Origin: Candidatus Phaeomarinobacter ectocarpi
GTDB taxonomy: Bacteria > Pseudomonadota > Alphaproteobacteria > CGMCC-115125
Direction of reading: 5' to 3'
Assembly: GCF_000689395.1 (NCBI RefSeq)
Contig: NZ_HG966617.1
Location: 1-64,000 of the forward strand
Length of the DNA stretch: 64,000 bases
Position numbers and translations under genes: made by a program. Positions 1-64,000 of this stretch are shown piece by piece. The notes beneath the pieces were generated by a model. The model was not told the DNA's origin. It saw only the letters and a list, made by a program, of their open reading frames with translations, and did no database searches. Each line of letters opens with the position of its first letter. Position 1 is the first letter of the stretch.

Positions 1-1578
1 ATGATAAATAGCAAACCCGGTTCCCAGACCGAACAAGACCCGGCTCTAGAAGAGGCGACCCAGCCATCATTCAATGGCCTCGATGCTGGCGCGGGCCAGA
101 CAGGTGTTGCAGAGCAATGGGCAAGCGTGCAGCAGAAGCTGCGCGCAGGCCTTGGCGAAGCGCGCTTCAAGAGCTGGTTTGGCCAGGTGGCCCTGATCGG
201 TGTCGGTGATGGCGCAGTGAGCTACTCGGTGCCCACGTCTTTTGCCCGTGACTACATCCAGCGTGAGTTTGGCGATCAGCTCCTGGGCCTGTGGCGTGCA
301 GAAGATTCAACCGTTCGCAAAGTGACGCTAATCGCGGAAGGGTCCGCGACAGCTGCAGAAGCCGCGCGCGCAATTGCTGCCGACAGCATGGCATCACGCG
401 CACCAGCCGCAGCTCCGGCACCGTCCAAACCTGCACCTGCTGCAGCCCCACCGCGCGCAGCGACCAGCAATCCGTTTCAGACAAACGCAGCCGCAGGTGC
501 GTCCGGCCCCGCAAGTGCGTCTGGTGAAGACGCGCCTCTTGGCGCACCGCTTCTGCCGCATCTCACCTTCGACAATTTCATTGTCGGCAAATCGAACCAG
601 CTGGCCTATGCGGCCGCGCGCCGGGTTGCAGAAGCGGAAGGCACAGTGCCTTTCAATCCGCTTTACCTGTATGGCCCTGTTGGCCTTGGCAAGACCCATC
701 TGATGCACGCCATCGGAACGGAAATCCGCCGCCGCGACCCAAGCAAGCGCGTTGTCTATCTGTCTGCCGAGCGCTTCATGTATCACTTCGTCAATGCGCT
801 TCGGCACAAGGACACCGTCGCGTTCAAGCACGCCTATCGCTCCGTCGATGTGCTGATGGTTGACGACGTGCAGTTCATCGGTGGCAAGGATTCAACGCAG
901 GAAGAGTTCTTCCATACGTTCAATGCACTGGTGGACCACAACCGCCAGATCATCATCTCTGCAGACCGCTCACCGTCTGATCTTGAAGGGATCGAGGAAC
1001 GTATCCGTTCACGCCTGGGCCACGGTCTTGCCTGCGATATTCTGCCGACTGACTATGAGCTGCGCCTCGGCATCTTGCAGGCAAAGGCTGAAGCCATGCT
1101 GCCCAACCATCCTGGCGTTCAGCTCAGTGATGACGTCATCGACTTCCTTGCAAGCTCCATCTCATCGTCCATTCGCGAGCTTGAAGGCGCCCTGACCACA
1201 CTCATTGCGCATGCGGAATTGATTGGTCGCACCCTCACGATTGAGCACGCTCAGGACATTCTGCGGCATCTGGTGCGCGCTAACGAAAAGCGCATCACCA
1301 TCGACGACATCCAGCGCAAGGTGGCAGACCATTACAATCTGCGTCTGGTTGATATGTCGTCGCCGCGCCGGTCCCGTTCCGTCGCGCGCCCACGTCAGGT
1401 GGCCATGTATTTGTGCAAGCACTTGACAACGCGCTCGCTGCCGGAGATCGGCCGCAAGTTCGGCGGCCGCGATCACACCACGGTTCTGCACGGCGTCAAC
1501 AAGATCGAGCAGCTGCGCGCCGAGGACAAAACGCTGGACGAGGACATCAACCTCATCCGCCGGAAAATTGAAGAGTAA
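1..1578 (+). CDS. dnaA: Chromosomal replication initiator protein DnaA
   Basis: Binds DnaA boxes at oriC, melts the origin and helps load the replicative helicase. The 525-residue product has the four expected domains: an N-terminal interaction domain (about 37-110), a long Ala/Pro-rich linker (about 113-180), an AAA+ core with Walker A GPVGLGKT at 225-232 and Walker B VLMVDDVQF near 284-292, and a C-terminal DNA-binding domain carrying the signature GGRDHTTVLHG near residue 488. It is longer than the E. coli protein (467 aa) mainly because of the linker. The ATG is base 1 of the window, so the upstream promoter and any adjoining origin lie outside. A strong hairpin terminator follows directly. 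Confidence 0.98.
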   Translation: MINSKPGSQTEQDPALEEATQPSFNGLDAGAGQTGVAEQWASVQQKLRAGLGEARFKSWFGQVALIGVGDGAVSYSVPTSFARDYIQREFGDQLLGLWRAEDSTVRKVTLIAEGSATAAEAARAIAADSMASRAPAAAPAPSKPAPAAAPPRAATSNPFQTNAAAGASGPASASGEDAPLGAPLLPHLTFDNFIVGKSNQLAYAAARRVAEAEGTVPFNPLYLYGPVGLGKTHLMHAIGTEIRRRDPSKRVVYLSAERFMYHFVNALRHKDTVAFKHAYRSVDVLMVDDVQFIGGKDSTQEEFFHTFNALVDHNRQIIISADRSPSDLEGIEERIRSRLGHGLACDILPTDYELRLGILQAKAEAMLPNHPGVQLSDDVIDFLASSISSSIRELEGALTTLIAHAELIGRTLTIEHAQDILRHLVRANEKRITIDDIQRKVADHYNLRLVDMSSPRRSRSVARPRQVAMYLCKHLTTRSLPEIGRKFGGRDHTTVLHGVNKIEQLRAEDKTLDEDINLIRRKIEE

Positions 1579-1607
1579 GATCTGGCCGTACGGGATGTGC
1601 TCAGACG

Positions 1608-1646
1608 AAAAAGGCCGGGATGACAATCATCATCCCGGCCTTTTTG
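1608..1646. terminator. Bidirectional intrinsic terminator after dnaA
   Basis: An 11-bp perfect stem (GGCCGGGATGA at 1613-1623 pairing with 1630-1640) with a 6-nt loop is followed by TTTTTGTT on the + strand and preceded by AAAAA, so it also carries a T-run on the - strand. It can stop dnaA and the convergent gene ending at 1664. Confidence 0.9.
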
Positions 1647-1663
1647 TTGTCTGGCTTCAAGTC

Positions 1664-2128
1664 CTAAAGCCGATGTTCAATCCGCATATGCGGTGTCCCG
1701 TCTGACAACTTGGTTGGTGCCACCAGATCCTCATCCAGTGTGCACGACACCCGCTGACGGAAGGACGAGAAGCTGTCGAACGTCACAACGTCCACCGGCT
1801 CGTCGAAATGCAGCGTCAGGCGTGTGTGCCCGGCCCCCATGGAGCGGATGCCAACGACCTGGCCAACAAACTTGTTGCCAAGATAGGTGCCGGCAACCTC
1901 GTCGCCGACCTGCAGGGGCCGCTGGGACAAGCTGCGCGCCCGTTCCTGCTCACACCGTTTGGAGACCGCACACAGCGTGTTCCAGTCGGCATATCCATAT
2001 TGGCGCGCCATAAGCTCCAGCGCGCGGGCATGGGTGATCGGGGTCTGGGGTGTATCCAGCTGAATGCGCAGGCGTTTTGCCTGGGCCTTCAGGTCTTCAA
2101 TGGTTGGTACGTCTGTTTTCGTGACCAT
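1664..2128 (-). CDS. Glyoxalase-superfamily (Glyoxalase_8-type) small protein
   Basis: Protein of about 154 residues whose N-terminal third contains the pattern LKAQAKRLRIQL ... THARALELMARQYGYADWNTL, which I recognise as the short domain annotated 'glyoxalase superfamily protein' in Proteobacteria. The remainder (a stretch beginning LQVGDEVAGTYLGNKFVGQVVGI) looks like a small beta-barrel. The enzymatic role is unknown; the family name does not prove glyoxalase activity. I chose the ATG at 2128 because GAGG lies about 7 nt upstream; an in-frame ATG at 2140 and a longer open frame to 2221 have no good ribosome site. It converges on dnaA across a shared terminator. Confidence 0.7.
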   Translation of the reverse strand: MVTKTDVPTIEDLKAQAKRLRIQLDTPQTPITHARALELMARQYGYADWNTLCAVSKRCEQERARSLSQRPLQVGDEVAGTYLGNKFVGQVVGIRSMGAGHTRLTLHFDEPVDVVTFDSFSSFRQRVSCTLDEDLVAPTKLSDGTPHMRIEHRL

Positions 2129-2641
2129 TTTGAGCCTCATATCAGGTGAAATGCTGCTGTTGGTCTGATGGAGCCCGCATTGCCACCAGGCAGCAAATGC
2201 TGACATGGCTGGCGTCGCCATTTCTGGCGGGTCGGCACAGTTTCAGGGCTTCACCGGGGCAAAAAGCCAGCGGGCGGCGGGGGCCTGAACCCCTTGGTCG
2301 TGTGAGGCTGATAGGTAGGCGTCCGCGCGGAGAATGTCAAAACCCCAAACTCACATGGCTGGTGTGTGGAATTGCAGGAAATCTGATTATGAATCCCAGT
2401 CCCACAAGCCGGATTTTGTACATCTGCACCCTGAAACTGCTATAAGTTTAGGGCTGATTCTGGCCCCTTAGGCGAGGGGTTGATTGGGGAGTCAAGCGGG
2501 CTTTGCAGACCAAAGCCAAAATGCCGCCCCAGCGTGAAATCAGCCAGCCTCAGATCACCGTGACATGGTTCAGGTGCATGGGGGCTGTGACCCCGCCAGA
2601 CCTGCCGTTCCCGGCCCGCAAATACGGAAAAACCCAGTCCC
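2129..2641. other. Intergenic region upstream of dnaN
   Basis: This 513-bp gap between a leftward small gene and dnaN contains a likely dnaN promoter (2416-2446) and three GANTC sites (2391, 2456, 2489). I looked for DnaA boxes (TTATCCACA-like) and found none beyond a partial TGTGGAATT, so it does not look like the origin. Short open frames here have no ribosome site or recognisable product. Confidence 0.6.
2416..2446 (+). promoter_or_regulatory. Putative sigma70-type promoter for dnaN
   Basis: TTGTAC at 2416-2421 and TATAAG at 2441-2446 are separated by 19 bp (18 bp if the -10 is read as CTATAA). It lies about 195 bp before the dnaN ATG, with GATTC and GAGTC sites just downstream. No other pair in the gap is as close to consensus. 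Assignment is by eye only. Confidence 0.4.
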
Positions 2642-3748
2642 ATGAAGATCACGATTGAACGCGGCGCTCTCCTTAAGGCCCTCAATCACGTGCAAAGCGT
2701 GGTGGAACGGCGCAATACGATCCCCATTCTGGCCAATGTGCTGCTGTCTGCAGATGACGGGCAGCTAAGCCTCACAGCCACCGATCTGGATATTGAGATC
2801 GTTGAAGGCGTGTCGGCTGATGTGGCGTCCGGCGGCGGCACCACGGCCCCCGCCCACACCATGTACGACATCGTGCGCAAGCTGCCTGACGGGGCACAGG
2901 TCGAGGTCAATCATGATGCGGAAACAGGCAAGGTGACGGTCGTTGCCGGTCGCTCCCGCTTCGCCCTGCAGAGCCTGCCGCGCGAGGACTTCCCCGCCGC
3001 TGCCGCAGGCGACATGCCCTACAGCTTTGAGATTTCCACCAAGGATCTGTTCCGCCTGATTGAAAAAACCCGGTTCGCCATCTCAACGGAAGAAACCCGG
3101 TATTACCTGAACGGCATCTACCTCCACACTGTTGAGGGCAAGCTGCGCGCTGTCGCCACCGATGGCCACCGTCTGGCGCGCGTCGACATGCCCATGCCCA
3201 GCGGTGCCGACGGCATGCCGGGCATCATTGTGCCGCGCAAGACAGTCACCGAACTGCTCAAGCTCCTTGAGACTGGCGACGACACGGTGAAAATCGCGGT
3301 CTCGGAAACCAAGATCCGCTTTGACCTTGGCGGTGTAACGCTGACCTCCAAACTCATCGACGGCACCTTCCCTGATTACGGTCGGGTGATCCCGTCTGAA
3401 AATGACAAGTCCATGGAAGTGGACGGCAAGCTCTTCGCGTCTGCCGTGGATCGCGTGTCCACCATCTCAACCGAGCGCAGCCGCGCCGTGAAGCTGGACC
3501 TGGACGACGGCAAAGTCACTCTCGCGGTCAACAACCCGGACTCAGGATCTGCCACTGAAGAACTTGGCGTTGACTACAAGGGTGATGCGCTGGAGATCGG
3601 CTTCAACGCCCGCTACCTGCTCGACATCACCCAGCAGCTGGATGGGCCAACGGCACATTTCGAGCTGTCTGATGCGGGCTCACCCACTGTTGTGCGCGAC
3701 ACGGATGACCCCGAGGCACTGTACGTCCTGATGCCAATGCGCGTCTGA
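2642..3748 (+). CDS. dnaN: DNA polymerase III subunit beta (sliding clamp)
   Basis: Forms the ring-shaped dimer that tethers DNA polymerase III and many repair proteins to DNA. The 368-residue length is typical for the family. The N-terminus MKITIERGALLKALNHVQSV and the C-terminal end with YVLMPMRV are characteristic, as is the central FxISTEETRYYLNGIYLH segment (about 147-161), and three repeated clamp domains of about 120 residues can be followed. The ribosome site is weak. It is followed after 31 nt by recF in the same direction, the usual dnaN-recF arrangement. Confidence 0.98.
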   Translation: MKITIERGALLKALNHVQSVVERRNTIPILANVLLSADDGQLSLTATDLDIEIVEGVSADVASGGGTTAPAHTMYDIVRKLPDGAQVEVNHDAETGKVTVVAGRSRFALQSLPREDFPAAAAGDMPYSFEISTKDLFRLIEKTRFAISTEETRYYLNGIYLHTVEGKLRAVATDGHRLARVDMPMPSGADGMPGIIVPRKTVTELLKLLETGDDTVKIAVSETKIRFDLGGVTLTSKLIDGTFPDYGRVIPSENDKSMEVDGKLFASAVDRVSTISTERSRAVKLDLDDGKVTLAVNNPDSGSATEELGVDYKGDALEIGFNARYLLDITQQLDGPTAHFELSDAGSPTVVRDTDDPEALYVLMPMRV

Positions 3749-3779
3749 CCCGGCATTCCACAATCGCGAAAGGTACTGA

Positions 3780-5018
3780 TTGACCCTTGTTGAAACCAAC
3801 CCACCCGTGACTGCGCCGACACCTGAATCTCAGGGGTCTGTCGCGTCTGCACGGCTGGCGGTGCTTCGACTGGTGGTCACAGGCTTTCGCAACCACGCCC
3901 GAACGGCGCTCGCCCTTGATGCGCGCTGTGTCGTGCTGGTGGGCGAAAACGGTGCCGGCAAGACAAACATTCTCGAAGCGGTCTCATTTCTGACGCCTGG
4001 CCGCGGCCTGCGCGGTGTGCGCCTGTCTGACGTGTCCACCCGCGACATGTCTTTGGGCGACGACGCACCCGCAGAACAGCCATGGGGCGTTGCAGCGACC
4101 ATTCTGACCCCGGAAGGCACCGTTGATCTTGGTACCGGCATTGGCCACACCAACGATGGCGACAAGCGCATCGTCAAGGTGGACGGGGCGGCAAAGCCCA
4201 GCTCCGGTATTCTTGGCCATTATGTGCGGGCCCTCTGGCTGACCCCGCATATGGACCGCCTGTTCATGGAAGGCGCCGGCGGACGCCGCCGCTTTCTTGA
4301 TCGCATGGTCCTTGGATTTGATGCGGGGCACTCTTCGCGTGTGACGTCCTATGAAAAAGCCATGCGTGAGCGCACCCGGCTCCTGGGCGAAGACAACTGG
4401 GACGCCTCGTGGCTATCGGCCCTTGAAGCTCAGATGGCGGAACACGGCATCGCAATTGCGCTCGCCCGTTCCCATATCATTGGGCAACTGGCAGCCGCCA
4501 TTGCCGAGCATGACGGCCCAAGCGACACCGCCTTTCCCAAGGCCGATGTGGCGCTGGCATCAGGCTTTGCAGATGGCGTGGACGACACCCTGAATTCAGC
4601 GCCGTCGGTTGATATAGAGGATGCGTTCGCCAAGCGGCTGGCGTCCTCGCGCGGCAGAGATGCGGCGGCGGGCCGGGCCCTTGAAGGGCCACATCGCGCA
4701 GACATGCTGGTGCGCCATGCGCCCAAAAACATGGATGCGCAGGCTTGTTCCACGGGCGAGCAAAAGGCGCTGCTGATCGGCCTCGTGCTCGCCAATGCGC
4801 GCCTGCACTGTGCAAGCTTTGGCGCGCCGCCTTTGCTGCTGCTGGACGAGGTGGCCGCCCATTTGGATGCCCGCCGTCGTGCGGCCCTGTTCGATGAGCT
4901 TGAGCGCTTGGGCGCGCAGGCGTGGATGACGGGAACAGATGCAAGCCTGTTTGAAAATCTGGGCGATCGCGCACAGCTTTTTAACGTGGCTCATGGAGAA
5001 ATCACGCCTCACACCTGA
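3780..5018 (+). CDS. recF: DNA replication/repair protein RecF
   Basis: SMC-like ATPase that helps load RecA at gaps. The 412-residue protein has Walker A GENGAGKT at 55-62 and the C-terminal LLLLDEVAAHLDARRR Walker B/D-loop near 358-373. It is longer than typical RecF (about 360-380), with roughly 25 extra N-terminal residues rich in Pro, Thr and Ser before the core begins at LAVLRLVVTGFRNH. The start is a TTG at 3780 preceded by GAAAGG at about 6 nt; no in-frame ATG or GTG fits the core better, so the TTG is likely real and may keep expression low. It follows dnaN by 31 bp. Confidence 0.95.
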   Translation: MTLVETNPPVTAPTPESQGSVASARLAVLRLVVTGFRNHARTALALDARCVVLVGENGAGKTNILEAVSFLTPGRGLRGVRLSDVSTRDMSLGDDAPAEQPWGVAATILTPEGTVDLGTGIGHTNDGDKRIVKVDGAAKPSSGILGHYVRALWLTPHMDRLFMEGAGGRRRFLDRMVLGFDAGHSSRVTSYEKAMRERTRLLGEDNWDASWLSALEAQMAEHGIAIALARSHIIGQLAAAIAEHDGPSDTAFPKADVALASGFADGVDDTLNSAPSVDIEDAFAKRLASSRGRDAAAGRALEGPHRADMLVRHAPKNMDAQACSTGEQKALLIGLVLANARLHCASFGAPPLLLLDEVAAHLDARRRAALFDELERLGAQAWMTGTDASLFENLGDRAQLFNVAHGEITPHT

Positions 5019-5066
5019 CCTCAGGTGATGCGGCTTACAGATGAAGACATTTTCGGAGACAACAAG

Positions 5067-8163
<3,097 letters not shown>

Positions 8164-8171
8164 GAGACGGC

Positions 8172-8759
8172 ATGCGTCCGCCAAGTGACTGGAACATTGA
8201 AGGTGCCGCGTCTGGTTTTGTGGCCTTCATGCGTAATTTCTCTGGCAATCGCCGCACGCGAATGGAGCGGCACATTGCATTTGCCGTTTCCGCATTCGCA
8301 CCCGCTTTAGCACTTGCAGCCGTTCTTTTTGAAGGCCGTGCTCTTGCCGCCTGGCAGATCATTGTCCTGATGGTGCTCGCCGTTGATCTGGGTGGCGGCG
8401 TATTTGTGAATGCCACCGCGGCAGCCAAGCGCTGGTATCATCGCGCTGGTGCCCGGGACTGGCATCATCTTGTTTTTGTAGTCCTGCATATTCACCCGCT
8501 GCTGATTGCCTGGGCGTTTCCTGAATCAGGATGGATGTGGGCTGCATTCCTGTACGCGGCAACGGTCGGTTCAACCATCATGGCTCTCGCCTGCCCGCTC
8601 TATCTTAGGCGTCCGGTTGCGCTCACCGCGGCGGCATTTGTTCTGGCCATTGCCCCGCTGGTGGCATCCACCCCCTTGCTCCTTGCATGGATCGCCCCGT
8701 TCTACGTGGTCAAACTTCTCGTGGCACACATAGTCCATGAGGAACCCTACGCCGCCTAA
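8172..8759 (+). CDS. Small multi-pass membrane protein of unknown function
   Basis: A 195-residue protein with four to six predicted membrane segments (about 35-54, 60-80, 99-117, 121-141, 148-166, 167-186). Histidines cluster at the cytoplasmic or membrane boundaries: His90, 99, 100, 106, 108, and His186/189 near the C-terminus. I do not recognise the family; the His pattern could bind metal or haem, but that is only a possibility. GGAG overlaps the gyrB stop codon and lies about 6 nt before the ATG at 8172, so it is probably translated from the gyrB transcript. Confidence 0.75.
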   Translation: MRPPSDWNIEGAASGFVAFMRNFSGNRRTRMERHIAFAVSAFAPALALAAVLFEGRALAAWQIIVLMVLAVDLGGGVFVNATAAAKRWYHRAGARDWHHLVFVVLHIHPLLIAWAFPESGWMWAAFLYAATVGSTIMALACPLYLRRPVALTAAAFVLAIAPLVASTPLLLAWIAPFYVVKLLVAHIVHEEPYAA

Positions 8760-8831
8760 AAACGGTCACAGGACGGCCAAACCCACGCCTTCACCTCCCG
8801 TTAAGAGTTGGGATCAGACAATAACGTCTGG

Positions 8832-8839
8832 TTAACCAT
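8832..8839 (+). promoter_or_regulatory. CtrA-like half-site upstream of the class A PBP gene
   Basis: TTAACCAT at 8832-8839, within GGTTAACCATT, matches the half-site recognised by the alphaproteobacterial cell-cycle regulator CtrA. It lies 31 bp before the preferred ATG at 8871. Its position upstream of a cell-wall gene is plausible, but a single 8-mer can occur by chance. Confidence 0.3.
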
Positions 8840-8870
8840 TTTTGGCGCGGACGGCTGGTTCGCAGGGCGT

Positions 8871-11405
8871 ATGACAGCGCGAAAAACCGCAGGAAACTGG
8901 CGTTCTCGAGACGATGGGGACAGTCAAGACGAGAGCATGCCCGAGGAGGGCGTGATCCCGTCCGCGCGTCTTGCACGCGTCCTGTCGGATCGTCCCAAAG
9001 CACAGCGCACGCCGTCAGCTTCTCCACGCGAGATGCTTGCGCGGGTAGAACAGCAGCGGCGCGTTGCGGAACGCGAGCTGGAACCCCCTTCTATTCCCGC
9101 GCCATCGCAAAAACCCGGCCCAAGAATTATCCGTCCCCGGAGCAATGAAGCGTATGAAGCCGGTGAGGCCCAGGCCAATCTGGAGCCGTCACCACGCCCC
9201 CGTCAAAAACCAAAATCCGGCGCGCGCCCGCAGTCACGCAAACCCAAACGTGCAAACAAGCAGGCACCGACACACCGGTCTGCCCGCAGTAAGATGGCTG
9301 GTGGTGGACGCGGCGGTGGCAATGGCCGTGGCGGTTCTGGGGGTGGTTCTGGAGGCGGCTCCGGCGGCGGGTTTAGCGGCTGGTTCGCAGCCATGGGCCA
9401 AAAAGTATCTGCGCGGCGTCTTGGGTACTGGGCTGCGGTCACTTGCCTGTGGCTAGGCGTCGGTGTTGTCGGCCTTGCGTTCAGCTGGGCCATGGAACTT
9501 CCCGAAACACAGGACCTTGCCGTCCCAAGTCGGGCCCCGACCGTTACCATTCTGGCCAATGATGGCTCTGTTCTGGCGCGCCGCGGCTCCGGATTTGCCG
9601 GTGCGATCAACGTTCCCGATCTTCCTCCTCACGTGGCCCACGCCTTTATCGCGATCGAAGACCGCCGCTTCTATGACCATGCGGGCATAGATCCCGTTGG
9701 CATCGCCCGCGCCATGGTGGAGAATTTCAAGGCCATGAGCGTGGTGCAGGGTGGCTCGACCATCACCCAGCAGCTGGCAAAAAACCTGTTTCTCAAGCCC
9801 GACCGCACGCTCAAACGCAAGGTGCAGGAGACCATGCTCGCCATGTGGCTGGAGAGCGAATACTCCAAGGACGAGTTGCTGACGCTTTACCTCAATCGCG
9901 TCTATTTCGGTGCCGGGGCCTATGGGCTTGAGGCGGCGTCCCAACGCTTTTTCGACAAGCCATCCACACAGCTCACCGTGCCTGAAGCCGCCATGCTGGC
10001 CGGGCTGGTGAAAGCGCCGTCGCGTCTTGCTCCCACCAACAACCCCGAAGGCGCGCAGGCCCGCGCCAACATCGTGATCGACGCCATGCGCCGTTATGGC
10101 TATCTGACGGATCCCGACGCCGACACAGCATCTGCCTTCCCCGCTGAACTGGCCCAGCGCGCAACCACCGAAACCGGGTACGCAGTCGACTGGATAGAAG
10201 AACAGCTGGCTGATTTTGTCGGCCGCACGGAACGCGACATTACAGTCGAAACAACAATTGACCCGGACCTTCAGGTGGCAGCTGTTGGCGCCATCAAGAG
10301 TGGCCTGGCATTGGTGGGAGAAGCCGCCAATGTCAGCCAGGGTGCCCTCGTCGCCATGTCGCCAAACGGCGCTGTGCGTGCGTTGGTCGGTGGTCGCGAC
10401 TACCGCAAGAGTCAGTTCAACCGCGCAACGACGGCCAAGCGTCAGCCGGGCTCTGCCTTCAAGACGTTTGTCTATCTGACAGCGCTTGAACGCGGCATGA
10501 CGCCCGTGACGATCCGCCGTGATGCGCCTATCCGCGTGGCCAACTACACCCCCTCCAATTTTTCGGACAAGTATGAAGGCGACGTCACCCTCATGCGGGC
10601 TCTCTCCAAGAGCATCAATACCGTCGCCGTGCGCCTGACCCATGAAGCCGGACCGGGCACTGTCGCCCGCACCGCGCGGCGCATGGGCATCACATCAGAC
10701 CTTCGGGCAGACCTGTCGCTGGCGCTGGGGTCATCAGAGGTGACGCTTGCAGAACTCACCGGCGCCTACGCGCCCCTTGCCAATGGCGGGCAGGGCGTCT
10801 TCACCCACATCATCAACCGCGTCACCATGGTCAATGAAGAAGGCCAGACTGACGTGCTGTTTGAACGTACCGGCGATGGCCCGGGCCGCGTCGTTGCGCG
10901 CGCAAATGTGGCGCGCATGAACGCCATGCTGGGCGAAACCATTGCCACCGGCACCGGCCGCCGGGCGCAGATTGGCCGTCCCGCCGCGGGCAAGACCGGC
11001 ACCAGTCAGGACAATCGCGACGCCTGGTTCATTGGCTACACCGCGGATATCGTTGCCGGTGTCTGGGTTGGCAATGATGATGGGGCATCCATGGTAAAGG
11101 TCACCGGCGGCAAGCTGCCGACGCAGATCTGGGCCAACTTCATGACCGCAGCCCACACCGGCAAGCCCATTCGCAACCTGCCCGGCAACTGGCAGCCGCC
11201 GGTCACCATTGCCGCTGTGCCCGCGGAACCTGAATATGATCGTACCGCACCTGCCTATGATCCGCGTTTTGGCCCGCCCGGCTATACGCCGGAAGGATAT
11301 CAGCGCCGCACGCCACGTGACCCGGACGCAGGCTTCTTCGCGCGTCTCTTTGGGGGTGGCGACGACGAGTACGATGACGGCAGCAACCGCGGCTGGGCGG
11401 ACTAG
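8871..11405 (+). CDS. mrcA: Class A penicillin-binding protein 1A (bifunctional glycosyltransferase/transpeptidase)
   Basis: Polymerises and cross-links peptidoglycan at the inner membrane. The 844-residue product has a cytoplasmic, basic and Pro-rich N-terminus, a Gly/Ser-rich run (about 143-168), one membrane anchor (about 184-206), a GT51 domain with the catalytic-Glu motif IEDRRFYDHAG near 262 and GGSTITQQLAKNLFL near 295, then a transpeptidase domain with SAFK (Ser528), SKSIN and KTGTS (about 707). I chose ATG 8871 over the TTG at 8808; neither has a strong ribosome site, but the candidate CtrA site at 8832 fits the shorter form. It converges with the next gene, leaving only 3 nt between stops. 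Confidence 0.95.
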   Translation: MTARKTAGNWRSRDDGDSQDESMPEEGVIPSARLARVLSDRPKAQRTPSASPREMLARVEQQRRVAERELEPPSIPAPSQKPGPRIIRPRSNEAYEAGEAQANLEPSPRPRQKPKSGARPQSRKPKRANKQAPTHRSARSKMAGGGRGGGNGRGGSGGGSGGGSGGGFSGWFAAMGQKVSARRLGYWAAVTCLWLGVGVVGLAFSWAMELPETQDLAVPSRAPTVTILANDGSVLARRGSGFAGAINVPDLPPHVAHAFIAIEDRRFYDHAGIDPVGIARAMVENFKAMSVVQGGSTITQQLAKNLFLKPDRTLKRKVQETMLAMWLESEYSKDELLTLYLNRVYFGAGAYGLEAASQRFFDKPSTQLTVPEAAMLAGLVKAPSRLAPTNNPEGAQARANIVIDAMRRYGYLTDPDADTASAFPAELAQRATTETGYAVDWIEEQLADFVGRTERDITVETTIDPDLQVAAVGAIKSGLALVGEAANVSQGALVAMSPNGAVRALVGGRDYRKSQFNRATTAKRQPGSAFKTFVYLTALERGMTPVTIRRDAPIRVANYTPSNFSDKYEGDVTLMRALSKSINTVAVRLTHEAGPGTVARTARRMGITSDLRADLSLALGSSEVTLAELTGAYAPLANGGQGVFTHIINRVTMVNEEGQTDVLFERTGDGPGRVVARANVARMNAMLGETIATGTGRRAQIGRPAAGKTGTSQDNRDAWFIGYTADIVAGVWVGNDDGASMVKVTGGKLPTQIWANFMTAAHTGKPIRNLPGNWQPPVTIAAVPAEPEYDRTAPAYDPRFGPPGYTPEGYQRRTPRDPDAGFFARLFGGGDDEYDDGSNRGWAD

Positions 11406-11408
11406 AGA

Positions 11409-12392
<984 letters not shown>

Positions 12393-12431
12393 GAGGACCC
12401 CTCCCGATAAAAATGACCTTAGGTCAGTTGA

Positions 12432-13229
12432 TCAAGAAATAGGGTCTGCGCCGTATCGATGCAAGGCCGCACCGTTCTCGGTCAGCCAGATTTTTGCCCG
12501 TTCAATGTCGTCGATACGGGTTTTGACCAGCCTCCAGAAGTTCGGCCCGTGATTGTGCTCAATCAGATGGGCCGCTTCATGGGCTACGACATAGTCCAGT
12601 GCATAAGGCGGCGCAAAGATCAGCCGCCAGGAATAGTTGATGACCCGGCTGGTGGAACACGACCCCCACCGGCTGGCGGTATCCCGCAGGGTAATGCGTG
12701 CTGGCGATGTGCCGTAGGCGGCTGCGTGCGCCAGCGTGGCGTCTTCCAGATCGCGCCGCGCCTCGCGTTTCAGCCAGTCCGTCACGCGCCGGTTGATGTG
12801 CGCCGCATCCCCCGAGACCAAAAGGCGCGCGGGGCCATCACTCGTGGCAAAAAGCGGCAGATCAGGGTCCGCGTTGATCTGCGGGCCTTCAATACGCACC
12901 GGTGCACGAGCGCGCCCCTCGCGGTCATGCACAATCACATGCGGCTCACCGCGCACGGGAATGATCGCTCCGTCCACAAACGGCACAGGCTCTGGCAGAT
13001 CTTCCAGCCGTTCCGCCACCCATGCTTCGTGCTTTTGGGCAAAGGCCAAGGCGTTGGAAAATCCGCGAATGGACGGGCTGGTAATCGTGACCTCACGCCG
13101 CACCGGATCGACCTTGAGGATCATCCGGCGCGCGCGCTTGTTGGCCTTGAGCACAACGCCAACCTCACGGCCTGCCACCATCATGGTGGCCCGCTGGGTC
13201 GTATTGTTTTTGGCCACCTGTTTATTCAT
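12432..13229 (-). CDS. YgjP-like (DUF45) zinc metallopeptidase
   Basis: A 265-residue protein of the YgjP/WLM-type M48-like family. The zinc motif HEAAH is at 217-221, followed by a probable third ligand in EHNHGPNFW, and the family signature TASRWGSCS lies at 184-192. Members often sit near restriction-modification or housekeeping genes; the physiological substrate is unknown. The open frame continues upstream to 13475, but this would overlap most of the first 180 bases of the divergent VOC gene and the extra residues look like non-coding translation, so I chose the ATG at 13229. No strong ribosome site is visible. Confidence 0.85.
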   Translation of the reverse strand: MNKQVAKNNTTQRATMMVAGREVGVVLKANKRARRMILKVDPVRREVTITSPSIRGFSNALAFAQKHEAWVAERLEDLPEPVPFVDGAIIPVRGEPHVIVHDREGRARAPVRIEGPQINADPDLPLFATSDGPARLLVSGDAAHINRRVTDWLKREARRDLEDATLAHAAAYGTSPARITLRDTASRWGSCSTSRVINYSWRLIFAPPYALDYVVAHEAAHLIEHNHGPNFWRLVKTRIDDIERAKIWLTENGAALHRYGADPIS

Positions 13230-13294
13230 GAGCGTGCTGCGAATGCGTGCAGAGAGTATGGTCAGGTCGAATCGCCTCAGTGTAAAAGATCGCC

Positions 13295-13714
13295 ATGACC
13301 ATGCCACGCTTTCACCTTGCTTTCCCCGTTGATGATCTGACGCGCGCCCGCGCCTTTTATGGAGGCCTGTTGGGCTGCGCTGAAGGCCGGTCCTCCGAAA
13401 GTTGGGTGGATTTTGATTTTCACGGCCATCAGATCGTCGCGCATCTGGCACCTGATGAAGTGGGCCGTGCGGCAACCAATGCCGTGGACGGCGACAATGT
13501 ACCGGTACGCCATTTCGGTCTGATCCTCGCGTGGGATCAATGGGAAGCGTTGGCGGACAGTCTCAAACAGGCCGATACGGATTTCATCATTGAGCCACAC
13601 ACCCGCTTCAAGGGTCAGCCGGGCGAGCAGGCGACCATGTTCTTCCTCGATCCCGCAGGCAACGCGCTCGAGTTCAAGGCCTTTCGCGACGAAGCCGACA
13701 TTTTTGCGAAATAG
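13295..13714 (+). CDS. VOC-family (glyoxalase/dioxygenase-like) protein
   Basis: A 139-residue vicinal-oxygen-chelate fold protein: FHLAFPVDDLTRARAFYGGLLGC at the N-terminus is the classic first beta-alpha-beta module, and FFLDPAGNALEFKAF near the C-terminus supplies the usual metal-ligand Glu. A conserved His lies in RHFGLIL. Such proteins include glyoxalase I, extradiol dioxygenases and antibiotic-binding proteins, and the substrate cannot be assigned here. It is divergent from the metallopeptidase gene, with 65 bp between starts. Confidence 0.88.
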   Translation: MTMPRFHLAFPVDDLTRARAFYGGLLGCAEGRSSESWVDFDFHGHQIVAHLAPDEVGRAATNAVDGDNVPVRHFGLILAWDQWEALADSLKQADTDFIIEPHTRFKGQPGEQATMFFLDPAGNALEFKAFRDEADIFAK

Positions 13715-13739
13715 GCAGAAGGTCTAGAAACCCGCGTCT

Positions 13740-14363
13740 CTAGAGATATCGGCGCAGCCGTGCAGCCATCCGGTCGGGCCGGGTTTCATGTGTGAAGTTG
13801 GCCAGGAACGTATTGTCTTCGCTCATCAGATACACAACGGACGAGTGATCCATGGTGTAGCCCGCGCTTGAAGACGCATCTTCCACCTTGCGGTAGTAAA
13901 CCTTGTAGGCTTTGGCAGCGGCTTCAATCTGCTCCGGCGTGCCGGTCAGCCCAATGAAGTTGTCGCCGAAATGCTCAACATAGGCGGCCATGGTTTCAGG
14001 GTCGTCACGCTCCGGGTCCACCGTCACGAAAATCGGCGTAAACGCGTCTGCATCATCGCCCAACTCTTCAAGCGCCACTGACATCACCTGAAGCGCGGTC
14101 GGGCAGACATCCGGGCAGTAGGTAAAGCCGAAATAGATAAGGGTTTTCTTGCCCGCAAAATCAGCATCCGTTACCGGCTCACCGGCCTGATTAACCAATT
14201 CGAACGGACCGCCAATATTGGGCACCCCTGTCGACCGAACCGGCGCAGAGGTTGAAATATCCACAACCTGCGGCGCCCGAAGACCGCCGGTCATCAACAG
14301 TCCGATGGCCGTGAGAGCCACGACAGCGGTGGCGGCTGTAGCTACAAGCAGAAGTCGGTTCAT
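13740..14363 (-). CDS. SCO1/SenC-family copper chaperone or thiol-disulfide protein
   Basis: Membrane-anchored thioredoxin-fold protein that delivers copper to the CuA centre of cytochrome c oxidase or maintains its thiols. With the start at 14363 it has 207 residues: an N-terminal membrane anchor (about 3-25), the CxxxC motif at Cys83 and Cys87 in FTYCPDVCPT, and the conserved copper-ligand His173 in YTMDHSS. An upstream in-frame ATG at 14396 would add 11 residues before the anchor; neither has a clear ribosome site, so the start is uncertain. No cytochrome oxidase genes are adjacent. Confidence 0.92.
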   Translation of the reverse strand: MNRLLLVATAATAVVALTAIGLLMTGGLRAPQVVDISTSAPVRSTGVPNIGGPFELVNQAGEPVTDADFAGKKTLIYFGFTYCPDVCPTALQVMSVALEELGDDADAFTPIFVTVDPERDDPETMAAYVEHFGDNFIGLTGTPEQIEAAAKAYKVYYRKVEDASSSAGYTMDHSSVVYLMSEDNTFLANFTHETRPDRMAARLRRYL

Positions 14364-14513
14364 GGTCGGTTCAGCCTTTGTTACGCACTCTGCCATCCAT
14401 CAGGACGCTTGACGTCCCAGGAGCGGCGTGGCTTTTAACACCTATGCAGGCACTCCATATGGTGTGTCTGCCGCTCGAATTTCACGAGACTAGTACGTTC
14501 AGGACCCAGGATC

Positions 14514-15116
14514 ATGCAGACCAAGCGTCGCACACGCGATTGTGTTTCCGCAAAAACCCCGGCGACAATGCTCGCAAGTCTTGTCCTTTCCGTGTTTGTG
14601 GCCTTTGCGGCAACGCCCGCATCTGCCCAGCTCGTGGATGAAAACGAGATGGTTGTGGCCATCCGGTCCGGCGATCTTGCCGAGGTTGAGGAAGCTTTTC
14701 TGGCTGGCCTGAGCGCGAATGAGCGCAGCATTAAAGGTGTCCCGGCCCTTATCGAGGCTGTTCGGACAGGCAAGCGTGACATCGTGGCGCTGATGCTCGA
14801 GCGCAAAGCGCGGGTGAATGTTCCAGGCCGTCGCGACGGCCTGACCGCGTTGGAAGAAGCGGCCCGCATCAACCGGGCTGATCTCGCGCAGATGCTGATT
14901 GATGCCGGCGCCGACGTCGACAAGACCGGCAAGAATGGCCAGACGCCTTTGATGCTCGCAGCCAAATTGGGTCACACCGATGTCGTCGAGGTGCTGATCA
15001 ATGCAGACGCGTATCTCAATGACACTGACCCCACAGGACGCACGCCGCTGGTCCTGGCCCAGGAGCGCCGTCACCGGCAAACAGTCGAGCTATTGGTGGC
15101 CGCGGGCGCTGAATAA
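14514..15116 (+). CDS. Exported ankyrin-repeat protein
   Basis: A 200-residue protein with an N-terminal signal peptide ending near ATPASAQ (residues 34-40) and then four or five ankyrin repeats of about 33 residues (starting near 43, 75, 108, 141 and 174), recognisable by patterns such as GQTPLMLAAKLGHTDVVEVLI. It is probably periplasmic. Bacterial periplasmic ankyrin proteins (AnkB-type) are often linked to oxidative defence, but no catalase is next to this one. AGGA about 5 nt before the ATG supports the start. The partner protein is unknown. Confidence 0.85.
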   Translation: MQTKRRTRDCVSAKTPATMLASLVLSVFVAFAATPASAQLVDENEMVVAIRSGDLAEVEEAFLAGLSANERSIKGVPALIEAVRTGKRDIVALMLERKARVNVPGRRDGLTALEEAARINRADLAQMLIDAGADVDKTGKNGQTPLMLAAKLGHTDVVEVLINADAYLNDTDPTGRTPLVLAQERRHRQTVELLVAAGAE

Positions 15117-15157
15117 TCCGCGTGGTTCAGGTCATCAGGCTTGCCAGTTCATGGTGA

Positions 15158-16231
15158 GTGCGTATATCGCAAGGCATGGCTTCAAAACTGCCCAAGCGCG
15201 GAACGCTTCCACCTCCTGCCGAGAACACGCCGTGGCACCACCTGCCTGACGGCCGTTTTCGCAATCCGCCCGGGAGCCCCAATCGCACCGCGGGCCTCAA
15301 GGACATGCTGCCCTTCATGGAGCGCATGTTCCGGCACAGTTTTCGCGACATTGATATCCCTGATCATCACGTGGTTCCGCGCCCCCAGGCACTTGCTGCC
15401 CTCAAAAAAGCGCGTGATCCCGCAAACGATGACCGCGGCGTGGTGACATGGCTGGGACACGCCTCGTTCCTGTTGCGGATCGCCGGCAAAACCATTCTGA
15501 CCGACCCCTATCTCACGACCTATGCGGGCCCGGTTGGCTTTGGGCCCAAGCGCTACGTGCCTTCCGGCATTGCCATCCGCGACCTGCCTCCCATTGATGT
15601 GCTGGCGATCAGCCACAACCACTATGACCATCTGGACGAAACGGCCCTGCACAGACTGCCGGGCAAGGACACGATGACCGTAGTGGCTCCCCTGGGCCTG
15701 GGGGACTTCTTCCGTGAGCGCGGGTTCAAGTTCGTGGTCGATATGGACTGGTATCAGTCTTTGACCATGAACGACCTCACCATCAAGGCCCTGCCATGCG
15801 TGCACTGGTCCCGCCGGTCCGGCCTCGACACCAACAAGTCCCTGTGGGCTGCGTTCTCCTTTGATGGACCCGAAGGCCGGGTCTTCTTTGGGGGAGACAC
15901 GGCCTATGGTCCTGTCTTTGAGGAAATCGGCGCCCGGGAAGGTCCGTTTGATCTGGGCCTGATCGGCATCGGTGCTTACGAGCCGCGCAGGATCATGAAG
16001 GCCAGTCACGCCAACCCGGAAGAGGCCGTGCAGATCGGCATCGACATTGGCGCCCGCACGCTCGTGGGAATGCATTGGGGCACGGTCGTGCTGACGGAGG
16101 AGCCTCCCTTCGAACCACCCGTGAGGTTTGAAGCAGCCGGACGCGAGCGCGGTTTTGCTGACGATGATATCTGGATCATGCGCATTGGCGAAACGCGGTT
16201 TCTGCCCGTTCGCCGCACCGGAAACATCTAA
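15158..16231 (+). CDS. Metallo-beta-lactamase-fold hydrolase (UlaG/NAPE-PLD-like)
   Basis: A 357-residue member of the lactamase_B_2 group. The metal motif HxHxDH is at 153-158 (SHNHYDHLD), preceded by WLGHASFLLRIAGKTILTDP at 98-117 and followed by FFGGDTAYGPVF and the late His in GMHWGT. This architecture is shared by NAPE-hydrolysing phospholipase D and UlaG-like lactonases; the closeness of GPVGFGPKRYVPSGI to the NAPE-PLD group suggests a lipid or phosphodiester substrate, but this is inference. The start may be GTG 15158 or ATG 15176. It converges with the ABC permease gene, with 8 nt between them. Confidence 0.88.
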   Translation: MRISQGMASKLPKRGTLPPPAENTPWHHLPDGRFRNPPGSPNRTAGLKDMLPFMERMFRHSFRDIDIPDHHVVPRPQALAALKKARDPANDDRGVVTWLGHASFLLRIAGKTILTDPYLTTYAGPVGFGPKRYVPSGIAIRDLPPIDVLAISHNHYDHLDETALHRLPGKDTMTVVAPLGLGDFFRERGFKFVVDMDWYQSLTMNDLTIKALPCVHWSRRSGLDTNKSLWAAFSFDGPEGRVFFGGDTAYGPVFEEIGAREGPFDLGLIGIGAYEPRRIMKASHANPEEAVQIGIDIGARTLVGMHWGTVVLTEEPPFEPPVRFEAAGRERGFADDDIWIMRIGETRFLPVRRTGNI

Positions 16232-16239
16232 CGGTCGCG

Positions 16240-17082
16240 CTACTCGCCAATCGAGAGCAGCATGCCGCGTTCTTTCGCGGAGCGCAGAAACGCCATGAAG
16301 ATGATGTAGCCGCCTGCAAAGAAACCGACATTGAGCACGGCTGCAAAAGCCAGGCGCTGCCAGTCAATCACCTGGTCAAACAAAATGCTCCGCATACCCT
16401 CAAATACATAGGTCGGCGGCAGGCAAAGCGCGATGGCCTCCAGCCATCCCGGCATGACGCTCACCGGATAGTAGATGCCGCACAGGGGCACGAAGATAAA
16501 CGGCACAGCCCAGGCAAGGCTTTCCGCCCCCATGCCATTGCGCAGGATGATGCCGGTCACAACCAGCGCGATCGCCCACCCGAACACGACCAGGTTTGCA
16601 AAGAACGCAACCAGCGCGATGCCAAGTTCAAACAGATTGAACCCGAAGAACCAGACCGCAATGAGCAGGGCAGGAGCCATGCCGATGATCGTGCGGATAA
16701 TGCTCATGCCAACCAGCGCTGCCACAAACTCCACCGGCCGCAATGGCGACACCATCAGATGTCCGAAATTACGGCTCCACATTTCTTCAAAGAAGGAGAT
16801 CGTGAAGCCAAGCTGCCCGCGAAACATCAGCTCCCAAAGCAGGACGGATCCCACCAGCACGTCCCCTGCCATGGCAAACACATCGGTCGTCTGGGCAAGG
16901 AAGGTTTGCAGAAAGCCCCACATCACGAGGTTCATGGACGGCCAGTAGCCAAGTTCCAGTATGCGTGGCCACGACCCCTTGAGCAGATACCAGTAGCGCA
17001 ACACCATGGCGCTGATCCGGTTGAACGAGAACGCCGGGTTGTGGCGTTCGATGGCGGGAAGAGACTCCATGCGCTTGCTCAT
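16240..17082 (-). CDS. ABC-2 type transporter permease
   Basis: Integral membrane subunit of 280 residues with six predicted membrane segments (first near 55-75, last near 245-265) and the ABC-2 pattern GxxxxRxxEFVAALVG between segments. It pairs with the ATPase encoded directly upstream; the genes overlap by 4 nt (ATGA), so they are translationally coupled. Two-gene exporters of this type move antibiotics, polysaccharides or lipids outwards; nothing nearby indicates the cargo. Confidence 0.93.
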   Translation of the reverse strand: MSKRMESLPAIERHNPAFSFNRISAMVLRYWYLLKGSWPRILELGYWPSMNLVMWGFLQTFLAQTTDVFAMAGDVLVGSVLLWELMFRGQLGFTISFFEEMWSRNFGHLMVSPLRPVEFVAALVGMSIIRTIIGMAPALLIAVWFFGFNLFELGIALVAFFANLVVFGWAIALVVTGIILRNGMGAESLAWAVPFIFVPLCGIYYPVSVMPGWLEAIALCLPPTYVFEGMRSILFDQVIDWQRLAFAAVLNVGFFAGGYIIFMAFLRSAKERGMLLSIGE

Positions 17083-17873
17083 GAGGGTGCCCCCTCCATA
17101 AAGGCATCTTCCGCGCGAATGCCGGTGCCACGCGCCACATCCAGAAACACGTCTTCCATGTTGGTGCGTCCATAACGGGCCAGAAGATCTGCCGGTGTGC
17201 CACGGTCAACAATGCGCCCCTGAGTCATCATCAGCACATTGTCCGCCAGCCGTTCCACTTCACCCATATTGTGCGACGCCAGAAGTATGGTTGCGCCGGT
17301 GCGCGCCTTGTAGGTTTCAAAATAGCTGCGCACCCAGTCCGCTGTATCAGGATCAAGCGATGCTGTGGGTTCATCCAGCAGCAACAGCTCAGGCTCATTG
17401 ATCAACGCCTTTGCAAGGCCGACACGTGTTTTTTGACCGGCGGATAATTTGCCGGACGGCCGGTCCAGAAATTCCGTCAGTGCCAGGTCATCCGCAATCG
17501 CCAACACCCGGTCACGCACATGATTGAGCCCGTAAAGGCGCGCATAGACGGTTAGGTTTTCACGCACGGTCAACCGCATGGGCATGTCCACATAGGGGCT
17601 TTCAAAATTCATCAGCGCGTTTGCCTGACGCCTGTCGCGCAGCAGGTCAAATCCCAGCCCGCGCAGGGCCCCCCTGGTTGGCGTCACCAGACCCAGAACC
17701 ATGGCAATGGTCGTCGTCTTGCCGGCCCCGTTGCCACCAAGCAACGCCATGGTGCTTCCGCGCGCAACGCGGAAACTGATGCCGTCCACAGCAGTGACAG
17801 TGCCGTATGTCTTGGCGAGATCAACCACTTCCAGAGCCGGTGCAGCTGTCTCTGACGTACCATGCGGCGACAT
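17079..17873 (-). CDS. ABC transporter ATP-binding protein
   Basis: A 264-residue ATPase driving the permease encoded downstream. Walker A GGNGAGKT is at 46-53, the signature LSAGQ at 143-147, Walker B LLLLDEP at 163-169 and the H-loop His in ILLASHNM near 198. The daunorubicin/Nod-type ABC-2 exporter group is the best fit. The stop codon overlaps the permease start by 4 nt. Its start faces regB across 110 bp that must hold both promoters. Confidence 0.95.
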   Translation of the reverse strand: MSPHGTSETAAPALEVVDLAKTYGTVTAVDGISFRVARGSTMALLGGNGAGKTTTIAMVLGLVTPTRGALRGLGFDLLRDRRQANALMNFESPYVDMPMRLTVRENLTVYARLYGLNHVRDRVLAIADDLALTEFLDRPSGKLSAGQKTRVGLAKALINEPELLLLDEPTASLDPDTADWVRSYFETYKARTGATILLASHNMGEVERLADNVLMMTQGRIVDRGTPADLLARYGRTNMEDVFLDVARGTGIRAEDAFMEGAPS

Positions 17874-17983
17874 TGTGCGCTCCTTTGAGGCCGGAGTGGT
17901 CTATAGAAGGGTCGATATAGTATTCCGGCCAGCTTGCGTCAGAACATAGTGACCTTTACGGGATATACCTACGGCACATCCAC

Positions 17984-19384
17984 ATGACCGATAACACTCA
18001 GCCAGTTGACACCATTCTCAATCCTGCAGACCCGGGACAGGGCGCGACCTTGACCCGTGCTGTCTCGGATATTTTTGAGGCGGGACGTCTGCGGCTCCAG
18101 ACTTTGATCCTGCTGCGCTGGCTTGCCGTCGGGGGACAGGCCACCGCCGTCGTGTTTACAGCCTTCATCATGGACTTTGAGCTGCCCCTCGAGTGGTGCC
18201 TGGGTGCCATTGCAGCCTCGGCCTGGCTGAACGTTATTCTGACAGTCCGCTATCCCGCCCCGCGGCGTCTTGGGGAGCGCGAGGCCGCAGCCTATCTGGC
18301 CTATGACATTCTCCAGCTGGGTGTTCTGCTCTATCTGACGGGCGGCCTCGAAAATCCGTTCGCGTTTCTGTTCCTCGTTCCCGTGACCATTTCAGCAACG
18401 ACATTGTCGCTGCGCGCCACCATTGCCCTGGCAGCGCTGGCATTTGCACTGGTGACATTTCTCGGGCCGTACCACCTGCCATTGCCATGGTTTGCTGGCG
18501 AGGAAGTTCGGTTGCCGCCCTTGTGGCTGCTGGGCATGTGGGTCGCACTCGTGCTGGGCCTGGCCTTCATGACCGCTTATGCCTTTCGGGTGGCGCGCGA
18601 AGGGCGGCGCATGTCGGCTGCGTTGTCAGCAACCCAGCTGGTGCTTGCCCGCGAGCAGCGTCTGTCGGCGCTCGATGGTCTCGCCGCCGCCGCTGCTCAT
18701 GAGTTGGGCACGCCGCTCGCCACAATTTCTCTGGTCACCAAGGAACTGAAGCAGGAAGCCGGCAGCTCGCTGGACCCGGCACTCGTGGAAGATCTGGAGC
18801 TCCTGCACAGTCAGGCAGAACGGTGTCGCGACATCCTAGGCAATCTCAGCCTGCGGGGGCAGGCAGGCGACGTTGTCCATTCCCGCATGTCCCTGGCCGT
18901 ATTGCTGGATGAAGCAGCCGACCCGTTCCGTGACCGGGGCCGCGAGATTGCCATTGAGCTGTCACCCGACAGCGAAGCCAGTGCTGGCGAGCCACCGGAC
19001 TTCGTTCGCCAAACGGAAATCATGTATGCCCTGCGCAACCTGATTGAAAACGCAGTTGCGTTCTCCCGTACCAAAGTCGTGGTGGCAGCAAAATGGTCGG
19101 CAGACACAGTCGAGATATCCATCAGCGACGATGGACCTGGCTTTTCAGCCAATGTGATTGATCAGTTGGGCGAACCCTATGTGTCGACGCGCCGAACCGT
19201 CCCCGGCAGCAAATCCCCTGGCGCAGACATTGATGGCGGCGGTATGGGTCTGGGCTTCTTCATCGCCAAAACACTGATCGAGCGGACCGGTGCCCGTTTG
19301 GTGGCGGCCAATGCAACCCGCGGTCAGACGGGGGCCATTATCCGTCTCATCTGGCCCCGCCGTGTGGTGGAGCCGCGCGCTTAA
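17984..19384 (+). CDS. regB: Redox sensor histidine kinase RegB/ActS/PrrB
   Basis: Membrane histidine kinase that reports redox state to RegA. The 466-residue protein has six membrane segments (about 38-200), the quinone-binding signature GGLENPF at 120-126, the H-box AAAHELGTPL with phospho-accepting His239, and the Cys in SQAERCRDIL at 281, which matches the position of the redox-active Cys265 of Rhodobacter capsulatus RegB (about 40 residues after its His). N, G1 and G2 boxes follow (NLIENAVAFS, DDGPGFS, GGGMGLGFFIAKTL). The cognate regulator gene lies 217 bp downstream. The HELGTPL variant of the H-box is typical of this family. Confidence 0.96.
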   Translation: MTDNTQPVDTILNPADPGQGATLTRAVSDIFEAGRLRLQTLILLRWLAVGGQATAVVFTAFIMDFELPLEWCLGAIAASAWLNVILTVRYPAPRRLGEREAAAYLAYDILQLGVLLYLTGGLENPFAFLFLVPVTISATTLSLRATIALAALAFALVTFLGPYHLPLPWFAGEEVRLPPLWLLGMWVALVLGLAFMTAYAFRVAREGRRMSAALSATQLVLAREQRLSALDGLAAAAAHELGTPLATISLVTKELKQEAGSSLDPALVEDLELLHSQAERCRDILGNLSLRGQAGDVVHSRMSLAVLLDEAADPFRDRGREIAIELSPDSEASAGEPPDFVRQTEIMYALRNLIENAVAFSRTKVVVAAKWSADTVEISISDDGPGFSANVIDQLGEPYVSTRRTVPGSKSPGADIDGGGMGLGFFIAKTLIERTGARLVAANATRGQTGAIIRLIWPRRVVEPRA

Positions 19385-19601
19385 GGCCGTGAAAAAATGC
19401 ATGGGAGCCATGCCGGAATTCCCAAAGTGCGCGCTTTTGGCCCACCCGAAGGTAAACCCAATAAACCATTGAAAAACAAGGGAATACCGCAAAAGCGTGT
19501 TGCGAAAGTACGTTGATTTGGAGTGGATTTCCGCCATATAAAGAAGGCAAGAAAAAGCGTGGGCAAAACTCGCGCGCCAACCCAAAAAGGTGGCTCCTCA
19601 C

Positions 19602-20183
19602 ATGACCATGCAGGACTCAACAGATCTTCCCCGCGACACCTCTCGTGTGGATTCCCTGGAAGACAAATCACTGCTGCTGGTGGACGACGACCAGCCCTTC
19701 CTCAACCGTCTCGGGCGGGCAATGGAACGGCGCGGGTTCGAAGTGCGCACGGCATCCAGTGTGGGTGAAGGTCTGGCAGAAGTGCGTCGCGCGGCACCGG
19801 CATTCGCTGTGGTTGATCTGCGACTGGAGGACGGCACCGGACTTGATGTTGTCCAGGCCCTGCATGGAGCCCGTGAAGACGCCCGTGCGGTCATGCTGAC
19901 AGGCTACGGCAACATCACAACTGCGGTGGCAGCTGTAAAACTCGGTGCTGTTGATTATCTCGCCAAGCCTGCCGATGCGGATGATGTGGAGGCCGCCCTT
20001 CTGGCGCGGCCGGACGCCCTGCCCGAGCCACCGGAAAATCCCATGTCAGCGGATCGGGTTCGCTGGGAACACATTCAGCGCGTCTATGAACTGTGCGGTC
20101 GCAATGTGTCCGAGACCGCGCGCCGTCTCAACATGCACCGGCGGACACTCCAGCGCATTCTGGCCAAGCGCTCCCCGCGCTAG
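19602..20183 (+). CDS. regA: Redox response regulator RegA/ActR/PrrA
   Basis: DNA-binding response regulator controlled by RegB; in relatives it governs respiration, carbon and nitrogen fixation and hydrogen use. The 193-residue product has an acidic pocket LLVDDD at 25-30, phospho-acceptor Asp72 (VVDLRLEDG), Lys in DYLAKPAD, a Pro-rich hinge and a C-terminal Fis-type helix-turn-helix, NVSETARRLNMHRRTLQRIL. ATG 19602 is used here; GTG 19590 and ATG 19608 are alternatives. Its TAG stop shares the CTAG tetranucleotide at 20180-20183 with the convergent hldD stop. Confidence 0.95.
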   Translation: MTMQDSTDLPRDTSRVDSLEDKSLLLVDDDQPFLNRLGRAMERRGFEVRTASSVGEGLAEVRRAAPAFAVVDLRLEDGTGLDVVQALHGAREDARAVMLTGYGNITTAVAAVKLGAVDYLAKPADADDVEAALLARPDALPEPPENPMSADRVRWEHIQRVYELCGRNVSETARRLNMHRRTLQRILAKRSPR

Positions 20184-21166
20184 CGGTACGAGTCGTCTGC
20201 CTCGAGATAGGTGCGGACATAATCCGCCACACCGTCTTCCAGTGACGTGAACGGCTGCGTGTATCCAGCCTGCCGCAAGCGGTCCATCTGAGCCTGCGTG
20301 AAGTACTGATACTTGTCACGGATCTGTTCCGGCGTATCCACATACTCGATGTTGGCCTGCCGGTTGAGCGCGGTGAATGTCGCATTCGCAAGGTCTTTGA
20401 AACTGCGCGCTTCCCCGGTCCCCAGATTGAACAATCCGCTGACGGACGGTGTTTCAAGTAGCCACGACACCACGCGCGCACAATCTTTGACATACACAAA
20501 GTCGCGCAGCTGCCCGCCATCCTCGTAGTTGGGATTGTGCGACTTGAACAATCTGACCGGGCCGCCACTGCGTGCATCTGGATGAATGTGCGCAACGACG
20601 CTCTTCTGCCCACCCTTGTGATATTCGTTGGGCCCATAGACGTTGAAGAATTTGAGGCCAACCCATTGCGGTGGTTTGGCACCGCCCGCTGACAGATGCC
20701 GGGCAATCCGCCGATCCACCAAGTGCTTGGACCAGCCATAGGCGTTGAGCGGCTTGAGCTGCGCCAGCGCATCAAGGCCCATGTCATCATCAAAGCCTGC
20801 GTCTCCATCACCATAAGTGGCAGCTGACGACGCATAGATAAGCCGCGTGCCCGTGGCAGCCGCCCAGTACCATAGATCATTGGTCAGCCGGATATTGGAG
20901 CGCACGATCAGATCAACATCTGTTTCTGTCGTGGATGAAATGGCACCCATATGAATGACTGCGTCGATCTGGCCTGCATTCTTGTGCAGGAAGTCGAACA
21001 GTGCCTCAGGCGCAATCACGTCTTCGAGTTCGCAGTTGGCAATGTTGCGCCACTTGTCGCCATCTTCCAGCCAGTCGCAAACCACAAGCCCGGTTCGTCC
21101 GTCTTCGGACAATTGTGCCAGAATGTTAGAGCCGATAAATCCCGCGCCGCCGGTAACAACAATCAT
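20180..21166 (-). CDS. hldD: ADP-L-glycero-D-manno-heptose 6-epimerase
   Basis: Converts ADP-D-glycero-beta-D-manno-heptose to the L-glycero form used in the lipopolysaccharide inner core. The 328-residue short-chain dehydrogenase-like enzyme has the Rossmann motif GGAGFIGSNI at 6-15, the sugar-binding segment YASSAATYGDG, the active-site YGWSKHLVD and LKFFNVYGPNE. Length matches the family. It lies 41 nt downstream of hldE in the same orientation, giving both late steps of heptose activation in one operon. Confidence 0.96.
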   Translation of the reverse strand: MIVVTGGAGFIGSNILAQLSEDGRTGLVVCDWLEDGDKWRNIANCELEDVIAPEALFDFLHKNAGQIDAVIHMGAISSTTETDVDLIVRSNIRLTNDLWYWAAATGTRLIYASSAATYGDGDAGFDDDMGLDALAQLKPLNAYGWSKHLVDRRIARHLSAGGAKPPQWVGLKFFNVYGPNEYHKGGQKSVVAHIHPDARSGGPVRLFKSHNPNYEDGGQLRDFVYVKDCARVVSWLLETPSVSGLFNLGTGEARSFKDLANATFTALNRQANIEYVDTPEQIRDKYQYFTQAQMDRLRQAGYTQPFTSLEDGVADYVRTYLEADDSYR

Positions 21167-21207
21167 GGGTGTGTCGATCCTGGGGTGAGTGTCATCAAGG
21201 CGCGCAT

Positions 21208-22704
21208 CTAAGCTTTCAGCCGTTCAATGGTTCGGGTGGTACTTTCATCAGGCACGAGTTCTGCGAGGACGACGCGTCCACCGGCCGCCTGAACAATGTC
21301 TGCGCCCACAACAGTTTCCACCGTGTAGTCGGCACCTTTGACCAGAACATCAGGCTTCAACGCCTTGATAAGTTCCACAGGTGTCTCGTCGGAGAAGATG
21401 ATCACCATGTCCACATCCTCGAGAGAGGCCAGCACCAGTGCCCGCGCCATCTCGCCCTGAAGCGGACGTGTCTCTCCCTTGAGGGCTTTGACCGAGCTGT
21501 CGGAGTTGAGGCCGACAACCAGCCGGTCGCACTCCGCGCGCGCCTGGCGCAGCAGTGACAGATGCCCGGGGTGGATCAGGTCAAAGCACCCATTGGTAAA
21601 GCCGATGCTCTGACCCTGGGCGCGCCACCGGGCTGTGACGTCTGATGCTTCCGACACCGAGCAGACTTTCTGGTCAGCCTTGGTGACGTCGGCTGTATGC
21701 AGGGCGCGTGTAAGTTCGTTGGGATAAACAACCGCCGTCCCGACCTTGGCCACCACAAGTCCCGCAGTGGCGTTGGCGATGGACGCGGCCTGAACAAGAT
21801 CCGCACCGGACGCGATTGCCAGCCCAAGGGTGGCAAGCACCGTGTCGCCGGCACCTGAGACATCAAACACTTCCAATGCCTGCGCCGGGAAGTGAGCAGC
21901 CTCCAGGCCATCCTTGCCCCGGGTGACCAGCGTCATGCCCGCCTGCGACCGGGTAACCAGAATGGCGTCGGCATTTGCATGCTGGAGGGCTTCATGCGCC
22001 GCATCCATGACCTCTGCATCGGTTTCACACGGCATGCCGGTGGCCAGCGCGAGTTCTTTCAGGTTGGGCTTGATAAGCGTCGCGCCGCTATAACGCGAGA
22101 AGTCTGTAGACTTGGGATCTACGATGACCGGCAGGCCCATGGCCCGCGCCGCCCCAATAATGGCCTGCAGCACATTGTCGGACAGGCACCCCTTGGCATA
22201 GTCCGACAGGACGATGGCACCGGCGCCTTCCATCTCAGCGCGCGCCGCCTCAACAATGCCATCGACGGATTCCTTTGAAAGCGGCAGCGCCACTTCCTGA
22301 TCCGCCCGCAACAGCTGCTGCGATCCGGCGATGAAGCGCGTCTTGACGGTGGTTGCGCGGCCCATGTCGGTAATCAGATCCGGGTCAATGCGGTCTTCTT
22401 GTGAGATCAGGCGAACGACTTCGCGGCCAGGTTCGTCGTCACCAATGGTTGCAAGCAGGCTGGCAGCGCCGCCCAGCGCCGCCACATTGCGCGCCACATT
22501 GCCAACGCCACCCAGCATGGCTGCTTCGCGTTCCACGGCAATCACCGGGATGGGTGCCTCAGGAGAGATGCGGTCAACGCTCCCATAGACATACCGGTCC
22601 AGCATGATGTCACCGAGGCAGACCACGCGCGCTTCACTGAATCGGCCAATGACGTCCAGCTCGGCGGGAACATCCAGTACAGGATCGGTAGATGAAACAG
22701 TCAT
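21208..22704 (-). CDS. hldE: Bifunctional heptose-7-phosphate kinase / heptose-1-phosphate adenylyltransferase
   Basis: Two-domain cytoplasmic enzyme of ADP-heptose synthesis. Residues about 20-330 are a PfkB-type kinase with MLGGVGNVARNVAALGG and the anion-hole/catalytic motif VSGAGDTVLATL; residues about 355-498 are a nucleotidyltransferase with FTNGCFDLIHPGHLSLL (HxGH). At 498 residues it is slightly longer than the E. coli enzyme (477). AAGG sits about 6 nt before the ATG. The intermediate phosphatase gmhB and isomerase gmhA are not in the window. Confidence 0.96.
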   Translation of the reverse strand: MTVSSTDPVLDVPAELDVIGRFSEARVVCLGDIMLDRYVYGSVDRISPEAPIPVIAVEREAAMLGGVGNVARNVAALGGAASLLATIGDDEPGREVVRLISQEDRIDPDLITDMGRATTVKTRFIAGSQQLLRADQEVALPLSKESVDGIVEAARAEMEGAGAIVLSDYAKGCLSDNVLQAIIGAARAMGLPVIVDPKSTDFSRYSGATLIKPNLKELALATGMPCETDAEVMDAAHEALQHANADAILVTRSQAGMTLVTRGKDGLEAAHFPAQALEVFDVSGAGDTVLATLGLAIASGADLVQAASIANATAGLVVAKVGTAVVYPNELTRALHTADVTKADQKVCSVSEASDVTARWRAQGQSIGFTNGCFDLIHPGHLSLLRQARAECDRLVVGLNSDSSVKALKGETRPLQGEMARALVLASLEDVDMVIIFSDETPVELIKALKPDVLVKGADYTVETVVGADIVQAAGGRVVLAELVPDESTTRTIERLKA

Positions 22705-22827
22705 CGGTGCCTTAGGGTCTGCCCGCAGCGGGCTCTAACGGGTCAATATGAGTCGCGATCATAGGGGTCACAAAGCCCGCCCGAAAGGCCAAGCTATGTC
22801 TTGCAGTTAATGAGGCAAAAGACCGGT

Positions 22828-23325
22828 TTAGCCAAGCCCTGCGTCGGGATCAGCAAGGCGCGATAGCCGGAGTGAGCCCGCCCGCGCGATGCGCAGCGTC
22901 ACTGCCTTGCGGCGCGCTGCAGCAATCTTGTCCAGCGGTGCGTCCCGCAGCATTTCTGCTCCATACCGGTCTGCAATCAAAAGCCCGGTTTCTGACGGCA
23001 GTTCGCTCATGGGAAAGTCTTCAGGGACGGCGAAGAAGAGCCGGTCGCAAAAGTCGTGATACTCCGGCCATTTGTTGTCCGCGCGCAGGTCAGCGAGGCT
23101 GGTCTTGATCTCGATGATCAGAATTTCCCCCGCCGACCCCAGCGCAATCACATCGGCGCGGCGGCCGGTTGCCAGAGTGAATTCCGTGAGCGGTGCCAAG
23201 CCCAGCCCCATCAGATGGCGGCACACCCCCCGCTGCACATCAAGCGCCCGGGCGGACTGCCGACCGTCCTCCGGCAGCGACAGATCCCGCCAGCGTTCGC
23301 GTTGCTCGTGGCCTTGCGTGCTCAT
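22828..23325 (-). CDS. mmcB: MmcB-family DNA repair protein
   Basis: A 165-residue protein of the MmcB family, which in Caulobacter is a damage-inducible putative endonuclease working with DNA repair. The restriction-endonuclease-like core shows TGRRADVIALG then IIEIKTSLADLRADNKWPEY (Asp, Glu-x-Lys), followed by DRLFFAVPEDFP and LIADRYGAE. The position next to the heptose genes is common in Alphaproteobacteria. No SOS box is evident in the sequence upstream, and the ribosome site is weak. Confidence 0.9.
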   Translation of the reverse strand: MSTQGHEQRERWRDLSLPEDGRQSARALDVQRGVCRHLMGLGLAPLTEFTLATGRRADVIALGSAGEILIIEIKTSLADLRADNKWPEYHDFCDRLFFAVPEDFPMSELPSETGLLIADRYGAEMLRDAPLDKIAAARRKAVTLRIARAGSLRLSRLADPDAGLG

Positions 23326-23387
23326 GCCGGAACGCTAGTGGCAGCGTGAGAACAAAACAAGTCCATTCAGCGCGGGGCGTGTGGCTG

Positions 23388-24311
23388 TCAACTGCCAGTG
23401 CGATGGGTGGCTGCAAGACGAGAAAGAGCGACGTGGAGGGCCTCAGACGGGTCGAGCCCCTCCACGGTACCAAGTGTGGCGATGGCCAACGTGCCCAGTG
23501 CATTCATGGACAAGGCAGCGTTTAGTCGTGTTGGGTCCAAAGAGGTGTCGCTGACCGACTCATAGCCTTCGATCATGGCGTCTGCCGGGCCGCCAATGTC
23601 ATTCATGTGGCGCAGCTCGATTTCCACAGGCCCCGACTGCGCCTCGCCCCAGTCGACCAGGCCGGCATTGCTGTGGGCGAACTCTTGCTCATCAGCAAAC
23701 AGAACATTCCCTCCATTGATGTCGCCATGGAGGAAGGGATGCTGCGGGCCGTCGGCCAGAATAGCCGCGACCTCCAGACACGCAGAGCGCATGTCCGGCA
23801 CGATGTCCGCGATCTGCAGCAACCGGTCCTGGGAAACCGGCGGCATGGGCCCCTGTCCGGCAGGCAGATTTCGGGTTTGCGTGTGAAGTAGGGCGGCTGT
23901 CTCGCCAAGGCGCCGCATGATGGCCACCTTTTGGGCGGAATCAATCGGTCCGGCCAGAATGTTCATGGCTGCTCTGCCGGGGAGTTTCGACATTCGTATC
24001 CAGCCGCAATAGTCACCCATACCATCCGTAGTCGGATTTATTTTGGCGCCAGCGATGAAGAGGGCCGCTGTAATCGGTGGCTGCAGACCGGCTACTGCCT
24101 GTAACGCGGCTGTCTCGCCATCAAGAATCTGCAGTCCTGACCCGATGCCGCCGCGGTGGCATACGAGCTTCAACACACTGCCATCATGAAGATCAAAGAC
24201 ATCGCCCCATACGCCTGATCCAAGAGGGGTCCAGGGAGGGGGCGGCAGTCCTAAGCCATGCAAGGCCGCATGGATTGCATGGTCTGTTGGGTGTGGGTGC
24301 GTGCGAGGCAT
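23388..24311 (-). CDS. Aminoglycoside-phosphotransferase-like kinase
   Basis: A 307-residue protein kinase-like phosphotransferase. The catalytic Brenner motif HGDINGGNVLF is near residue 196, and the metal-binding segment LVDWGEAQ about 22 residues later, where the usual Asp-x-Asp is Asp-x-Gly. The N-lobe has GVWGDVFDLHDGSVLKLVCH (Gly-rich loop and Lys). Substrates in this family range from choline and homoserine to aminoglycosides, and the sequence does not decide. It runs in the same direction as mmcB, ending 62 nt before it. Confidence 0.85.
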   Translation of the reverse strand: MPRTHPHPTDHAIHAALHGLGLPPPPWTPLGSGVWGDVFDLHDGSVLKLVCHRGGIGSGLQILDGETAALQAVAGLQPPITAALFIAGAKINPTTDGMGDYCGWIRMSKLPGRAAMNILAGPIDSAQKVAIMRRLGETAALLHTQTRNLPAGQGPMPPVSQDRLLQIADIVPDMRSACLEVAAILADGPQHPFLHGDINGGNVLFADEQEFAHSNAGLVDWGEAQSGPVEIELRHMNDIGGPADAMIEGYESVSDTSLDPTRLNAALSMNALGTLAIATLGTVEGLDPSEALHVALSRLAATHRTGS

Positions 24312-24382
24312 GTCACCACCCTATGGGCAGCCTCCGCGTCACGCAAAGAGCCGCAGGCAAAGGATGCTGGTGCGCAAAAGAA

Positions 24383-24416
24383 AAGCGGCCCGCTGAACAA
24401 CAGCGGGCCGCTTCAA
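24383..24416 (-). terminator. Intrinsic terminator of the diiron gene
   Basis: On the - strand an 11-bp perfect stem (AGCGGCCCGCT / AGCGGGCCGCT) is followed by TTTTCTTTT, 28 nt after the stop codon of the gene ending at 24444. Confidence 0.9.
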
Positions 24417-24443
24417 ATGCTCGACGCTTAGGTCTGGGTCGTT

Positions 24444-25568
24444 TTACTCAGCAGCGGAAACCTGCTGCAGAGCGTCTGTCCGGGTACCAAAGTTGATCGT
24501 CTGAAGGTACTTGATGCCTTCTTCGGCAATGTCGTCACCGATCATGTGATCGCCCTCGGACTTCAGCTCATCCATGTCCACGTAAGTGGCATAGAAAGAC
24601 TTGGTGCGGTCGGTAATTATGCCGGCCTTGAGGAGTGTCTTGATCAGTACACGGAAGATGTCTGTGCCTGACTTCATGCGCTCCTTGCGATCTTCGTCGG
24701 TGAAGGCCTCGAGCATCTCTGCCTGAACCTGCTGCCAGTCGAGACCAAAGCTTTCATAGATGACTTTCTTCTGTTCCGGGTTCACAAGGTTGAACAGAAG
24801 AGTCTGGAAGCACTCAGCAGCCCAGTCTTCAATCAGGTGCTGTTCTTCCTGAGACAGATTGGGGACCGTACGGTCGGCCCAGATTTTGCCGAACTTGTGG
24901 TGGAACGCTTCGTCGGTCATGACCAGCTGAGTCAGACGGACGAGAAGCGGGTCTTTGGCGTTGGTATAGAGCATGGCAAAGGCGCCCATGGCGAGGCCTT
25001 CCACCAGCATCTGCATGCCGACGACCTTCTTGTACACTTCCGGTGCATTCACGATGTCAGTCAGAAGGTTCTTCAGCGTTTCACCGCACGGCAGCGGCGT
25101 GCCCCAGCGCGCCTTTACGTAGGCTGCAAAGCCTGTGACGTGTCGGGCTTCTTCGCGGGTCTGGTTGGCAGCGTATTCCTGCGCACCCGGATCCCGCAGA
25201 ATGTGGCAGAGCGAGGCAGACAGGCCAAGCGCTCCGGCTTCACCGTGCAGAATGGCGGAGAGATTCCAGCGCGCGCTTTCATTGACGAAGCGGATGCGCT
25301 CTTTCTGCGGCATGTCCTTGAAACAGGGCAGCTGCAGTTCCGGCACCATGTCTTCCGGCATGATGGCTTCATTCTCCATGTCGAAAGGCTCGGAGAAATC
25401 GATGTATTTGGTGTCCAGCGGATCCCAGAAGTGGTCATGGGTCGCGGAAATGATCTTGTCGAATGCGGTTGAGCGGGCGCCGTAGCGGTCCACTTCAATC
25501 ATCGCAGCGAAATCATCGGGTGCCACTGCATCGTAAGCGGCGTCATGGGTAATCTGGCGCGTGGTCAT
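24444..25568 (-). CDS. Ferritin-like carboxylate-bridged diiron protein
   Basis: A 374-residue helical protein with a complete six-ligand diiron set in two helix pairs: Glu110 (LHGE), Glu140 and His143 (REEARH), then Glu190 (LVEG), Glu220 and His223 (DEAFHH). This arrangement is that of AurF-like N-oxygenases, R2-like oxidases and related O2-activating enzymes; the exact reaction is unknown. A C-terminal region (about 280-374) is family-specific and not recognised. GGAGGAGA lies about 11 nt before the ATG. The gene is divergent from the MMPL transporter across 890 bp and has its own strong terminator, so it is probably a single-gene transcript. Confidence 0.85.
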   Translation of the reverse strand: MTTRQITHDAAYDAVAPDDFAAMIEVDRYGARSTAFDKIISATHDHFWDPLDTKYIDFSEPFDMENEAIMPEDMVPELQLPCFKDMPQKERIRFVNESARWNLSAILHGEAGALGLSASLCHILRDPGAQEYAANQTREEARHVTGFAAYVKARWGTPLPCGETLKNLLTDIVNAPEVYKKVVGMQMLVEGLAMGAFAMLYTNAKDPLLVRLTQLVMTDEAFHHKFGKIWADRTVPNLSQEEQHLIEDWAAECFQTLLFNLVNPEQKKVIYESFGLDWQQVQAEMLEAFTDEDRKERMKSGTDIFRVLIKTLLKAGIITDRTKSFYATYVDMDELKSEGDHMIGDDIAEEGIKYLQTINFGTRTDALQQVSAAE

Positions 25569-26159
25569 TGGTGAGTTGTCTCCTCCAAGAAACCTGAAAA
25601 GACCCCCTCACAAGCAGGGCCCAGGTCAAAACAGCTCCAAAAGCAAATGTCGTATGCCGGTTTGCTCTAGCCCGAGCGTTGGCGGCACCTGCAACCGGGA
25701 TGCGCGTATCAGCGCGCAATTCCAATTACTTACAAAAAGGTAGGTGGACGACCTGCCTGCCGCAAGGAAAAAGTGACACCGGCGTCATTTTCCTGATCGG
25801 GTGCACGGCAAGCTCAACGACCAGCAGGGCACCACGCGTTCCGGCTGTGGAAGGTAGTGATTAACTATGTTGGGCGGAAGTCGGGCGTAACACGTATCTT
25901 CCTAGTGGCGTTGATGCCGCAAATTTGCTGATGTTTCTTTCATGTTTTTGTACCAACGATGCCTTTCCCGTGCTATCGGGAACGTTGGAGTTGCGAAATG
26001 TGCGACAACAGGCACAGTGGCTTCGTCTAGAACAGAAGTCGGCGATCAAAGCCGAACGCAAAGAACTGGCGATTAACGCCGGACGAATATGGAGAAACCA
26101 TTGGGGAGGGGTGCATCCAGGTCTGTTGATCTGTGTGCCGCTGGTCACCGGGGGGCGAT

Positions 26160-26179
26160 GTATCTGGAAAACCAGATAC
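26160..26179. repeat. 20-bp inverted repeat GTATCTGG-AAAA-CCAGATAC
   Basis: Perfect 8-bp arms around AAAA. There is no T-run, so it is not a standard terminator; it could be an operator or RNA hairpin. The same GTATCTG/CAGATAC arms recur in the hairpin after the transporter gene (28843-28865). Confidence 0.6.
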
Positions 26180-26396
26180 GCTAAGTCGCGAAACGTGACC
26201 TGCACTGAAGACCCCTGACATTGGTGTGATGGATGACTGAGGCTTTGAGGCCCGCGCGGTGTTTCGCGAGGGTTTTAGGTTTCAGCCGGGGATGTTTTGC
26301 CGTTCGCGCGGCCGGCCACCTGTTATGGGTTGGCCTGAAAGCGCAGCACACGGGCGGCCTGTACACTCCCGGTAATCACAAATTGGGTTTGAGTGC

Positions 26397-26409
26397 GTAA
26401 CGGCGTTAC
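26397..26409. promoter_or_regulatory. Inverted repeat GTAAC-GGC-GTTAC before the transporter
   Basis: Perfect 5-bp arms with a 3-nt centre, 48 bp upstream of the transporter ATG, a suitable place for a repressor operator. Short enough to be chance. Confidence 0.3.
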
Positions 26410-26457
26410 CGGCCAATCGGTCAAGCGTTGCGCAGCGTGGAGTGAAACGGAACTAAC

Positions 26458-28812
26458 ATGATCAAGCTGCTGGAAAACATTCTGTTCGGCGCCAAGCCGC
26501 TCATTCTTGGGCTGTTCGCACTGATTACGATCTATTGCGCTTACTACGCCTTCCAGCTCCGGATGGATGCGGGCTTTGAAAAGCAGCTGCCAACGGGCCA
26601 CGAATACATTGAAACATTCCAGGAATACCGCGATCGCCTCTTCGGCTCGAACCGCGTTGTTATCGTCCTTGCTCAGCGCGACGGCACGATCTGGAACGAA
26701 GACTTCTTCAAGACCTACAAGGAAGTCACCGACGAACTCTTCTACCTGCCAGGTGTTGACCGCCGTACGGTGACATCACTGTGGACGCCCAACACGCGAT
26801 ATCTGGAAATCACCGAAGAAGGCATCAACGCCGATGATGTGATCCCGGGCACTGTGACTGTCAACAACATGACGCCCGAGGCGCTGGAGCGCATCGAGAA
26901 CAACGTGGTCCGAGGGAACTTCCTGGGCCGACTTGTTGCGGAGGACTCCACCGCGGCCATGGTTGTCGCGGAGCTGCTGGAGATTGATCCACAAACTCAG
27001 GAACGCCTCGACTATTTTGACCTCGCTGACCAGCTTGAGGACAAGATACGAGGGCAATACGAAGACGAAAACTACACCGTCCATATCATCGGCTTTGCCA
27101 AGCTGATTGGTGACATCGCCGATGGTGCCCAGACGGTTATCATCTTCTTCATTGTCGCGTTTATTCTCACCGCCATATCGGTGCATTTGTATGCTCAATC
27201 ATGGTCGCTCACCTTCCTTGCGCTTTTCTGTTCACTGACATCGCTGATCTGGCAATTCGGTGTGCTGCATATCCTTGGTTTCGGTCTGGATCCATTGGCG
27301 ATCCTTGTGCCCTTCCTGGTGTTTGCCATCGGGGTGAGTCACGGGGTGCAACAGATCAACCTCATAACCAAGGAAGTGACATCCGGTGCCAACGGTGAAG
27401 AAGCCGCCCGCGCCAGCTTCCGCCTTTTGTTCATTCCAGGCTCCATGGCTCTCATCACTGACCTTGTGGGCTTTGGTACGCTGATCCTGATTCCGATCGG
27501 CATGATCCAGGAGCTGGCCATCACCGCGTCTATCGGTGTGGCACTCAAGATCATTACCAACCTGGTGATGCTGCCGATCCTGGCCAGCTACCTGACCTTT
27601 GACGAAAGGTTTGTCGATCGCGCCAACCGCGCCCGTGATTTCCGTATCCGCGTGATGACCCATGTGGGCCGTCTCGCTGAGCCACGTGTTGCTGTTGTTA
27701 TTCTCTTTGCAAGTGTCATTCTGTTCGCTGTTGCATTCTGGCAGAGCCTTGGTCGCCACGTGGGTGACCTTCACGCCGGTGCACCCGAGCTGCGTGAAGA
27801 TGCGCGGTACAATCAGGACAGCCGTTTCGTCGTGGACAAGTTCGCACTTGGCCTCAACCTGCTGACCGTCATCAACGAAACGCCGTCCGAAGCTTGTATC
27901 AATCACGACGTGATGAACTACCTCGCGCGTTTCTCCTGGTACATGTCGAACCGTGAAGGCGTGGCAGCGGTGATTTCGCTGCCTACTGCCGCCAAGGCAT
28001 CGTCTGCGGGCTGGAACGAAGGCAACCTGAAATATCAGACCCTGCCGCGTAACAAGTTCGCACTCGTGCAGGCTGTGGGTCCGGTTCCAACGTCCTCCGG
28101 TCTGCTGGACGTGGACTGCACGACCTTGCCGCTCCAGATCTTCACAGATGACTCCAAGGCAACCACGATTGAAAACGTGATTGCCGGCGTGAAGACATGG
28201 CGTGAAGCCAATCCACGTGATGACGTCAATATCCGCCTTGCTTCAGGCAATGTGGGTGTGATGGCAGCGACAAACGAGGAAATTGAAACCTCGGAACTGC
28301 CAATGATGCTCTACGTGTACGCGACCATCATTCTGCTGGTGTACCTCACCTATCGTGACTGGCGTGCAACGATCTGCTGTTGTGTGCCGCTGACGCTGGC
28401 CACCTTCCTGGGCTACTGGTTCATGGAAGAACTGGAAATCGGCCTCAAGGTTGCGACCTTGCCGGTGATGGTGCTGGCTGTGGGTCTGGGCGTGGACTAC
28501 GCGTTCTATATCTACAACCGCCTGCAGTTCCACCTGTCCGAAGGCCTCGACATCACCGACAGCTTCAAGCAGTCAATGTTCGAGACCGGCATGGCCGTTG
28601 TGTTCACCGCCATTACCCTTGCGGTTGGCGTGAGCACCTGGACCTTCTCACCGCTGAAGTTCCAGGCTGACATGGGCCTGCTGCTCACCTTCATGTTCCT
28701 GACGAACATGATTATGGCCATCACGGTGCTGCCAGCCATCGCCGTGGTTCTGGACATGGTGTTCCCGCGTCGTACGCCAATCAAAGCGCCTTCTGGCATC
28801 TTGGCTCACTAA
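26458..28812 (+). CDS. MMPL/RND-superfamily transporter
   Basis: A 784-residue inner-membrane transporter with the duplicated RND layout: one N-terminal membrane segment (about 13-33), a large periplasmic loop, five segments (about 220-385), another N-type segment (about 400-420), a second loop, and five final segments (about 615-770). The two halves carry the related motifs FAIGVSHGVQQINLI (about 288-302) and GLGVDYAFYIYNR (about 677-689), typical of MMPL-type lipid exporters and not of AcrB-type pumps. No membrane-fusion or outer-membrane partner is adjacent. Substrates are likely lipidic or hydrophobic (inference). A 14-bp hairpin follows, then the TerB-domain gene. Confidence 0.9.
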   Translation: MIKLLENILFGAKPLILGLFALITIYCAYYAFQLRMDAGFEKQLPTGHEYIETFQEYRDRLFGSNRVVIVLAQRDGTIWNEDFFKTYKEVTDELFYLPGVDRRTVTSLWTPNTRYLEITEEGINADDVIPGTVTVNNMTPEALERIENNVVRGNFLGRLVAEDSTAAMVVAELLEIDPQTQERLDYFDLADQLEDKIRGQYEDENYTVHIIGFAKLIGDIADGAQTVIIFFIVAFILTAISVHLYAQSWSLTFLALFCSLTSLIWQFGVLHILGFGLDPLAILVPFLVFAIGVSHGVQQINLITKEVTSGANGEEAARASFRLLFIPGSMALITDLVGFGTLILIPIGMIQELAITASIGVALKIITNLVMLPILASYLTFDERFVDRANRARDFRIRVMTHVGRLAEPRVAVVILFASVILFAVAFWQSLGRHVGDLHAGAPELREDARYNQDSRFVVDKFALGLNLLTVINETPSEACINHDVMNYLARFSWYMSNREGVAAVISLPTAAKASSAGWNEGNLKYQTLPRNKFALVQAVGPVPTSSGLLDVDCTTLPLQIFTDDSKATTIENVIAGVKTWREANPRDDVNIRLASGNVGVMAATNEEIETSELPMMLYVYATIILLVYLTYRDWRATICCCVPLTLATFLGYWFMEELEIGLKVATLPVMVLAVGLGVDYAFYIYNRLQFHLSEGLDITDSFKQSMFETGMAVVFTAITLAVGVSTWTFSPLKFQADMGLLLTFMFLTNMIMAITVLPAIAVVLDMVFPRRTPIKAPSGILAH

Positions 28813-28837
28813 CGCGAAACACGAAGTACTCGAGTAA

Positions 28838-28870
28838 GGGGTGTATCTGCCTCATCGGCAGATACACCCC
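28838..28870 (+). repeat. Strong hairpin between the transporter and the TerB gene
   Basis: GGGGTGTATCTGCC at 28838-28851 pairs perfectly with 28857-28870 around TCATC. No U-run follows, so complete termination is doubtful; RNA processing or partial attenuation between the two genes is more likely. It shares GTATCTG/CAGATAC with the repeat at 26160. Confidence 0.75.
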
Positions 28871-28914
28871 CCAAAGCACCCAACCAACGGTGCGCTCGCA
28901 AGGGGAAGCGAAAT

Positions 28915-29379
28915 ATGCTTGATCGAATTGTTGCCTTTCTAGAAAACCGCGCCGCGCCAGGCGGGGAATCTTCCGACCCGTTTTCCGTAAAACAGGTCGC
29001 CGCAGCGGCCCTCATGGTTGAAGGCGCGCGTCTCGACAGTGACTTTGACGACACCGAGCGTGCCGCCATGGAACGCATCGTCGGTGAGCGGTTCTCGCTG
29101 AGCGCAGACGATGCTCAGACATTGATCGACATTGCTGCTGAACGTCAGAAGTCGAACTACGACAACTGGCAGTTCACAAATGCTGTTGCCAAGAACTTCA
29201 GCACCGAAGAGCAGATCGATATTCTTTCCATGATGTGGGAAGTCGCCTACGCCGATGGTGAACTGCACCGCTTTGAAGTGCATCAGATCAAAACCGTTGC
29301 TGGCCAGCTTGGCCGTAGCGATGCAGATCTGGAAAAAGCCCGCAAGGATGCGCAGGCCCGTCTGGGTATCACCGACTAG
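28915..29379 (+). CDS. TerB-domain protein
   Basis: A 154-residue all-helical protein of the TerB superfamily. The two characteristic acidic helices are visible: LMVEGARLDSDFDDTERAAM (about 33-52) and WEVAYADGELHRFEVHQI (about 106-123). TerB domains bind metal ions and occur with membrane and stress systems; most stand-alone copies are not proven to confer tellurite resistance. AAGGGGAAG stands about 8 nt before the ATG. It lies 102 bp after the MMPL transporter in the same direction and ends in a strong terminator. Confidence 0.88.
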   Translation: MLDRIVAFLENRAAPGGESSDPFSVKQVAAAALMVEGARLDSDFDDTERAAMERIVGERFSLSADDAQTLIDIAAERQKSNYDNWQFTNAVAKNFSTEEQIDILSMMWEVAYADGELHRFEVHQIKTVAGQLGRSDADLEKARKDAQARLGITD

Positions 29380-29403
29380 CAGCGCACGGTCGCTACAAAC
29401 AAC

Positions 29404-29434
29404 AAAGCCCCGGCAGTACTGCCGGGGCTTTTTG
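29404..29434. terminator. Bidirectional terminator after the TerB gene
   Basis: A perfect 28-bp palindrome, AAAGCCCCGGCAGT followed by its complement, with TTTTT on the + strand. It sits between the TerB gene and the convergent HAD gene ending at 29455. Confidence 0.92.
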
Positions 29435-29454
29435 TGTTTGCGTGGTCAGGCGTC

Positions 29455-30099
29455 CTAACGAAGCGCGAACCCGACGACTTCTTCAAGGTCAGCCAAGGCC
29501 TGATCTGCGCCTGATACCTTGATGGCTTTCATGCCGACCTGGTGGGCCGCCTTGCAGTTGATGCCAAGGTCATCAAGATAGACCGCATCAGCGGCCGCAA
29601 CGCCCAACTCCTCCAGAGCCATCTCATAGATCTTCGGATGCGGCTTGCGAACGCCCGCCTTGCTGGACTCAATGATGAACTCGAACTCATCCATGATTTC
29701 CTGAACAGCCTTGGCCTTCTCGCTGGTGCTCGCCATGCCGGCACCTTCGCCTGCGGACACATTGTTGGTGATGCATGACACCCGCAGGCCTTTTGCCTTG
29801 ATGGTTCTCAGCGCCGCCAGCATTTCCGGCCGTACATCGCCAGACAGGAGAGCAATTATCTCCCTGCCACGCACCTCATGGCCCAGAGCCTTTGCTTCCT
29901 GCGCAAACAGCTCGTCGAACTCGTCCATGTCCACGTCGGAGCGTTCGAACTTCGCCCAGGCATTGTCGAGATAATTGGTCGAGTTGATTTTGCGAATGAG
30001 GTCCTCGGGCAAGCCGCGCTCGCGTTCAAAGCGTGCGAATGCTTCAAAAGGGCTTGTCGTAAACACTCCACCGAAATCCCAAATAACCGCTTTGACCAT
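29455..30099 (-). CDS. HAD-superfamily hydrolase (YihX/epoxide-hydrolase-N-like)
   Basis: A 214-residue phosphatase-like protein. Motif I is WDFGG with nucleophile Asp8, but the usual second Asp (acid/base, position 10) is Gly, as in YihX-type sugar phosphatases and the N-terminal domain of mammalian soluble epoxide hydrolase relatives. Motif II is ITNN, motif III Lys in GVRKPHPKIY and motif IV YLDDLGINC. The substrate is unknown. Its ATG lies 5 nt after the bioA stop, so it is co-transcribed with bioA. Confidence 0.88.
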   Translation of the reverse strand: MVKAVIWDFGGVFTTSPFEAFARFERERGLPEDLIRKINSTNYLDNAWAKFERSDVDMDEFDELFAQEAKALGHEVRGREIIALLSGDVRPEMLAALRTIKAKGLRVSCITNNVSAGEGAGMASTSEKAKAVQEIMDEFEFIIESSKAGVRKPHPKIYEMALEELGVAAADAVYLDDLGINCKAAHQVGMKAIKVSGADQALADLEEVVGFALR

Positions 30100-30104
30100 G
30101 TCCC

Positions 30105-31415
30105 CTAACCCTCTTCGTTTTTCTTGATGCCCCAGTCGCGCACAACCTCAACCATGGCAGTGGTGATGTGCGACAGGTCGCTGGGTGAGATCACCAGCGG
30201 CGGCGTTGTATAGACAATATTGTTGAAAGGCCTGTTCCAGACGCCCCGCGCAATGAACTCAGCCTTCATCCAGTCATTATCACCATGGGGCTCAAGCTCG
30301 ATAACACCGATCGCCCCCTTGACCCTGACGTCCCTGACGCCCGGCAGCTTTCGGGCCGGTTCCAGCTCCTCGGCCAGCTGCTGCGCAATGCGCGCAACGC
30401 GTGGGCCGGGGGGGTCCTGTTCAAACAGATCAAGCGCCGCATTTGCCGCCGCACACCCCATGGCGTTGCCCATATAAGTGGGCCCATGCATCAGTGCGGT
30501 TTCAGCACTGTCGGATAAAAAAGCATCGAACACATGTGTGCGTGCGAGCGTGGCAGCAAGCGGCAGCGTTCCGCCGGTCAGTGCTTTGGACAGTGTCATG
30601 ATGTCCGGCACGATATCGGCCTGCTCGCAGGCAAACAGAGTCCCGGTGCGGCCAAAGCCTGTGAAAATCTCGTCCAGGATCAAAAGCACGCCGTGGCGGT
30701 CGCAGGCCGCTCGAATGAAATCCAGTGTCTCAGGCGCGTGCATGATCATCCCGCCGGCGCCCTGAACCAACGGCTCCATCACAACGGCAGCGATGTCATC
30801 CGTGCGTGAGGCAAGCAGGTCATCAAAGGCTGCTTGCGTAGCAGTGTCTATCGGCAGGTCTGTGATGATCTGCTGTGCAAGCAGCCCGGCAAACAGCGAG
30901 TGCATGCCTTCCTCGGGATCACACACCGACATGGTGGCAAACGTGTCGCCATGATAGCCGCCGGTGAAAGACACAAACTGTGACCGGCCCACAGCGCCTT
31001 TGTTGATCCAGTACTGCACCGCCATCTTCATGGCGATTTCGACGGAAACTGACCCGGATTCAGAAAAGAAAACGCGGGACAGGTCGCCCGGCGCCATCTT
31101 CGCCAGGCGAGAGGCCAGCGTGTAGGCCTGCTCGTGGGCAAGCCCGCCCAGCATCACATGGGGAAGCGTTTCCAGCTGCTTCGTCACAGCCTCGCGGATA
31201 TGGGGGTGGTTATAGCCATGGGCAGCCGTCCACCATGACGCCACGCCATCAATGAGTTCGCGGCCATCCTCCATAATCAATTTGCATCCCTGCGTACTGG
31301 CAATCGGTGCAGGCAGGGGTGCGTCTTGCATCTGCGTATAGGGCAACCAGATATGGTCAAACCCGTCGGTCAGCCATGCAGGCGGCGTGCTATTGGTCCC
31401 GGGCGTATCAGCCAT
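30105..31415 (-). CDS. bioA: Adenosylmethionine-8-amino-7-oxononanoate aminotransferase
   Basis: PLP enzyme that converts 8-amino-7-oxononanoate (KAPA) to 7,8-diaminopelargonate using S-adenosylmethionine as amino donor. The 436-residue protein has the PLP Lys277 in [24 protein letters not shown] before it, [12 protein letters not shown] at 60-71 (BioA-specific) and HGDTFATMS at 155-163. Its start faces bioF with 108 bp between them, so the two halves of the pathway share a divergent promoter region. Confidence 0.96.
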
Positions 31416-31523
31416 GCGTATGTCGAGAAGTCCTTGAGGGGGAATAGGCGGCAGAGCATAGTGGCCCGCACCTGAGGAACAAGCCTAATCCCGTAAAAAC
31501 AAGCCATATAAGCAAGAGGGTTT

Positions 31524-32690
31524 ATGCCCAGCCTGAATGACTTCGCCAGCACCAAACTTGAAAACCTCACGGCACGTGGACAACGCCGCGAGCTGACCGA
31601 CACTGCCCGCAAGGCTGCTGGAAACGCAGTCCGTGGCAACCGGGACGTGATTTCGTTTTGCTGTAACGACTATCTCAATCTGTCCCAGCACCCCGCCGTC
31701 AAAAGAGCCGCCCAGGCAGCCGTTGAAGAGTTCGGTGTCGGGTCGGGCGCCTCTCGCCTTGTCACCGGCAATCATCCCCTGTTCGCGCAGCTCGAAACGC
31801 GCCTGGCCCGCCTCAAGGGCACGGACGCTGCCTTGGTTTTCGGCGCTGGCTACCTTGCAAATACCGGGATCATCCCAAGCCTTGTGGGCGCGGGCGACGT
31901 TGTGTTTGCTGATGAGCTTAGTCACGCCTGCTTGATGTCCGGAGCCCGCATGTCAGACGCGCAGGTGCATGTCTTTCGGCACAACGACATGGCCCATCTG
32001 GAAGAGCTGTTGACGGCCCACCGCGGCTCTGCCCGCAACGCCCTGATGGTGACAGACGGCGTCTTCTCCATGGATGGTGACCTTGCGCCCTTGCCTCAGA
32101 TGGTCGCGCTGGCCAATGAGCACGAGACGTGGCTGATGACCGATGATGCCCATGGCCTGGGGGTCATTGGGGGCGGTCATGGGTCAGCGCGCGCCTTTGG
32201 TGATGTGCCCCTCGATATCCCGCTGCAAATGGGAACACTCTCCAAGGCTGTTGGCGGCTTTGGGGGGTATGTATGTGCCAGCCAACCGGTGATTGACCTC
32301 CTCAAGAGCCGGGCCCGCACGTTTGTGTATTCAACTGGCCTGCCTCCAGCCAATGCAGCTGCCGCCATTGCCGCCCTTGAGATAATCGAAAGCGACACGG
32401 ACCTGATCGAAAAGCCCGTGAGCAATGCAGCGCAGTTCTGCCATGAGGCAGGATTGCCGGCCCCCCAAAGCCCAATTGTGCCCGTCATCATCGGGGACGA
32501 GCGTGACGCGCTGGGTGCGTCCCACATGCTTCTTGACGAAGGCTATCTGGTCACAGCCATTCGTCCGCCAACCGTGCCTGCTGGCACCGCCCGGCTACGC
32601 CTGACATTCATGGCGGAGCACGACCCCGAGGATATTTCACGACTTGCGGAAATTATCCGTGAACGGATTATAAGGCGATCGGCAGCATGA
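31524..32690 (+). CDS. bioF: 8-amino-7-oxononanoate synthase
   Basis: PLP enzyme that condenses pimeloyl-thioester with alanine, the first dedicated step of biotin ring assembly. The 388-residue protein shows CCNDYLNLSQHP at 46-57, GSGASRLVTGNH at 73-84, DDAHGLGVIG at 207-216 and the PLP Lys241 in GTLSKAVGGFGG. AGAGGG about 5 nt before the ATG supports the start. It overlaps bioD by 4 nt (ATGA). Confidence 0.96.
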   Translation: MPSLNDFASTKLENLTARGQRRELTDTARKAAGNAVRGNRDVISFCCNDYLNLSQHPAVKRAAQAAVEEFGVGSGASRLVTGNHPLFAQLETRLARLKGTDAALVFGAGYLANTGIIPSLVGAGDVVFADELSHACLMSGARMSDAQVHVFRHNDMAHLEELLTAHRGSARNALMVTDGVFSMDGDLAPLPQMVALANEHETWLMTDDAHGLGVIGGGHGSARAFGDVPLDIPLQMGTLSKAVGGFGGYVCASQPVIDLLKSRARTFVYSTGLPPANAAAAIAALEIIESDTDLIEKPVSNAAQFCHEAGLPAPQSPIVPVIIGDERDALGASHMLLDEGYLVTAIRPPTVPAGTARLRLTFMAEHDPEDISRLAEIIRERIIRRSAA

Positions 32691-33367
32691 GCAGCTCCAC
32701 CTTTTTTGTCACGGCTTCAGGCACGGACATTGGCAAGACATATGTCACCACTGGGCTGATCCGCGCCCTCTTGTCTGCAGGCCGGAAGGTTGAGGCCCTC
32801 AAACCCCTGATCACGGATTTCACAGACGCCACCCAAGGCGGCAGCGACACCGTGCTTATTCTTCAGGCGTTGGACAAAGAGCCGATACAACACGCCATCG
32901 AGCATGTATCTCCCTGGCGATACACCGCTGCCCTTGCGCCGGACATGGCCGCAGCCAGAGAAGGTCTGGCTGTGCCCTATGACGACGTCATCACCTATTG
33001 CCGTGATGCCCGTGCCGCATTGAGTGATGACACGGTCCTCATTGTTGAAGGCGCAGGTGGAGTGCTCGTTCCTGTGGATGACACCCACACCATGCGTGAT
33101 TTCATGACTGACCTTGCCGCCACGCCGATTTTGGTGGTCGGCAGTTATCTGGGCACCATCAGCCATACGCTGACAGCCCTTGAGGCGCTGCAGAGCCATG
33201 GGCTGATACCGGCTGCTATTGTTGTCAGTGAAAGTGAAGGCGCGGGCATTCCGCTGGACGAAACCTGTGATGCCATCAAGCGGTTCATCGGTGACGTGCC
33301 ACTCGTACCGGTGCCGCGGGGCGACCAGGACGCGTTCTCGCGCCTCGCCGCACTGATCTCCCGGTAA
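32687..33367 (+). CDS. bioD: Dethiobiotin synthetase
   Basis: ATP-dependent carboxylase that closes the ureido ring of dethiobiotin. The 226-residue protein starts with the P-loop segment TASGTDIGKTYVTTGL (about 9-24) and has VEGAGGVLVPVDD near 122-134, both diagnostic. Translation is coupled to bioF by a 4-nt overlap. bioB and bioC/bioH are not present in the window, so the rest of the pathway must be elsewhere. Confidence 0.95.
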   Translation: MSSSTFFVTASGTDIGKTYVTTGLIRALLSAGRKVEALKPLITDFTDATQGGSDTVLILQALDKEPIQHAIEHVSPWRYTAALAPDMAAAREGLAVPYDDVITYCRDARAALSDDTVLIVEGAGGVLVPVDDTHTMRDFMTDLAATPILVVGSYLGTISHTLTALEALQSHGLIPAAIVVSESEGAGIPLDETCDAIKRFIGDVPLVPVPRGDQDAFSRLAALISR

Positions 33368-33395
33368 ATCCTGTTCCTGATCTATCCAGACAAGA

Positions 33396-33434
33396 GAAAG
33401 GCAGACCTGCATTTGGCAGGTCTGCCTTTTCTTT
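33396..33434. terminator. Terminator after bioD
   Basis: A 14-bp stem (AAAGGCAGACCTGC / GCAGGTCTGCCTTT) with a 5-nt loop is followed by TTTTCTTTG. It probably also stops the small leftward gene ending at 33462. Confidence 0.9.
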
Positions 33435-33461
33435 GTTGTTCTTTTTCCACAAGGATTGGTC

Positions 33462-33647
33462 CTAGTGGTGGGGGTGCGCCTTGTAGAAGGCCATGCGACG
33501 CGTGAATGACCGTTCGTCTTCCAGCGTATGGCCCGCATATGGATGGCGGGACTTGTGTTGCTCCCTCCGGGGTGTGATCCCGAAAGAGAGCCAGTACATC
33601 ATATTCTTCAGCATGGGTGGCTCTCCATTCTTCTCGGTCTTAGACAT
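33462..33647 (-). CDS. Small hypothetical protein (61 residues)
   Basis: An open frame with AGGCGG just upstream of its ATG, an isolated position between the bioD terminator and the XRE promoter region, and a composition consistent with a real small protein: a short hydrophobic patch (MLKNMMYWLSFGI, 12-24) followed by a basic, His-rich C-terminus ending HPHH. I do not recognise a family. The terminator at 33396-33434 could serve it. Conservation in related genomes would decide whether it is real. Confidence 0.45.
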   Translation of the reverse strand: MSKTEKNGEPPMLKNMMYWLSFGITPRREQHKSRHPYAGHTLEDERSFTRRMAFYKAHPHH

Positions 33648-33705
33648 TGCCGCCTATCGGCTACCTGGTTAGAGGTGTCATAAAACCGTAATATGTATCC
33701 TATAT

Positions 33706-33720
33706 ACGCACCATGTGCGC
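33706..33720. promoter_or_regulatory. Palindromic operator-like site 1 (ACGCAC-CAT-GTGCGC)
   Basis: Perfect inner arms CGCAC and GTGCG around 3 nt. Its twin lies at 33737-33751 in inverted orientation, 31 bp away centre to centre. Both precede the XRE regulator gene, and the first overlaps an AT-rich promoter-like stretch (ATATGTATCCTATATA). Confidence 0.6.
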
Positions 33721-33736
33721 AGACGTCAACAAAAAA

Positions 33737-33751
33737 GCGCACAGCGTGCGT
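33737..33751. promoter_or_regulatory. Palindromic operator-like site 2 (GCGCAC-AGC-GTGCGT)
   Basis: Its reverse complement reads ACGCAC-GCT-GTGCGC, identical to site 1 outside the central 3 nt. It lies 42 bp before the ATG of the XRE gene and is the natural candidate for autoregulation. Confidence 0.6.
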
Positions 33752-33792
33752 AAATAGAGTCTTAAGAGCCCGCCGAGGGGAGTGTGACTGAC

Positions 33793-34005
33793 ATGGATGA
33801 GAAAGAATTCAAGCGCTGGCGCAAGTCTTTGGGCATGTCTCAGAAAGACGCCGCAAAAGCACTTGGTCTAAAGCCTCGTATCATTCAGTACTACGAGAAA
33901 GGAGAGCGTGACGGAGAGAGGGTAAAAGTACCACGCTCTATTCGGCTCGCGTGCTATGCCCTCGCACAGGGAATTACAGACTATAATGGGCCAAATGAAG
34001 ACTAA
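33793..34005 (+). CDS. Small XRE-type helix-turn-helix regulator
   Basis: A protein of about 70 residues consisting almost entirely of a lambda-repressor-like domain: KEFKRWRKSLGMSQKDAAKALGLKPRIIQYYEKGER shows the five-helix pattern with the recognition helix around LKPRIIQYYE, and SIRLACYALAQGI is the final helix. The start is ATG 33793 or GTG 33784; GAGGGGAG lies 10 nt before the ATG and too close to the GTG. Twin palindromes upstream suggest that it controls itself. It has no toxin or phage neighbour. Confidence 0.85.
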   Translation: MDEKEFKRWRKSLGMSQKDAAKALGLKPRIIQYYEKGERDGERVKVPRSIRLACYALAQGITDYNGPNED

Positions 34006-34044
34006 GAAGTTAACGGATATTAACCAAGACTAGGACCGTCACAA

Positions 34045-34794
34045 TCAGGGCCTGACACAGTCTAAAAGTGGCCCCAACTGACCAATTCTCTTGCGAACAA
34101 TGGCTGCCTGACGGGTGACATGACCCGTTGAAGCCGTTGCATGCAGCTCAATTGGGTTGGGCAGGATGACGGCCAGCCGGGCCGCCTCCCGCTGGGTCAG
34201 ATCCTTTGCCGAAACACCAAAATGATGCCGGGCTGCCGCCTCAATGCCAAAGACCCCCGGCCCCCACTCCGCAATGTTCAAATAGACCTCAAAAATCCGC
34301 TCCTTGGGCCAAAGGGCGTCAATGAGCGTGGCCACATAAAGTTCCAGGCCCTTGCGAATGTAGCTGCGGTGGGGCCACAGCATTAAATTGCGCGCGGTCT
34401 GCATGGTGAGTGTGCTGGCACCGCCTTGGCCACCACCCTCAATTTCCGCCGTCATGGCTTGTCTCAGGGCCGTCCAGTCGACGCCCCCATGGGAGCAGAA
34501 GTTGTTGTCTTCGGATGCGATCACCGCGTAGCGCACCGATGGTGCGATCTCTTCCAAGGGCACCCAGTCCCGGCTGAGGCCCTGTCCCTCGACAAGTCGA
34601 ATGGCCATGACGGTCGTGAGCGGCGGCGGCACGACCCGGTAGAGCAGGATCAAACCAACGGGAAGAACCACAAATACGCCGACAACCCCGACCAGCGCCC
34701 ACTCGATGATGGACAGGTCACGACGCCGCAGCCGGCTGAAAAAGCCGCCGGATATTGATCTGCGTTTCTTTGAGGATGAGCGGCGGCGCGTCAC
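34045..34794 (-). CDS. mtgA: Monofunctional biosynthetic peptidoglycan transglycosylase
   Basis: GT51 enzyme that polymerises lipid II into glycan strands without a transpeptidase domain. About 249 residues: basic N-terminus, one membrane anchor (about 31-53), the catalytic segment VIASEDNNFCSHGGVDW, then GGASTLTMQTARNLML and YLNIAEWGPGVFGIEAAA. I chose the GTG at 34794 because TGGAG lies about 9 nt upstream; the open frame reaches a GTG at 34890, but that part lacks support and overlaps the upstream terminator region. It converges with the XRE gene (39 nt between stops). Confidence 0.93.
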   Translation of the reverse strand: MTRRRSSSKKRRSISGGFFSRLRRRDLSIIEWALVGVVGVFVVLPVGLILLYRVVPPPLTTVMAIRLVEGQGLSRDWVPLEEIAPSVRYAVIASEDNNFCSHGGVDWTALRQAMTAEIEGGGQGGASTLTMQTARNLMLWPHRSYIRKGLELYVATLIDALWPKERIFEVYLNIAEWGPGVFGIEAAARHHFGVSAKDLTQREAARLAVILPNPIELHATASTGHVTRQAAIVRKRIGQLGPLLDCVRP

Positions 34795-34899
34795 GCGGTT
34801 GATCTCCAGAATGGTCAGCGCGGCAAAGTCTATGCGCCAACCACAAACAAAGTGATAGCGGGCTTTGTACTCTCGGGGACAAATGGTCACCGAACAAAC

Positions 34900-34937
34900 A
34901 AAAACCGGGACCAGCCTAAAGGCGGATCCCGGTTCTC
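34900..34937 (-). terminator. Intrinsic terminator of the chemoreceptor gene
   Basis: On the - strand AACCGGGA pairs with TCCCGGTT, flanking a partly paired 16-nt loop, and is followed by TTTGTTTG. It lies 35 nt past the stop codon at 34972. Confidence 0.8.
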
Positions 34938-34971
34938 GACCCCTTGGGTGGGGCGTGGCGTTGAAGGTGCT

Positions 34972-36345
34972 CTATGCGGCGTTCATGTGCTGCAGGAAGC
35001 CCTCAATCTCAGTGCGCAACTCAGCGGCGTGCTGGGAGAGCTCGCCGGCGGCTGACAGAACTTCCTGAGCCGAAGCACCTGTCTCGCTCACAGAAGAGGA
35101 GACACCGGCGATATTCGAGGACACTTCCTGTGTACCCAAAGCCGCTTCCTGGACATTGCGGGCAATCTCCTGCGTCGCGCTGCCCTGTTCTTCAACGGCA
35201 CTTGCGATGGCTGTTGAGATGGAAGAAATCTCATCAATCGTCGACTGAATGGACGCGATGGCATCCACAGCGCTCGACGTCACATCCTGAATGGACGAGA
35301 TCTGCGTGCCGATGTCTTCAGTGGCCTTGGCGGTCTGCGTTGCCAGTGCTTTCACTTCAGAGGCCACAACCGCAAAGCCCTTGCCCGCTTCACCGGCGCG
35401 AGCGGCTTCAATCGTGGCATTGAGTGCAAGCAGGTTCGTCTGGCTTGCAATATCCGTGATGAGGCTCACCACGTCACCAATACGGCCTGCTGCTTCAGCA
35501 AGGCTCTGCACGGTCTGATTTGTGCGTGTGGCCTCATCGACAGCACGTCCGGCGATCTGGGAGGACTGCGCAACCTGGCGGCCAATTTCCTGAACCGAGC
35601 TGGCAAGCTCTTCAGCAGCGCCGGCAACAGTCTGGACATTGGTAGACGCTTCTTCAGAAGCAGATGCCACCGTCGCAGAACGGGTGGATGCTTCCTCGGC
35701 TGTGCCTGTCATGCCGCGGGCAGTGGCGTCGAGTTCAGTTGACGCAGATGCAACCACATCGACAACGCCCTTCACCTTTTCAGCCATGGAAATCTGAGCT
35801 GATACAACGCTCCAGCTCACCATTGGGCCAGCATAGGAACCGTCCGGGTTGGTGATGGCAGAAACATTGAGTTCGAGTTTCTCCGGTCCAACCTGGATCA
35901 GTGCCTTGTGCGGAAGGTTGGCAGGGTCGCCCAGCATGGTGCGCTGATGCACCGGACTTTTGTGGAACACGTCAATGCATGCGCCTTCAACTTCGTCCGC
36001 TTTGATGGGCAGATGCTCTTCGATTGTCCGCAGCGTATCGATGCTTGTCTTGTTGACGTAGCGGATCTTGAAGTCTTCGGGATCGCACATCATGACGTTG
36101 ATGGGCATCTCGTCCACCATCTGCGAAAGCTGTGTAGCCTGGCGCAACTTGTCAGCGATTGTCGCAATCGCCTGCCATTGAGTACCTGCATCACCGGATT
36201 CCGCCCCTTCCGGCAAACTGACAAGGTCGCCAGACGCGAGTGCCGTAAGCGTGGCCTCGATTGTAGTCTTTGGATTTGAAGCGTCGCCCCTCTTGGACTT
36301 CGCGCTTCCTTTGGTGCTCTTGGCACCGCGATCAAAAATGCTCAT
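34972..36345 (-). CDS. Soluble PAS-domain methyl-accepting chemotaxis protein
   Basis: Cytoplasmic chemoreceptor of 457 residues with no membrane segment. After a basic, disordered N-terminus, a PAS-like domain spans about 70-190 ([20 protein letters not shown] is typical), then a long coiled-coil signalling domain from about 195 with the invariant hairpin tip [20 protein letters not shown] and [23 protein letters not shown] about 5 nt before the ATG supports the start. It presumably senses an internal ligand or redox state and acts on CheA/CheW encoded elsewhere. It has its own terminator and no che genes nearby. Confidence 0.93.
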
Positions 36346-36502
36346 GAATTTCCCCTCTCATGGCCACCTGCCTCAAGCGGGTGTTTCGTGATTAAAGAGG
36401 AGGTCTGTAAAATAATCGTAAAAGTTGCACGATTTTGGGGCATGCAAGTTTTTAGGCGTTGAAATCAAATGGATTTCTTCTGCAACTGTAAGGCGAAATG
36501 GC

Positions 36503-37987
36503 CTATCGCTTGATAGAGCCCAGAATGCCGCGGATCAGTTCGCGTCCAAGGGTCCGGCCGACCTGCCGCACCATGGATTTGATGAAGGCCTCTGTGGTGC
36601 CCTGACGTCTCGAGGCCTTGGGCCGGGCGCGGGCTTCAGCCTTTTCGCGCTCTTTTCGCTCTTTTTCTGCGGTTGCAGCTTCTTCAGCCTTAGCGCGCTC
36701 CGCCTCCAGTTCGGCACGTCGCTTCTGGAGAATTTCATACGCCGACTCGCGATCAATCGTCGTGTCATAGGTCCCGCCAACCGGACTGGAGGCAAGTGTG
36801 GCCTTGCGCTCATCGGGCGTGGCCGGCCCAAGCCGGGAACTTGGCGGCCGGATCAGTGTCCGTTCCACAATGCCCGGCACGCCTTTTTCACCCAGGGTAG
36901 ATGTCAGAGCCTCCCCCACACCCAGCTGCGTGATGACTTCCGCAGTCTTGAGATTTGGGTTCGCCCGAAAAGTGTCAGCAGCAACGCGCACGGCCTTCTG
37001 GTCACGTGGCGTGAAAGCCCGCAACGCATGCTGGATCCGATTGCCCAGCTGGCCCAGCACCTCGTCGGGCACATCAAGCGGGTTCTGCGTGACAAAATAG
37101 ATGCCCACCCCTTTGGAGCGGATCAGCTTCACAACCTGCGCAATGCGGTCCACCAGATGTTTGGGTGCATCGTCAAAAAGCAGGTGTGCTTCATCAAAGA
37201 AGAAAACCAGTTTCGGTTTCTCCGGGTCACCGACTTCCGGCAATTCCTCAAACAGCTCTGACATCAGCCACAACATGAAAGTGGCATAGAGCTGCGGCGC
37301 GCGAATGAGTTTGTCGGACGCAAGGATGTTCACCTGGCCGCGTCCGTCATAAGTGGTCCGCATCAGGTCCTGTAGACGAAGGGCAGGCTCTCCGAAGAAC
37401 TTGTCACCACCCTGGGTTTCCAGAGTCAGCAAACGTCGCTGGATCGCGCCGATGGAGGCTGTGGTCACATTGCCGTAGCGCCCGGAAATGTCTTTTGTGT
37501 TTTCGGACATGAAGGCCAGCATTTCGCGCAGATCCTTTAGATCAAGCAGCAGCATGCCGTCTTCGTCGGCCAGGCGGAACGCGATTGTCAGCACACCTTC
37601 CTGAGTGTCGTTGAGCCCCAGCTGTCGCGACAGCAGGATCGGCCCCATCTCCGAGATTGTCGTGCGAACCGGGTGACCCTGCTCGCCGAACACATCCCAG
37701 AACACAACCGGGTACTGAGAATATTTGTAATCGTCCAGACCGATGGTTGCAGCCCGCTTTTCAAGAAAGTCTTTTGAAACCCCCGCCTGCGACATGCCGG
37801 ACAGATCACCTTTGACGTCGGCCATAAAGACCGGGACGCCGGCTTCTGAAAAGCCTTCAGCCAGGATCTGGAGGGATACGGTCTTTCCCGTGCCCGTCGC
37901 ACCTGCGATCAGCCCATGACGATTGGCCAGTTTGAGAGACAGGTGCTGGTCAATGGCACCGCGGCCAAGAAAGAGCTGCTGAGACAT
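36503..37987 (-). CDS. HerA-like ATPase (DUF853/YjgR)
   Basis: A 494-residue FtsK/HerA-superfamily ATPase. Walker A GATGTGKT is at 29-36, FMADVKGDLSGMSQAG follows, and Walker B KLVFFFDEAHLLF lies near 258-270; QNPLDVPDEVLGQLGNRIQHALRAFT is the family-specific motor segment. The C-terminus is a charged helix ending in a Gly/Arg-rich tail. YjgR-type proteins are widespread but their cellular role is unproven. The alpha/beta hydrolase gene lies 23 nt upstream in the same direction. Confidence 0.93.
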   Translation of the reverse strand: MSQQLFLGRGAIDQHLSLKLANRHGLIAGATGTGKTVSLQILAEGFSEAGVPVFMADVKGDLSGMSQAGVSKDFLEKRAATIGLDDYKYSQYPVVFWDVFGEQGHPVRTTISEMGPILLSRQLGLNDTQEGVLTIAFRLADEDGMLLLDLKDLREMLAFMSENTKDISGRYGNVTTASIGAIQRRLLTLETQGGDKFFGEPALRLQDLMRTTYDGRGQVNILASDKLIRAPQLYATFMLWLMSELFEELPEVGDPEKPKLVFFFDEAHLLFDDAPKHLVDRIAQVVKLIRSKGVGIYFVTQNPLDVPDEVLGQLGNRIQHALRAFTPRDQKAVRVAADTFRANPNLKTAEVITQLGVGEALTSTLGEKGVPGIVERTLIRPPSSRLGPATPDERKATLASSPVGGTYDTTIDRESAYEILQKRRAELEAERAKAEEAATAEKERKEREKAEARARPKASRRQGTTEAFIKSMVRQVGRTLGRELIRGILGSIKR

Positions 37988-38010
37988 GTTATCCGTTCGT
38001 ATGCTGATTA

Positions 38011-38901
38011 TTAGTCTTTGAGGAAGTGGCGGGCGAGACCCATGAACTCGTCGAACTTGTCATGATGGACCCAGTGACCTGCGCCCTCCACATTCACCGC
38101 CTTCGCATTCTTGAAGGCATTGATGCGGCCGTCCTCGGTCGGGTCAGACGCCCAGCTGTCGGTGCCGCGCACCAGCATCACTGGAGCCTCAATGCGGCCC
38201 CACAAGGCGTTTGTTTCCTCAGAGTCCCACCGGTCCGGCGGGAAAGCCCGGACATAGTTGTCAAACTTCCACGACCACGTTCCGTCCTCGTTCTGAATCA
38301 TGCCGTGCACGGTCAGGTGTCGCGAATGTTCCGGGCTGAGATGTGGGTTTTCTTCCTGCATCCGTTTCACGGCATCTTCCAGCTCTGGGTATTTGCGCGG
38401 TGAACGTCCTGACAGGCCGCGCATCTGGTCAATCCAGCCTGACAGCCGTTCGTCCGCCGGTTTGCCTGCGCGCTGCGCGAGCATCTTCGGCGGCGGACCC
38501 AGACCCTCGATGGCGATCAGTTTTTCAACCGTCTCGGGGTAAATGCCTGTGTAGCGAAGTGAGATCGCGCCACCAAAGGAGTGCGCCAGAATCTTGAGCG
38601 GTGCCAGCTTCAACTGATGAATGAGCTGCGCAATGTCATAGACATAGTCATTGATCATGTAGGTGCCGCCAACCATCCACTGACTGTCACCGTGCCCGCG
38701 CAGGTCAGGTGCAATGATGTGGTAGTCGTGGCGGAGCTCTTCAGCCACCCAGTCCCAGTTGCGGCAATGGTCGCGGCCGCCATGAACCAGCAGCAAGGGG
38801 GGAGCGTCCGGGTTCCCCCAATCCACATAGTGAAGCCGCAGGCGCTGCGAGTAGTAGTTCCGGGACGCGGGCCCGACAATCAAATCAGTTTTATTGGTCA
38901 T
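38011..38901 (-). CDS. Alpha/beta hydrolase
   Basis: A 296-residue serine hydrolase: oxyanion-hole segment LLVHGGRDHCRNWDW (38-52), nucleophile elbow AHSFGG with Ser108, probable acid Asp near 250 (RGTDSWASDP) and catalytic His276 (GAGHWVHHD). It resembles the haloalkane dehalogenase/epoxide hydrolase/lipase group but the elbow Ser rules out a dehalogenase or epoxide hydrolase Asp nucleophile. Likely an esterase. Transcribed towards the HerA-like gene and divergent from luxI (183 bp between starts). Confidence 0.92.
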   Translation of the reverse strand: MTNKTDLIVGPASRNYYSQRLRLHYVDWGNPDAPPLLLVHGGRDHCRNWDWVAEELRHDYHIIAPDLRGHGDSQWMVGGTYMINDYVYDIAQLIHQLKLAPLKILAHSFGGAISLRYTGIYPETVEKLIAIEGLGPPPKMLAQRAGKPADERLSGWIDQMRGLSGRSPRKYPELEDAVKRMQEENPHLSPEHSRHLTVHGMIQNEDGTWSWKFDNYVRAFPPDRWDSEETNALWGRIEAPVMLVRGTDSWASDPTEDGRINAFKNAKAVNVEGAGHWVHHDKFDEFMGLARHFLKD

Positions 38902-39015
38902 GTCCGCACTTTACCCGCGCCATTGGGGTCAGGGAAAGGGCAGAAGAATCCATCTCTTGTCATTCTAATTTTTCATGGCAATCGCAGACACGCGCGAGTC
39001 CCGCAGGTCAACTCT

Positions 39016-39033
39016 CTACCTTCATAGGTGTAG
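39016..39033. promoter_or_regulatory. Lux-box-like imperfect inverted repeat upstream of luxI
   Basis: CTACCTTCATAGGTGTAG contains ACCT-N4-AGGT and outer CTAC/GTAG arms. It lies 51 bp before the luxI ATG, where a LuxR-type regulator could bind. The symmetry is limited, so this is a weak call. Confidence 0.25.
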
Positions 39034-39084
39034 CGCCGCGCAAAATCGAACGGAATGGAGCCTTCTAGTAAGCAGGAGGCTTAA

Positions 39085-39726
39085 ATGATTGAGTGCATGA
39101 CATTTTCGACTGCAAACGAGTTTGGGGACGCTCTGGTGGACTATCACCGCATGCGCTACCGGCTGTTCATAGAACGTGAAGGCTGGGACATTCCTCATTT
39201 CGACAATCTTGAATATGACCAGTTTGACACCCCAGCGACCGTCTATCTGATCAAGCGGAGACCTAAGACCGGCGAAGTGATGGGCGGCATGCGCCTTATT
39301 CCCACCACCCAGCCTTATCTGGCGGAGCATGTCTGGCCGAACATCATCCAGACCCGCCCGATCCCCAAAGACCCGAAAGTCTGGGAAGGCACGCGGATGA
39401 GTGCGGACCCGGAACTGTCCGTGGAAGAGCGGCGTCAGACCCTTGCCGAATTGGGCATCGGTTTTGTGGAGTTCCTGCTGAGCGTTGGGGCAGATCGCGT
39501 TATCTTCGAAATGCCACCAAAGCTGCTGGAGTTCCAGTCACGTGAAAATCCGGAGTTTGTCGAGAAACTGGGTGAGCCAATCACGCTGGACGACGGCACG
39601 CTGCTCGTGGGTGGCTGGGTGCATCTGAGCGAAACAACCCTGGCAGCCTATCGGGCAGGAGCTGGTGTCACTGAAGATATTGTCACCTATCCAAAGGCCA
39701 GCATCCCATACCGCAAAGCGGCCTGA
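39085..39726 (+). CDS. luxI: Acyl-homoserine-lactone synthase (LuxI family)
   Basis: Makes an N-acyl-homoserine lactone signal from S-adenosylmethionine and an acyl carrier. The 213-residue protein has the invariant LuxI residues at almost canonical numbering: Arg24, Phe28, Trp34, Asp45, Asp48, Arg70, Glu101 and Arg104 (segments RYRLFIEREGW, YDQFD, GGMRLIPT and WEGTRM). AGGAGG precedes the ATG by about 5 nt, one of the best ribosome sites in the window. There is no LuxR gene in the window. The acyl chain cannot be predicted from sequence. Confidence 0.95.
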   Translation: MIECMTFSTANEFGDALVDYHRMRYRLFIEREGWDIPHFDNLEYDQFDTPATVYLIKRRPKTGEVMGGMRLIPTTQPYLAEHVWPNIIQTRPIPKDPKVWEGTRMSADPELSVEERRQTLAELGIGFVEFLLSVGADRVIFEMPPKLLEFQSRENPEFVEKLGEPITLDDGTLLVGGWVHLSETTLAAYRAGAGVTEDIVTYPKASIPYRKAA

Positions 39727-39950
39727 CATCGCGGAGAGTTACGGGTGATTGACCCGGATGCACCAGGTGCATTCGGGTCAATTGCCTTTCAAACACCCAC
39801 AACGTGTTGGGCGCTATTGCGACGAAAGGACTTGAGCACTGTCACTTTGCTTTGCGAAACTCATGGCAGAGCGGAAGGGCGAATCCCTGCCGCATGAGTG
39901 CCCGGCTGCGCATGACGCATTCAGGTGCCAAAGGAAGTGGACAAGCGCTC

Positions 39951-40214
39951 ATGTTGGACGCCCGCGTCAAAGGTCTTTTTCAACAATGGCTGCTGGATGC
40001 GACGCCCGCCCCCTGGGGCGTTGCGCATGATCGCGACACCGACACCTACAAGATTGTGGCCCGAGACACTGATGGTCGTCCGCGCCTGGATGCTGCCGGC
40101 GGACAGATCACCATCGCGACAGGCATGACGCGGTCAGATGCCGCCATGCTGGTGCAGTTGCGCACTTTGTTGGACGAGGATGAAAATCCATCTCGGGTGG
40201 TCAGCCTCTTCTAG
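39951..40214 (+). CDS. Hypothetical protein downstream of luxI
   Basis: An 87-residue protein (MLDARVKGLFQQWLLD ...) rich in Asp and Arg with no membrane segment and no family that I recognise. Longer in-frame starts exist at 39804, 39894 and 39912, but the N-terminal part looks non-coding; AAAGGAAG lies about 14 nt before the ATG at 39951. It follows luxI by 224 bp in the same direction and could belong to the quorum-sensing transcript. It shares its TAG stop (CTAG, 40211-40214) with the convergent gene. Confidence 0.55.
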   Translation: MLDARVKGLFQQWLLDATPAPWGVAHDRDTDTYKIVARDTDGRPRLDAAGGQITIATGMTRSDAAMLVQLRTLLDEDENPSRVVSLF

Positions 40215-41542
40215 ACGTCATTCTCACCGGATTTGAGGCGGGACTCTCGCTCCGCCCAGCCAAAAATACCCTTGGACATCAAAGACAGTTCCGCCTGCCG
40301 TCGCGCGCCATAGATTTCAGCGCGCGCCGCATGCGCTTCCCGATTGTCCGGCTCTGCAAGGGCGGCGGACTCAACCAGGTGACAGGCCAGTCGCATGTCA
40401 GCCTCTACGCCGGTGCCCGCGAGCGCTTGCGCTCGGGCGACAACAGGGCCGACCCCACCCGCCAGTGATATCATTTCCTGAGCCAGAGCGGCATCGGGCG
40501 CCGGTTTCAGGCGCGATGGGTTGCCATCATACCAGCCGCCATAGAGCCGCCAGATGTTGTGCAGAATGAATTCCGGCTCGTCATAAACAGGCTTGAGGTA
40601 GGGCTTGTCCATGAAGTGCGAGGGCAACTTGATGGAATGCAACACTTCATCAAACCGGGCCCCGTTGTTCATCATTTCCAATGACTGCTGGACCAGCAGC
40701 TCCAGCGCGGTGGCGATGGTATCGAGGACTGTGGCGATACGCGCCTTGCCTTCAATCGGTAGCCCGTGTGCAGGAAGCAGAAGCTCTGGTTCCTTGGCGG
40801 CCATGTCGCGCAGCGCCTTTGCCCATTCAAGCGGATAGCGCTGCACTTTTTGAGGGTTCCCGGCATTTGGGAAAACCCAGGTCACAAAGTCACCTGAGCA
40901 AATGGCCTTGTGCTCGGGTATCCAGGCCCACAGATGATCATCTGTTTCGCCGATGGCGTGGTTCAGATGAAATGTCAGATCGCCCGCACGCAGCGTCATG
41001 GCATCACGAAACGTCGTATCCGGATCAACCCAGGGGTCGGGCCCGAACCGGCGCGGCTGTGGTGCACGACCTTCATTGCCGCTACCGCCGCCCATCTTGA
41101 GTTCTGCTGCCGGGGCAAACTGTCGGGCATTGATGGTGAAGTTGTAGCCATTGGTCAGCTCATAGCGCCGGAAGCGCGGGCTGACATTTTCATGGGCAAC
41201 GACCTGCGGGCGGGTGTGGCCACGCTCGCAGGCGTCACACAGAATTGCGCCTGTCCCGCCCACATGGTCCGCATGGCCATGGGTGTAGCAAACATGTGTG
41301 ACCGGCTCCTCGGTCCATCGCCGCAGGGATTTGACGATACCACCGGCAAAAGCATCAAGGCTTGTGTCGAACAGCACCACGCCGTCTCCGGACTTGAGCG
41401 CCACCACATGGCTGAAGGCCTCAATGATGGCAACGCCATCGCCGACTTCGGAGAGCTCTGTCGTCGGGCGGTTGATCAGCCCGGCGCCCTCATACACGCC
41501 ATCGTCAATATAGTGTGCGGACTTCGCCAGAATGTCGGACAT
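40211..41542 (-). CDS. Alkylsulfatase-like metallo-beta-lactamase-fold hydrolase
   Basis: A 443-residue protein with the SDS-hydrolase/alkylsulfatase layout: a metallo-beta-lactamase domain with HGHADH (His88, His90, Asp92, His93), later ligands in AHENVS and NHAIGETDDHLWAW and SGDFVTWVF, then a helical dimerisation domain (from about 310). Known relatives cleave sulfate or related groups from alkyl chains; the substrate here is unknown. I chose the ATG at 41542 because GGGGAGA lies 6-7 nt upstream; the ATG at 41557 falls within that ribosome site. It converges with the gene after luxI. Confidence 0.9.
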   Translation of the reverse strand: MSDILAKSAHYIDDGVYEGAGLINRPTTELSEVGDGVAIIEAFSHVVALKSGDGVVLFDTSLDAFAGGIVKSLRRWTEEPVTHVCYTHGHADHVGGTGAILCDACERGHTRPQVVAHENVSPRFRRYELTNGYNFTINARQFAPAAELKMGGGSGNEGRAPQPRRFGPDPWVDPDTTFRDAMTLRAGDLTFHLNHAIGETDDHLWAWIPEHKAICSGDFVTWVFPNAGNPQKVQRYPLEWAKALRDMAAKEPELLLPAHGLPIEGKARIATVLDTIATALELLVQQSLEMMNNGARFDEVLHSIKLPSHFMDKPYLKPVYDEPEFILHNIWRLYGGWYDGNPSRLKPAPDAALAQEMISLAGGVGPVVARAQALAGTGVEADMRLACHLVESAALAEPDNREAHAARAEIYGARRQAELSLMSKGIFGWAERESRLKSGENDV

Positions 41543-41557
41543 GGCTGTTCTCCCCAT

Positions 41558-41858
41558 ATAAGGCCGTTTCTTGAAATCAGAGCCGGACTATAGCGGCCAA
41601 TTTCGAATTAGAAACACCCATTAAATTTTCGGAGAATGGTTTCATCCATGTGGCAACAACAAAGAACGGGCCAGAGATGGCACCAGCTGGCCCTCATCCA
41701 TTCTGGAAATCGACTGAAAGCCCATCACATGCGGGAGACATCCCTTGCAAAGATGTCAGGGCGAGTGAGGCCGACAAGTTCAATCGCAAACAGGCCGCGG
41801 AGGTCTGATTTCGTTGTGAAGTAACTGGTGTGAAGGCGGTCGCGTGTTTGCGCGTTGA
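41558..41858. other. Intergenic region, no gene called
   Basis: About 300 bp between the divergently placed alkylsulfatase-like start and the end of the CHASE2 kinase gene. A 62-codon open frame (41636-41824, +) has no ribosome site and low-complexity basic composition. No repeat, terminator or RNA gene is apparent. Confidence 0.5.
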
Positions 41859-44102
41859 CTAGCCGGCTGCGTCAAGCTGGCCCGTCCCTAGTCTTCGGCT
41901 GACCGGGAATATGAGGCGGACGGTTGTTCCAACGCCAACGGAACTGTCTATTTCGATTGTCCCGCCATGCTGTTTCATGAAGGCCGAAACAATAGTCAGG
42001 CCAAGGCCGATGCCGTCTGAAGACCGGTGCGCGGACGCCCTGACCTGTTGGAACGGCATGAGAATGGAGGAGAGCATCTCCGCGGGGATGCCTTCGCCAT
42101 GATCTTCAACCTCGATGGTGGGATGGCCCTGATCATCTATGAGCGTGCGAACGACAATTTGTTCGTCGGGAGGCGAGTAGCAGGCTGCGTTGCTGATAAG
42201 ATTGCTGACGGCCCGCTGAATGCGCGACGCATCGGCTAGGACATCTCCAACAGTGAAATCAAACTCGGTCTTGATGGTGTGCGCACATGCATTTGCATCG
42301 CCCCGCGCGGAGTGGATGGCGCTCTCGGCGATTTCAGCAAGGCAAATGGCTTCATCCGCGAGCTCAATGCTACCCATTTCCGCCCGCGAAATTTCCATTA
42401 TATCGTTGACGATGTTCAGCAGATGACGCCCGCTGCCGCTGATGTGGGCGGCATATTCCAGATAGTCCGGCGAGCCGAGAGGGCCCATCGCTTGCTGTTC
42501 CATCAACTCGGCAAACCCGATCACAGCGTTGAGCGGGGTGCGCAGCTCATGACCCATATTGGCAAGAAAATCCGTCTTGGCCCGGTTTGCCCGTTCAGCC
42601 TGTTCGCGGGCCTCGCGCTGCGCGGTTACCGCAAGCACACTGTCTGTTACGTCCCGAATCGTGAGGCCGAGCACGTGTCTGTATGTCGTCCCATTCGGTG
42701 TCGGCACATCAATTGGAACGTCACTGCGGTTTAGCCTCATTTCCAGATGGTGTTCTTTACCATCCTTAAAGACGCTGGCCATTATGGGCTCACCCGGCGG
42801 CGCTGTGTGCCAGCCCGCCGAAGGTCTGTCGCGATCAGGCGACAGGTTTTCAAGCAGGTCGTCGATGGTGGCACCGCTTGCGGCTTGCGGAACATTACAC
42901 AGGTCAAACGTCTGCGTATTTGCCTGCTCGATGCGCCCCTGCGCATCAAGGATGGCGATGCCGTCGAAGCTGTCGGAGACAACCCGGTCCAGGAGGATCC
43001 GTTGGTGTGCGGCGATCCGCTTCTGGCGGGCCGCATTTCGCCTTTGTATGTCTGACATAAGAACAAGCTGAAGGCCAAAGACCAGCATCAAGGCAAAGAG
43101 GGCTGGCAATACATCAAGACTGATGGCCACAAAATGCTGAAGGAGCCCAGAGACCGCGAGCAGGCCAAAAACGGCAACAGCCACGATGGCTGCATATCCA
43201 AACCAGCCCCGCTGTTGCGGCATGCACAGGGCACCTGCCAGCACCAGGATAACCAGCAGAACAACACCAATGGGTCCGGTGCGGTGTATTTCTCGGTCCT
43301 GATGGAGCGTCTCGAACCCCATGGCCTGGACCATTGGCCCTGACATGACGCCATAGCGTGGCACAGCAAAGTGGTCACCCAGTTCAACAGCTGTACCGCC
43401 AATGATGACGCGCTTGCCATTCACTACATTGACGTCGAACCGCCCCTCCATCACATCAACAAATGAGATGCGGGGAATTGTGCGTACATCTATGCCGTAG
43501 TCGACATAGAAAGGTTCCGGCTGTGGTTTGGCCTTGCCTGCAAGCAGGGCAAACATGGAGTACCTGAATTCGCCATCGGCATTCCACATGCCGTGCATGA
43601 GCTGACGCAGACGGCCGTCTTTATCCGGAATGACATTAACGCTTCCAAGCCAGGCATGGGGTGTGAGGGCCGGTGTCGGTTCGGCATCAATGAGGTTCCC
43701 GTCATACACACCTGGTTCGGCCAGTTGCGTGAAGGCGGGGAGGATGACGTGACCACCAGCATCTTCAAGGGCGCGCGCGAGCGCCGCCGTCTCGTTCTCA
43801 TTGGTCCGGGCGCTCATGTCCACATCAATGGCAATTTCATTCGCACCGGCAGCAACCAATGATCGGACTGCATAGGCGTAAGTGTTGCGAGGCAACGGCC
43901 ATTGGCCGAGTTCCTGGATCGACCGGGCATCGATCTGAACAGCAACCACCTCACCGGATGCGGGCCGATCAAGGAGATCAAAGCGGGATTCGAGCAAGGC
44001 AAGTTCAAGGGTTTCCAGCGCGCCGAACGCATAGGCGCTCATGGCGATGAAAAATACAGCACATCCTTGAATAAGCCGCTGCATGTCCCGCGGCACCCCC
44101 AC
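41859..44102 (-). CDS. CHASE2-domain hybrid sensor histidine kinase
   Basis: Membrane sensor kinase of 747 residues. Residues about 10-28 form an N-terminal anchor; an extracytoplasmic CHASE2 domain follows (about 30-270, with VAVQIDARSIQELGQWPLPRNTYA and EIAIDVDMS); three membrane segments lie at about 280-355; a PAS domain covers about 375-500; the kinase core has the H-box GHELRTPLNAVIG (His518), NLISNAACYS (N box), VEDHGEGIP and DGIGLGLTIV. No response regulator is adjacent. The FecR-domain gene lies immediately upstream in the same direction (76 bp), and CHASE2 kinases commonly travel with FecR proteins, so they are probably one transcript and pathway. Confidence 0.93.
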   Translation of the reverse strand: MGVPRDMQRLIQGCAVFFIAMSAYAFGALETLELALLESRFDLLDRPASGEVVAVQIDARSIQELGQWPLPRNTYAYAVRSLVAAGANEIAIDVDMSARTNENETAALARALEDAGGHVILPAFTQLAEPGVYDGNLIDAEPTPALTPHAWLGSVNVIPDKDGRLRQLMHGMWNADGEFRYSMFALLAGKAKPQPEPFYVDYGIDVRTIPRISFVDVMEGRFDVNVVNGKRVIIGGTAVELGDHFAVPRYGVMSGPMVQAMGFETLHQDREIHRTGPIGVVLLVILVLAGALCMPQQRGWFGYAAIVAVAVFGLLAVSGLLQHFVAISLDVLPALFALMLVFGLQLVLMSDIQRRNAARQKRIAAHQRILLDRVVSDSFDGIAILDAQGRIEQANTQTFDLCNVPQAASGATIDDLLENLSPDRDRPSAGWHTAPPGEPIMASVFKDGKEHHLEMRLNRSDVPIDVPTPNGTTYRHVLGLTIRDVTDSVLAVTAQREAREQAERANRAKTDFLANMGHELRTPLNAVIGFAELMEQQAMGPLGSPDYLEYAAHISGSGRHLLNIVNDIMEISRAEMGSIELADEAICLAEIAESAIHSARGDANACAHTIKTEFDFTVGDVLADASRIQRAVSNLISNAACYSPPDEQIVVRTLIDDQGHPTIEVEDHGEGIPAEMLSSILMPFQQVRASAHRSSDGIGLGLTIVSAFMKQHGGTIEIDSSVGVGTTVRLIFPVSRRLGTGQLDAAG

Positions 44103-44175
44103 ATAGAAAATCAGCCAGGCTGTTGCCAGCCCGGCTGATGATTATGTGCGATGAATGGATGAGGTCAGGTTAACG

Positions 44176-45573
44176 TCACTTTTTGTTTTTCCCGTTCCCA
44201 CCAGCATTGCCATTCCCAAGACCAAGTGCGAGGCCGCCGCCGTTTCCGCCCGAATTGCCGCCCGAATTGCCAATCGAGGCGCCAAGGGCCAGACCACCGC
44301 CATTGCCTCCTGAGTTGCCACCCGAATTGCCAACTGAGGCGCCCAGAGCCAGACCGCCGCCATTGCCGCCCGCGTTGCCGTTTGAGGCCCCAAGGGCGAG
44401 GCCGCCGCCATTACCGCCGGAATTGCCAATCGAGGCACCCAGGGCCAGACCGCCGCCGTTACCACCCGCGTTGCCATTTGAGGCCCCAAGCGCGAGGCCG
44501 CCGCCGTTACCGCCCGAATTGCCGGTTGAGGCGCCCAGGGCCAGACCGCCGCCGTTACCACCCGCGTTGCCGTTTGAAGCCCCAAGTGCGAGGCCGCCGC
44601 CATTGCCGCCCGAATTACCGGAGGCTCCGACAGAAAGCCCATTGCCAAGACCGAGGCCTTTCCCGCTGCTGGGCGCGGAAGAAGACAAGGCAGCGCTGTT
44701 GACCAGGCCAGTTGCGTTGCCACTTGCCTTGGAGCTTGCTTTGGCGCCGGCGCTGACCGCAGCACCGACATTGCTCTTTGCAGCCGCAGCTGTTGTACCG
44801 GGTACGCTCTGGCGGACAAGACCACCAGTTGCTGCGGGGACATCAAGGGTCTGGACGCCCATTGTCGCCTTGATACGCACAGGTGCCTGAGGGTTGGGCG
44901 CCCCGACAGCTGGTGTGGGACTGCCCGGAGAGGCCGCGCGTGATGCGGGTGCAACCGTTCGCGGCGTACGACCAGTCCGAAGGGCCTTGGCCGGGCTTGC
45001 TGCTCCTGGTCCGGATACAGACAGGCCAACACCTGACCCGGCTGATACATCAGCCGTCTGGCCGGGGCGCACCATGCCCACGTCACCAGACTCAAAATCC
45101 ATGACTTCCACGGCACCCTGCACAACGTGCACGGAGGATTTTCCATCTGCAACGGTGACGGCAAACTTGGTGCCCTTCACGACAGCAGCCAGATAAGGGG
45201 TTTCCACCTCAAAATGCTGGTGATCCTTCTTGTCGACCGACAGAAGAATGGTACCAATTGACTGAATAATGGTTGTCGCCAAGCCCTGCTTGCTTTGGGG
45301 CGCCAACTGGATGCTTGTATTTGGCGCGACGACAATAGCCTCTTCGCCACGGCGTATGATCACACGTCCTGTGGCGCCGGTTGTAAGCATTGTGCCGGAC
45401 GCAAGCATCTGCTTGCTGCCGAGCGCCACGGGCGTCACGCCTTCGTGCGCGATCCACACGTCACCGCTGCGGGACTCTACCTGCCAGGCAGACTCAGCGT
45501 AGCCAGTATTTGAAAATACAACCATCGCGAGTGCGATAGCTGCGTATGCCAGTCCATTCTGGATGCGGCGCAT
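44176..45573 (-). CDS. Secreted FecR-domain protein with Gly/Asn-rich 16-residue repeats
   Basis: A 465-residue protein: signal peptide (1 to about 26, GYA before ESA), a FecR domain (about 30-175, with GRVIIRRGEEAIVVAPNTSIQL and VETPYLAAVVKGTKFAVTV), an Ala/Ser/Pro linker (about 176-318) and eight tandem copies of GN(S/A)GGNGGGLALGAS-x (319-454), ending GNGKNKK. I chose ATG 45573 because GGAG lies 9 nt upstream; in-frame ATGs at 45588 and 45609 are earlier. FecR domains act in signal transfer or as secreted envelope proteins. The neighbours are a CHASE2 kinase downstream and a divergent TpsB transporter, making it a candidate exported ligand or cargo. Confidence 0.88.
   Translation of the reverse strand: MRRIQNGLAYAAIALAMVVFSNTGYAESAWQVESRSGDVWIAHEGVTPVALGSKQMLASGTMLTTGATGRVIIRRGEEAIVVAPNTSIQLAPQSKQGLATTIIQSIGTILLSVDKKDHQHFEVETPYLAAVVKGTKFAVTVADGKSSVHVVQGAVEVMDFESGDVGMVRPGQTADVSAGSGVGLSVSGPGAASPAKALRTGRTPRTVAPASRAASPGSPTPAVGAPNPQAPVRIKATMGVQTLDVPAATGGLVRQSVPGTTAAAAKSNVGAAVSAGAKASSKASGNATGLVNSAALSSSAPSSGKGLGLGNGLSVGASGNSGGNGGGLALGASNGNAGGNGGGLALGASTGNSGGNGGGLALGASNGNAGGNGGGLALGASIGNSGGNGGGLALGASNGNAGGNGGGLALGASVGNSGGNSGGNGGGLALGASIGNSGGNSGGNGGGLALGLGNGNAGGNGKNKK
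44179..44619 (-). repeat. 48-bp tandem repeat array within the FecR gene
   Basis: Six 48-bp units followed by two 60-bp units (each with an added NSGG codon block) and a partial copy. Units alternate between GNSGG and GNAGG types, so the higher-order period is 96 bp. High identity at the DNA level makes length changes by slippage or recombination likely. Confidence 0.9.
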
Positions 45574-45713
45574 AATTGATATCTCCATGCCGGGCTTATC
45601 CGACCCCAACCGAAGTCTGGCATATGTCTAAAATTTTGAAACAAGGCATTGGAAATAAAGGAAAGAATCACTTAACCCGAAAGGGTGTATTTGAGTGAGT
45701 AGGTATTTCTTAA

Positions 45714-45763
45714 GCTTCAGGATGGCGGCACCCATTGGTTGCAGCCATCGATTGTCCTGAAGC
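45714..45763. repeat. Long inverted repeat in the FecR/TpsB divergent region
   Basis: GCTTCAGGA at 45714-45722 pairs with TCCTGAAGC at 45755-45763; TGGC and GCCA inside extend the stem with a small asymmetric bulge. It lies 50 bp before the TpsB ATG, so it may be an operator or a 5' leader hairpin. Confidence 0.6.
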
Positions 45764-45812
45764 GGGACTGCTAAAAAGTTTGTCGGCAACCGGGACTCAA
45801 TGCTCAACGAAA

Positions 45813-47531
45813 ATGGCTCTTCTGCATTTCCATATCCCGGACAGCATTCCGCGCGTTGTGATGCTCGCGGTGACCATGCCTGCCCTGTGCGCAACGATGT
45901 GGATACAGGACGCACACTCTCAGGCCTCGCAGGAAGCCGACCCCAGCCGCATTGAAGACCAGCTCATTGAGCGTGAAGTGCCGTCGCGCAAGCCAACAGC
46001 CGATGACCTCAGCCTTGGTATAGCTGGTGCGGGTACCGACGATATCAACGTTCCACCTTTCATTCTAAGCGGTGTGACTGTCGAAGGGGCTACGGCCTTT
46101 TCTGGCGAAGAAATAGCCGCGACATATGCGTCGCTCCTCGCAACCCAAATTGGGTCAACCGAACTTGAATCTATTGCCGGTCGCATCACAGCGCTCTATC
46201 GCGACGCCGGCTATGTGCTGTCACGCGCCATACTTCCGCCGCAGGACGTCACAACCGGTATCATCCGTATTCAGATTATCGAAGGGTATGTGAGCCATGT
46301 GACGACCGATGGCACCGTACCTGAGTACGCCATCAAGGGGTACGCGTCGCGCATCACCGCTGAGCGCCCACTTACACTTACAACCCTTGAGCGGAACATG
46401 CTGCTGATCAACGACATGCCCGGTGTCTCGCTCAAAGACGCTGTTCTGTCAGAGGACGAGGCGGTGCAGGGTGCGCATACACTGGCACTTGAGATTGGCC
46501 TTGATCGTATCGGCGGTTCCTTCTTTGTAGACAATCGCGGCTCAGCAGAAGTCGGTCCGGTGCAGGCCGGCACCAGCGTTGAACTTCGCAACACAATCGG
46601 TTTTGGGGATGCTGTCTCGGTCGCAGGGTTCACCGTGCCAAGCGAGCCGCGCGAGCTGAAGCTTATCCGCATCGGGTACACGACACCCATTGGCTCCAGT
46701 GGTTTGCAGATGAGCGTGTCAGGAACAGCAAGCTGGATTGATGCCGGTGGAACCCTCGATGCTGTGGGCGATGAGAGCAATCTCAAGGCAGTGTCCGCAA
46801 GTCTGGCCTACCCGATTGTCCGCGCACGGGAGTCAAACCTGTGGCTCAACACCAGCCTTGATGTCAGAAGCGCAGAAGAGCGTACGGACTTTGGCACTGT
46901 GTTTGACGAGGATCTGGTGGTGCTGCGTGGGAGTATTTCCGGCATGGTTGCGGATGATTGGGGCGGGCGCAGCTATGTCACGTTCCGGGCGTCCAAAGGT
47001 ATTCGCCTGATGAACGCGGCCAAGCGAGGCGATCTATTGCTGTCGCGTGTTGACGCTGATCCTCAGGCGGCCACCCTGACCGTAGATGTGTCGCGGTATC
47101 AGCAGCTTGTTGATGATCTGCTTTCCGTGACGCTGGCAGGCAGAGCACAAAGGGCGACGGATGCACTCGTCTCCTCGGAGGAGTTCAGTCTTGGAGGGGC
47201 CCGGTTCGGGCGAGGCTTTGAGTATGGTGAGCTGACCGGTGATGACGGGATTGCGGGCTCAATCGAGTTCACGATCGCACCTGATATCGAACTGGCCTGG
47301 GTCTCTAGCCCGCAGATTTATGCGTTCTACGACACGGGCGCTGTATGGAACAGAAATGTGGTCTTTGGTGACGCACGGCAGTCATTGTCGTCGGCCGGGG
47401 CGGGCATCCGACTGACCTTTGCGGACGACTTCAACGCCGGTTTCGAATTGGCAAAGCCGTTGGACCGTGATTCAAGCCGCACCAACACAGACGAATGGCA
47501 GGCGCTGTTCTTCCTGTCCGGGCAGCTTTAA
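45813..47531 (+). CDS. ShlB/FhaC-family (TpsB) outer-membrane transporter
   Basis: Outer-membrane beta-barrel of the two-partner secretion system, about 572 residues. It has a signal-like N-terminus (to about residue 38), a POTRA region (about 80-157: ILSGVTVEGATAFSGEEI ... IRIQIIEGYV), then a barrel domain from about 230 with the FhaC-type motif LGGARFGRGFEYG and a terminal strand ending in Leu. The start is ATG 45813, since upstream residues from a GTG at 45735 precede the signal peptide. No classic TpsA exoprotein (haemagglutinin-type N-terminus) is nearby; the only exported neighbour is the divergent FecR-repeat protein, 240 bp away start to start. Confidence 0.92.
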   Translation: MALLHFHIPDSIPRVVMLAVTMPALCATMWIQDAHSQASQEADPSRIEDQLIEREVPSRKPTADDLSLGIAGAGTDDINVPPFILSGVTVEGATAFSGEEIAATYASLLATQIGSTELESIAGRITALYRDAGYVLSRAILPPQDVTTGIIRIQIIEGYVSHVTTDGTVPEYAIKGYASRITAERPLTLTTLERNMLLINDMPGVSLKDAVLSEDEAVQGAHTLALEIGLDRIGGSFFVDNRGSAEVGPVQAGTSVELRNTIGFGDAVSVAGFTVPSEPRELKLIRIGYTTPIGSSGLQMSVSGTASWIDAGGTLDAVGDESNLKAVSASLAYPIVRARESNLWLNTSLDVRSAEERTDFGTVFDEDLVVLRGSISGMVADDWGGRSYVTFRASKGIRLMNAAKRGDLLLSRVDADPQAATLTVDVSRYQQLVDDLLSVTLAGRAQRATDALVSSEEFSLGGARFGRGFEYGELTGDDGIAGSIEFTIAPDIELAWVSSPQIYAFYDTGAVWNRNVVFGDARQSLSSAGAGIRLTFADDFNAGFELAKPLDRDSSRTNTDEWQALFFLSGQL

Positions 47532-47606
47532 GAACCGGGATGCATACGCCCCAGTTCGTAAGCCATCAGCGGTCGTTCAAGGTTTGAAATCTGCAAAGCG
47601 GGGAAG

Positions 47607-47683
47607 TGGCGCGCCGGGGAAGATTCGAACTCCCGACCCCCAGATTCGTAGTCTGGTGCTCTATCCAGCTGAGCTACCGGCGC
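47607..47683 (-). tRNA. tRNA-Arg (anticodon ACG)
   Basis: A full cloverleaf reads from 47683 down: acceptor GCGCCGG pairing with CCGGCGC, D-arm GCTC..GAGC, anticodon stem CCAGA/TCTGG with loop CTACGAA (anticodon ACG), T-arm with GTTCGAATC, discriminator G and an encoded CCA. A34 is normally deaminated to inosine to read CGU, CGC and CGA. Confidence 0.97.
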
Positions 47684-48229
47684 ATGTTTCACGGGATGGG
47701 TGGGCTCCAAGGGTGGAGCCTTGCGATAGACGCAAAGTGCAGGGGATATGTGCCCTGCCCGCGAAGGCGTGAAGCTCTAATGCACCGCGCATCCAAGCGC
47801 AAGAGGCAATCAGCGCGTCGTGGGTGATTCTTGGCGGCAGCCCGGCCAAAACCGGGTTCTGCAGCGCATTAAGGGGCACGAGAGACGCCACGCTGACCCG
47901 AATTGCCAAAAAACAGCCTGATTCACCATAAAAGCCGCGCTTGTGGGGGGATTCCGCATTGGTTAGAGTGACTTCGCTTTCGCGCTGCACTATTAGATGC
48001 AGAGCAGACATCCATTTCGCCGGAACGACGGGAAGGGGCCAGGGGGCTTCACGCGTCAATACCCGGTATCCGTAATCAGTCGGGCGCTTGCCATCAGGGC
48101 GGCGTGTCCGTTTTCAGGGGGCCAGTCTTCTCAAGGGTTTTGGCGATATGTGCCGGACATCTGTTCGGGCCACGACTTGGTTGGAAGCACCGTCTCTCTG
48201 CAAGAAACAAAGGGTAACAAGAGCGCGCG
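47684..48229. other. Intergenic region between tRNA-Arg and the lipoprotein gene
   Basis: 546 bp without a convincing gene. A perfect 7-bp hairpin, GGCTCCA-AGGG-TGGAGCC (47703-47720), lies upstream of the tRNA. Open frames at 47661-48059 and 47997-48233 lack ribosome sites and recognisable composition. No integrase or att-like duplication of the tRNA 3' end was seen. Confidence 0.5.
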
Positions 48230-49381
48230 ATGACCACCCCTCAGATTGTAAATGCACCCCGCGCCCACTCCCTCAAACTGTCCACGCTGACCCTCGCGGT
48301 CGGTGCGGCCCTTCTTTTGAGCGGCTGCGCAGCGTTTGAGAACTCGGATCTGTTCGGCAATTCAGGCCGCAGCACAACATCCGCATCCAACTCCGCCGGC
48401 ACAACCGGTGTGGCCACCGACGTGGGCGTCGCTGCCCGCAGCTTTGAAGCCCTCAGCGTGACAGCCGGCAGCAACACCGGCACAACCGTTGGCGCCAAGA
48501 TTGAAGGCCTGCGCGAAGAACTGCGCGGCCTCCAGAGCACCATGGTGACGCAGACCGATCGGGTGAACACCGCCCGCGCCCGTGCCACGGCGAATTCGCG
48601 TGACTACCACGAGACCAAGGGTGCCATCGCCTCGCGCCTTCAGCGCGGTACGACACCGGGCAACCCTGAGCTTGTGACCCAGTGGAACTCAGCCCAGGCT
48701 GAGCTCGACTCCATCTCCGCTGACATCAACACCATGTCCGGTCTTTCCACCGAGATCGCGACAAACGCGTCCACAGCCAACTACCTGCTGGAAGCCACGC
48801 AGGCGACCTTCTCGCTGTCAGGCGCGATTGAAGAAGATCACCGTCAGCTGCGCATCCTGCAGGATGAAACACGCCAGACCACAGTGCTGATCGAGCGTCT
48901 GTTGACCGAACTGCGCGACGACATCGCCCGCCAGACGACCTACGTCGCCAATGAGCGCTCAAGCCTGACAACGCTCGCAAACGCCATCAAGACCGGTGAG
49001 CTTTTCGGGTCGGGTCTTGCCGTCTCCAACATTGCACCGCCCGCCGCAACGTCCGCATCCCGCCCCGCACCAGCCGCTGGCACGCCAGCTTTGGTGACAA
49101 TCCGCTTTGATCGCCCGAATGTACAGTACCAGCAGGCGCTCTACACAGCCTTGAGCCGTGCGCTGGAAGTCCGTCCGGCAGCGCAGTTCGATGTGGTAGC
49201 CGTCAGCCCATCTGCTGGCAGCCCTGACCGTGTGCAGATTGGTCAAAGCCAGTCTCGCCGCAATGCTGAATCAGTGGTGCGCACCATGAACGAGATGGGA
49301 CTGCCTGCTGATCGCATCCGCCTCTCAGCCACAACACGTGGCGATGTCGCTGCCAATGAAGTGCGCGTCTACGTTCGCTAG
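48230..49381 (+). CDS. Lipoprotein with coiled-coil stalk and OmpA-like C-terminal domain
   Basis: A 383-residue predicted lipoprotein: basic N-terminus, hydrophobic stretch and lipobox LSGC with Cys33. A Ser/Thr/Ala-rich segment (34-85) and a long helical, probably coiled-coil part (about 88-265) follow. The last 100 residues (TIRFDRPNVQYQQALYTALS ... VVAVSPSAG ... SRRNAESVVRTMNEMGLPADRIRL) have the beta-alpha pattern of OmpA/MotB peptidoglycan-binding domains, though without a perfect signature. A lipid-anchored spacer between outer membrane and peptidoglycan is the likely form. It has no obvious partner; the next gene is 19 nt downstream. Confidence 0.75.
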   Translation: MTTPQIVNAPRAHSLKLSTLTLAVGAALLLSGCAAFENSDLFGNSGRSTTSASNSAGTTGVATDVGVAARSFEALSVTAGSNTGTTVGAKIEGLREELRGLQSTMVTQTDRVNTARARATANSRDYHETKGAIASRLQRGTTPGNPELVTQWNSAQAELDSISADINTMSGLSTEIATNASTANYLLEATQATFSLSGAIEEDHRQLRILQDETRQTTVLIERLLTELRDDIARQTTYVANERSSLTTLANAIKTGELFGSGLAVSNIAPPAATSASRPAPAAGTPALVTIRFDRPNVQYQQALYTALSRALEVRPAAQFDVVAVSPSAGSPDRVQIGQSQSRRNAESVVRTMNEMGLPADRIRLSATTRGDVAANEVRVYVR

Positions 49382-49400
49382 CATGTAAGGCCGTTTGCGG

Positions 49401-50984
49401 ATGGCTGATCAAGACACCACCCCCTCCGGATCGTCCAAAGACGAAATGGCGCCGCACGTTCTGGCGGCAGCGGACAAAGCCGGTCGCCCGCAGCACCATC
49501 ATCGATTGCTGGGCTTGGTCAGCGGAGCGGCAAGCTTCGGGATCCTGATGGTGATCGGCGCCCCCGAAGGCATGCCGGAAGCCGCATGGGCCACGCTGGC
49601 CGTCGCCTCGCTGATGGCCATCTGGTGGGCCACAGAAGCCTTGCCCCTTGCTGCGACAGCCCTTGTGCCATTGGTGGCATTTCCCCTTCTGGGCATCCAG
49701 CCCATTCGCCCGACAGCGGCGTCTTATGGGCACCCGCTCATCTTCCTGTTCATGGGCGGGTTTCTGGTGGCCCAGGGCATGCAGCGCTGGAACCTGCACC
49801 GGCGCATTGCGCTTTCCATCGCTGTGCGGGCAGGGGCGTCACCCACGCGGCTCATTGCTGGCTTCATGGTCGCTACGGCCTTTCTGAGCATGTGGGTGTC
49901 CAACACGGCAACCACGATTATGATGTTGCCCATCGCAGCTTCTGTCGTATCCGTGGTGATCCTCAACAGCCCCAATGCCAGCCACAAGGATGCGCAACGC
50001 TTTGGCCTCGCAACCATGCTGGCCATTGCCTACAGCGCCAGCATCGGTGGCATCGCCACTCTTGTCGGTACGCCGCCCAACGCCTTGTTCGCGGCCTTCT
50101 TCGCACAGGAGTTCGGCTTTGAAGTGTCGTTCGCGGGCTGGATGATCCTCGCCATGCCGCTGGTCATAATCATGTTGCCGACGGTGTGGCTGGTGCTGAC
50201 CCGAATTGTCTATCGTTTTGATCTTGGTGCAAGCGATGCGGACGTCGCTCATGGCCAGGAAGAAGTGCGGTCCCAGCTTCGTGCATTGGGGCGCATGTCA
50301 GCACCGGAGAGCCGCGTCGCAATCGTGTTTGCCACCATGGCCATTCTCTGGCTGTTCCGGCCCTTGCTTGATGACATCCCGCTGCTCAGTGGCCTGTCTG
50401 ATCCTGGCATTGCTATAGCCGGGGCCCTGGCCTTGTTTTTGATCCCCGCAGGCAACACGGTCTCGCCGGGTCAGTCCCCGGAAAGCGAAAATGCGCGACT
50501 GCTTGACTGGGCACACGCAAAAAACATCTCGTGGGATGTGCTCATACTCTTCGGTGGAGGGCTTGCTCTGGCAGGAGCATTCTCCAGCACGGGTCTTGCC
50601 GCCGCGTTGGGAGACGGCATGGGCGTTCTTGCTTGGCTGCCGCTGCTGGTCTTCGTCCTCGCCATTGCCGCCATGGTGATTTTCCTGACGGAACTCACCA
50701 GCAACACGGCAACCGTTGCAGCCCTGCTGCCGGTCGTCGCTGCAATTGCTGAAGCAACCGGCCATTCGCCCATTGTGCTTTCGGTCGCGGCCGTTATGGC
50801 GGCCTCATGCGCCTTCATGCTGCCCGTGGCGACGCCGCCCAACGCCATCGTGTTTGCATCTGGCTACGTTACGGTGCCGCAAATGATGCGTGCCGGTTTT
50901 GCGCTCAACATCATCGGGATTGTTTTGATCGCCGGACTGGCGACATTTGTCGCCCCGCTCATCTTTGGCATTTCGCCTAGCTGA
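49401..50984 (+). CDS. DASS-family (SLC13) anion/sodium symporter
   Basis: Inner-membrane carrier of 528 residues with about 12 membrane segments and the two DASS signatures: SNTATTIMMLPIA with GTPPNALFA in the first half, and SNTATVAALLPV with ATPPNAIVFA in the second. Substrates in the family are C4-dicarboxylates, citrate or sulfate, and the residues around SNT here do not settle which. The ATG at 49401 is used; a TTG two codons earlier is in frame. AAGG is 11 nt upstream. The gene overlaps the convergent peptidase gene by 8 nt. Confidence 0.94.
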   Translation: MADQDTTPSGSSKDEMAPHVLAAADKAGRPQHHHRLLGLVSGAASFGILMVIGAPEGMPEAAWATLAVASLMAIWWATEALPLAATALVPLVAFPLLGIQPIRPTAASYGHPLIFLFMGGFLVAQGMQRWNLHRRIALSIAVRAGASPTRLIAGFMVATAFLSMWVSNTATTIMMLPIAASVVSVVILNSPNASHKDAQRFGLATMLAIAYSASIGGIATLVGTPPNALFAAFFAQEFGFEVSFAGWMILAMPLVIIMLPTVWLVLTRIVYRFDLGASDADVAHGQEEVRSQLRALGRMSAPESRVAIVFATMAILWLFRPLLDDIPLLSGLSDPGIAIAGALALFLIPAGNTVSPGQSPESENARLLDWAHAKNISWDVLILFGGGLALAGAFSSTGLAAALGDGMGVLAWLPLLVFVLAIAAMVIFLTELTSNTATVAALLPVVAAIAEATGHSPIVLSVAAVMAASCAFMLPVATPPNAIVFASGYVTVPQMMRAGFALNIIGIVLIAGLATFVAPLIFGISPS

Positions 50985-52014
50985 GCAGAAACGTCTCACG
51001 GTAACTCACACTGTCCGCTAGTGTCTCCGCCTCATAGACACCACGCGCCACGGCGCGGGCCAGTGTATCCGCAGCCAATGCACCCAGCATGGCAACCATC
51101 GCGGGCCGCGCGGCATCTTCAGGAAGGGGCCGTGTTCCTGTTGCCATGGCAAACACCACGTCTCCATCAAATGGGGTGTGAACCGGCCGTACAGAGCGCG
51201 CGTAGCCATCCTGAGCCATCATCGCGACCCGACGGGTCTCGGACGGCGTAAGGGCTGCATCTGTCGCAACAACACCAATGGTGGTGTTCATGCCCGGCGA
51301 AGCGCCAATCTTACTGTCTGCATAAGGATCATCGGGAAGGGAGTCGGGGGCTGGGTGCTGTCCTTGGTCACCAAGTTCGGACGCTTTTTCAAAGGGTGCA
51401 GCCCAGAAGCGGGCGCTACCCGGCATCACGGTAGATCCAAATGGATTGCTGGCAGCAATGGCACCAACCGTAAATCCAGCAGGTGCCAGCACCGACGCAC
51501 TGCCGATGCCGCCCTTCAAGGCACCGGCCCGGGCCCCAAGACCTGCTCCCTTGTTGCCCAGCGCAAAGGTGTCACCAGCAGCAGCAACAGCGTCCATGCC
51601 CAGCGCGCGATAGGGGGGCGTCTCGCCCCAATCCTTGTCGCCCCCGTTTGTCAGGTCAAACAGGATGGCTTGCGGCACAATAGGGGCGACCAGATGGGTG
51701 GACTGAAACGTAAAGCCACGTCCCCGCGCACCTAGCCACGCTGCCACCCCTGATGCTGCCTCAAGTCCGTAGACCGACCCGCCGGACAGGACGATGGCGT
51801 CGACCGCATCCACCAGACAATCGGCGGATAACAAATCCGTTTCGCGCGTGCCGGGTCCGCCGCCGCGCACATCAACAGCCGCGATTGCATGATCGGCAGG
51901 AAGCACGACGGTGACGCCTGTGCGGGCAGCCAGGTCCTCCGACTGACCAACACTGATTCCATCCACATCCGTAATCAGATTACGGGGGCCGGGTGAGAAA
52001 GGCGCTGCACTCAT
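50977..52014 (-). CDS. P1-family (DmpA-like) peptidase
   Basis: A 345-residue N-terminal-nucleophile aminopeptidase that cuts itself into two chains. The conserved front NLITDVDGISVGQSED, VVLPADHAIAAVDVRGGGPGTRE and LSGGSVYGLEAASGV are visible. Self-cleavage would occur before the nucleophile in PGMNTTIGVVATDA (about residue 246-259). Substrates in the family include D- or beta-amino-acid peptides and 6-aminohexanoate oligomers. The gene overlaps the stop of the DASS transporter and is divergent from the gamma-glutamyltransferase gene (198 bp). Confidence 0.93.
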   Translation of the reverse strand: MSAAPFSPGPRNLITDVDGISVGQSEDLAARTGVTVVLPADHAIAAVDVRGGGPGTRETDLLSADCLVDAVDAIVLSGGSVYGLEAASGVAAWLGARGRGFTFQSTHLVAPIVPQAILFDLTNGGDKDWGETPPYRALGMDAVAAAGDTFALGNKGAGLGARAGALKGGIGSASVLAPAGFTVGAIAASNPFGSTVMPGSARFWAAPFEKASELGDQGQHPAPDSLPDDPYADSKIGASPGMNTTIGVVATDAALTPSETRRVAMMAQDGYARSVRPVHTPFDGDVVFAMATGTRPLPEDAARPAMVAMLGALAADTLARAVARGVYEAETLADSVSYRETFLLS

Positions 52015-52212
52015 GGTGTGTCCTCACGGGGAACAAAAGGTGGCGAAGTATGCGCGAAGGCACGCATGTGGTGCAAAGGGCGCTGGGCGCCGGCCAGACA
52101 TGCGCAAATGACGTAAATCGCGATACCTGTTCTCGCACGGGAAGTGTCAAGTCTGGTTTTTGCTGACCATGCCTCGTTATGCTGTGCGCCCACCACGACA
52201 AAAGGCCGTTCA

Positions 52213-53943
52213 ATGGCGCGCGCGAAACTATTCTTCACCCTGATGGCATCCCTGCTCGGCTTCGCCGCCGTGGGCTATTTGATGAGTGCGGTCCTCACTC
52301 CGCAACAAAAGCACATGGTCAGTGCAGCTCATCCGCTGGCAAGCGCCGCCGGGCTTGAAATGCTGGAGCGTGGCGGGTCCGCTGTTGATGCTGCGGTTGC
52401 TGTGCAACTGGTGCTCACATTGGTGGAGCCACAATCAAGCGGCATCGGCGGTGGAGCATTCCTGGTCTATTGGAATGAGGATAAGCGCCAGGTCGAGACA
52501 TGGGACGGACGCGAAACTGCACCGGCCTCAGTGACACCGCGGCATTTCCTCAAGCCTGACGGCACACCCATGAGTTTCTTTGAAGCGGTGGTGGGTGGTC
52601 ACGCGGTCGGCGTCCCCGGCGTCGTCGCCATGTTGGCGGACGCCCATGAGGAGCAGGGACGGTTGCCATGGGCCGATCTGTTCGAACCTGCCATTCGCCT
52701 GGCTGAGGGTGGCTTTGAAGTGACGCCACGGCTCAACAAGCTCATCAACTGGTCGCCCGCTTTGCCGCGCATGCCGGTGGTGAGTGAGTACTTCTTCAAG
52801 CCCGGCGAAAAAGACGAAGACGGAAATCCAGTGCCGCTGGATGTGGGTATGGTTCTGGCAAATCCGGCCTATGCCAAAACACTCCGTACACTGGCAGAGC
52901 AGGGGCCTCGCGCTTTTTATGAAGGCGAGATAGCCAGGGAAATTCTGGCTGCGGTCAACACCGCGCCGGTCAATCCTGGTGGCATGACAGCGGCGGACCT
53001 TGCTGCCTACAAACCGATCAAGCGTGAGCCGGTATGCGCGCCATACCGCACCTACACGGTATGCGGCGCACCTCCGCCGACATCCGGCGGCACGACGGTT
53101 CTGCAGATTTTGGGATTGCTGGAAAGCTTCTACATGCAAAACGCAGAACCCCAGTCAGCTGATGCGATCCATCTTATCTCAGAAGCAAGCCGTCTGGCCT
53201 ACGCGGACAGAAACCTCTATCTCGCAGATCCTGATTTTGTAGACGTCCCCTTGGAGGGCATGCTGGATAGGTCCTATCTGCGTCTGCGCAGCCGCCAGAT
53301 ACACCCTGACCAGACATCGTCCAAGGACCCGCTCCCTGCTGGCCGCCCGGCGGGGTCATCAGCTGCCTATGTGCCGGCCGACCCCAAACCAGCGCATTCA
53401 ACATCCCATTTCGTCGTGCGTGATGATTGGGGGCATGTCGTCTCAATGACCACCTCGATCGAGGCACCCTTCGGCAGCCACATGATGGCAGGCGGGTTCC
53501 TGCTCAATAATCAGCTTACGGATTTCTCCTTCCGTCCAGCGCGGGACGGCAAGCCCATTGCCAATCGGCCTGAAGCTGGAAAACGCCCGCGCTCCTCCAT
53601 GTCGCCGATGATCGTGCTTGATGAGAACGGTGACTTTTACGCCGCCATTGGCTCACCGGGCGGCAGCCGCATCATCGCCTTTGTGGCGCAAAGCCTGATT
53701 GGCATTCTCGACTGGGATATGAGCGTGCAGGACGCAATCGACATGCCGCGCCATGTTCATCGCAACACAACGCTCGAGCTTGAGGAGAACACATTTATCA
53801 GCACCCTGGCTGATGGCCTGCGGGCGCGCGGCCATACGGTTGAAGTAAAGGAGATTACCAGCGGACTGCACGGCCTGCGTATGGTTGGGGACGACCTTGA
53901 AGGCGGCGCGGACCCTCGTCGCGAAGGTGTTGTGCTGGACTAG
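52213..53943 (+). CDS. ggt: Gamma-glutamyltransferase
   Basis: Self-processing enzyme that transfers or hydrolyses the gamma-glutamyl group of glutathione. The 576-residue protein has an N-terminal hydrophobic segment (5-26, export signal or anchor), then AAHPLASAAGLEMLERGGSAVDAAVA, GIGGGAFLVYW and the processing site at Thr397 (ST-SHF), which becomes the N-terminal nucleophile of the small subunit; SPGGSRIIAFV near 484 is also diagnostic. I chose ATG 52213 with AAAGG 8 nt upstream; the frame extends to 52144 without support. Its stop shares CTAG with the convergent glk. Confidence 0.95.
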   Translation: MARAKLFFTLMASLLGFAAVGYLMSAVLTPQQKHMVSAAHPLASAAGLEMLERGGSAVDAAVAVQLVLTLVEPQSSGIGGGAFLVYWNEDKRQVETWDGRETAPASVTPRHFLKPDGTPMSFFEAVVGGHAVGVPGVVAMLADAHEEQGRLPWADLFEPAIRLAEGGFEVTPRLNKLINWSPALPRMPVVSEYFFKPGEKDEDGNPVPLDVGMVLANPAYAKTLRTLAEQGPRAFYEGEIAREILAAVNTAPVNPGGMTAADLAAYKPIKREPVCAPYRTYTVCGAPPPTSGGTTVLQILGLLESFYMQNAEPQSADAIHLISEASRLAYADRNLYLADPDFVDVPLEGMLDRSYLRLRSRQIHPDQTSSKDPLPAGRPAGSSAAYVPADPKPAHSTSHFVVRDDWGHVVSMTTSIEAPFGSHMMAGGFLLNNQLTDFSFRPARDGKPIANRPEAGKRPRSSMSPMIVLDENGDFYAAIGSPGGSRIIAFVAQSLIGILDWDMSVQDAIDMPRHVHRNTTLELEENTFISTLADGLRARGHTVEVKEITSGLHGLRMVGDDLEGGADPRREGVVLD

Positions 53944-54923
53944 CTGCGCCGCGCCAATGACGTGAGGCCGATCAAAGCCACGTCCGGCGCTGTGATCAGG
54001 TAAAGGGGAATCTCCGCGAGATAGCTCTTGAACCTACCTTTCGCTTCAAACCGGTGGCGCAGCAGCCGCTGGTTCAGCAAGTCGCCCCAGCGCGGAAGAA
54101 TGCCACCCGCCAGATAGACGCCGCCTTGCGCACCCAGTGTGAGTGCGAGGTCACCGGCAGCCGAGCCAAGCAGGCCCGTGAAGACCTCGACGGTGTCCTG
54201 TGCAAGAGGTGATGCCCCATCCTGTGCCATGCGGGCAATGTCAGCCGCGGTGGGCTTGCCGGTTTCCGGCGAGCCATCAAGGGCACCAAGAGCCGCATAC
54301 AGCGTTTCCATGCCAGGTCCGCACAGCACACGTTCTGCGGATACATGCCCATAGGTCTGCATCAGCTGAAACAGAAGCGAGATTTCCCGCTCATTGCCAG
54401 GCGCAAGGGAGACATGTCCACCCTCGCCGGAGATGGCCGTGAACTCGCCATTTGAGTGCGGCACGAGTCCGGAAACGCCCAGCCCCGTTCCCGGGCCAAG
54501 TACTCCAATCGGTGCGCCTTCCTGTGGTTTGCTGCCTCCTATCTGAACCACATCGTCGTCGCCAAGATGCGGAAGTGAGACAGCCACAGCCGTAAAGTCA
54601 TTGACCAGAATGGGGGCATCGACACCGGTGGCGGACGCAATAGCCTCTGCGCTGACTACCCAGGGGCAGTTGGTCATCTCAATAAAGGCATCACGACCCG
54701 AGGCCTGAACCGGCCCGGCAGCGCAAATGGCGACGCCACCAATGTCCTGGTTACCGGACTGATCAAGAAAGGTCTTGAGCGCATCTTCCAGTGTCGGATA
54801 GAGCGCGGTCATCAGGACCGTTGGCGCATCAGGTTTGGTCTCGCCCGGCTGCGCCAGCGCAAAGCGCGCATTTGTTCCGCCGATATCTGCAACAAGTACG
54901 GGCTTGGTGGTGCGCGCAGACAT
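53940..54923 (-). CDS. glk: Glucokinase
   Basis: ATP-dependent glucose phosphorylation, 327 residues. The phosphate-binding motif VADIGGTNARFAL is at 11-23, VNDFTAVAVSLP at 116-127, VLGPGTGLGVSGL at 146-158 and GEGGHVSLAPG at 174-184. Its ATG directly follows the otsA stop codon, so the two are in one transcript; together with the GH15 gene this suggests that the glucose released by trehalose or oligosaccharide cleavage is re-phosphorylated. Confidence 0.95.
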   Translation of the reverse strand: MSARTTKPVLVADIGGTNARFALAQPGETKPDAPTVLMTALYPTLEDALKTFLDQSGNQDIGGVAICAAGPVQASGRDAFIEMTNCPWVVSAEAIASATGVDAPILVNDFTAVAVSLPHLGDDDVVQIGGSKPQEGAPIGVLGPGTGLGVSGLVPHSNGEFTAISGEGGHVSLAPGNEREISLLFQLMQTYGHVSAERVLCGPGMETLYAALGALDGSPETGKPTAADIARMAQDGASPLAQDTVEVFTGLLGSAAGDLALTLGAQGGVYLAGGILPRWGDLLNQRLLRHRFEAKGRFKSYLAEIPLYLITAPDVALIGLTSLARRS

Positions 54924-56357
54924 TCAGGCGGCTGATCCGTTGGAGGTCCCCGATCTGTCAGCATGAATGCTGCCACCTGTCACGCCGGAATCCTCAACGC
55001 TGGTCAACGCATCCATATAGGTCGTGCGCCAATGACCAATGTCTTCGTCAGACACATTTTTCAAAAGTGCCTGATGGCGCTGCTTGCGCTCTTCAAGGGG
55101 CATATCAAGCGCCCGCGCCAATGCATCAGACATGCCCTGCACATCATAGGGATTGATGATAACAGCATCGCGCATCTGCTTGGCGGCACCCGCAAAGCGC
55201 GACAGCACCAGCACGCCGGGGTCTTCCGGGTCCTGCGCCGCCACATATTCCTTGGCGACAAGGTTCATCCCATCGCGCAGCGGCGTCACCAACCCAACAT
55301 GGCTTGCACGGCAAAGGCCTGCCAATGCCTGGCGAGCAAATGATCTGTTGAGATAGCGGATCGGTGTCCAGTTGAACTCGGCAAACCGCCCGTTGATGTG
55401 CCCGGCCATACCCTCAAGCTCGAGCCGCAAATCCTGGTACTCGGTCACGTCTGACCGGGACGGAGGGGCCACCTGCAGCAGGCTCGTCTGACCCCGCTTG
55501 TCTGGATGGTCTTCAAGCATCCGCTCAAAGGCATTGAAGCGTTCCGGCAGGCCCTTGGTGTAGTCCAGGCGGTCAACGCCAATGACCTGCTTACGGCCGC
55601 GCAGCATGTCGCGCATGGACGTGAACTGTTTCTGGCCTTCTTCGGACTCGGCAAATTCCACGAAATTGTCCGCGTCGATCCCGATGGGGAAGTGGCGCGC
55701 GGTCACTGTGCGTCCAAAGCAGCGTGCCTTGTCACCCAGAATGCTGCCCCCGGCCTCCATGCGCACATAGTCAAAGAAGCGGTCGCGATCATGCTCGGTC
55801 TGGAAGCCCAGAATGTCGAACGCGAACAGGGCTTGTACCAGCTGCTCATGGTGCGGCAGCGTCGTCAGTAACTCGCGCGGCGGAAAGGGAATGTGCAGGA
55901 AGTGTCCGATAGGCCGTGTGCAGCCCAGCTTGCGGAGTTCTTCGGCGAACAGCAGGAAGTGATAGTCATGTACCCAGATCAGATCGTCCGGCTGGATAAG
56001 GGGCAGGAGCGATTTGGCAAAGCTCGCATTGACCCGCTCATAGCCCGCAAAGTTCTGACGGTCATATTGTACAAGCCCGGTGCGAAAGTGAAAAAGCGGC
56101 CATAGGGACCGGTTGGCAAACCCGTTGTAGTAGTCCTCGTGATCTGCCTTCGAGAGATCAACCGTCGCCAAGGTCAGCGGCCCGGCGGATTCCAGCTTGA
56201 GCCGGCTGTCCGGTTCCTCGGTGGTTTCACCAGTCCAGCCAAACCAGATACCGCCGGATGTCTTGAGCGCCTCTACCAGCGCGATGGCCAGACCCCCCGC
56301 ACGCTTTGCGTCGCCAATCGGCCCGACACGGTTAGACACAACAACGAGCCGGCTCAT
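54924..56357 (-). CDS. otsA: Trehalose-6-phosphate synthase
   Basis: GT20 glycosyltransferase that joins UDP-glucose and glucose-6-phosphate. The 477-residue protein begins [15 protein letters not shown] and shows [39 protein letters not shown] and [15 protein letters not shown], all family signatures. I chose the ATG at 56357 because it overlaps the stop of the GH15 gene by 4 nt (ATGA), a coupled pair; the longer frame to 56441 lies inside GH15. The phosphatase OtsB, needed for free trehalose, is not encoded here. Confidence 0.96.
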
Positions 56358-58147
56358 ACTTCGTCCTCCCAGGGACGCGACAGGCGCATCGCCGCATTTA
56401 TGATGCCGACCAGTGAATAGGTCTGCGGGTAATTGCCCCACAATTCGCCTGTCTTGACGTCGGTGTCCTCCGACAACAGTCCCAGCGGGTTTCGCGCATT
56501 CAGCATCTCTTCAAAAATCTCCCGCGCTTCATCTTCCCGGCCAACACGGGCCAAGGCATCAATGTACCAGAAGGTACAAATGTTGAAGGCGGTCTCCGGT
56601 TCCCCGAAATCGTCGGCTTCCGCATATCTGTACATATGCTTGCCACGCTTCAGGGTGCGCTCAACGGCATCAAGCGTCTTTTGAAAGCGTTCGTCGTCTG
56701 GCTTGAGGAAACCGACTTCCGCCATCAGTAGCAAGCCAGCTTCCACACCCTTGCCGCCGAAGCTCTCAGCAAAAGATTCCATGTCTTCATTCCACGCTTC
56801 TGACGTGATGGTGGAATGAATGATGTCGGCGCGGTCCTGCCAGTACGTCGCGCGGTCTGTGAGGTCCATATGCCGCGCGATTTTTGCCAACCGGTCACAG
56901 GCTGCCCAGCACATGAGGCTGGAGGATGTGTGCACGCGTGCGCGTGTGCGCAGCTCCCACATGCCTGCATCCGGCTGATTGTATGTCTTGAACGCCAGCT
57001 CGCCCATATGTTCCAGGCGGCTGAAATTCTCTTCTGTGCCGGGTTTGAACAGGCGTTGATCGAGGAACGATTGAGACGCTGCGAGCACAACATTGCCATA
57101 CACATCATGCTGAAAATGCTCGTAGGCCTGGTTGCCGACACGCACAGGCCCCATGCCGCGATAGCCGGAAAGGCTGGTGATCTCGTTCTCCACCAGTGCG
57201 GCTTCTCTGCTGATACCCCAGACCGGCTGCAGGTGGTCGTTGGCTTCACCCACAATGTTATGCAGATAGCGCAGGTAGTGCTCCATGGTCTCTACTTCTG
57301 ACAGGGAGTTGAGGGCCCGCACCACAAAGAACGCATCCCGCAGCCAGCAGTAGCGGTAGTCCCAGTTGCGCTGGGTGTTTGCAGCTTCTGGAACAGATGT
57401 CGTCATGGCGGCAATGATGGCGCCGGTTTCTTCATAGGTGCACAGCTTGAGCGTAATGGCGGCGCGAATAACCGCATCCTGCCACTCAAGCGGCAGCGCC
57501 AGCCGACGCACCCAGGTCCGCCAGTAGTCGGCTGTGCGTTCCTCAAACGTGTTTGCAGTTTCGCGCAGATTGCCCGCCAGTGGCTCATCCGGGCCCAGCA
57601 TCATGTCGACGGGCTCTTCCAGCAGGAAGGGCACCTCGTCCAGCACATAGGCCAACGGTGCATTGGTATTGAGCCGCAGGGTCTGGCCGGTGTGAAAAAA
57701 CCGTGCGTGGTTTGTGCCTCGGCTGAGGTCCGGGACCCGCGCACCCCAGTTGAACCTGGGGCGCAATCGTATGGTGATCCGCGGTGTGCCGGTAAGCGGG
57801 GAAATCCGCCGCATGATGGTGACAGGCCGGAACATGCGCCCATGGTTGAGGTAGCGCGGTGCAAAGTCCGTCAGCTCAACCGCGTTGCCCTGTTTGTCAT
57901 AAAGACGTGTTTTAAGGATGGCCGTATTGGGTTCGTAGTTCTGTTCACTGCGGTCAAAGTCAGCGAGATCTATATCCCAGAAACCAAAGTCGCCCCCGTC
58001 AACAGCGTTATCGCCGCCATTCAGAAGATCACAAAAAACCGGGTCCCCGTCGAAACGCGGCAGGCAGGACCACACGATGCGGCCCTGAGGATTAATAAGC
58101 GCGCCATAGCTGCTATTGCCAATGACACCAAGATCAAGAGTGGACAT
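56354..58147 (-). CDS. GH15-family glucosidase (possible trehalase or phosphate-trehalose hydrolase)
   Basis: A 597-residue cytoplasmic protein with a beta-sandwich N-domain (LGVIGNSSYGALINPQGRIVW, PRFDGDPVFCDLL) and an (alpha/alpha)6 catalytic barrel: NTQRNWDYRYCWLRDA (about 255-270) and HLQPVWGISRE are typical of the GH15 group found next to otsA. Some mycobacterial relatives are trehalases. No signal peptide is present. It is first in the operon GH15-otsA-glk, coupled to otsA by a 4-nt overlap. Substrate assignment to trehalose is inference from the context. Confidence 0.9.
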   Translation of the reverse strand: MSTLDLGVIGNSSYGALINPQGRIVWSCLPRFDGDPVFCDLLNGGDNAVDGGDFGFWDIDLADFDRSEQNYEPNTAILKTRLYDKQGNAVELTDFAPRYLNHGRMFRPVTIMRRISPLTGTPRITIRLRPRFNWGARVPDLSRGTNHARFFHTGQTLRLNTNAPLAYVLDEVPFLLEEPVDMMLGPDEPLAGNLRETANTFEERTADYWRTWVRRLALPLEWQDAVIRAAITLKLCTYEETGAIIAAMTTSVPEAANTQRNWDYRYCWLRDAFFVVRALNSLSEVETMEHYLRYLHNIVGEANDHLQPVWGISREAALVENEITSLSGYRGMGPVRVGNQAYEHFQHDVYGNVVLAASQSFLDQRLFKPGTEENFSRLEHMGELAFKTYNQPDAGMWELRTRARVHTSSSLMCWAACDRLAKIARHMDLTDRATYWQDRADIIHSTITSEAWNEDMESFAESFGGKGVEAGLLLMAEVGFLKPDDERFQKTLDAVERTLKRGKHMYRYAEADDFGEPETAFNICTFWYIDALARVGREDEAREIFEEMLNARNPLGLLSEDTDVKTGELWGNYPQTYSLVGIINAAMRLSRPWEDEV

Positions 58148-58261
58148 AGAACCCTTGGAACCAATTTACACACACGTTTGATCAAAGGGTGGCATCGGTC
58201 GGCTTTGGTTGCAATGCACCATAATCGGGTTTTGCCATGCAGATGGGCGACGGGACGCTCT

Positions 58262-59026
58262 CTAGTGCTTTTGGGCCACAATAAAGATGCGCTTGAAGGA
58301 AAACAGCGTTGAGCCATCCGCCTCCTGAGGATAAGCCGCTGCCAGCTTGTGTCGGTAACTGTTCACAAAACGGTCACGTTCAGTGCCCGCTAGCGCGGAT
58401 GTGAAGGGAACAAGTGCTGTGCCGCTTGTCCAGGCCAGCACAGCATCATCTCCCGACAGAACCTGAAGGTACGTGGTTTCCCAGATGTCTATCGACGACG
58501 CATGGGGTGTCAGAAGCCGATGGTAGACGTCCGGATCAGCAACAGGGTTTTCGCGCAGCAAAGAAATCAGAACGGAGTTGTTGGTTTCTTCCACGGCCTC
58601 GCGCAACAGCGTGTGGCTGGGCGCATCGAAATTGCGCGGCATCTGGATCGCCAATATGCCACCGGGAGCAACCTCGCCCATCAGGGATGGAAACAGCGAT
58701 TGATGGCTGCCGAGCCATTGCAGCGCCGCATTTGTGAACAGGACATCGGCTGGAACGGCAGCGCGCCATGTCGCAATGTCCGCGAGGGTCCACGTAGCAG
58801 GTAAATCTGTTGACGCGGCTTTGTCGAGCATCTCCTGAGAGCTGTCGACGCCCGTGATCTTGGCGTGTGGCCAGCGTGCCGCCAAAAGGGCAGTGGAGTT
58901 GCCCGGTCCGCACCCTAGATCGACCACTTCTCCTGGATTGTCAGTCTGGATTCGACCAAGCAGTTCTGCTGCCGGTCGGGTGCGCTTGTCATCGAACTTC
59001 AGATAAATCGAAGGATCCCAGCTCAT
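58262..59026 (-). CDS. tam: Trans-aconitate 2-methyltransferase
   Basis: SAM-dependent methyltransferase that esterifies trans-aconitate, an inhibitor of aconitase formed from cis-aconitate. The 254-residue protein begins MSWDPSIYLKFDDKRTRPA, which is the Tam signature, and has the SAM motif VVDLGCGPGNSTALLA at 36-51, GVDSSQEML and FTNAALQWLGSHQ. It lies 17 nt after the sensor kinase gene in the same direction and may be read through from it. Confidence 0.92.
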   Translation of the reverse strand: MSWDPSIYLKFDDKRTRPAAELLGRIQTDNPGEVVDLGCGPGNSTALLAARWPHAKITGVDSSQEMLDKAASTDLPATWTLADIATWRAAVPADVLFTNAALQWLGSHQSLFPSLMGEVAPGGILAIQMPRNFDAPSHTLLREAVEETNNSVLISLLRENPVADPDVYHRLLTPHASSIDIWETTYLQVLSGDDAVLAWTSGTALVPFTSALAGTERDRFVNSYRHKLAAAYPQEADGSTLFSFKRIFIVAQKH

Positions 59027-59043
59027 GGGCTGGATGTAGCACC

Positions 59044-60540
59044 CTACTGGGCTGCAGCACTAGCCGTCGCCGGTGCAATGCTGCCATCCGGGCCTGGCAG
59101 GTAGATGTGAAAGACCGTGCGGCCGGGCCGTGTTTCGTACAGCTCAATGCGGCCGCCATGGGCGCGCACCAAATCCGCTGCGATGGCCATGCCAAGGCCT
59201 GTGCCCCCTTTGCGGGCGCTGCCGATAAAAGGCTCAAACAGATGGTCGCGCGCATCTTCGGGAAGGCCGGGCCCTGTGTCCGCGACCACGAGGCGACCGC
59301 CTCCCTCGGTCATTTCGCAGGCCACGGTAAGTGTGCCGGTGCCGCCAGCGTCTTCCATAGCCTGAACGGCGTTGCGCGTCAGATTGAGGAGAATGCGAAA
59401 CAGCTGATCCGCGTCGGCATAGATCTGTTCTTCCTCATCAATGCGAATGTCGGCACAAATTTGTGTCTCGTCCACAGGTAGAACAGCTTCAACAACTTCC
59501 GTCGCAAGGTCAGCAAGCGGCACGTATTGTTTGCGGGTGGGTGCTTCTTCCGCCTTGCCGAACTTCATGGTGTCAGTCGCAAGCGCGATGGCACGGTCAA
59601 TGGATGTGAAGAGTCGCGGGGCGAGCTTTTGCACTTGCGGATCATCGACGCCCGACAGCCGATCTGAAATCAACTGAGCGCTTGCAAGAATATTCCGCAA
59701 ATCATGATTGATCTTGCTGACCGCTGTTCCAAGCGCTGCTAGTCGGGTTTTCTGTCGCAGCGCCTGGCGCAGCTCACCCTGCATGGCGGCCAGTTCACGT
59801 TCGGCAGTTCCAATTTCATCGCGCCGGTCAGAGGGCAGCATGACGCGCGAAATATCTTCCGGGTACTGACGGAACCGGACCATGTTTGCCGTGATGCGCA
59901 TCATCGGCTGAACAAGGGCGCGGTTGAGAGCTAGAAAAACCAGCGCTGCGGTAAAGATGGAGATCGCAATCGACAGCAAAAGGATGTTGCCAGAAAACGC
60001 GATCATGTCCTGGCGCAACGGCGTATCATCGATAACGATTTCGATGAATTCACCGCCGCCGAACCGAGGCTCGCCGGCCACAGCGACGGTGCGTCCGCCG
60101 CCAAAAACCAGAACTTCAAAGGCGTCGTAGCACAGCTCCAATATGCTTGCATTACGCAGGTCATAGCGCGCCGCGACCATGTCCTGCATGGGACTTGCCA
60201 ACAGCAGCTCGCGCCGGTTGTCCCGCTTCAGTGCCACAGCTTTGACTTCAGCGTTCTTGAGCAATTCCGCCTCAAGGTCGGGCATCACGCCACGCTCTGC
60301 GGCTGCCACAACAGCAAGCGTGGCCAGCTGCGCAGCATTGATCCGATCCATCAGCCATGTTTCGCGATAGTTCGCGATCGACGGCACATAGATGAAGACC
60401 TCAGCCAGCATTACGAAGGCGACGGTCAGGACCAGAAGCTGAGCGGACAGGCTGCGGGCCAGGCGTGCGGGCAACAGCGATTGCAGGCTTGAGCGGTGCT
60501 CAGGCTTGGTCTCGTGATCTGTATGCTCTTCCTGGCCCAT
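59044..60540 (-). CDS. Sensor histidine kinase without an adjacent regulator
   Basis: A 498-residue membrane kinase: first membrane segment about 30-55, a periplasmic domain of about 130 residues, second segment about 185-207, then a HAMP-like linker with a coiled coil (about 208-265). The H-box is unusual, KINHDLRNILASAQL, with the phospho-accepting His near 282 and DLRN instead of ELRTP. N box LLNLTRNAVQAMED, G1 DTGPGLPED and G2 GGTGLGMAIAADLV follow. It lies between the flavin oxidoreductase gene (47 nt upstream) and tam, in one leftward run; the target is unknown. Confidence 0.92.
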   Translation of the reverse strand: MGQEEHTDHETKPEHRSSLQSLLPARLARSLSAQLLVLTVAFVMLAEVFIYVPSIANYRETWLMDRINAAQLATLAVVAAAERGVMPDLEAELLKNAEVKAVALKRDNRRELLLASPMQDMVAARYDLRNASILELCYDAFEVLVFGGGRTVAVAGEPRFGGGEFIEIVIDDTPLRQDMIAFSGNILLLSIAISIFTAALVFLALNRALVQPMMRITANMVRFRQYPEDISRVMLPSDRRDEIGTAERELAAMQGELRQALRQKTRLAALGTAVSKINHDLRNILASAQLISDRLSGVDDPQVQKLAPRLFTSIDRAIALATDTMKFGKAEEAPTRKQYVPLADLATEVVEAVLPVDETQICADIRIDEEEQIYADADQLFRILLNLTRNAVQAMEDAGGTGTLTVACEMTEGGGRLVVADTGPGLPEDARDHLFEPFIGSARKGGTGLGMAIAADLVRAHGGRIELYETRPGRTVFHIYLPGPDGSIAPATASAAAQ

Positions 60541-60587
60541 GTCCCGTCCGCTGGCAGGCCCGGCTGGTGCGCGGGCCGTGTGCGTTT

Positions 60588-62015
60588 CTACCCAAAAATT
60601 CGCATCAGCGATTTCACCACAAACCGGACCCGCGAACTATAGAGGGTCTCGGTATAGAAGGAGCCCGCCGCCCGTTTGGAAACTTCGGTCATGGTCGGGT
60701 AGGGCGCAATGAACTGGGCCATGGTGCCGATTTTCTGCTTCTGGCCCACAGCCAGAATCCACGGCGCAAGCAGGTCACCTGCGCCTGCGCCGGCAATCGA
60801 CGCCCCCAGAACAACACCCTTCTTGTCGACCATCACCTTGATGACTCCTTCAGTGCGGCGCTCCGCCTGTGCCCGGTCATTCTCGTGGAACTCCCAGCGC
60901 AGCACTTTCATGCTGTCGCCATGGACATCCCGGGCCTGCTGTTCGGTTAGGCCCACATGCGCCATTTCCGGGTCCGTATATGTGACCCAGGGCACAGCTG
61001 AGTGATCTGCCTTGGCAGGCATCTTGAACAGAGCATTCCGAATGACGATGCCCGCGTGATAGCCAGCCACATGGGTGAATTGCAGGCCGCCTGCCACATC
61101 GCCAATGGCAAACACCTTCTTGTTGGTCGTGCGCAGGCGATCATCGGTCTTGATGCCGCGATTGGTGTACTCAATGCCGGCTTTCTCAAGATCCAGCTTG
61201 TCGACGTTTGGTTTGCGGCCAACCGCGAGAAGCAGGTGTGACCCTTCAACGCTTTGTTCGGTGCCGTCTTTTTCAAACACCACACGCACGCCTGCGTCCG
61301 TCTTTTCAATGCGCTGAACCATCGCATCCTCGCGCAAATCAATGCCTTCTTCGACCAGGCGCTTCTTGACGATTGCCGTCAGTTCCGGATCGTCCTTGCC
61401 AAGCGCCTTGCCGCCTTCAAGCGTCGTGACCTTGGCTCCAAGCCGCCGATGTGCCTGGCTCATCTCCATGCCGATGGGGCCACCACCGATGACGATCAGA
61501 TGTTCGGGCAGAACATCATTGTCGAAGATGTTTTCGTTGGTGAAAAACGACACATCTTCCAGGCCCGGGATCGGCGGCTCGAACGGGCTTGAGCCTGTGG
61601 CAATGACAATGCGCTTTGCGGTGATCTCGGTGTCACCGGCAATAACGGTCCGCGCATCCTTGAAGCGACCGAACTCGCGAATGACCGTGACGCCAAGTCC
61701 TTCAAATCGTTCCTGGCTGTCAATCGGTGCAATCGTCGCGATCACATCCTTGACGTGCGCATTGACCTTCTTGAAATCGACCTGCGGCACGGCAGCTGCA
61801 ATACCGAACTCTTCTGAATGTCCAAACATGTGGGCGTGCTTGCCGGCGGCGAGCAGAGCCTTGGAGGGGACACACCCATAGTTCAGGCAATCTCCGCCCA
61901 TCTCTCCTGCTTCAAGCAGCACGACTTTGGCGCCCATCTGGACAGCGCCCGCTGCAACTGAAAGGCCGCCGGAGCCACCACCAATGACGCAGATATCTGT
62001 AGAGATCTTTTTCAT
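60588..62015 (-). CDS. MerA-like FAD/NAD(P)H pyridine nucleotide-disulfide oxidoreductase
   Basis: A 475-residue flavoenzyme with the FAD motif VIGGGSGGLSVAAGA (10-24), redox disulfide Cys43/Cys48 in GGDCLNYGCVPSKAL, NAD(P) motif VIGGGPIGMEMSQAH and the GDVAGG segment. The C-terminal active site has Tyr439 in YPTMTE in place of the catalytic His of lipoamide dehydrogenase, as in mercuric reductase. It lacks the MerA N-terminal heavy-metal domain and C-terminal Cys pair, so mercury reduction is unlikely. AAAGGA sits about 8 nt before the ATG. The TVP38 gene ends 12 nt upstream, so they are co-transcribed. Confidence 0.92.
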   Translation of the reverse strand: MKKISTDICVIGGGSGGLSVAAGAVQMGAKVVLLEAGEMGGDCLNYGCVPSKALLAAGKHAHMFGHSEEFGIAAAVPQVDFKKVNAHVKDVIATIAPIDSQERFEGLGVTVIREFGRFKDARTVIAGDTEITAKRIVIATGSSPFEPPIPGLEDVSFFTNENIFDNDVLPEHLIVIGGGPIGMEMSQAHRRLGAKVTTLEGGKALGKDDPELTAIVKKRLVEEGIDLREDAMVQRIEKTDAGVRVVFEKDGTEQSVEGSHLLLAVGRKPNVDKLDLEKAGIEYTNRGIKTDDRLRTTNKKVFAIGDVAGGLQFTHVAGYHAGIVIRNALFKMPAKADHSAVPWVTYTDPEMAHVGLTEQQARDVHGDSMKVLRWEFHENDRAQAERRTEGVIKVMVDKKGVVLGASIAGAGAGDLLAPWILAVGQKQKIGTMAQFIAPYPTMTEVSKRAAGSFYTETLYSSRVRFVVKSLMRIFG

Positions 62016-62027
62016 GATTGTGTTCCT

Positions 62028-62831
62028 TTAGGCAGCCGACTTGCGGTCGCGAATACGACGAATGACAACAGGAATGAGCGCGACCACACCGAGCGCTGCA
62101 AAGGCGATGAGAATTTCCGGTGTAAGCAAAGAGCCCGGATCAAGCGCGAACGTGCATCCGCCGTCAGCGCCCTTCTCAGCAACGCAGGCATCAAACGATG
62201 CTTGCTGCGCTTCAATAATGGAATCGAGCCCGGCGCCAACAAAAGCAAATGCAAACGTACCAGGGATGATGCCCAGAAATGTACCAATGGCATATGTCGT
62301 GAGGCCCACGCCAAGAACCGCTGGCGCAAGATTGACCAGCCAGAAAGGGAACGCAGGGACCAAGCGCAGGAACAGCAGATAGGACAACGCATCCTTCTGG
62401 AAGCCGTCACGCAATTTCTCAAGCCAGGGGCCCGCGCGCGCGGCAAGCGGCTCACCAAAGGACGTCTTTGCAATAAGGAAGATGATCGTCGCGCCGATGG
62501 TTGCGCCTACCACGGCCACAAGGCCACCAAGCAACGGTCCAAACAGGAACCCGCTTGTGATGGTCATCAAGGCGCCGCCTGGAAGCGACAGCGCGACAAC
62601 CACCACATAGATCGCAATGAACGCTGCGATCGCGACAACGATATTGGATTCAACAAACCCGGTCAGGGCTTCCCGGTTTTCAGCCACCGTCTGCAACGAA
62701 AGATATGTATGCAGATCAAAATAAAAGGCCGCCCCAATGAGGCCCGCCAGGATGATGAGAGGAAGTGACCTTTTGAGGCTGAACCCCTGCTCATCACTTT
62801 TGGTGTCTTCGGTCTTGTTGTCGTCAGTCAT
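62028..62831 (-). CDS. TVP38/TMEM64-family (DedA-like) membrane protein
   Basis: A 267-residue inner-membrane protein with about six hydrophobic segments (about 22-42, 58-110, 150-205, 235-255) and the VTT-domain signature GGALMTITSGFLFGPLLGG (about 87-105) and RLVPAFPFWLVN (about 155-166). Such proteins belong to the DedA/TMEM41B scramblase superfamily, so lipid handling is plausible. The GGGGG about 9 nt before the ATG at 62831 supports the start over an ATG 8 codons earlier. It commonly neighbours MerA-like oxidoreductases, as here. Confidence 0.92.
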   Translation of the reverse strand: MTDDNKTEDTKSDEQGFSLKRSLPLIILAGLIGAAFYFDLHTYLSLQTVAENREALTGFVESNIVVAIAAFIAIYVVVVALSLPGGALMTITSGFLFGPLLGGLVAVVGATIGATIIFLIAKTSFGEPLAARAGPWLEKLRDGFQKDALSYLLFLRLVPAFPFWLVNLAPAVLGVGLTTYAIGTFLGIIPGTFAFAFVGAGLDSIIEAQQASFDACVAEKGADGGCTFALDPGSLLTPEILIAFAALGVVALIPVVIRRIRDRKSAA

Positions 62832-62876
62832 CGCGCATGTCCCCCGCGAGTGCATGAAAGTCTGAAAAGGTGTGGT

Positions 62877-63782
62877 TTAGCTACCGTCCGGCCCATTGGC
62901 CGTATCGTTGAGTGACCAGTCGTAGTCGTAAGACACACGGCCCGAATGTGCGTTCAGTTTGTCAGCGAGGTCCGGGTCGGCATGTTTGGCAATGCTCTTG
63001 AGTTGCGCTGCTTTGGTCGCGCCAAAGTCCTTGCCGTACCAGTCGTAGATTTTTGAGATTGTGAGCTTGTTGCCATCAAAGCTGACGCCGCGCGGATGGT
63101 TGACGTAGTCCTTGGCGGCCTTTTCCAGCTGTGCTTCAAGCTTTTTGCCGGTAAACGGCTCAAGCGCCAGATTGGGGCAGCCATAGGAAGCGCAGTTGAC
63201 GGCATAGTGCACCCGTGGCTCGTCCCAGTTTTCGCGCATGATGTCGTGCTCAATGTTGTCGAGCGACAGTTCCTCGTCTTCCACGGTCACAAGTTTTTTG
63301 CCCCACGGGCCGGTTGAAAACAGCCCCGGTGAAATTGAAATGTCGCGGATGGACCGCACCGGATAGTGCTCGAGGATCACTTCAACGGTGACGGCGTTGT
63401 AAAGGTTGGCCCAAAAAGCGAACTGCTCATCCTTATTCAGGCCGGAGACCTTGGTTTCCTGAAGCAGATCGATATAGGCACCAAGTTTCTCGACATCGGC
63501 GGCATTCTCGCCAAGGGCTGCGTAATCCACCCGCGTAATTCCATCACTGCCGAGGGAGACGTAGGAGGTCAGAAGGCTTGCCCATTGGCTATGGTCGACT
63601 GTCTTGGTGCTCATCGGGTCATGCTCTTCAAAAATCTCCGCAAGGTCAGCAGCCTGTGCCGGTTGGATGGGTGTCACAAGGGAAAAGCCCAGCACAACAG
63701 CCGCGCTCAGCAGGGCGGCGGACAGAAATCCGCGCGGCGCTGGGAGGTCATTTGAGGTCTGGGCGCTTGGCATATGGATCAT
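62877..63782 (-). CDS. Exported DUF547-domain protein
   Basis: A 301-residue protein with a hydrophobic export signal (about 19-42, ending near AQA-AD) and a DUF547 domain from about 70 onwards: NKDEQFAFWANLYNAVTVEVILEHYP and HYAVNCASYGCPNL, with a conserved Cys/His set that has led to the suggestion of a papain-like peptidase fold. Function is unproven. I chose the ATG at 63782, because the frame back to 63947 gives an implausible N-terminus. It is the first visible gene of the leftward run; the window ends 218 bp upstream. Confidence 0.88.
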   Translation of the reverse strand: MIHMPSAQTSNDLPAPRGFLSAALLSAAVVLGFSLVTPIQPAQAADLAEIFEEHDPMSTKTVDHSQWASLLTSYVSLGSDGITRVDYAALGENAADVEKLGAYIDLLQETKVSGLNKDEQFAFWANLYNAVTVEVILEHYPVRSIRDISISPGLFSTGPWGKKLVTVEDEELSLDNIEHDIMRENWDEPRVHYAVNCASYGCPNLALEPFTGKKLEAQLEKAAKDYVNHPRGVSFDGNKLTISKIYDWYGKDFGATKAAQLKSIAKHADPDLADKLNAHSGRVSYDYDWSLNDTANGPDGS

Positions 63783-64000
63783 GGTACGTTCCCGCAGGTC
63801 GGTTGGGTCATCTCGTTGGGCCCTAAGTGGCCTATTGGGGCCCAGGGTGAAAGACCGGCTCCCGGGCTTGTGAACGGGTGTTTTTGGGTGTGAGCAGGCG
63901 TGTTGATGAAGGGCGGGGGCTGCAGCAAACCGCCAATTGACAAGCAAACCCGGCTTGCTTACAACCCGCGGCTCTGGCGTCGCAGGCTTTAGCTTGCGCG
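63783..64000. other. Right edge, upstream of the DUF547 gene
   Basis: 218 bp with no gene called. GGGCCC inverted repeats (around 63818-63843) are too short and GC-rich to interpret. A promoter for the leftward run may be here. Confidence 0.4.

Follow-up and report, generated by a model that had tools for sequence, protein, structure and literature searches.

The window, i.e. the 64,000-nucleotide stretch of Candidatus Phaeomarinobacter ectocarpi DNA analyzed here, encodes a TpsB transporter, a secreted FecR-domain protein and a CHASE2 histidine kinase side by side. We consider it reasonably probable that these three genes form one trans-envelope signaling unit, in which FecR–CHASE2 signaling is extended by the TpsB as its outer-membrane part. 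What we infer here are the contacts within the trio, what is signaled, and which way the information travels.

Architecture of the locus and its proteins

The genome comprises 3.416 Mb on one contig and encodes one FecR protein, three CHASE2 proteins, two POTRA_2-containing TpsBs and one TPS-domain protein. As outlined in Table 1, the FecR gene is followed after a gap of 73 bases by the kinase gene on the same strand, and the TpsB gene is transcribed divergently. For the FecR gene the ATG at 45573 is the likely start, the mechanically defined open reading frame opening at TTG 45609; for the TpsB gene the corresponding positions are ATG 45813 and TTG 45735. The preceding sequence-only reading had described a FecR protein with signal peptide and Gly/Asn tail beside a TpsB and immediately upstream of a CHASE2 kinase. 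Open reading frames and Pfam corroborate both statements, the kinase lying outside the region 44176–47531 to which that reading referred. No response regulator gene was recognized beside the kinase among the open reading frames around the window trio, and no additional conserved gene was noticed next to it.

Table 1 Features of the trio locus in the window (positions in nucleotides of the window).
Feature	Position	Strand	Evidence
CHASE2 histidine kinase	41859..44102	minus	Pfam PF05226 (E=3e-33), PF00512, PF02518
Secreted FecR-domain protein, 465 aa	44176..45573	minus	Pfam PF04773 (E=2e-10); AlphaFold; Foldseek
Gly/Asn-rich repeat tail of the FecR protein	44176..44619	minus	Repeat reading, AlphaFold
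TpsB-associated linear motif VRIKATMGVQTLDVPAATGGLVRQSV, FecR residues 232-257	44803..44880	minus	Linker comparison, matrix; pLDDT ~45
Divergent intergenic region, FecR start codon to TpsB start codon	45574..45812	no strand	Sequence and open reading frames
TpsB transporter (ShlB/FhaC/CdiB type), 572 aa	45813..47531	plus	Pfam, structure matches, AlphaFold

The FecR protein (N-terminus MRRIQNG...) consists of a signal peptide with the cleavage site ...SNTGYA/ESAW, one FecR domain, a linker containing a motif predicted to be disordered, and the tail. It contains no Cys and is consequently not a lipoprotein. Residues 30-195, modeled by AlphaFold with pLDDT values mostly above 90, form the FecR domain, for which Foldseek returned matches to 4m0n, 4m0h and PupR 6ovk with E-values from 6e-7 to 3e-5. 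The modeled fold is that of the periplasmic (CJM) domain of sigma regulators and not that of a TPS domain, and a disguised TPS domain was ruled out by this CJM-type fold. PupR uses this domain, jointly with an STN subdomain, to bind the outer-membrane transducer PupB through the latter's periplasmic domain (PMC7186176). The trio shares the FecR-domain fold and the outer-to-inner-membrane logic with FecA–FecR and PupB–PupR but lacks an anti-sigma domain, STN and a TonB transducer; furthermore, it has a soluble FecR protein and, as presumed receiver, CHASE2. Neither Pfam nor the AlphaFold model revealed an N-terminal anti-sigma domain, a transmembrane helix or a C-terminal STN subdomain in the FecR protein. 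The tail comprises 147 residues, in which eight GGGLALG units recur at intervals of 16 or 20 residues, and ends in the basic sequence GNGKNKK; AlphaFold weakly predicts regular short strands that repeat every 16 residues (pLDDT 60-70), to which we give no weight.

The TpsB, described beforehand as divergent, proved complete, matching POTRA_2 (E=2e-20) and ShlB (E=1e-20) in Pfam. Alignment gives the order signal peptide, N-terminal H1-type helix, POTRA1–POTRA2, barrel and the L6 motif FGRGF. Along most of its length it matches the structures of CdiB (6wim, the closest solved structure, E=5e-40) and FhaC (E=2e-24), and the AlphaFold model (pLDDT 82, pTM 0.77) shows the barrel and both POTRAs as well as a helix at 45-55. 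This is the architecture of the TpsBs of the FhaC/FhaB and CdiB/CdiA systems.

According to Pfam and hydrophobicity, the kinase is built from a transmembrane segment, the periplasmic CHASE2 domain, further hydrophobic segments, HisKA and HATPase_c, the hydrophobic segments being located at 10-32 and 271-353 and the H-box reading GHELRTPLNAVIGF. The best NCBIfam matches of its catalytic part were PdhS and DivJ, both below the model cut-offs. Among the CHASE2 proteins of the trio loci described below, local models assigned an EAL output to 72 and a kinase output to 18. The output module is thus swappable while CHASE2 is kept, the EAL output being a predicted c-di-GMP phosphodiesterase. Both outputs could converge on c-di-GMP, an EAL output directly and a PdhS/DivJ-like kinase perhaps via PleD/DivK-type regulators.

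Distribution of the trio and the TpsA question

TpsB, FecR and CHASE2 were found together at 91 alphaproteobacterial loci, 69 of them from a Bradyrhizobium-dominated set and two (L070 and L147) apparently one and the same place; most were scored with local models rather than Pfam, and Bradyrhizobium is over-represented. With this recurrence the arrangement is not due to chance, and the co-occurrence in relatives on which the initial hypothesis depended does exist. The FecR subfamily profile matched in 29 of 387 alphaproteobacterial genomes, a scan of named genomes contributed 80 further loci, mostly from Bradyrhizobium, and a phylum sample yielded extra trios in Alphaproteobacteria. No trio was present in the four non-alphaproteobacterial loci read. 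The TpsB gene is divergent from the FecR–CHASE2 pair nearly everywhere, L158 being a real exception and L157 having been flagged for its gene order only through overlapping open frames. FecR and CHASE2 without TpsB occurred at 18 loci, and there were a few incomplete loci, several of them at contig ends. In the congener G001 the trio is replaced and 81 C-terminal TpsB residues are left, flanked by syntenic genes; as evidence of function this co-loss is weak, because a single deletion explains it. A non-alphaproteobacterial locus, L181, encodes two large FecR-domain proteins with a C-terminal region resembling an outer-membrane barrel beside a CHASE2 protein.

That no TpsA is encoded near the trio had been noted from the sequence, and this was borne out by the TPS model: the 91 trio loci contained no TPS-domain frame, and the same model detected 29 frames beside canonical TpsBs as a positive control. 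The single TpsA of the window genome (a frame of 2599 aa at 2.90 Mb) adjoins its own TpsB, and the window TpsB is therefore a true orphan. In seven genomes, the window genome being one of them (G000, G002, G012, G142, G355, G015 and G144), two TpsBs are accompanied by one TPS-domain protein near the non-trio TpsB. In nine others (G396, G111, G209, G193, G272, G268, G098, G137 and G320) the only POTRA_2 gene is that of the trio and a TPS domain occurs nowhere, which also sets the locus apart from two-partner secretion (type Vb) with its TPS-domain (PF05860) substrate. A distant TpsA partner was thus ruled out in the window genome and these nine by their genome-wide TPS/POTRA_2 content, within the limits that incomplete draft genomes set to any such absence. 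A TpsA elsewhere that is always paired with this TpsB, which would have spoken against the original proposal, did not turn up; the TpsA was either beside another TpsB or absent.

The TpsB tree places 32 of the 34 FecR-linked rows in one clade (94/98) and the remaining G015 and G144 in a second one (100/100), with the TpsA-linked TpsBs, including that of the window genome itself, outside both; two rows labeled as other within the FecR-linked clade are duplicate trio genes (L013 = L043, L023 = L054).

The linker motif and the repeat tail

Side-by-side comparison of the TpsB-linked FecR proteins unveiled a shared linker segment of the approximate form [VL]RIxxxLGxxxLN[VF]xxxTxGLA[RH], which AlphaFold predicts as disordered in the window protein and which we regard as a candidate TpsB docking segment. 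Since a strict regular expression missed the motif in most of the divergent unseen members, it was replaced by a position matrix. For training, the Bradyrhizobium set was combined with loci closely related to the window; the remaining loci served as the test, with a threshold at 99% of shuffles. The motif scored above threshold in 16 of 23 TpsB-positive versus 2 of 23 TpsB-negative test loci (Fisher 2e-5), one of the 16, L160, barely passing with a doubtful segment. Scores were low or doubtful in the divergent TpsB-positive members L152, L153, L157, L158, L160 and L189. Both TpsB-negative carriers are paralogues in TpsB-positive genomes: L078 belongs to a TpsB-FecR-FecR-CHASE2 cluster, in which it is the second FecR, and L082 is a Bradyrhizobium paralogue with the trio L083 in the same genome. 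In L076, which carries the motif, the contig ends where the TpsB is expected.

Part of the test set had been seen for the motif before the matrix was made, and only L184-L193 were fully unseen. Among these, the motif was clear in the TpsB-positive loci L186, L187, L190 and L193, weak in L184, recognized by eye in L188 and missing in L189, and it was found in none of the three TpsB-less loci (L185, L191, L192). At least five changes of the TpsB label are required on the FecR tree, and L117, L185 and the Rhizobium/L191-192 group, without TpsB and without motif, are nested among TpsB-positive lineages. With respect to this parallel behavior, in which the motif follows TpsB presence even through independent losses, FecR and TpsB appear to be specifically coupled. 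L117 is without TpsB, motif and tail together.

The repeat tail behaves differently, and the suggestion that it signifies TpsB cargo did not hold. Gly/Asn tails were found in 20 of 23 TpsB-less versus 49 of 95 TpsB-linked FecR proteins. Moreover, FecR proteins of the subfamily occur in eight genomes that lack POTRA_2 genes altogether, most of them with Gly/Asn tails, which are equally strong or stronger there, and some TpsB-linked tails are quite unlike, being Pro/Glu- or Asp-rich. Since TpsB-less members have the same tails, the tail is no mark of TpsB cargo and was ruled out as a general sign of it. Of the trio hypothesis as first proposed, the conserved unit, the TpsB without TpsA and the apparent coupling of FecR and TpsB, now by the motif, remain.

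Known systems and competing readings

In the proposed relay the secreted FecR protein would stay in the periplasm, docked at the TpsB, the outer-membrane part, by the motif between domain and tail, which would probably adopt an extended strand form to bind a POTRA domain. The FecR domain would relay the state of the TpsB to the inner-membrane partner by way of its periplasmic CHASE2 domain, and the CHASE2 protein would turn it into an intracellular output via a PdhS/DivJ-like kinase here and EAL in most relatives. Such a relay would work like NsrA–CyaK of S. meliloti and more remotely like FecA–FecR.

On pSymB of S. meliloti 2011 (NC_020560.1) a FecR-TPR protein whose C-terminal region is long (L179) is encoded directly upstream of a CHASE2-cyclase. 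As gene names are missing from the record, we identified the two as NsrA and CyaK because size and layout fit the NsrA barrel, together with the position of nsrA, which we take to be immediately upstream of cyaK. The plasmid loci L176-L178 were ruled out as the NsrA locus. Signal perception by the CHASE2 cyclases requires NsrA, an outer-membrane barrel protein (PMC7529298, PMC13001267), whose barrel spans residues 600-1200 (PMC7529298). Outer-membrane barrel, FecR domain and CHASE2 inner-membrane transducer are common to NsrA–CyaK/CyaD1/CyaD2 and the trio. NsrA, however, unites FecR, TPR and barrel within a single polypeptide without POTRA/ShlB match, whereas FecR and TpsB barrel are separate in the trio, and the output of the NsrA system is an adenylate cyclase instead of a kinase or EAL. 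By this comparison the trio most likely represents the NsrA arrangement divided over separate proteins.

With its FecR-domain protein adjoining a CHASE2 transducer, the window locus also belongs to the FecR–CHASE2 pairs, as do the BiofilmReg operon of Burkholderia (PMC5192318) and the CHASE2-cyclase clusters of Campylobacterota (PMC9239204), where the partner is a kinase or cyclase. These involve LysM-FecR or other FecR proteins, no TpsB is described for them, and the Burkholderia operon adds a response regulator. A literature search covering part of the literature found no description of a TpsB together with FecR and CHASE2.

The existence of TpsB-less pairs, at 18 loci here and elsewhere (PMC5192318, PMC9239204), speaks against the signaling unit and means that the TpsB is not essential to the pair. 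It would also suit a working FecR–CHASE2 pair with the TpsB as a mere divergent neighbor, linked by a shared promoter or by chance, a view that we consider very improbable given that the linkage is conserved across many families and the FecR motif is kept essentially only where the TpsB is present. That the TpsB retains every translocation feature, and may still export something, likewise counts against signaling, as do the partial recognizability of the motif in divergent TpsB-positive members and the missing response regulator beside the kinase.

The main rival takes these translocation features (H1 helix, POTRAs, L6 loop) as signs of a non-canonical two-partner secretion with the FecR protein or its tail as TpsB substrate: the motif would be an address label replacing the TPS domain, the tail would be threaded to the surface, and CHASE2 would read the FecR left over in the periplasm. 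Like POTRA ligands, the motif is predicted to be disordered, and POTRA2 of FhaC binds extended amphipathic TpsA segments (PMC5422565). Of the 40 trio-clade-specific TpsB positions, 12 fall in POTRA2, an about two-fold enrichment (p=0.009) that is weak evidence, because the clade is dominated by Bradyrhizobium; the loss pattern of L117 also suits export. The Gly/Asn tails of TpsB-less proteins, including those of POTRA_2-less genomes, the range of TpsB-linked tails from Gly/Asn to Pro/Glu to Asp-rich, and a FecR domain with a folded periplasmic signaling fold instead of a TPS domain make this export unlikely. Still less probable is the export of another non-TPS protein encoded elsewhere, regulated or monitored by FecR–CHASE2. 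The nine genomes without TPS-domain substrate and PUMA3 in Pseudomonas, where a TPS system is tied to a regulator of the FecR type (PMC2729926), would agree with it, but no further conserved gene was noticed by the trio, and the co-variation of the FecR motif with the TpsB suggests direct contact. The FecR–TpsB coupling is supported, with direction and cargo left to either reading; the precedents agree more closely with reporting through the TpsB than with export by it. We advance more tentatively that this TpsB lineage gave up TpsA secretion and may now act as outer-membrane receptor or gate of trans-envelope signaling, its FecR partner being recognized by a short motif and not by a TPS domain.

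To our knowledge, TpsB proteins have been seen as transporters that each serve the export of a single large TpsA. If the signaling reading is true, the Omp85/TpsB superfamily would extend into signaling through a widely distributed branch of TpsBs that lacks any TpsA and is tied to a sensor pair. For CHASE2 domains, few ligands of which are known, the trio would then suggest that what they sense are FecR proteins carrying reports from the outer membrane. NsrA–CHASE2 signaling controls plant infection in a related rhizobium, and since the trio is common in Bradyrhizobium, it is testable in culturable, genetically tractable bacteria. In many soil and water bacteria that carry the trio, a pore family normally used for protein export would thereby gain a role in signaling.

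TPS and CHASE2 in the source genome

In the source genome a CHAT-TPR protein comes after the canonical TpsB-TpsA pair, and a CHASE2 protein lies ~11 kb from the TPS domain, representing a second meeting of TPS and CHASE2. No output domain was found in this protein, CHASE2 being the only domain detected. TpsB-TpsA-CHAT likewise occurs in G012 (L059), another genome with the trio.

Coordinates of the features discussed
Feature	Location	Strand	Basis
Canonical TpsB-TpsA pair, CHAT-TPR protein, CHASE2 protein	G000:C1 ~2.889-2.904 Mb; L008 7318-12781, L009 1-8201
FecR protein beside CHASE2-EAL	L117 (Rhodoplanes) 7908-8912
Two tandem large FecR-domain proteins and CHASE2 protein	L181 (G489) 1-12133
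Short FecR protein, poly-Gly end	L183 (G415) 8770-9687
Putative LuxI-type acyl-homoserine-lactone synthase ORF	window 39085-39726	+	by eye
tRNA-Arg(acg)	window 47607-47683	-

FecR/CHASE2 loci of other composition

The Rhodoplanes FecR protein has neither a TpsB neighbour nor the motif tracking TpsB presence nor a Gly/Asn tail; its C-terminal part is instead a hydrophobic stretch whose last residues are basic, and it is possibly an inner-membrane-anchored form. Outside the Alphaproteobacteria, the CHASE2 protein of L181 adjoins two tandem FecR-domain proteins, whose C-terminal regions both resemble an outer-membrane barrel, reminiscent of NsrA of S. meliloti. In L183, likewise from outside this class, a CHASE2 kinase lies downstream of the short FecR protein, with further kinases nearby.

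Surroundings of the trio

By eye, one window ORF resembles a LuxI-type synthase. The tRNA-Arg(acg) lies shortly past the TpsB stop codon, and in the congener G001, which has ~5 kb of different genes in place of the trio, a similar tRNA adjoins a TpsB remnant; the site may therefore be an exchange hot spot.
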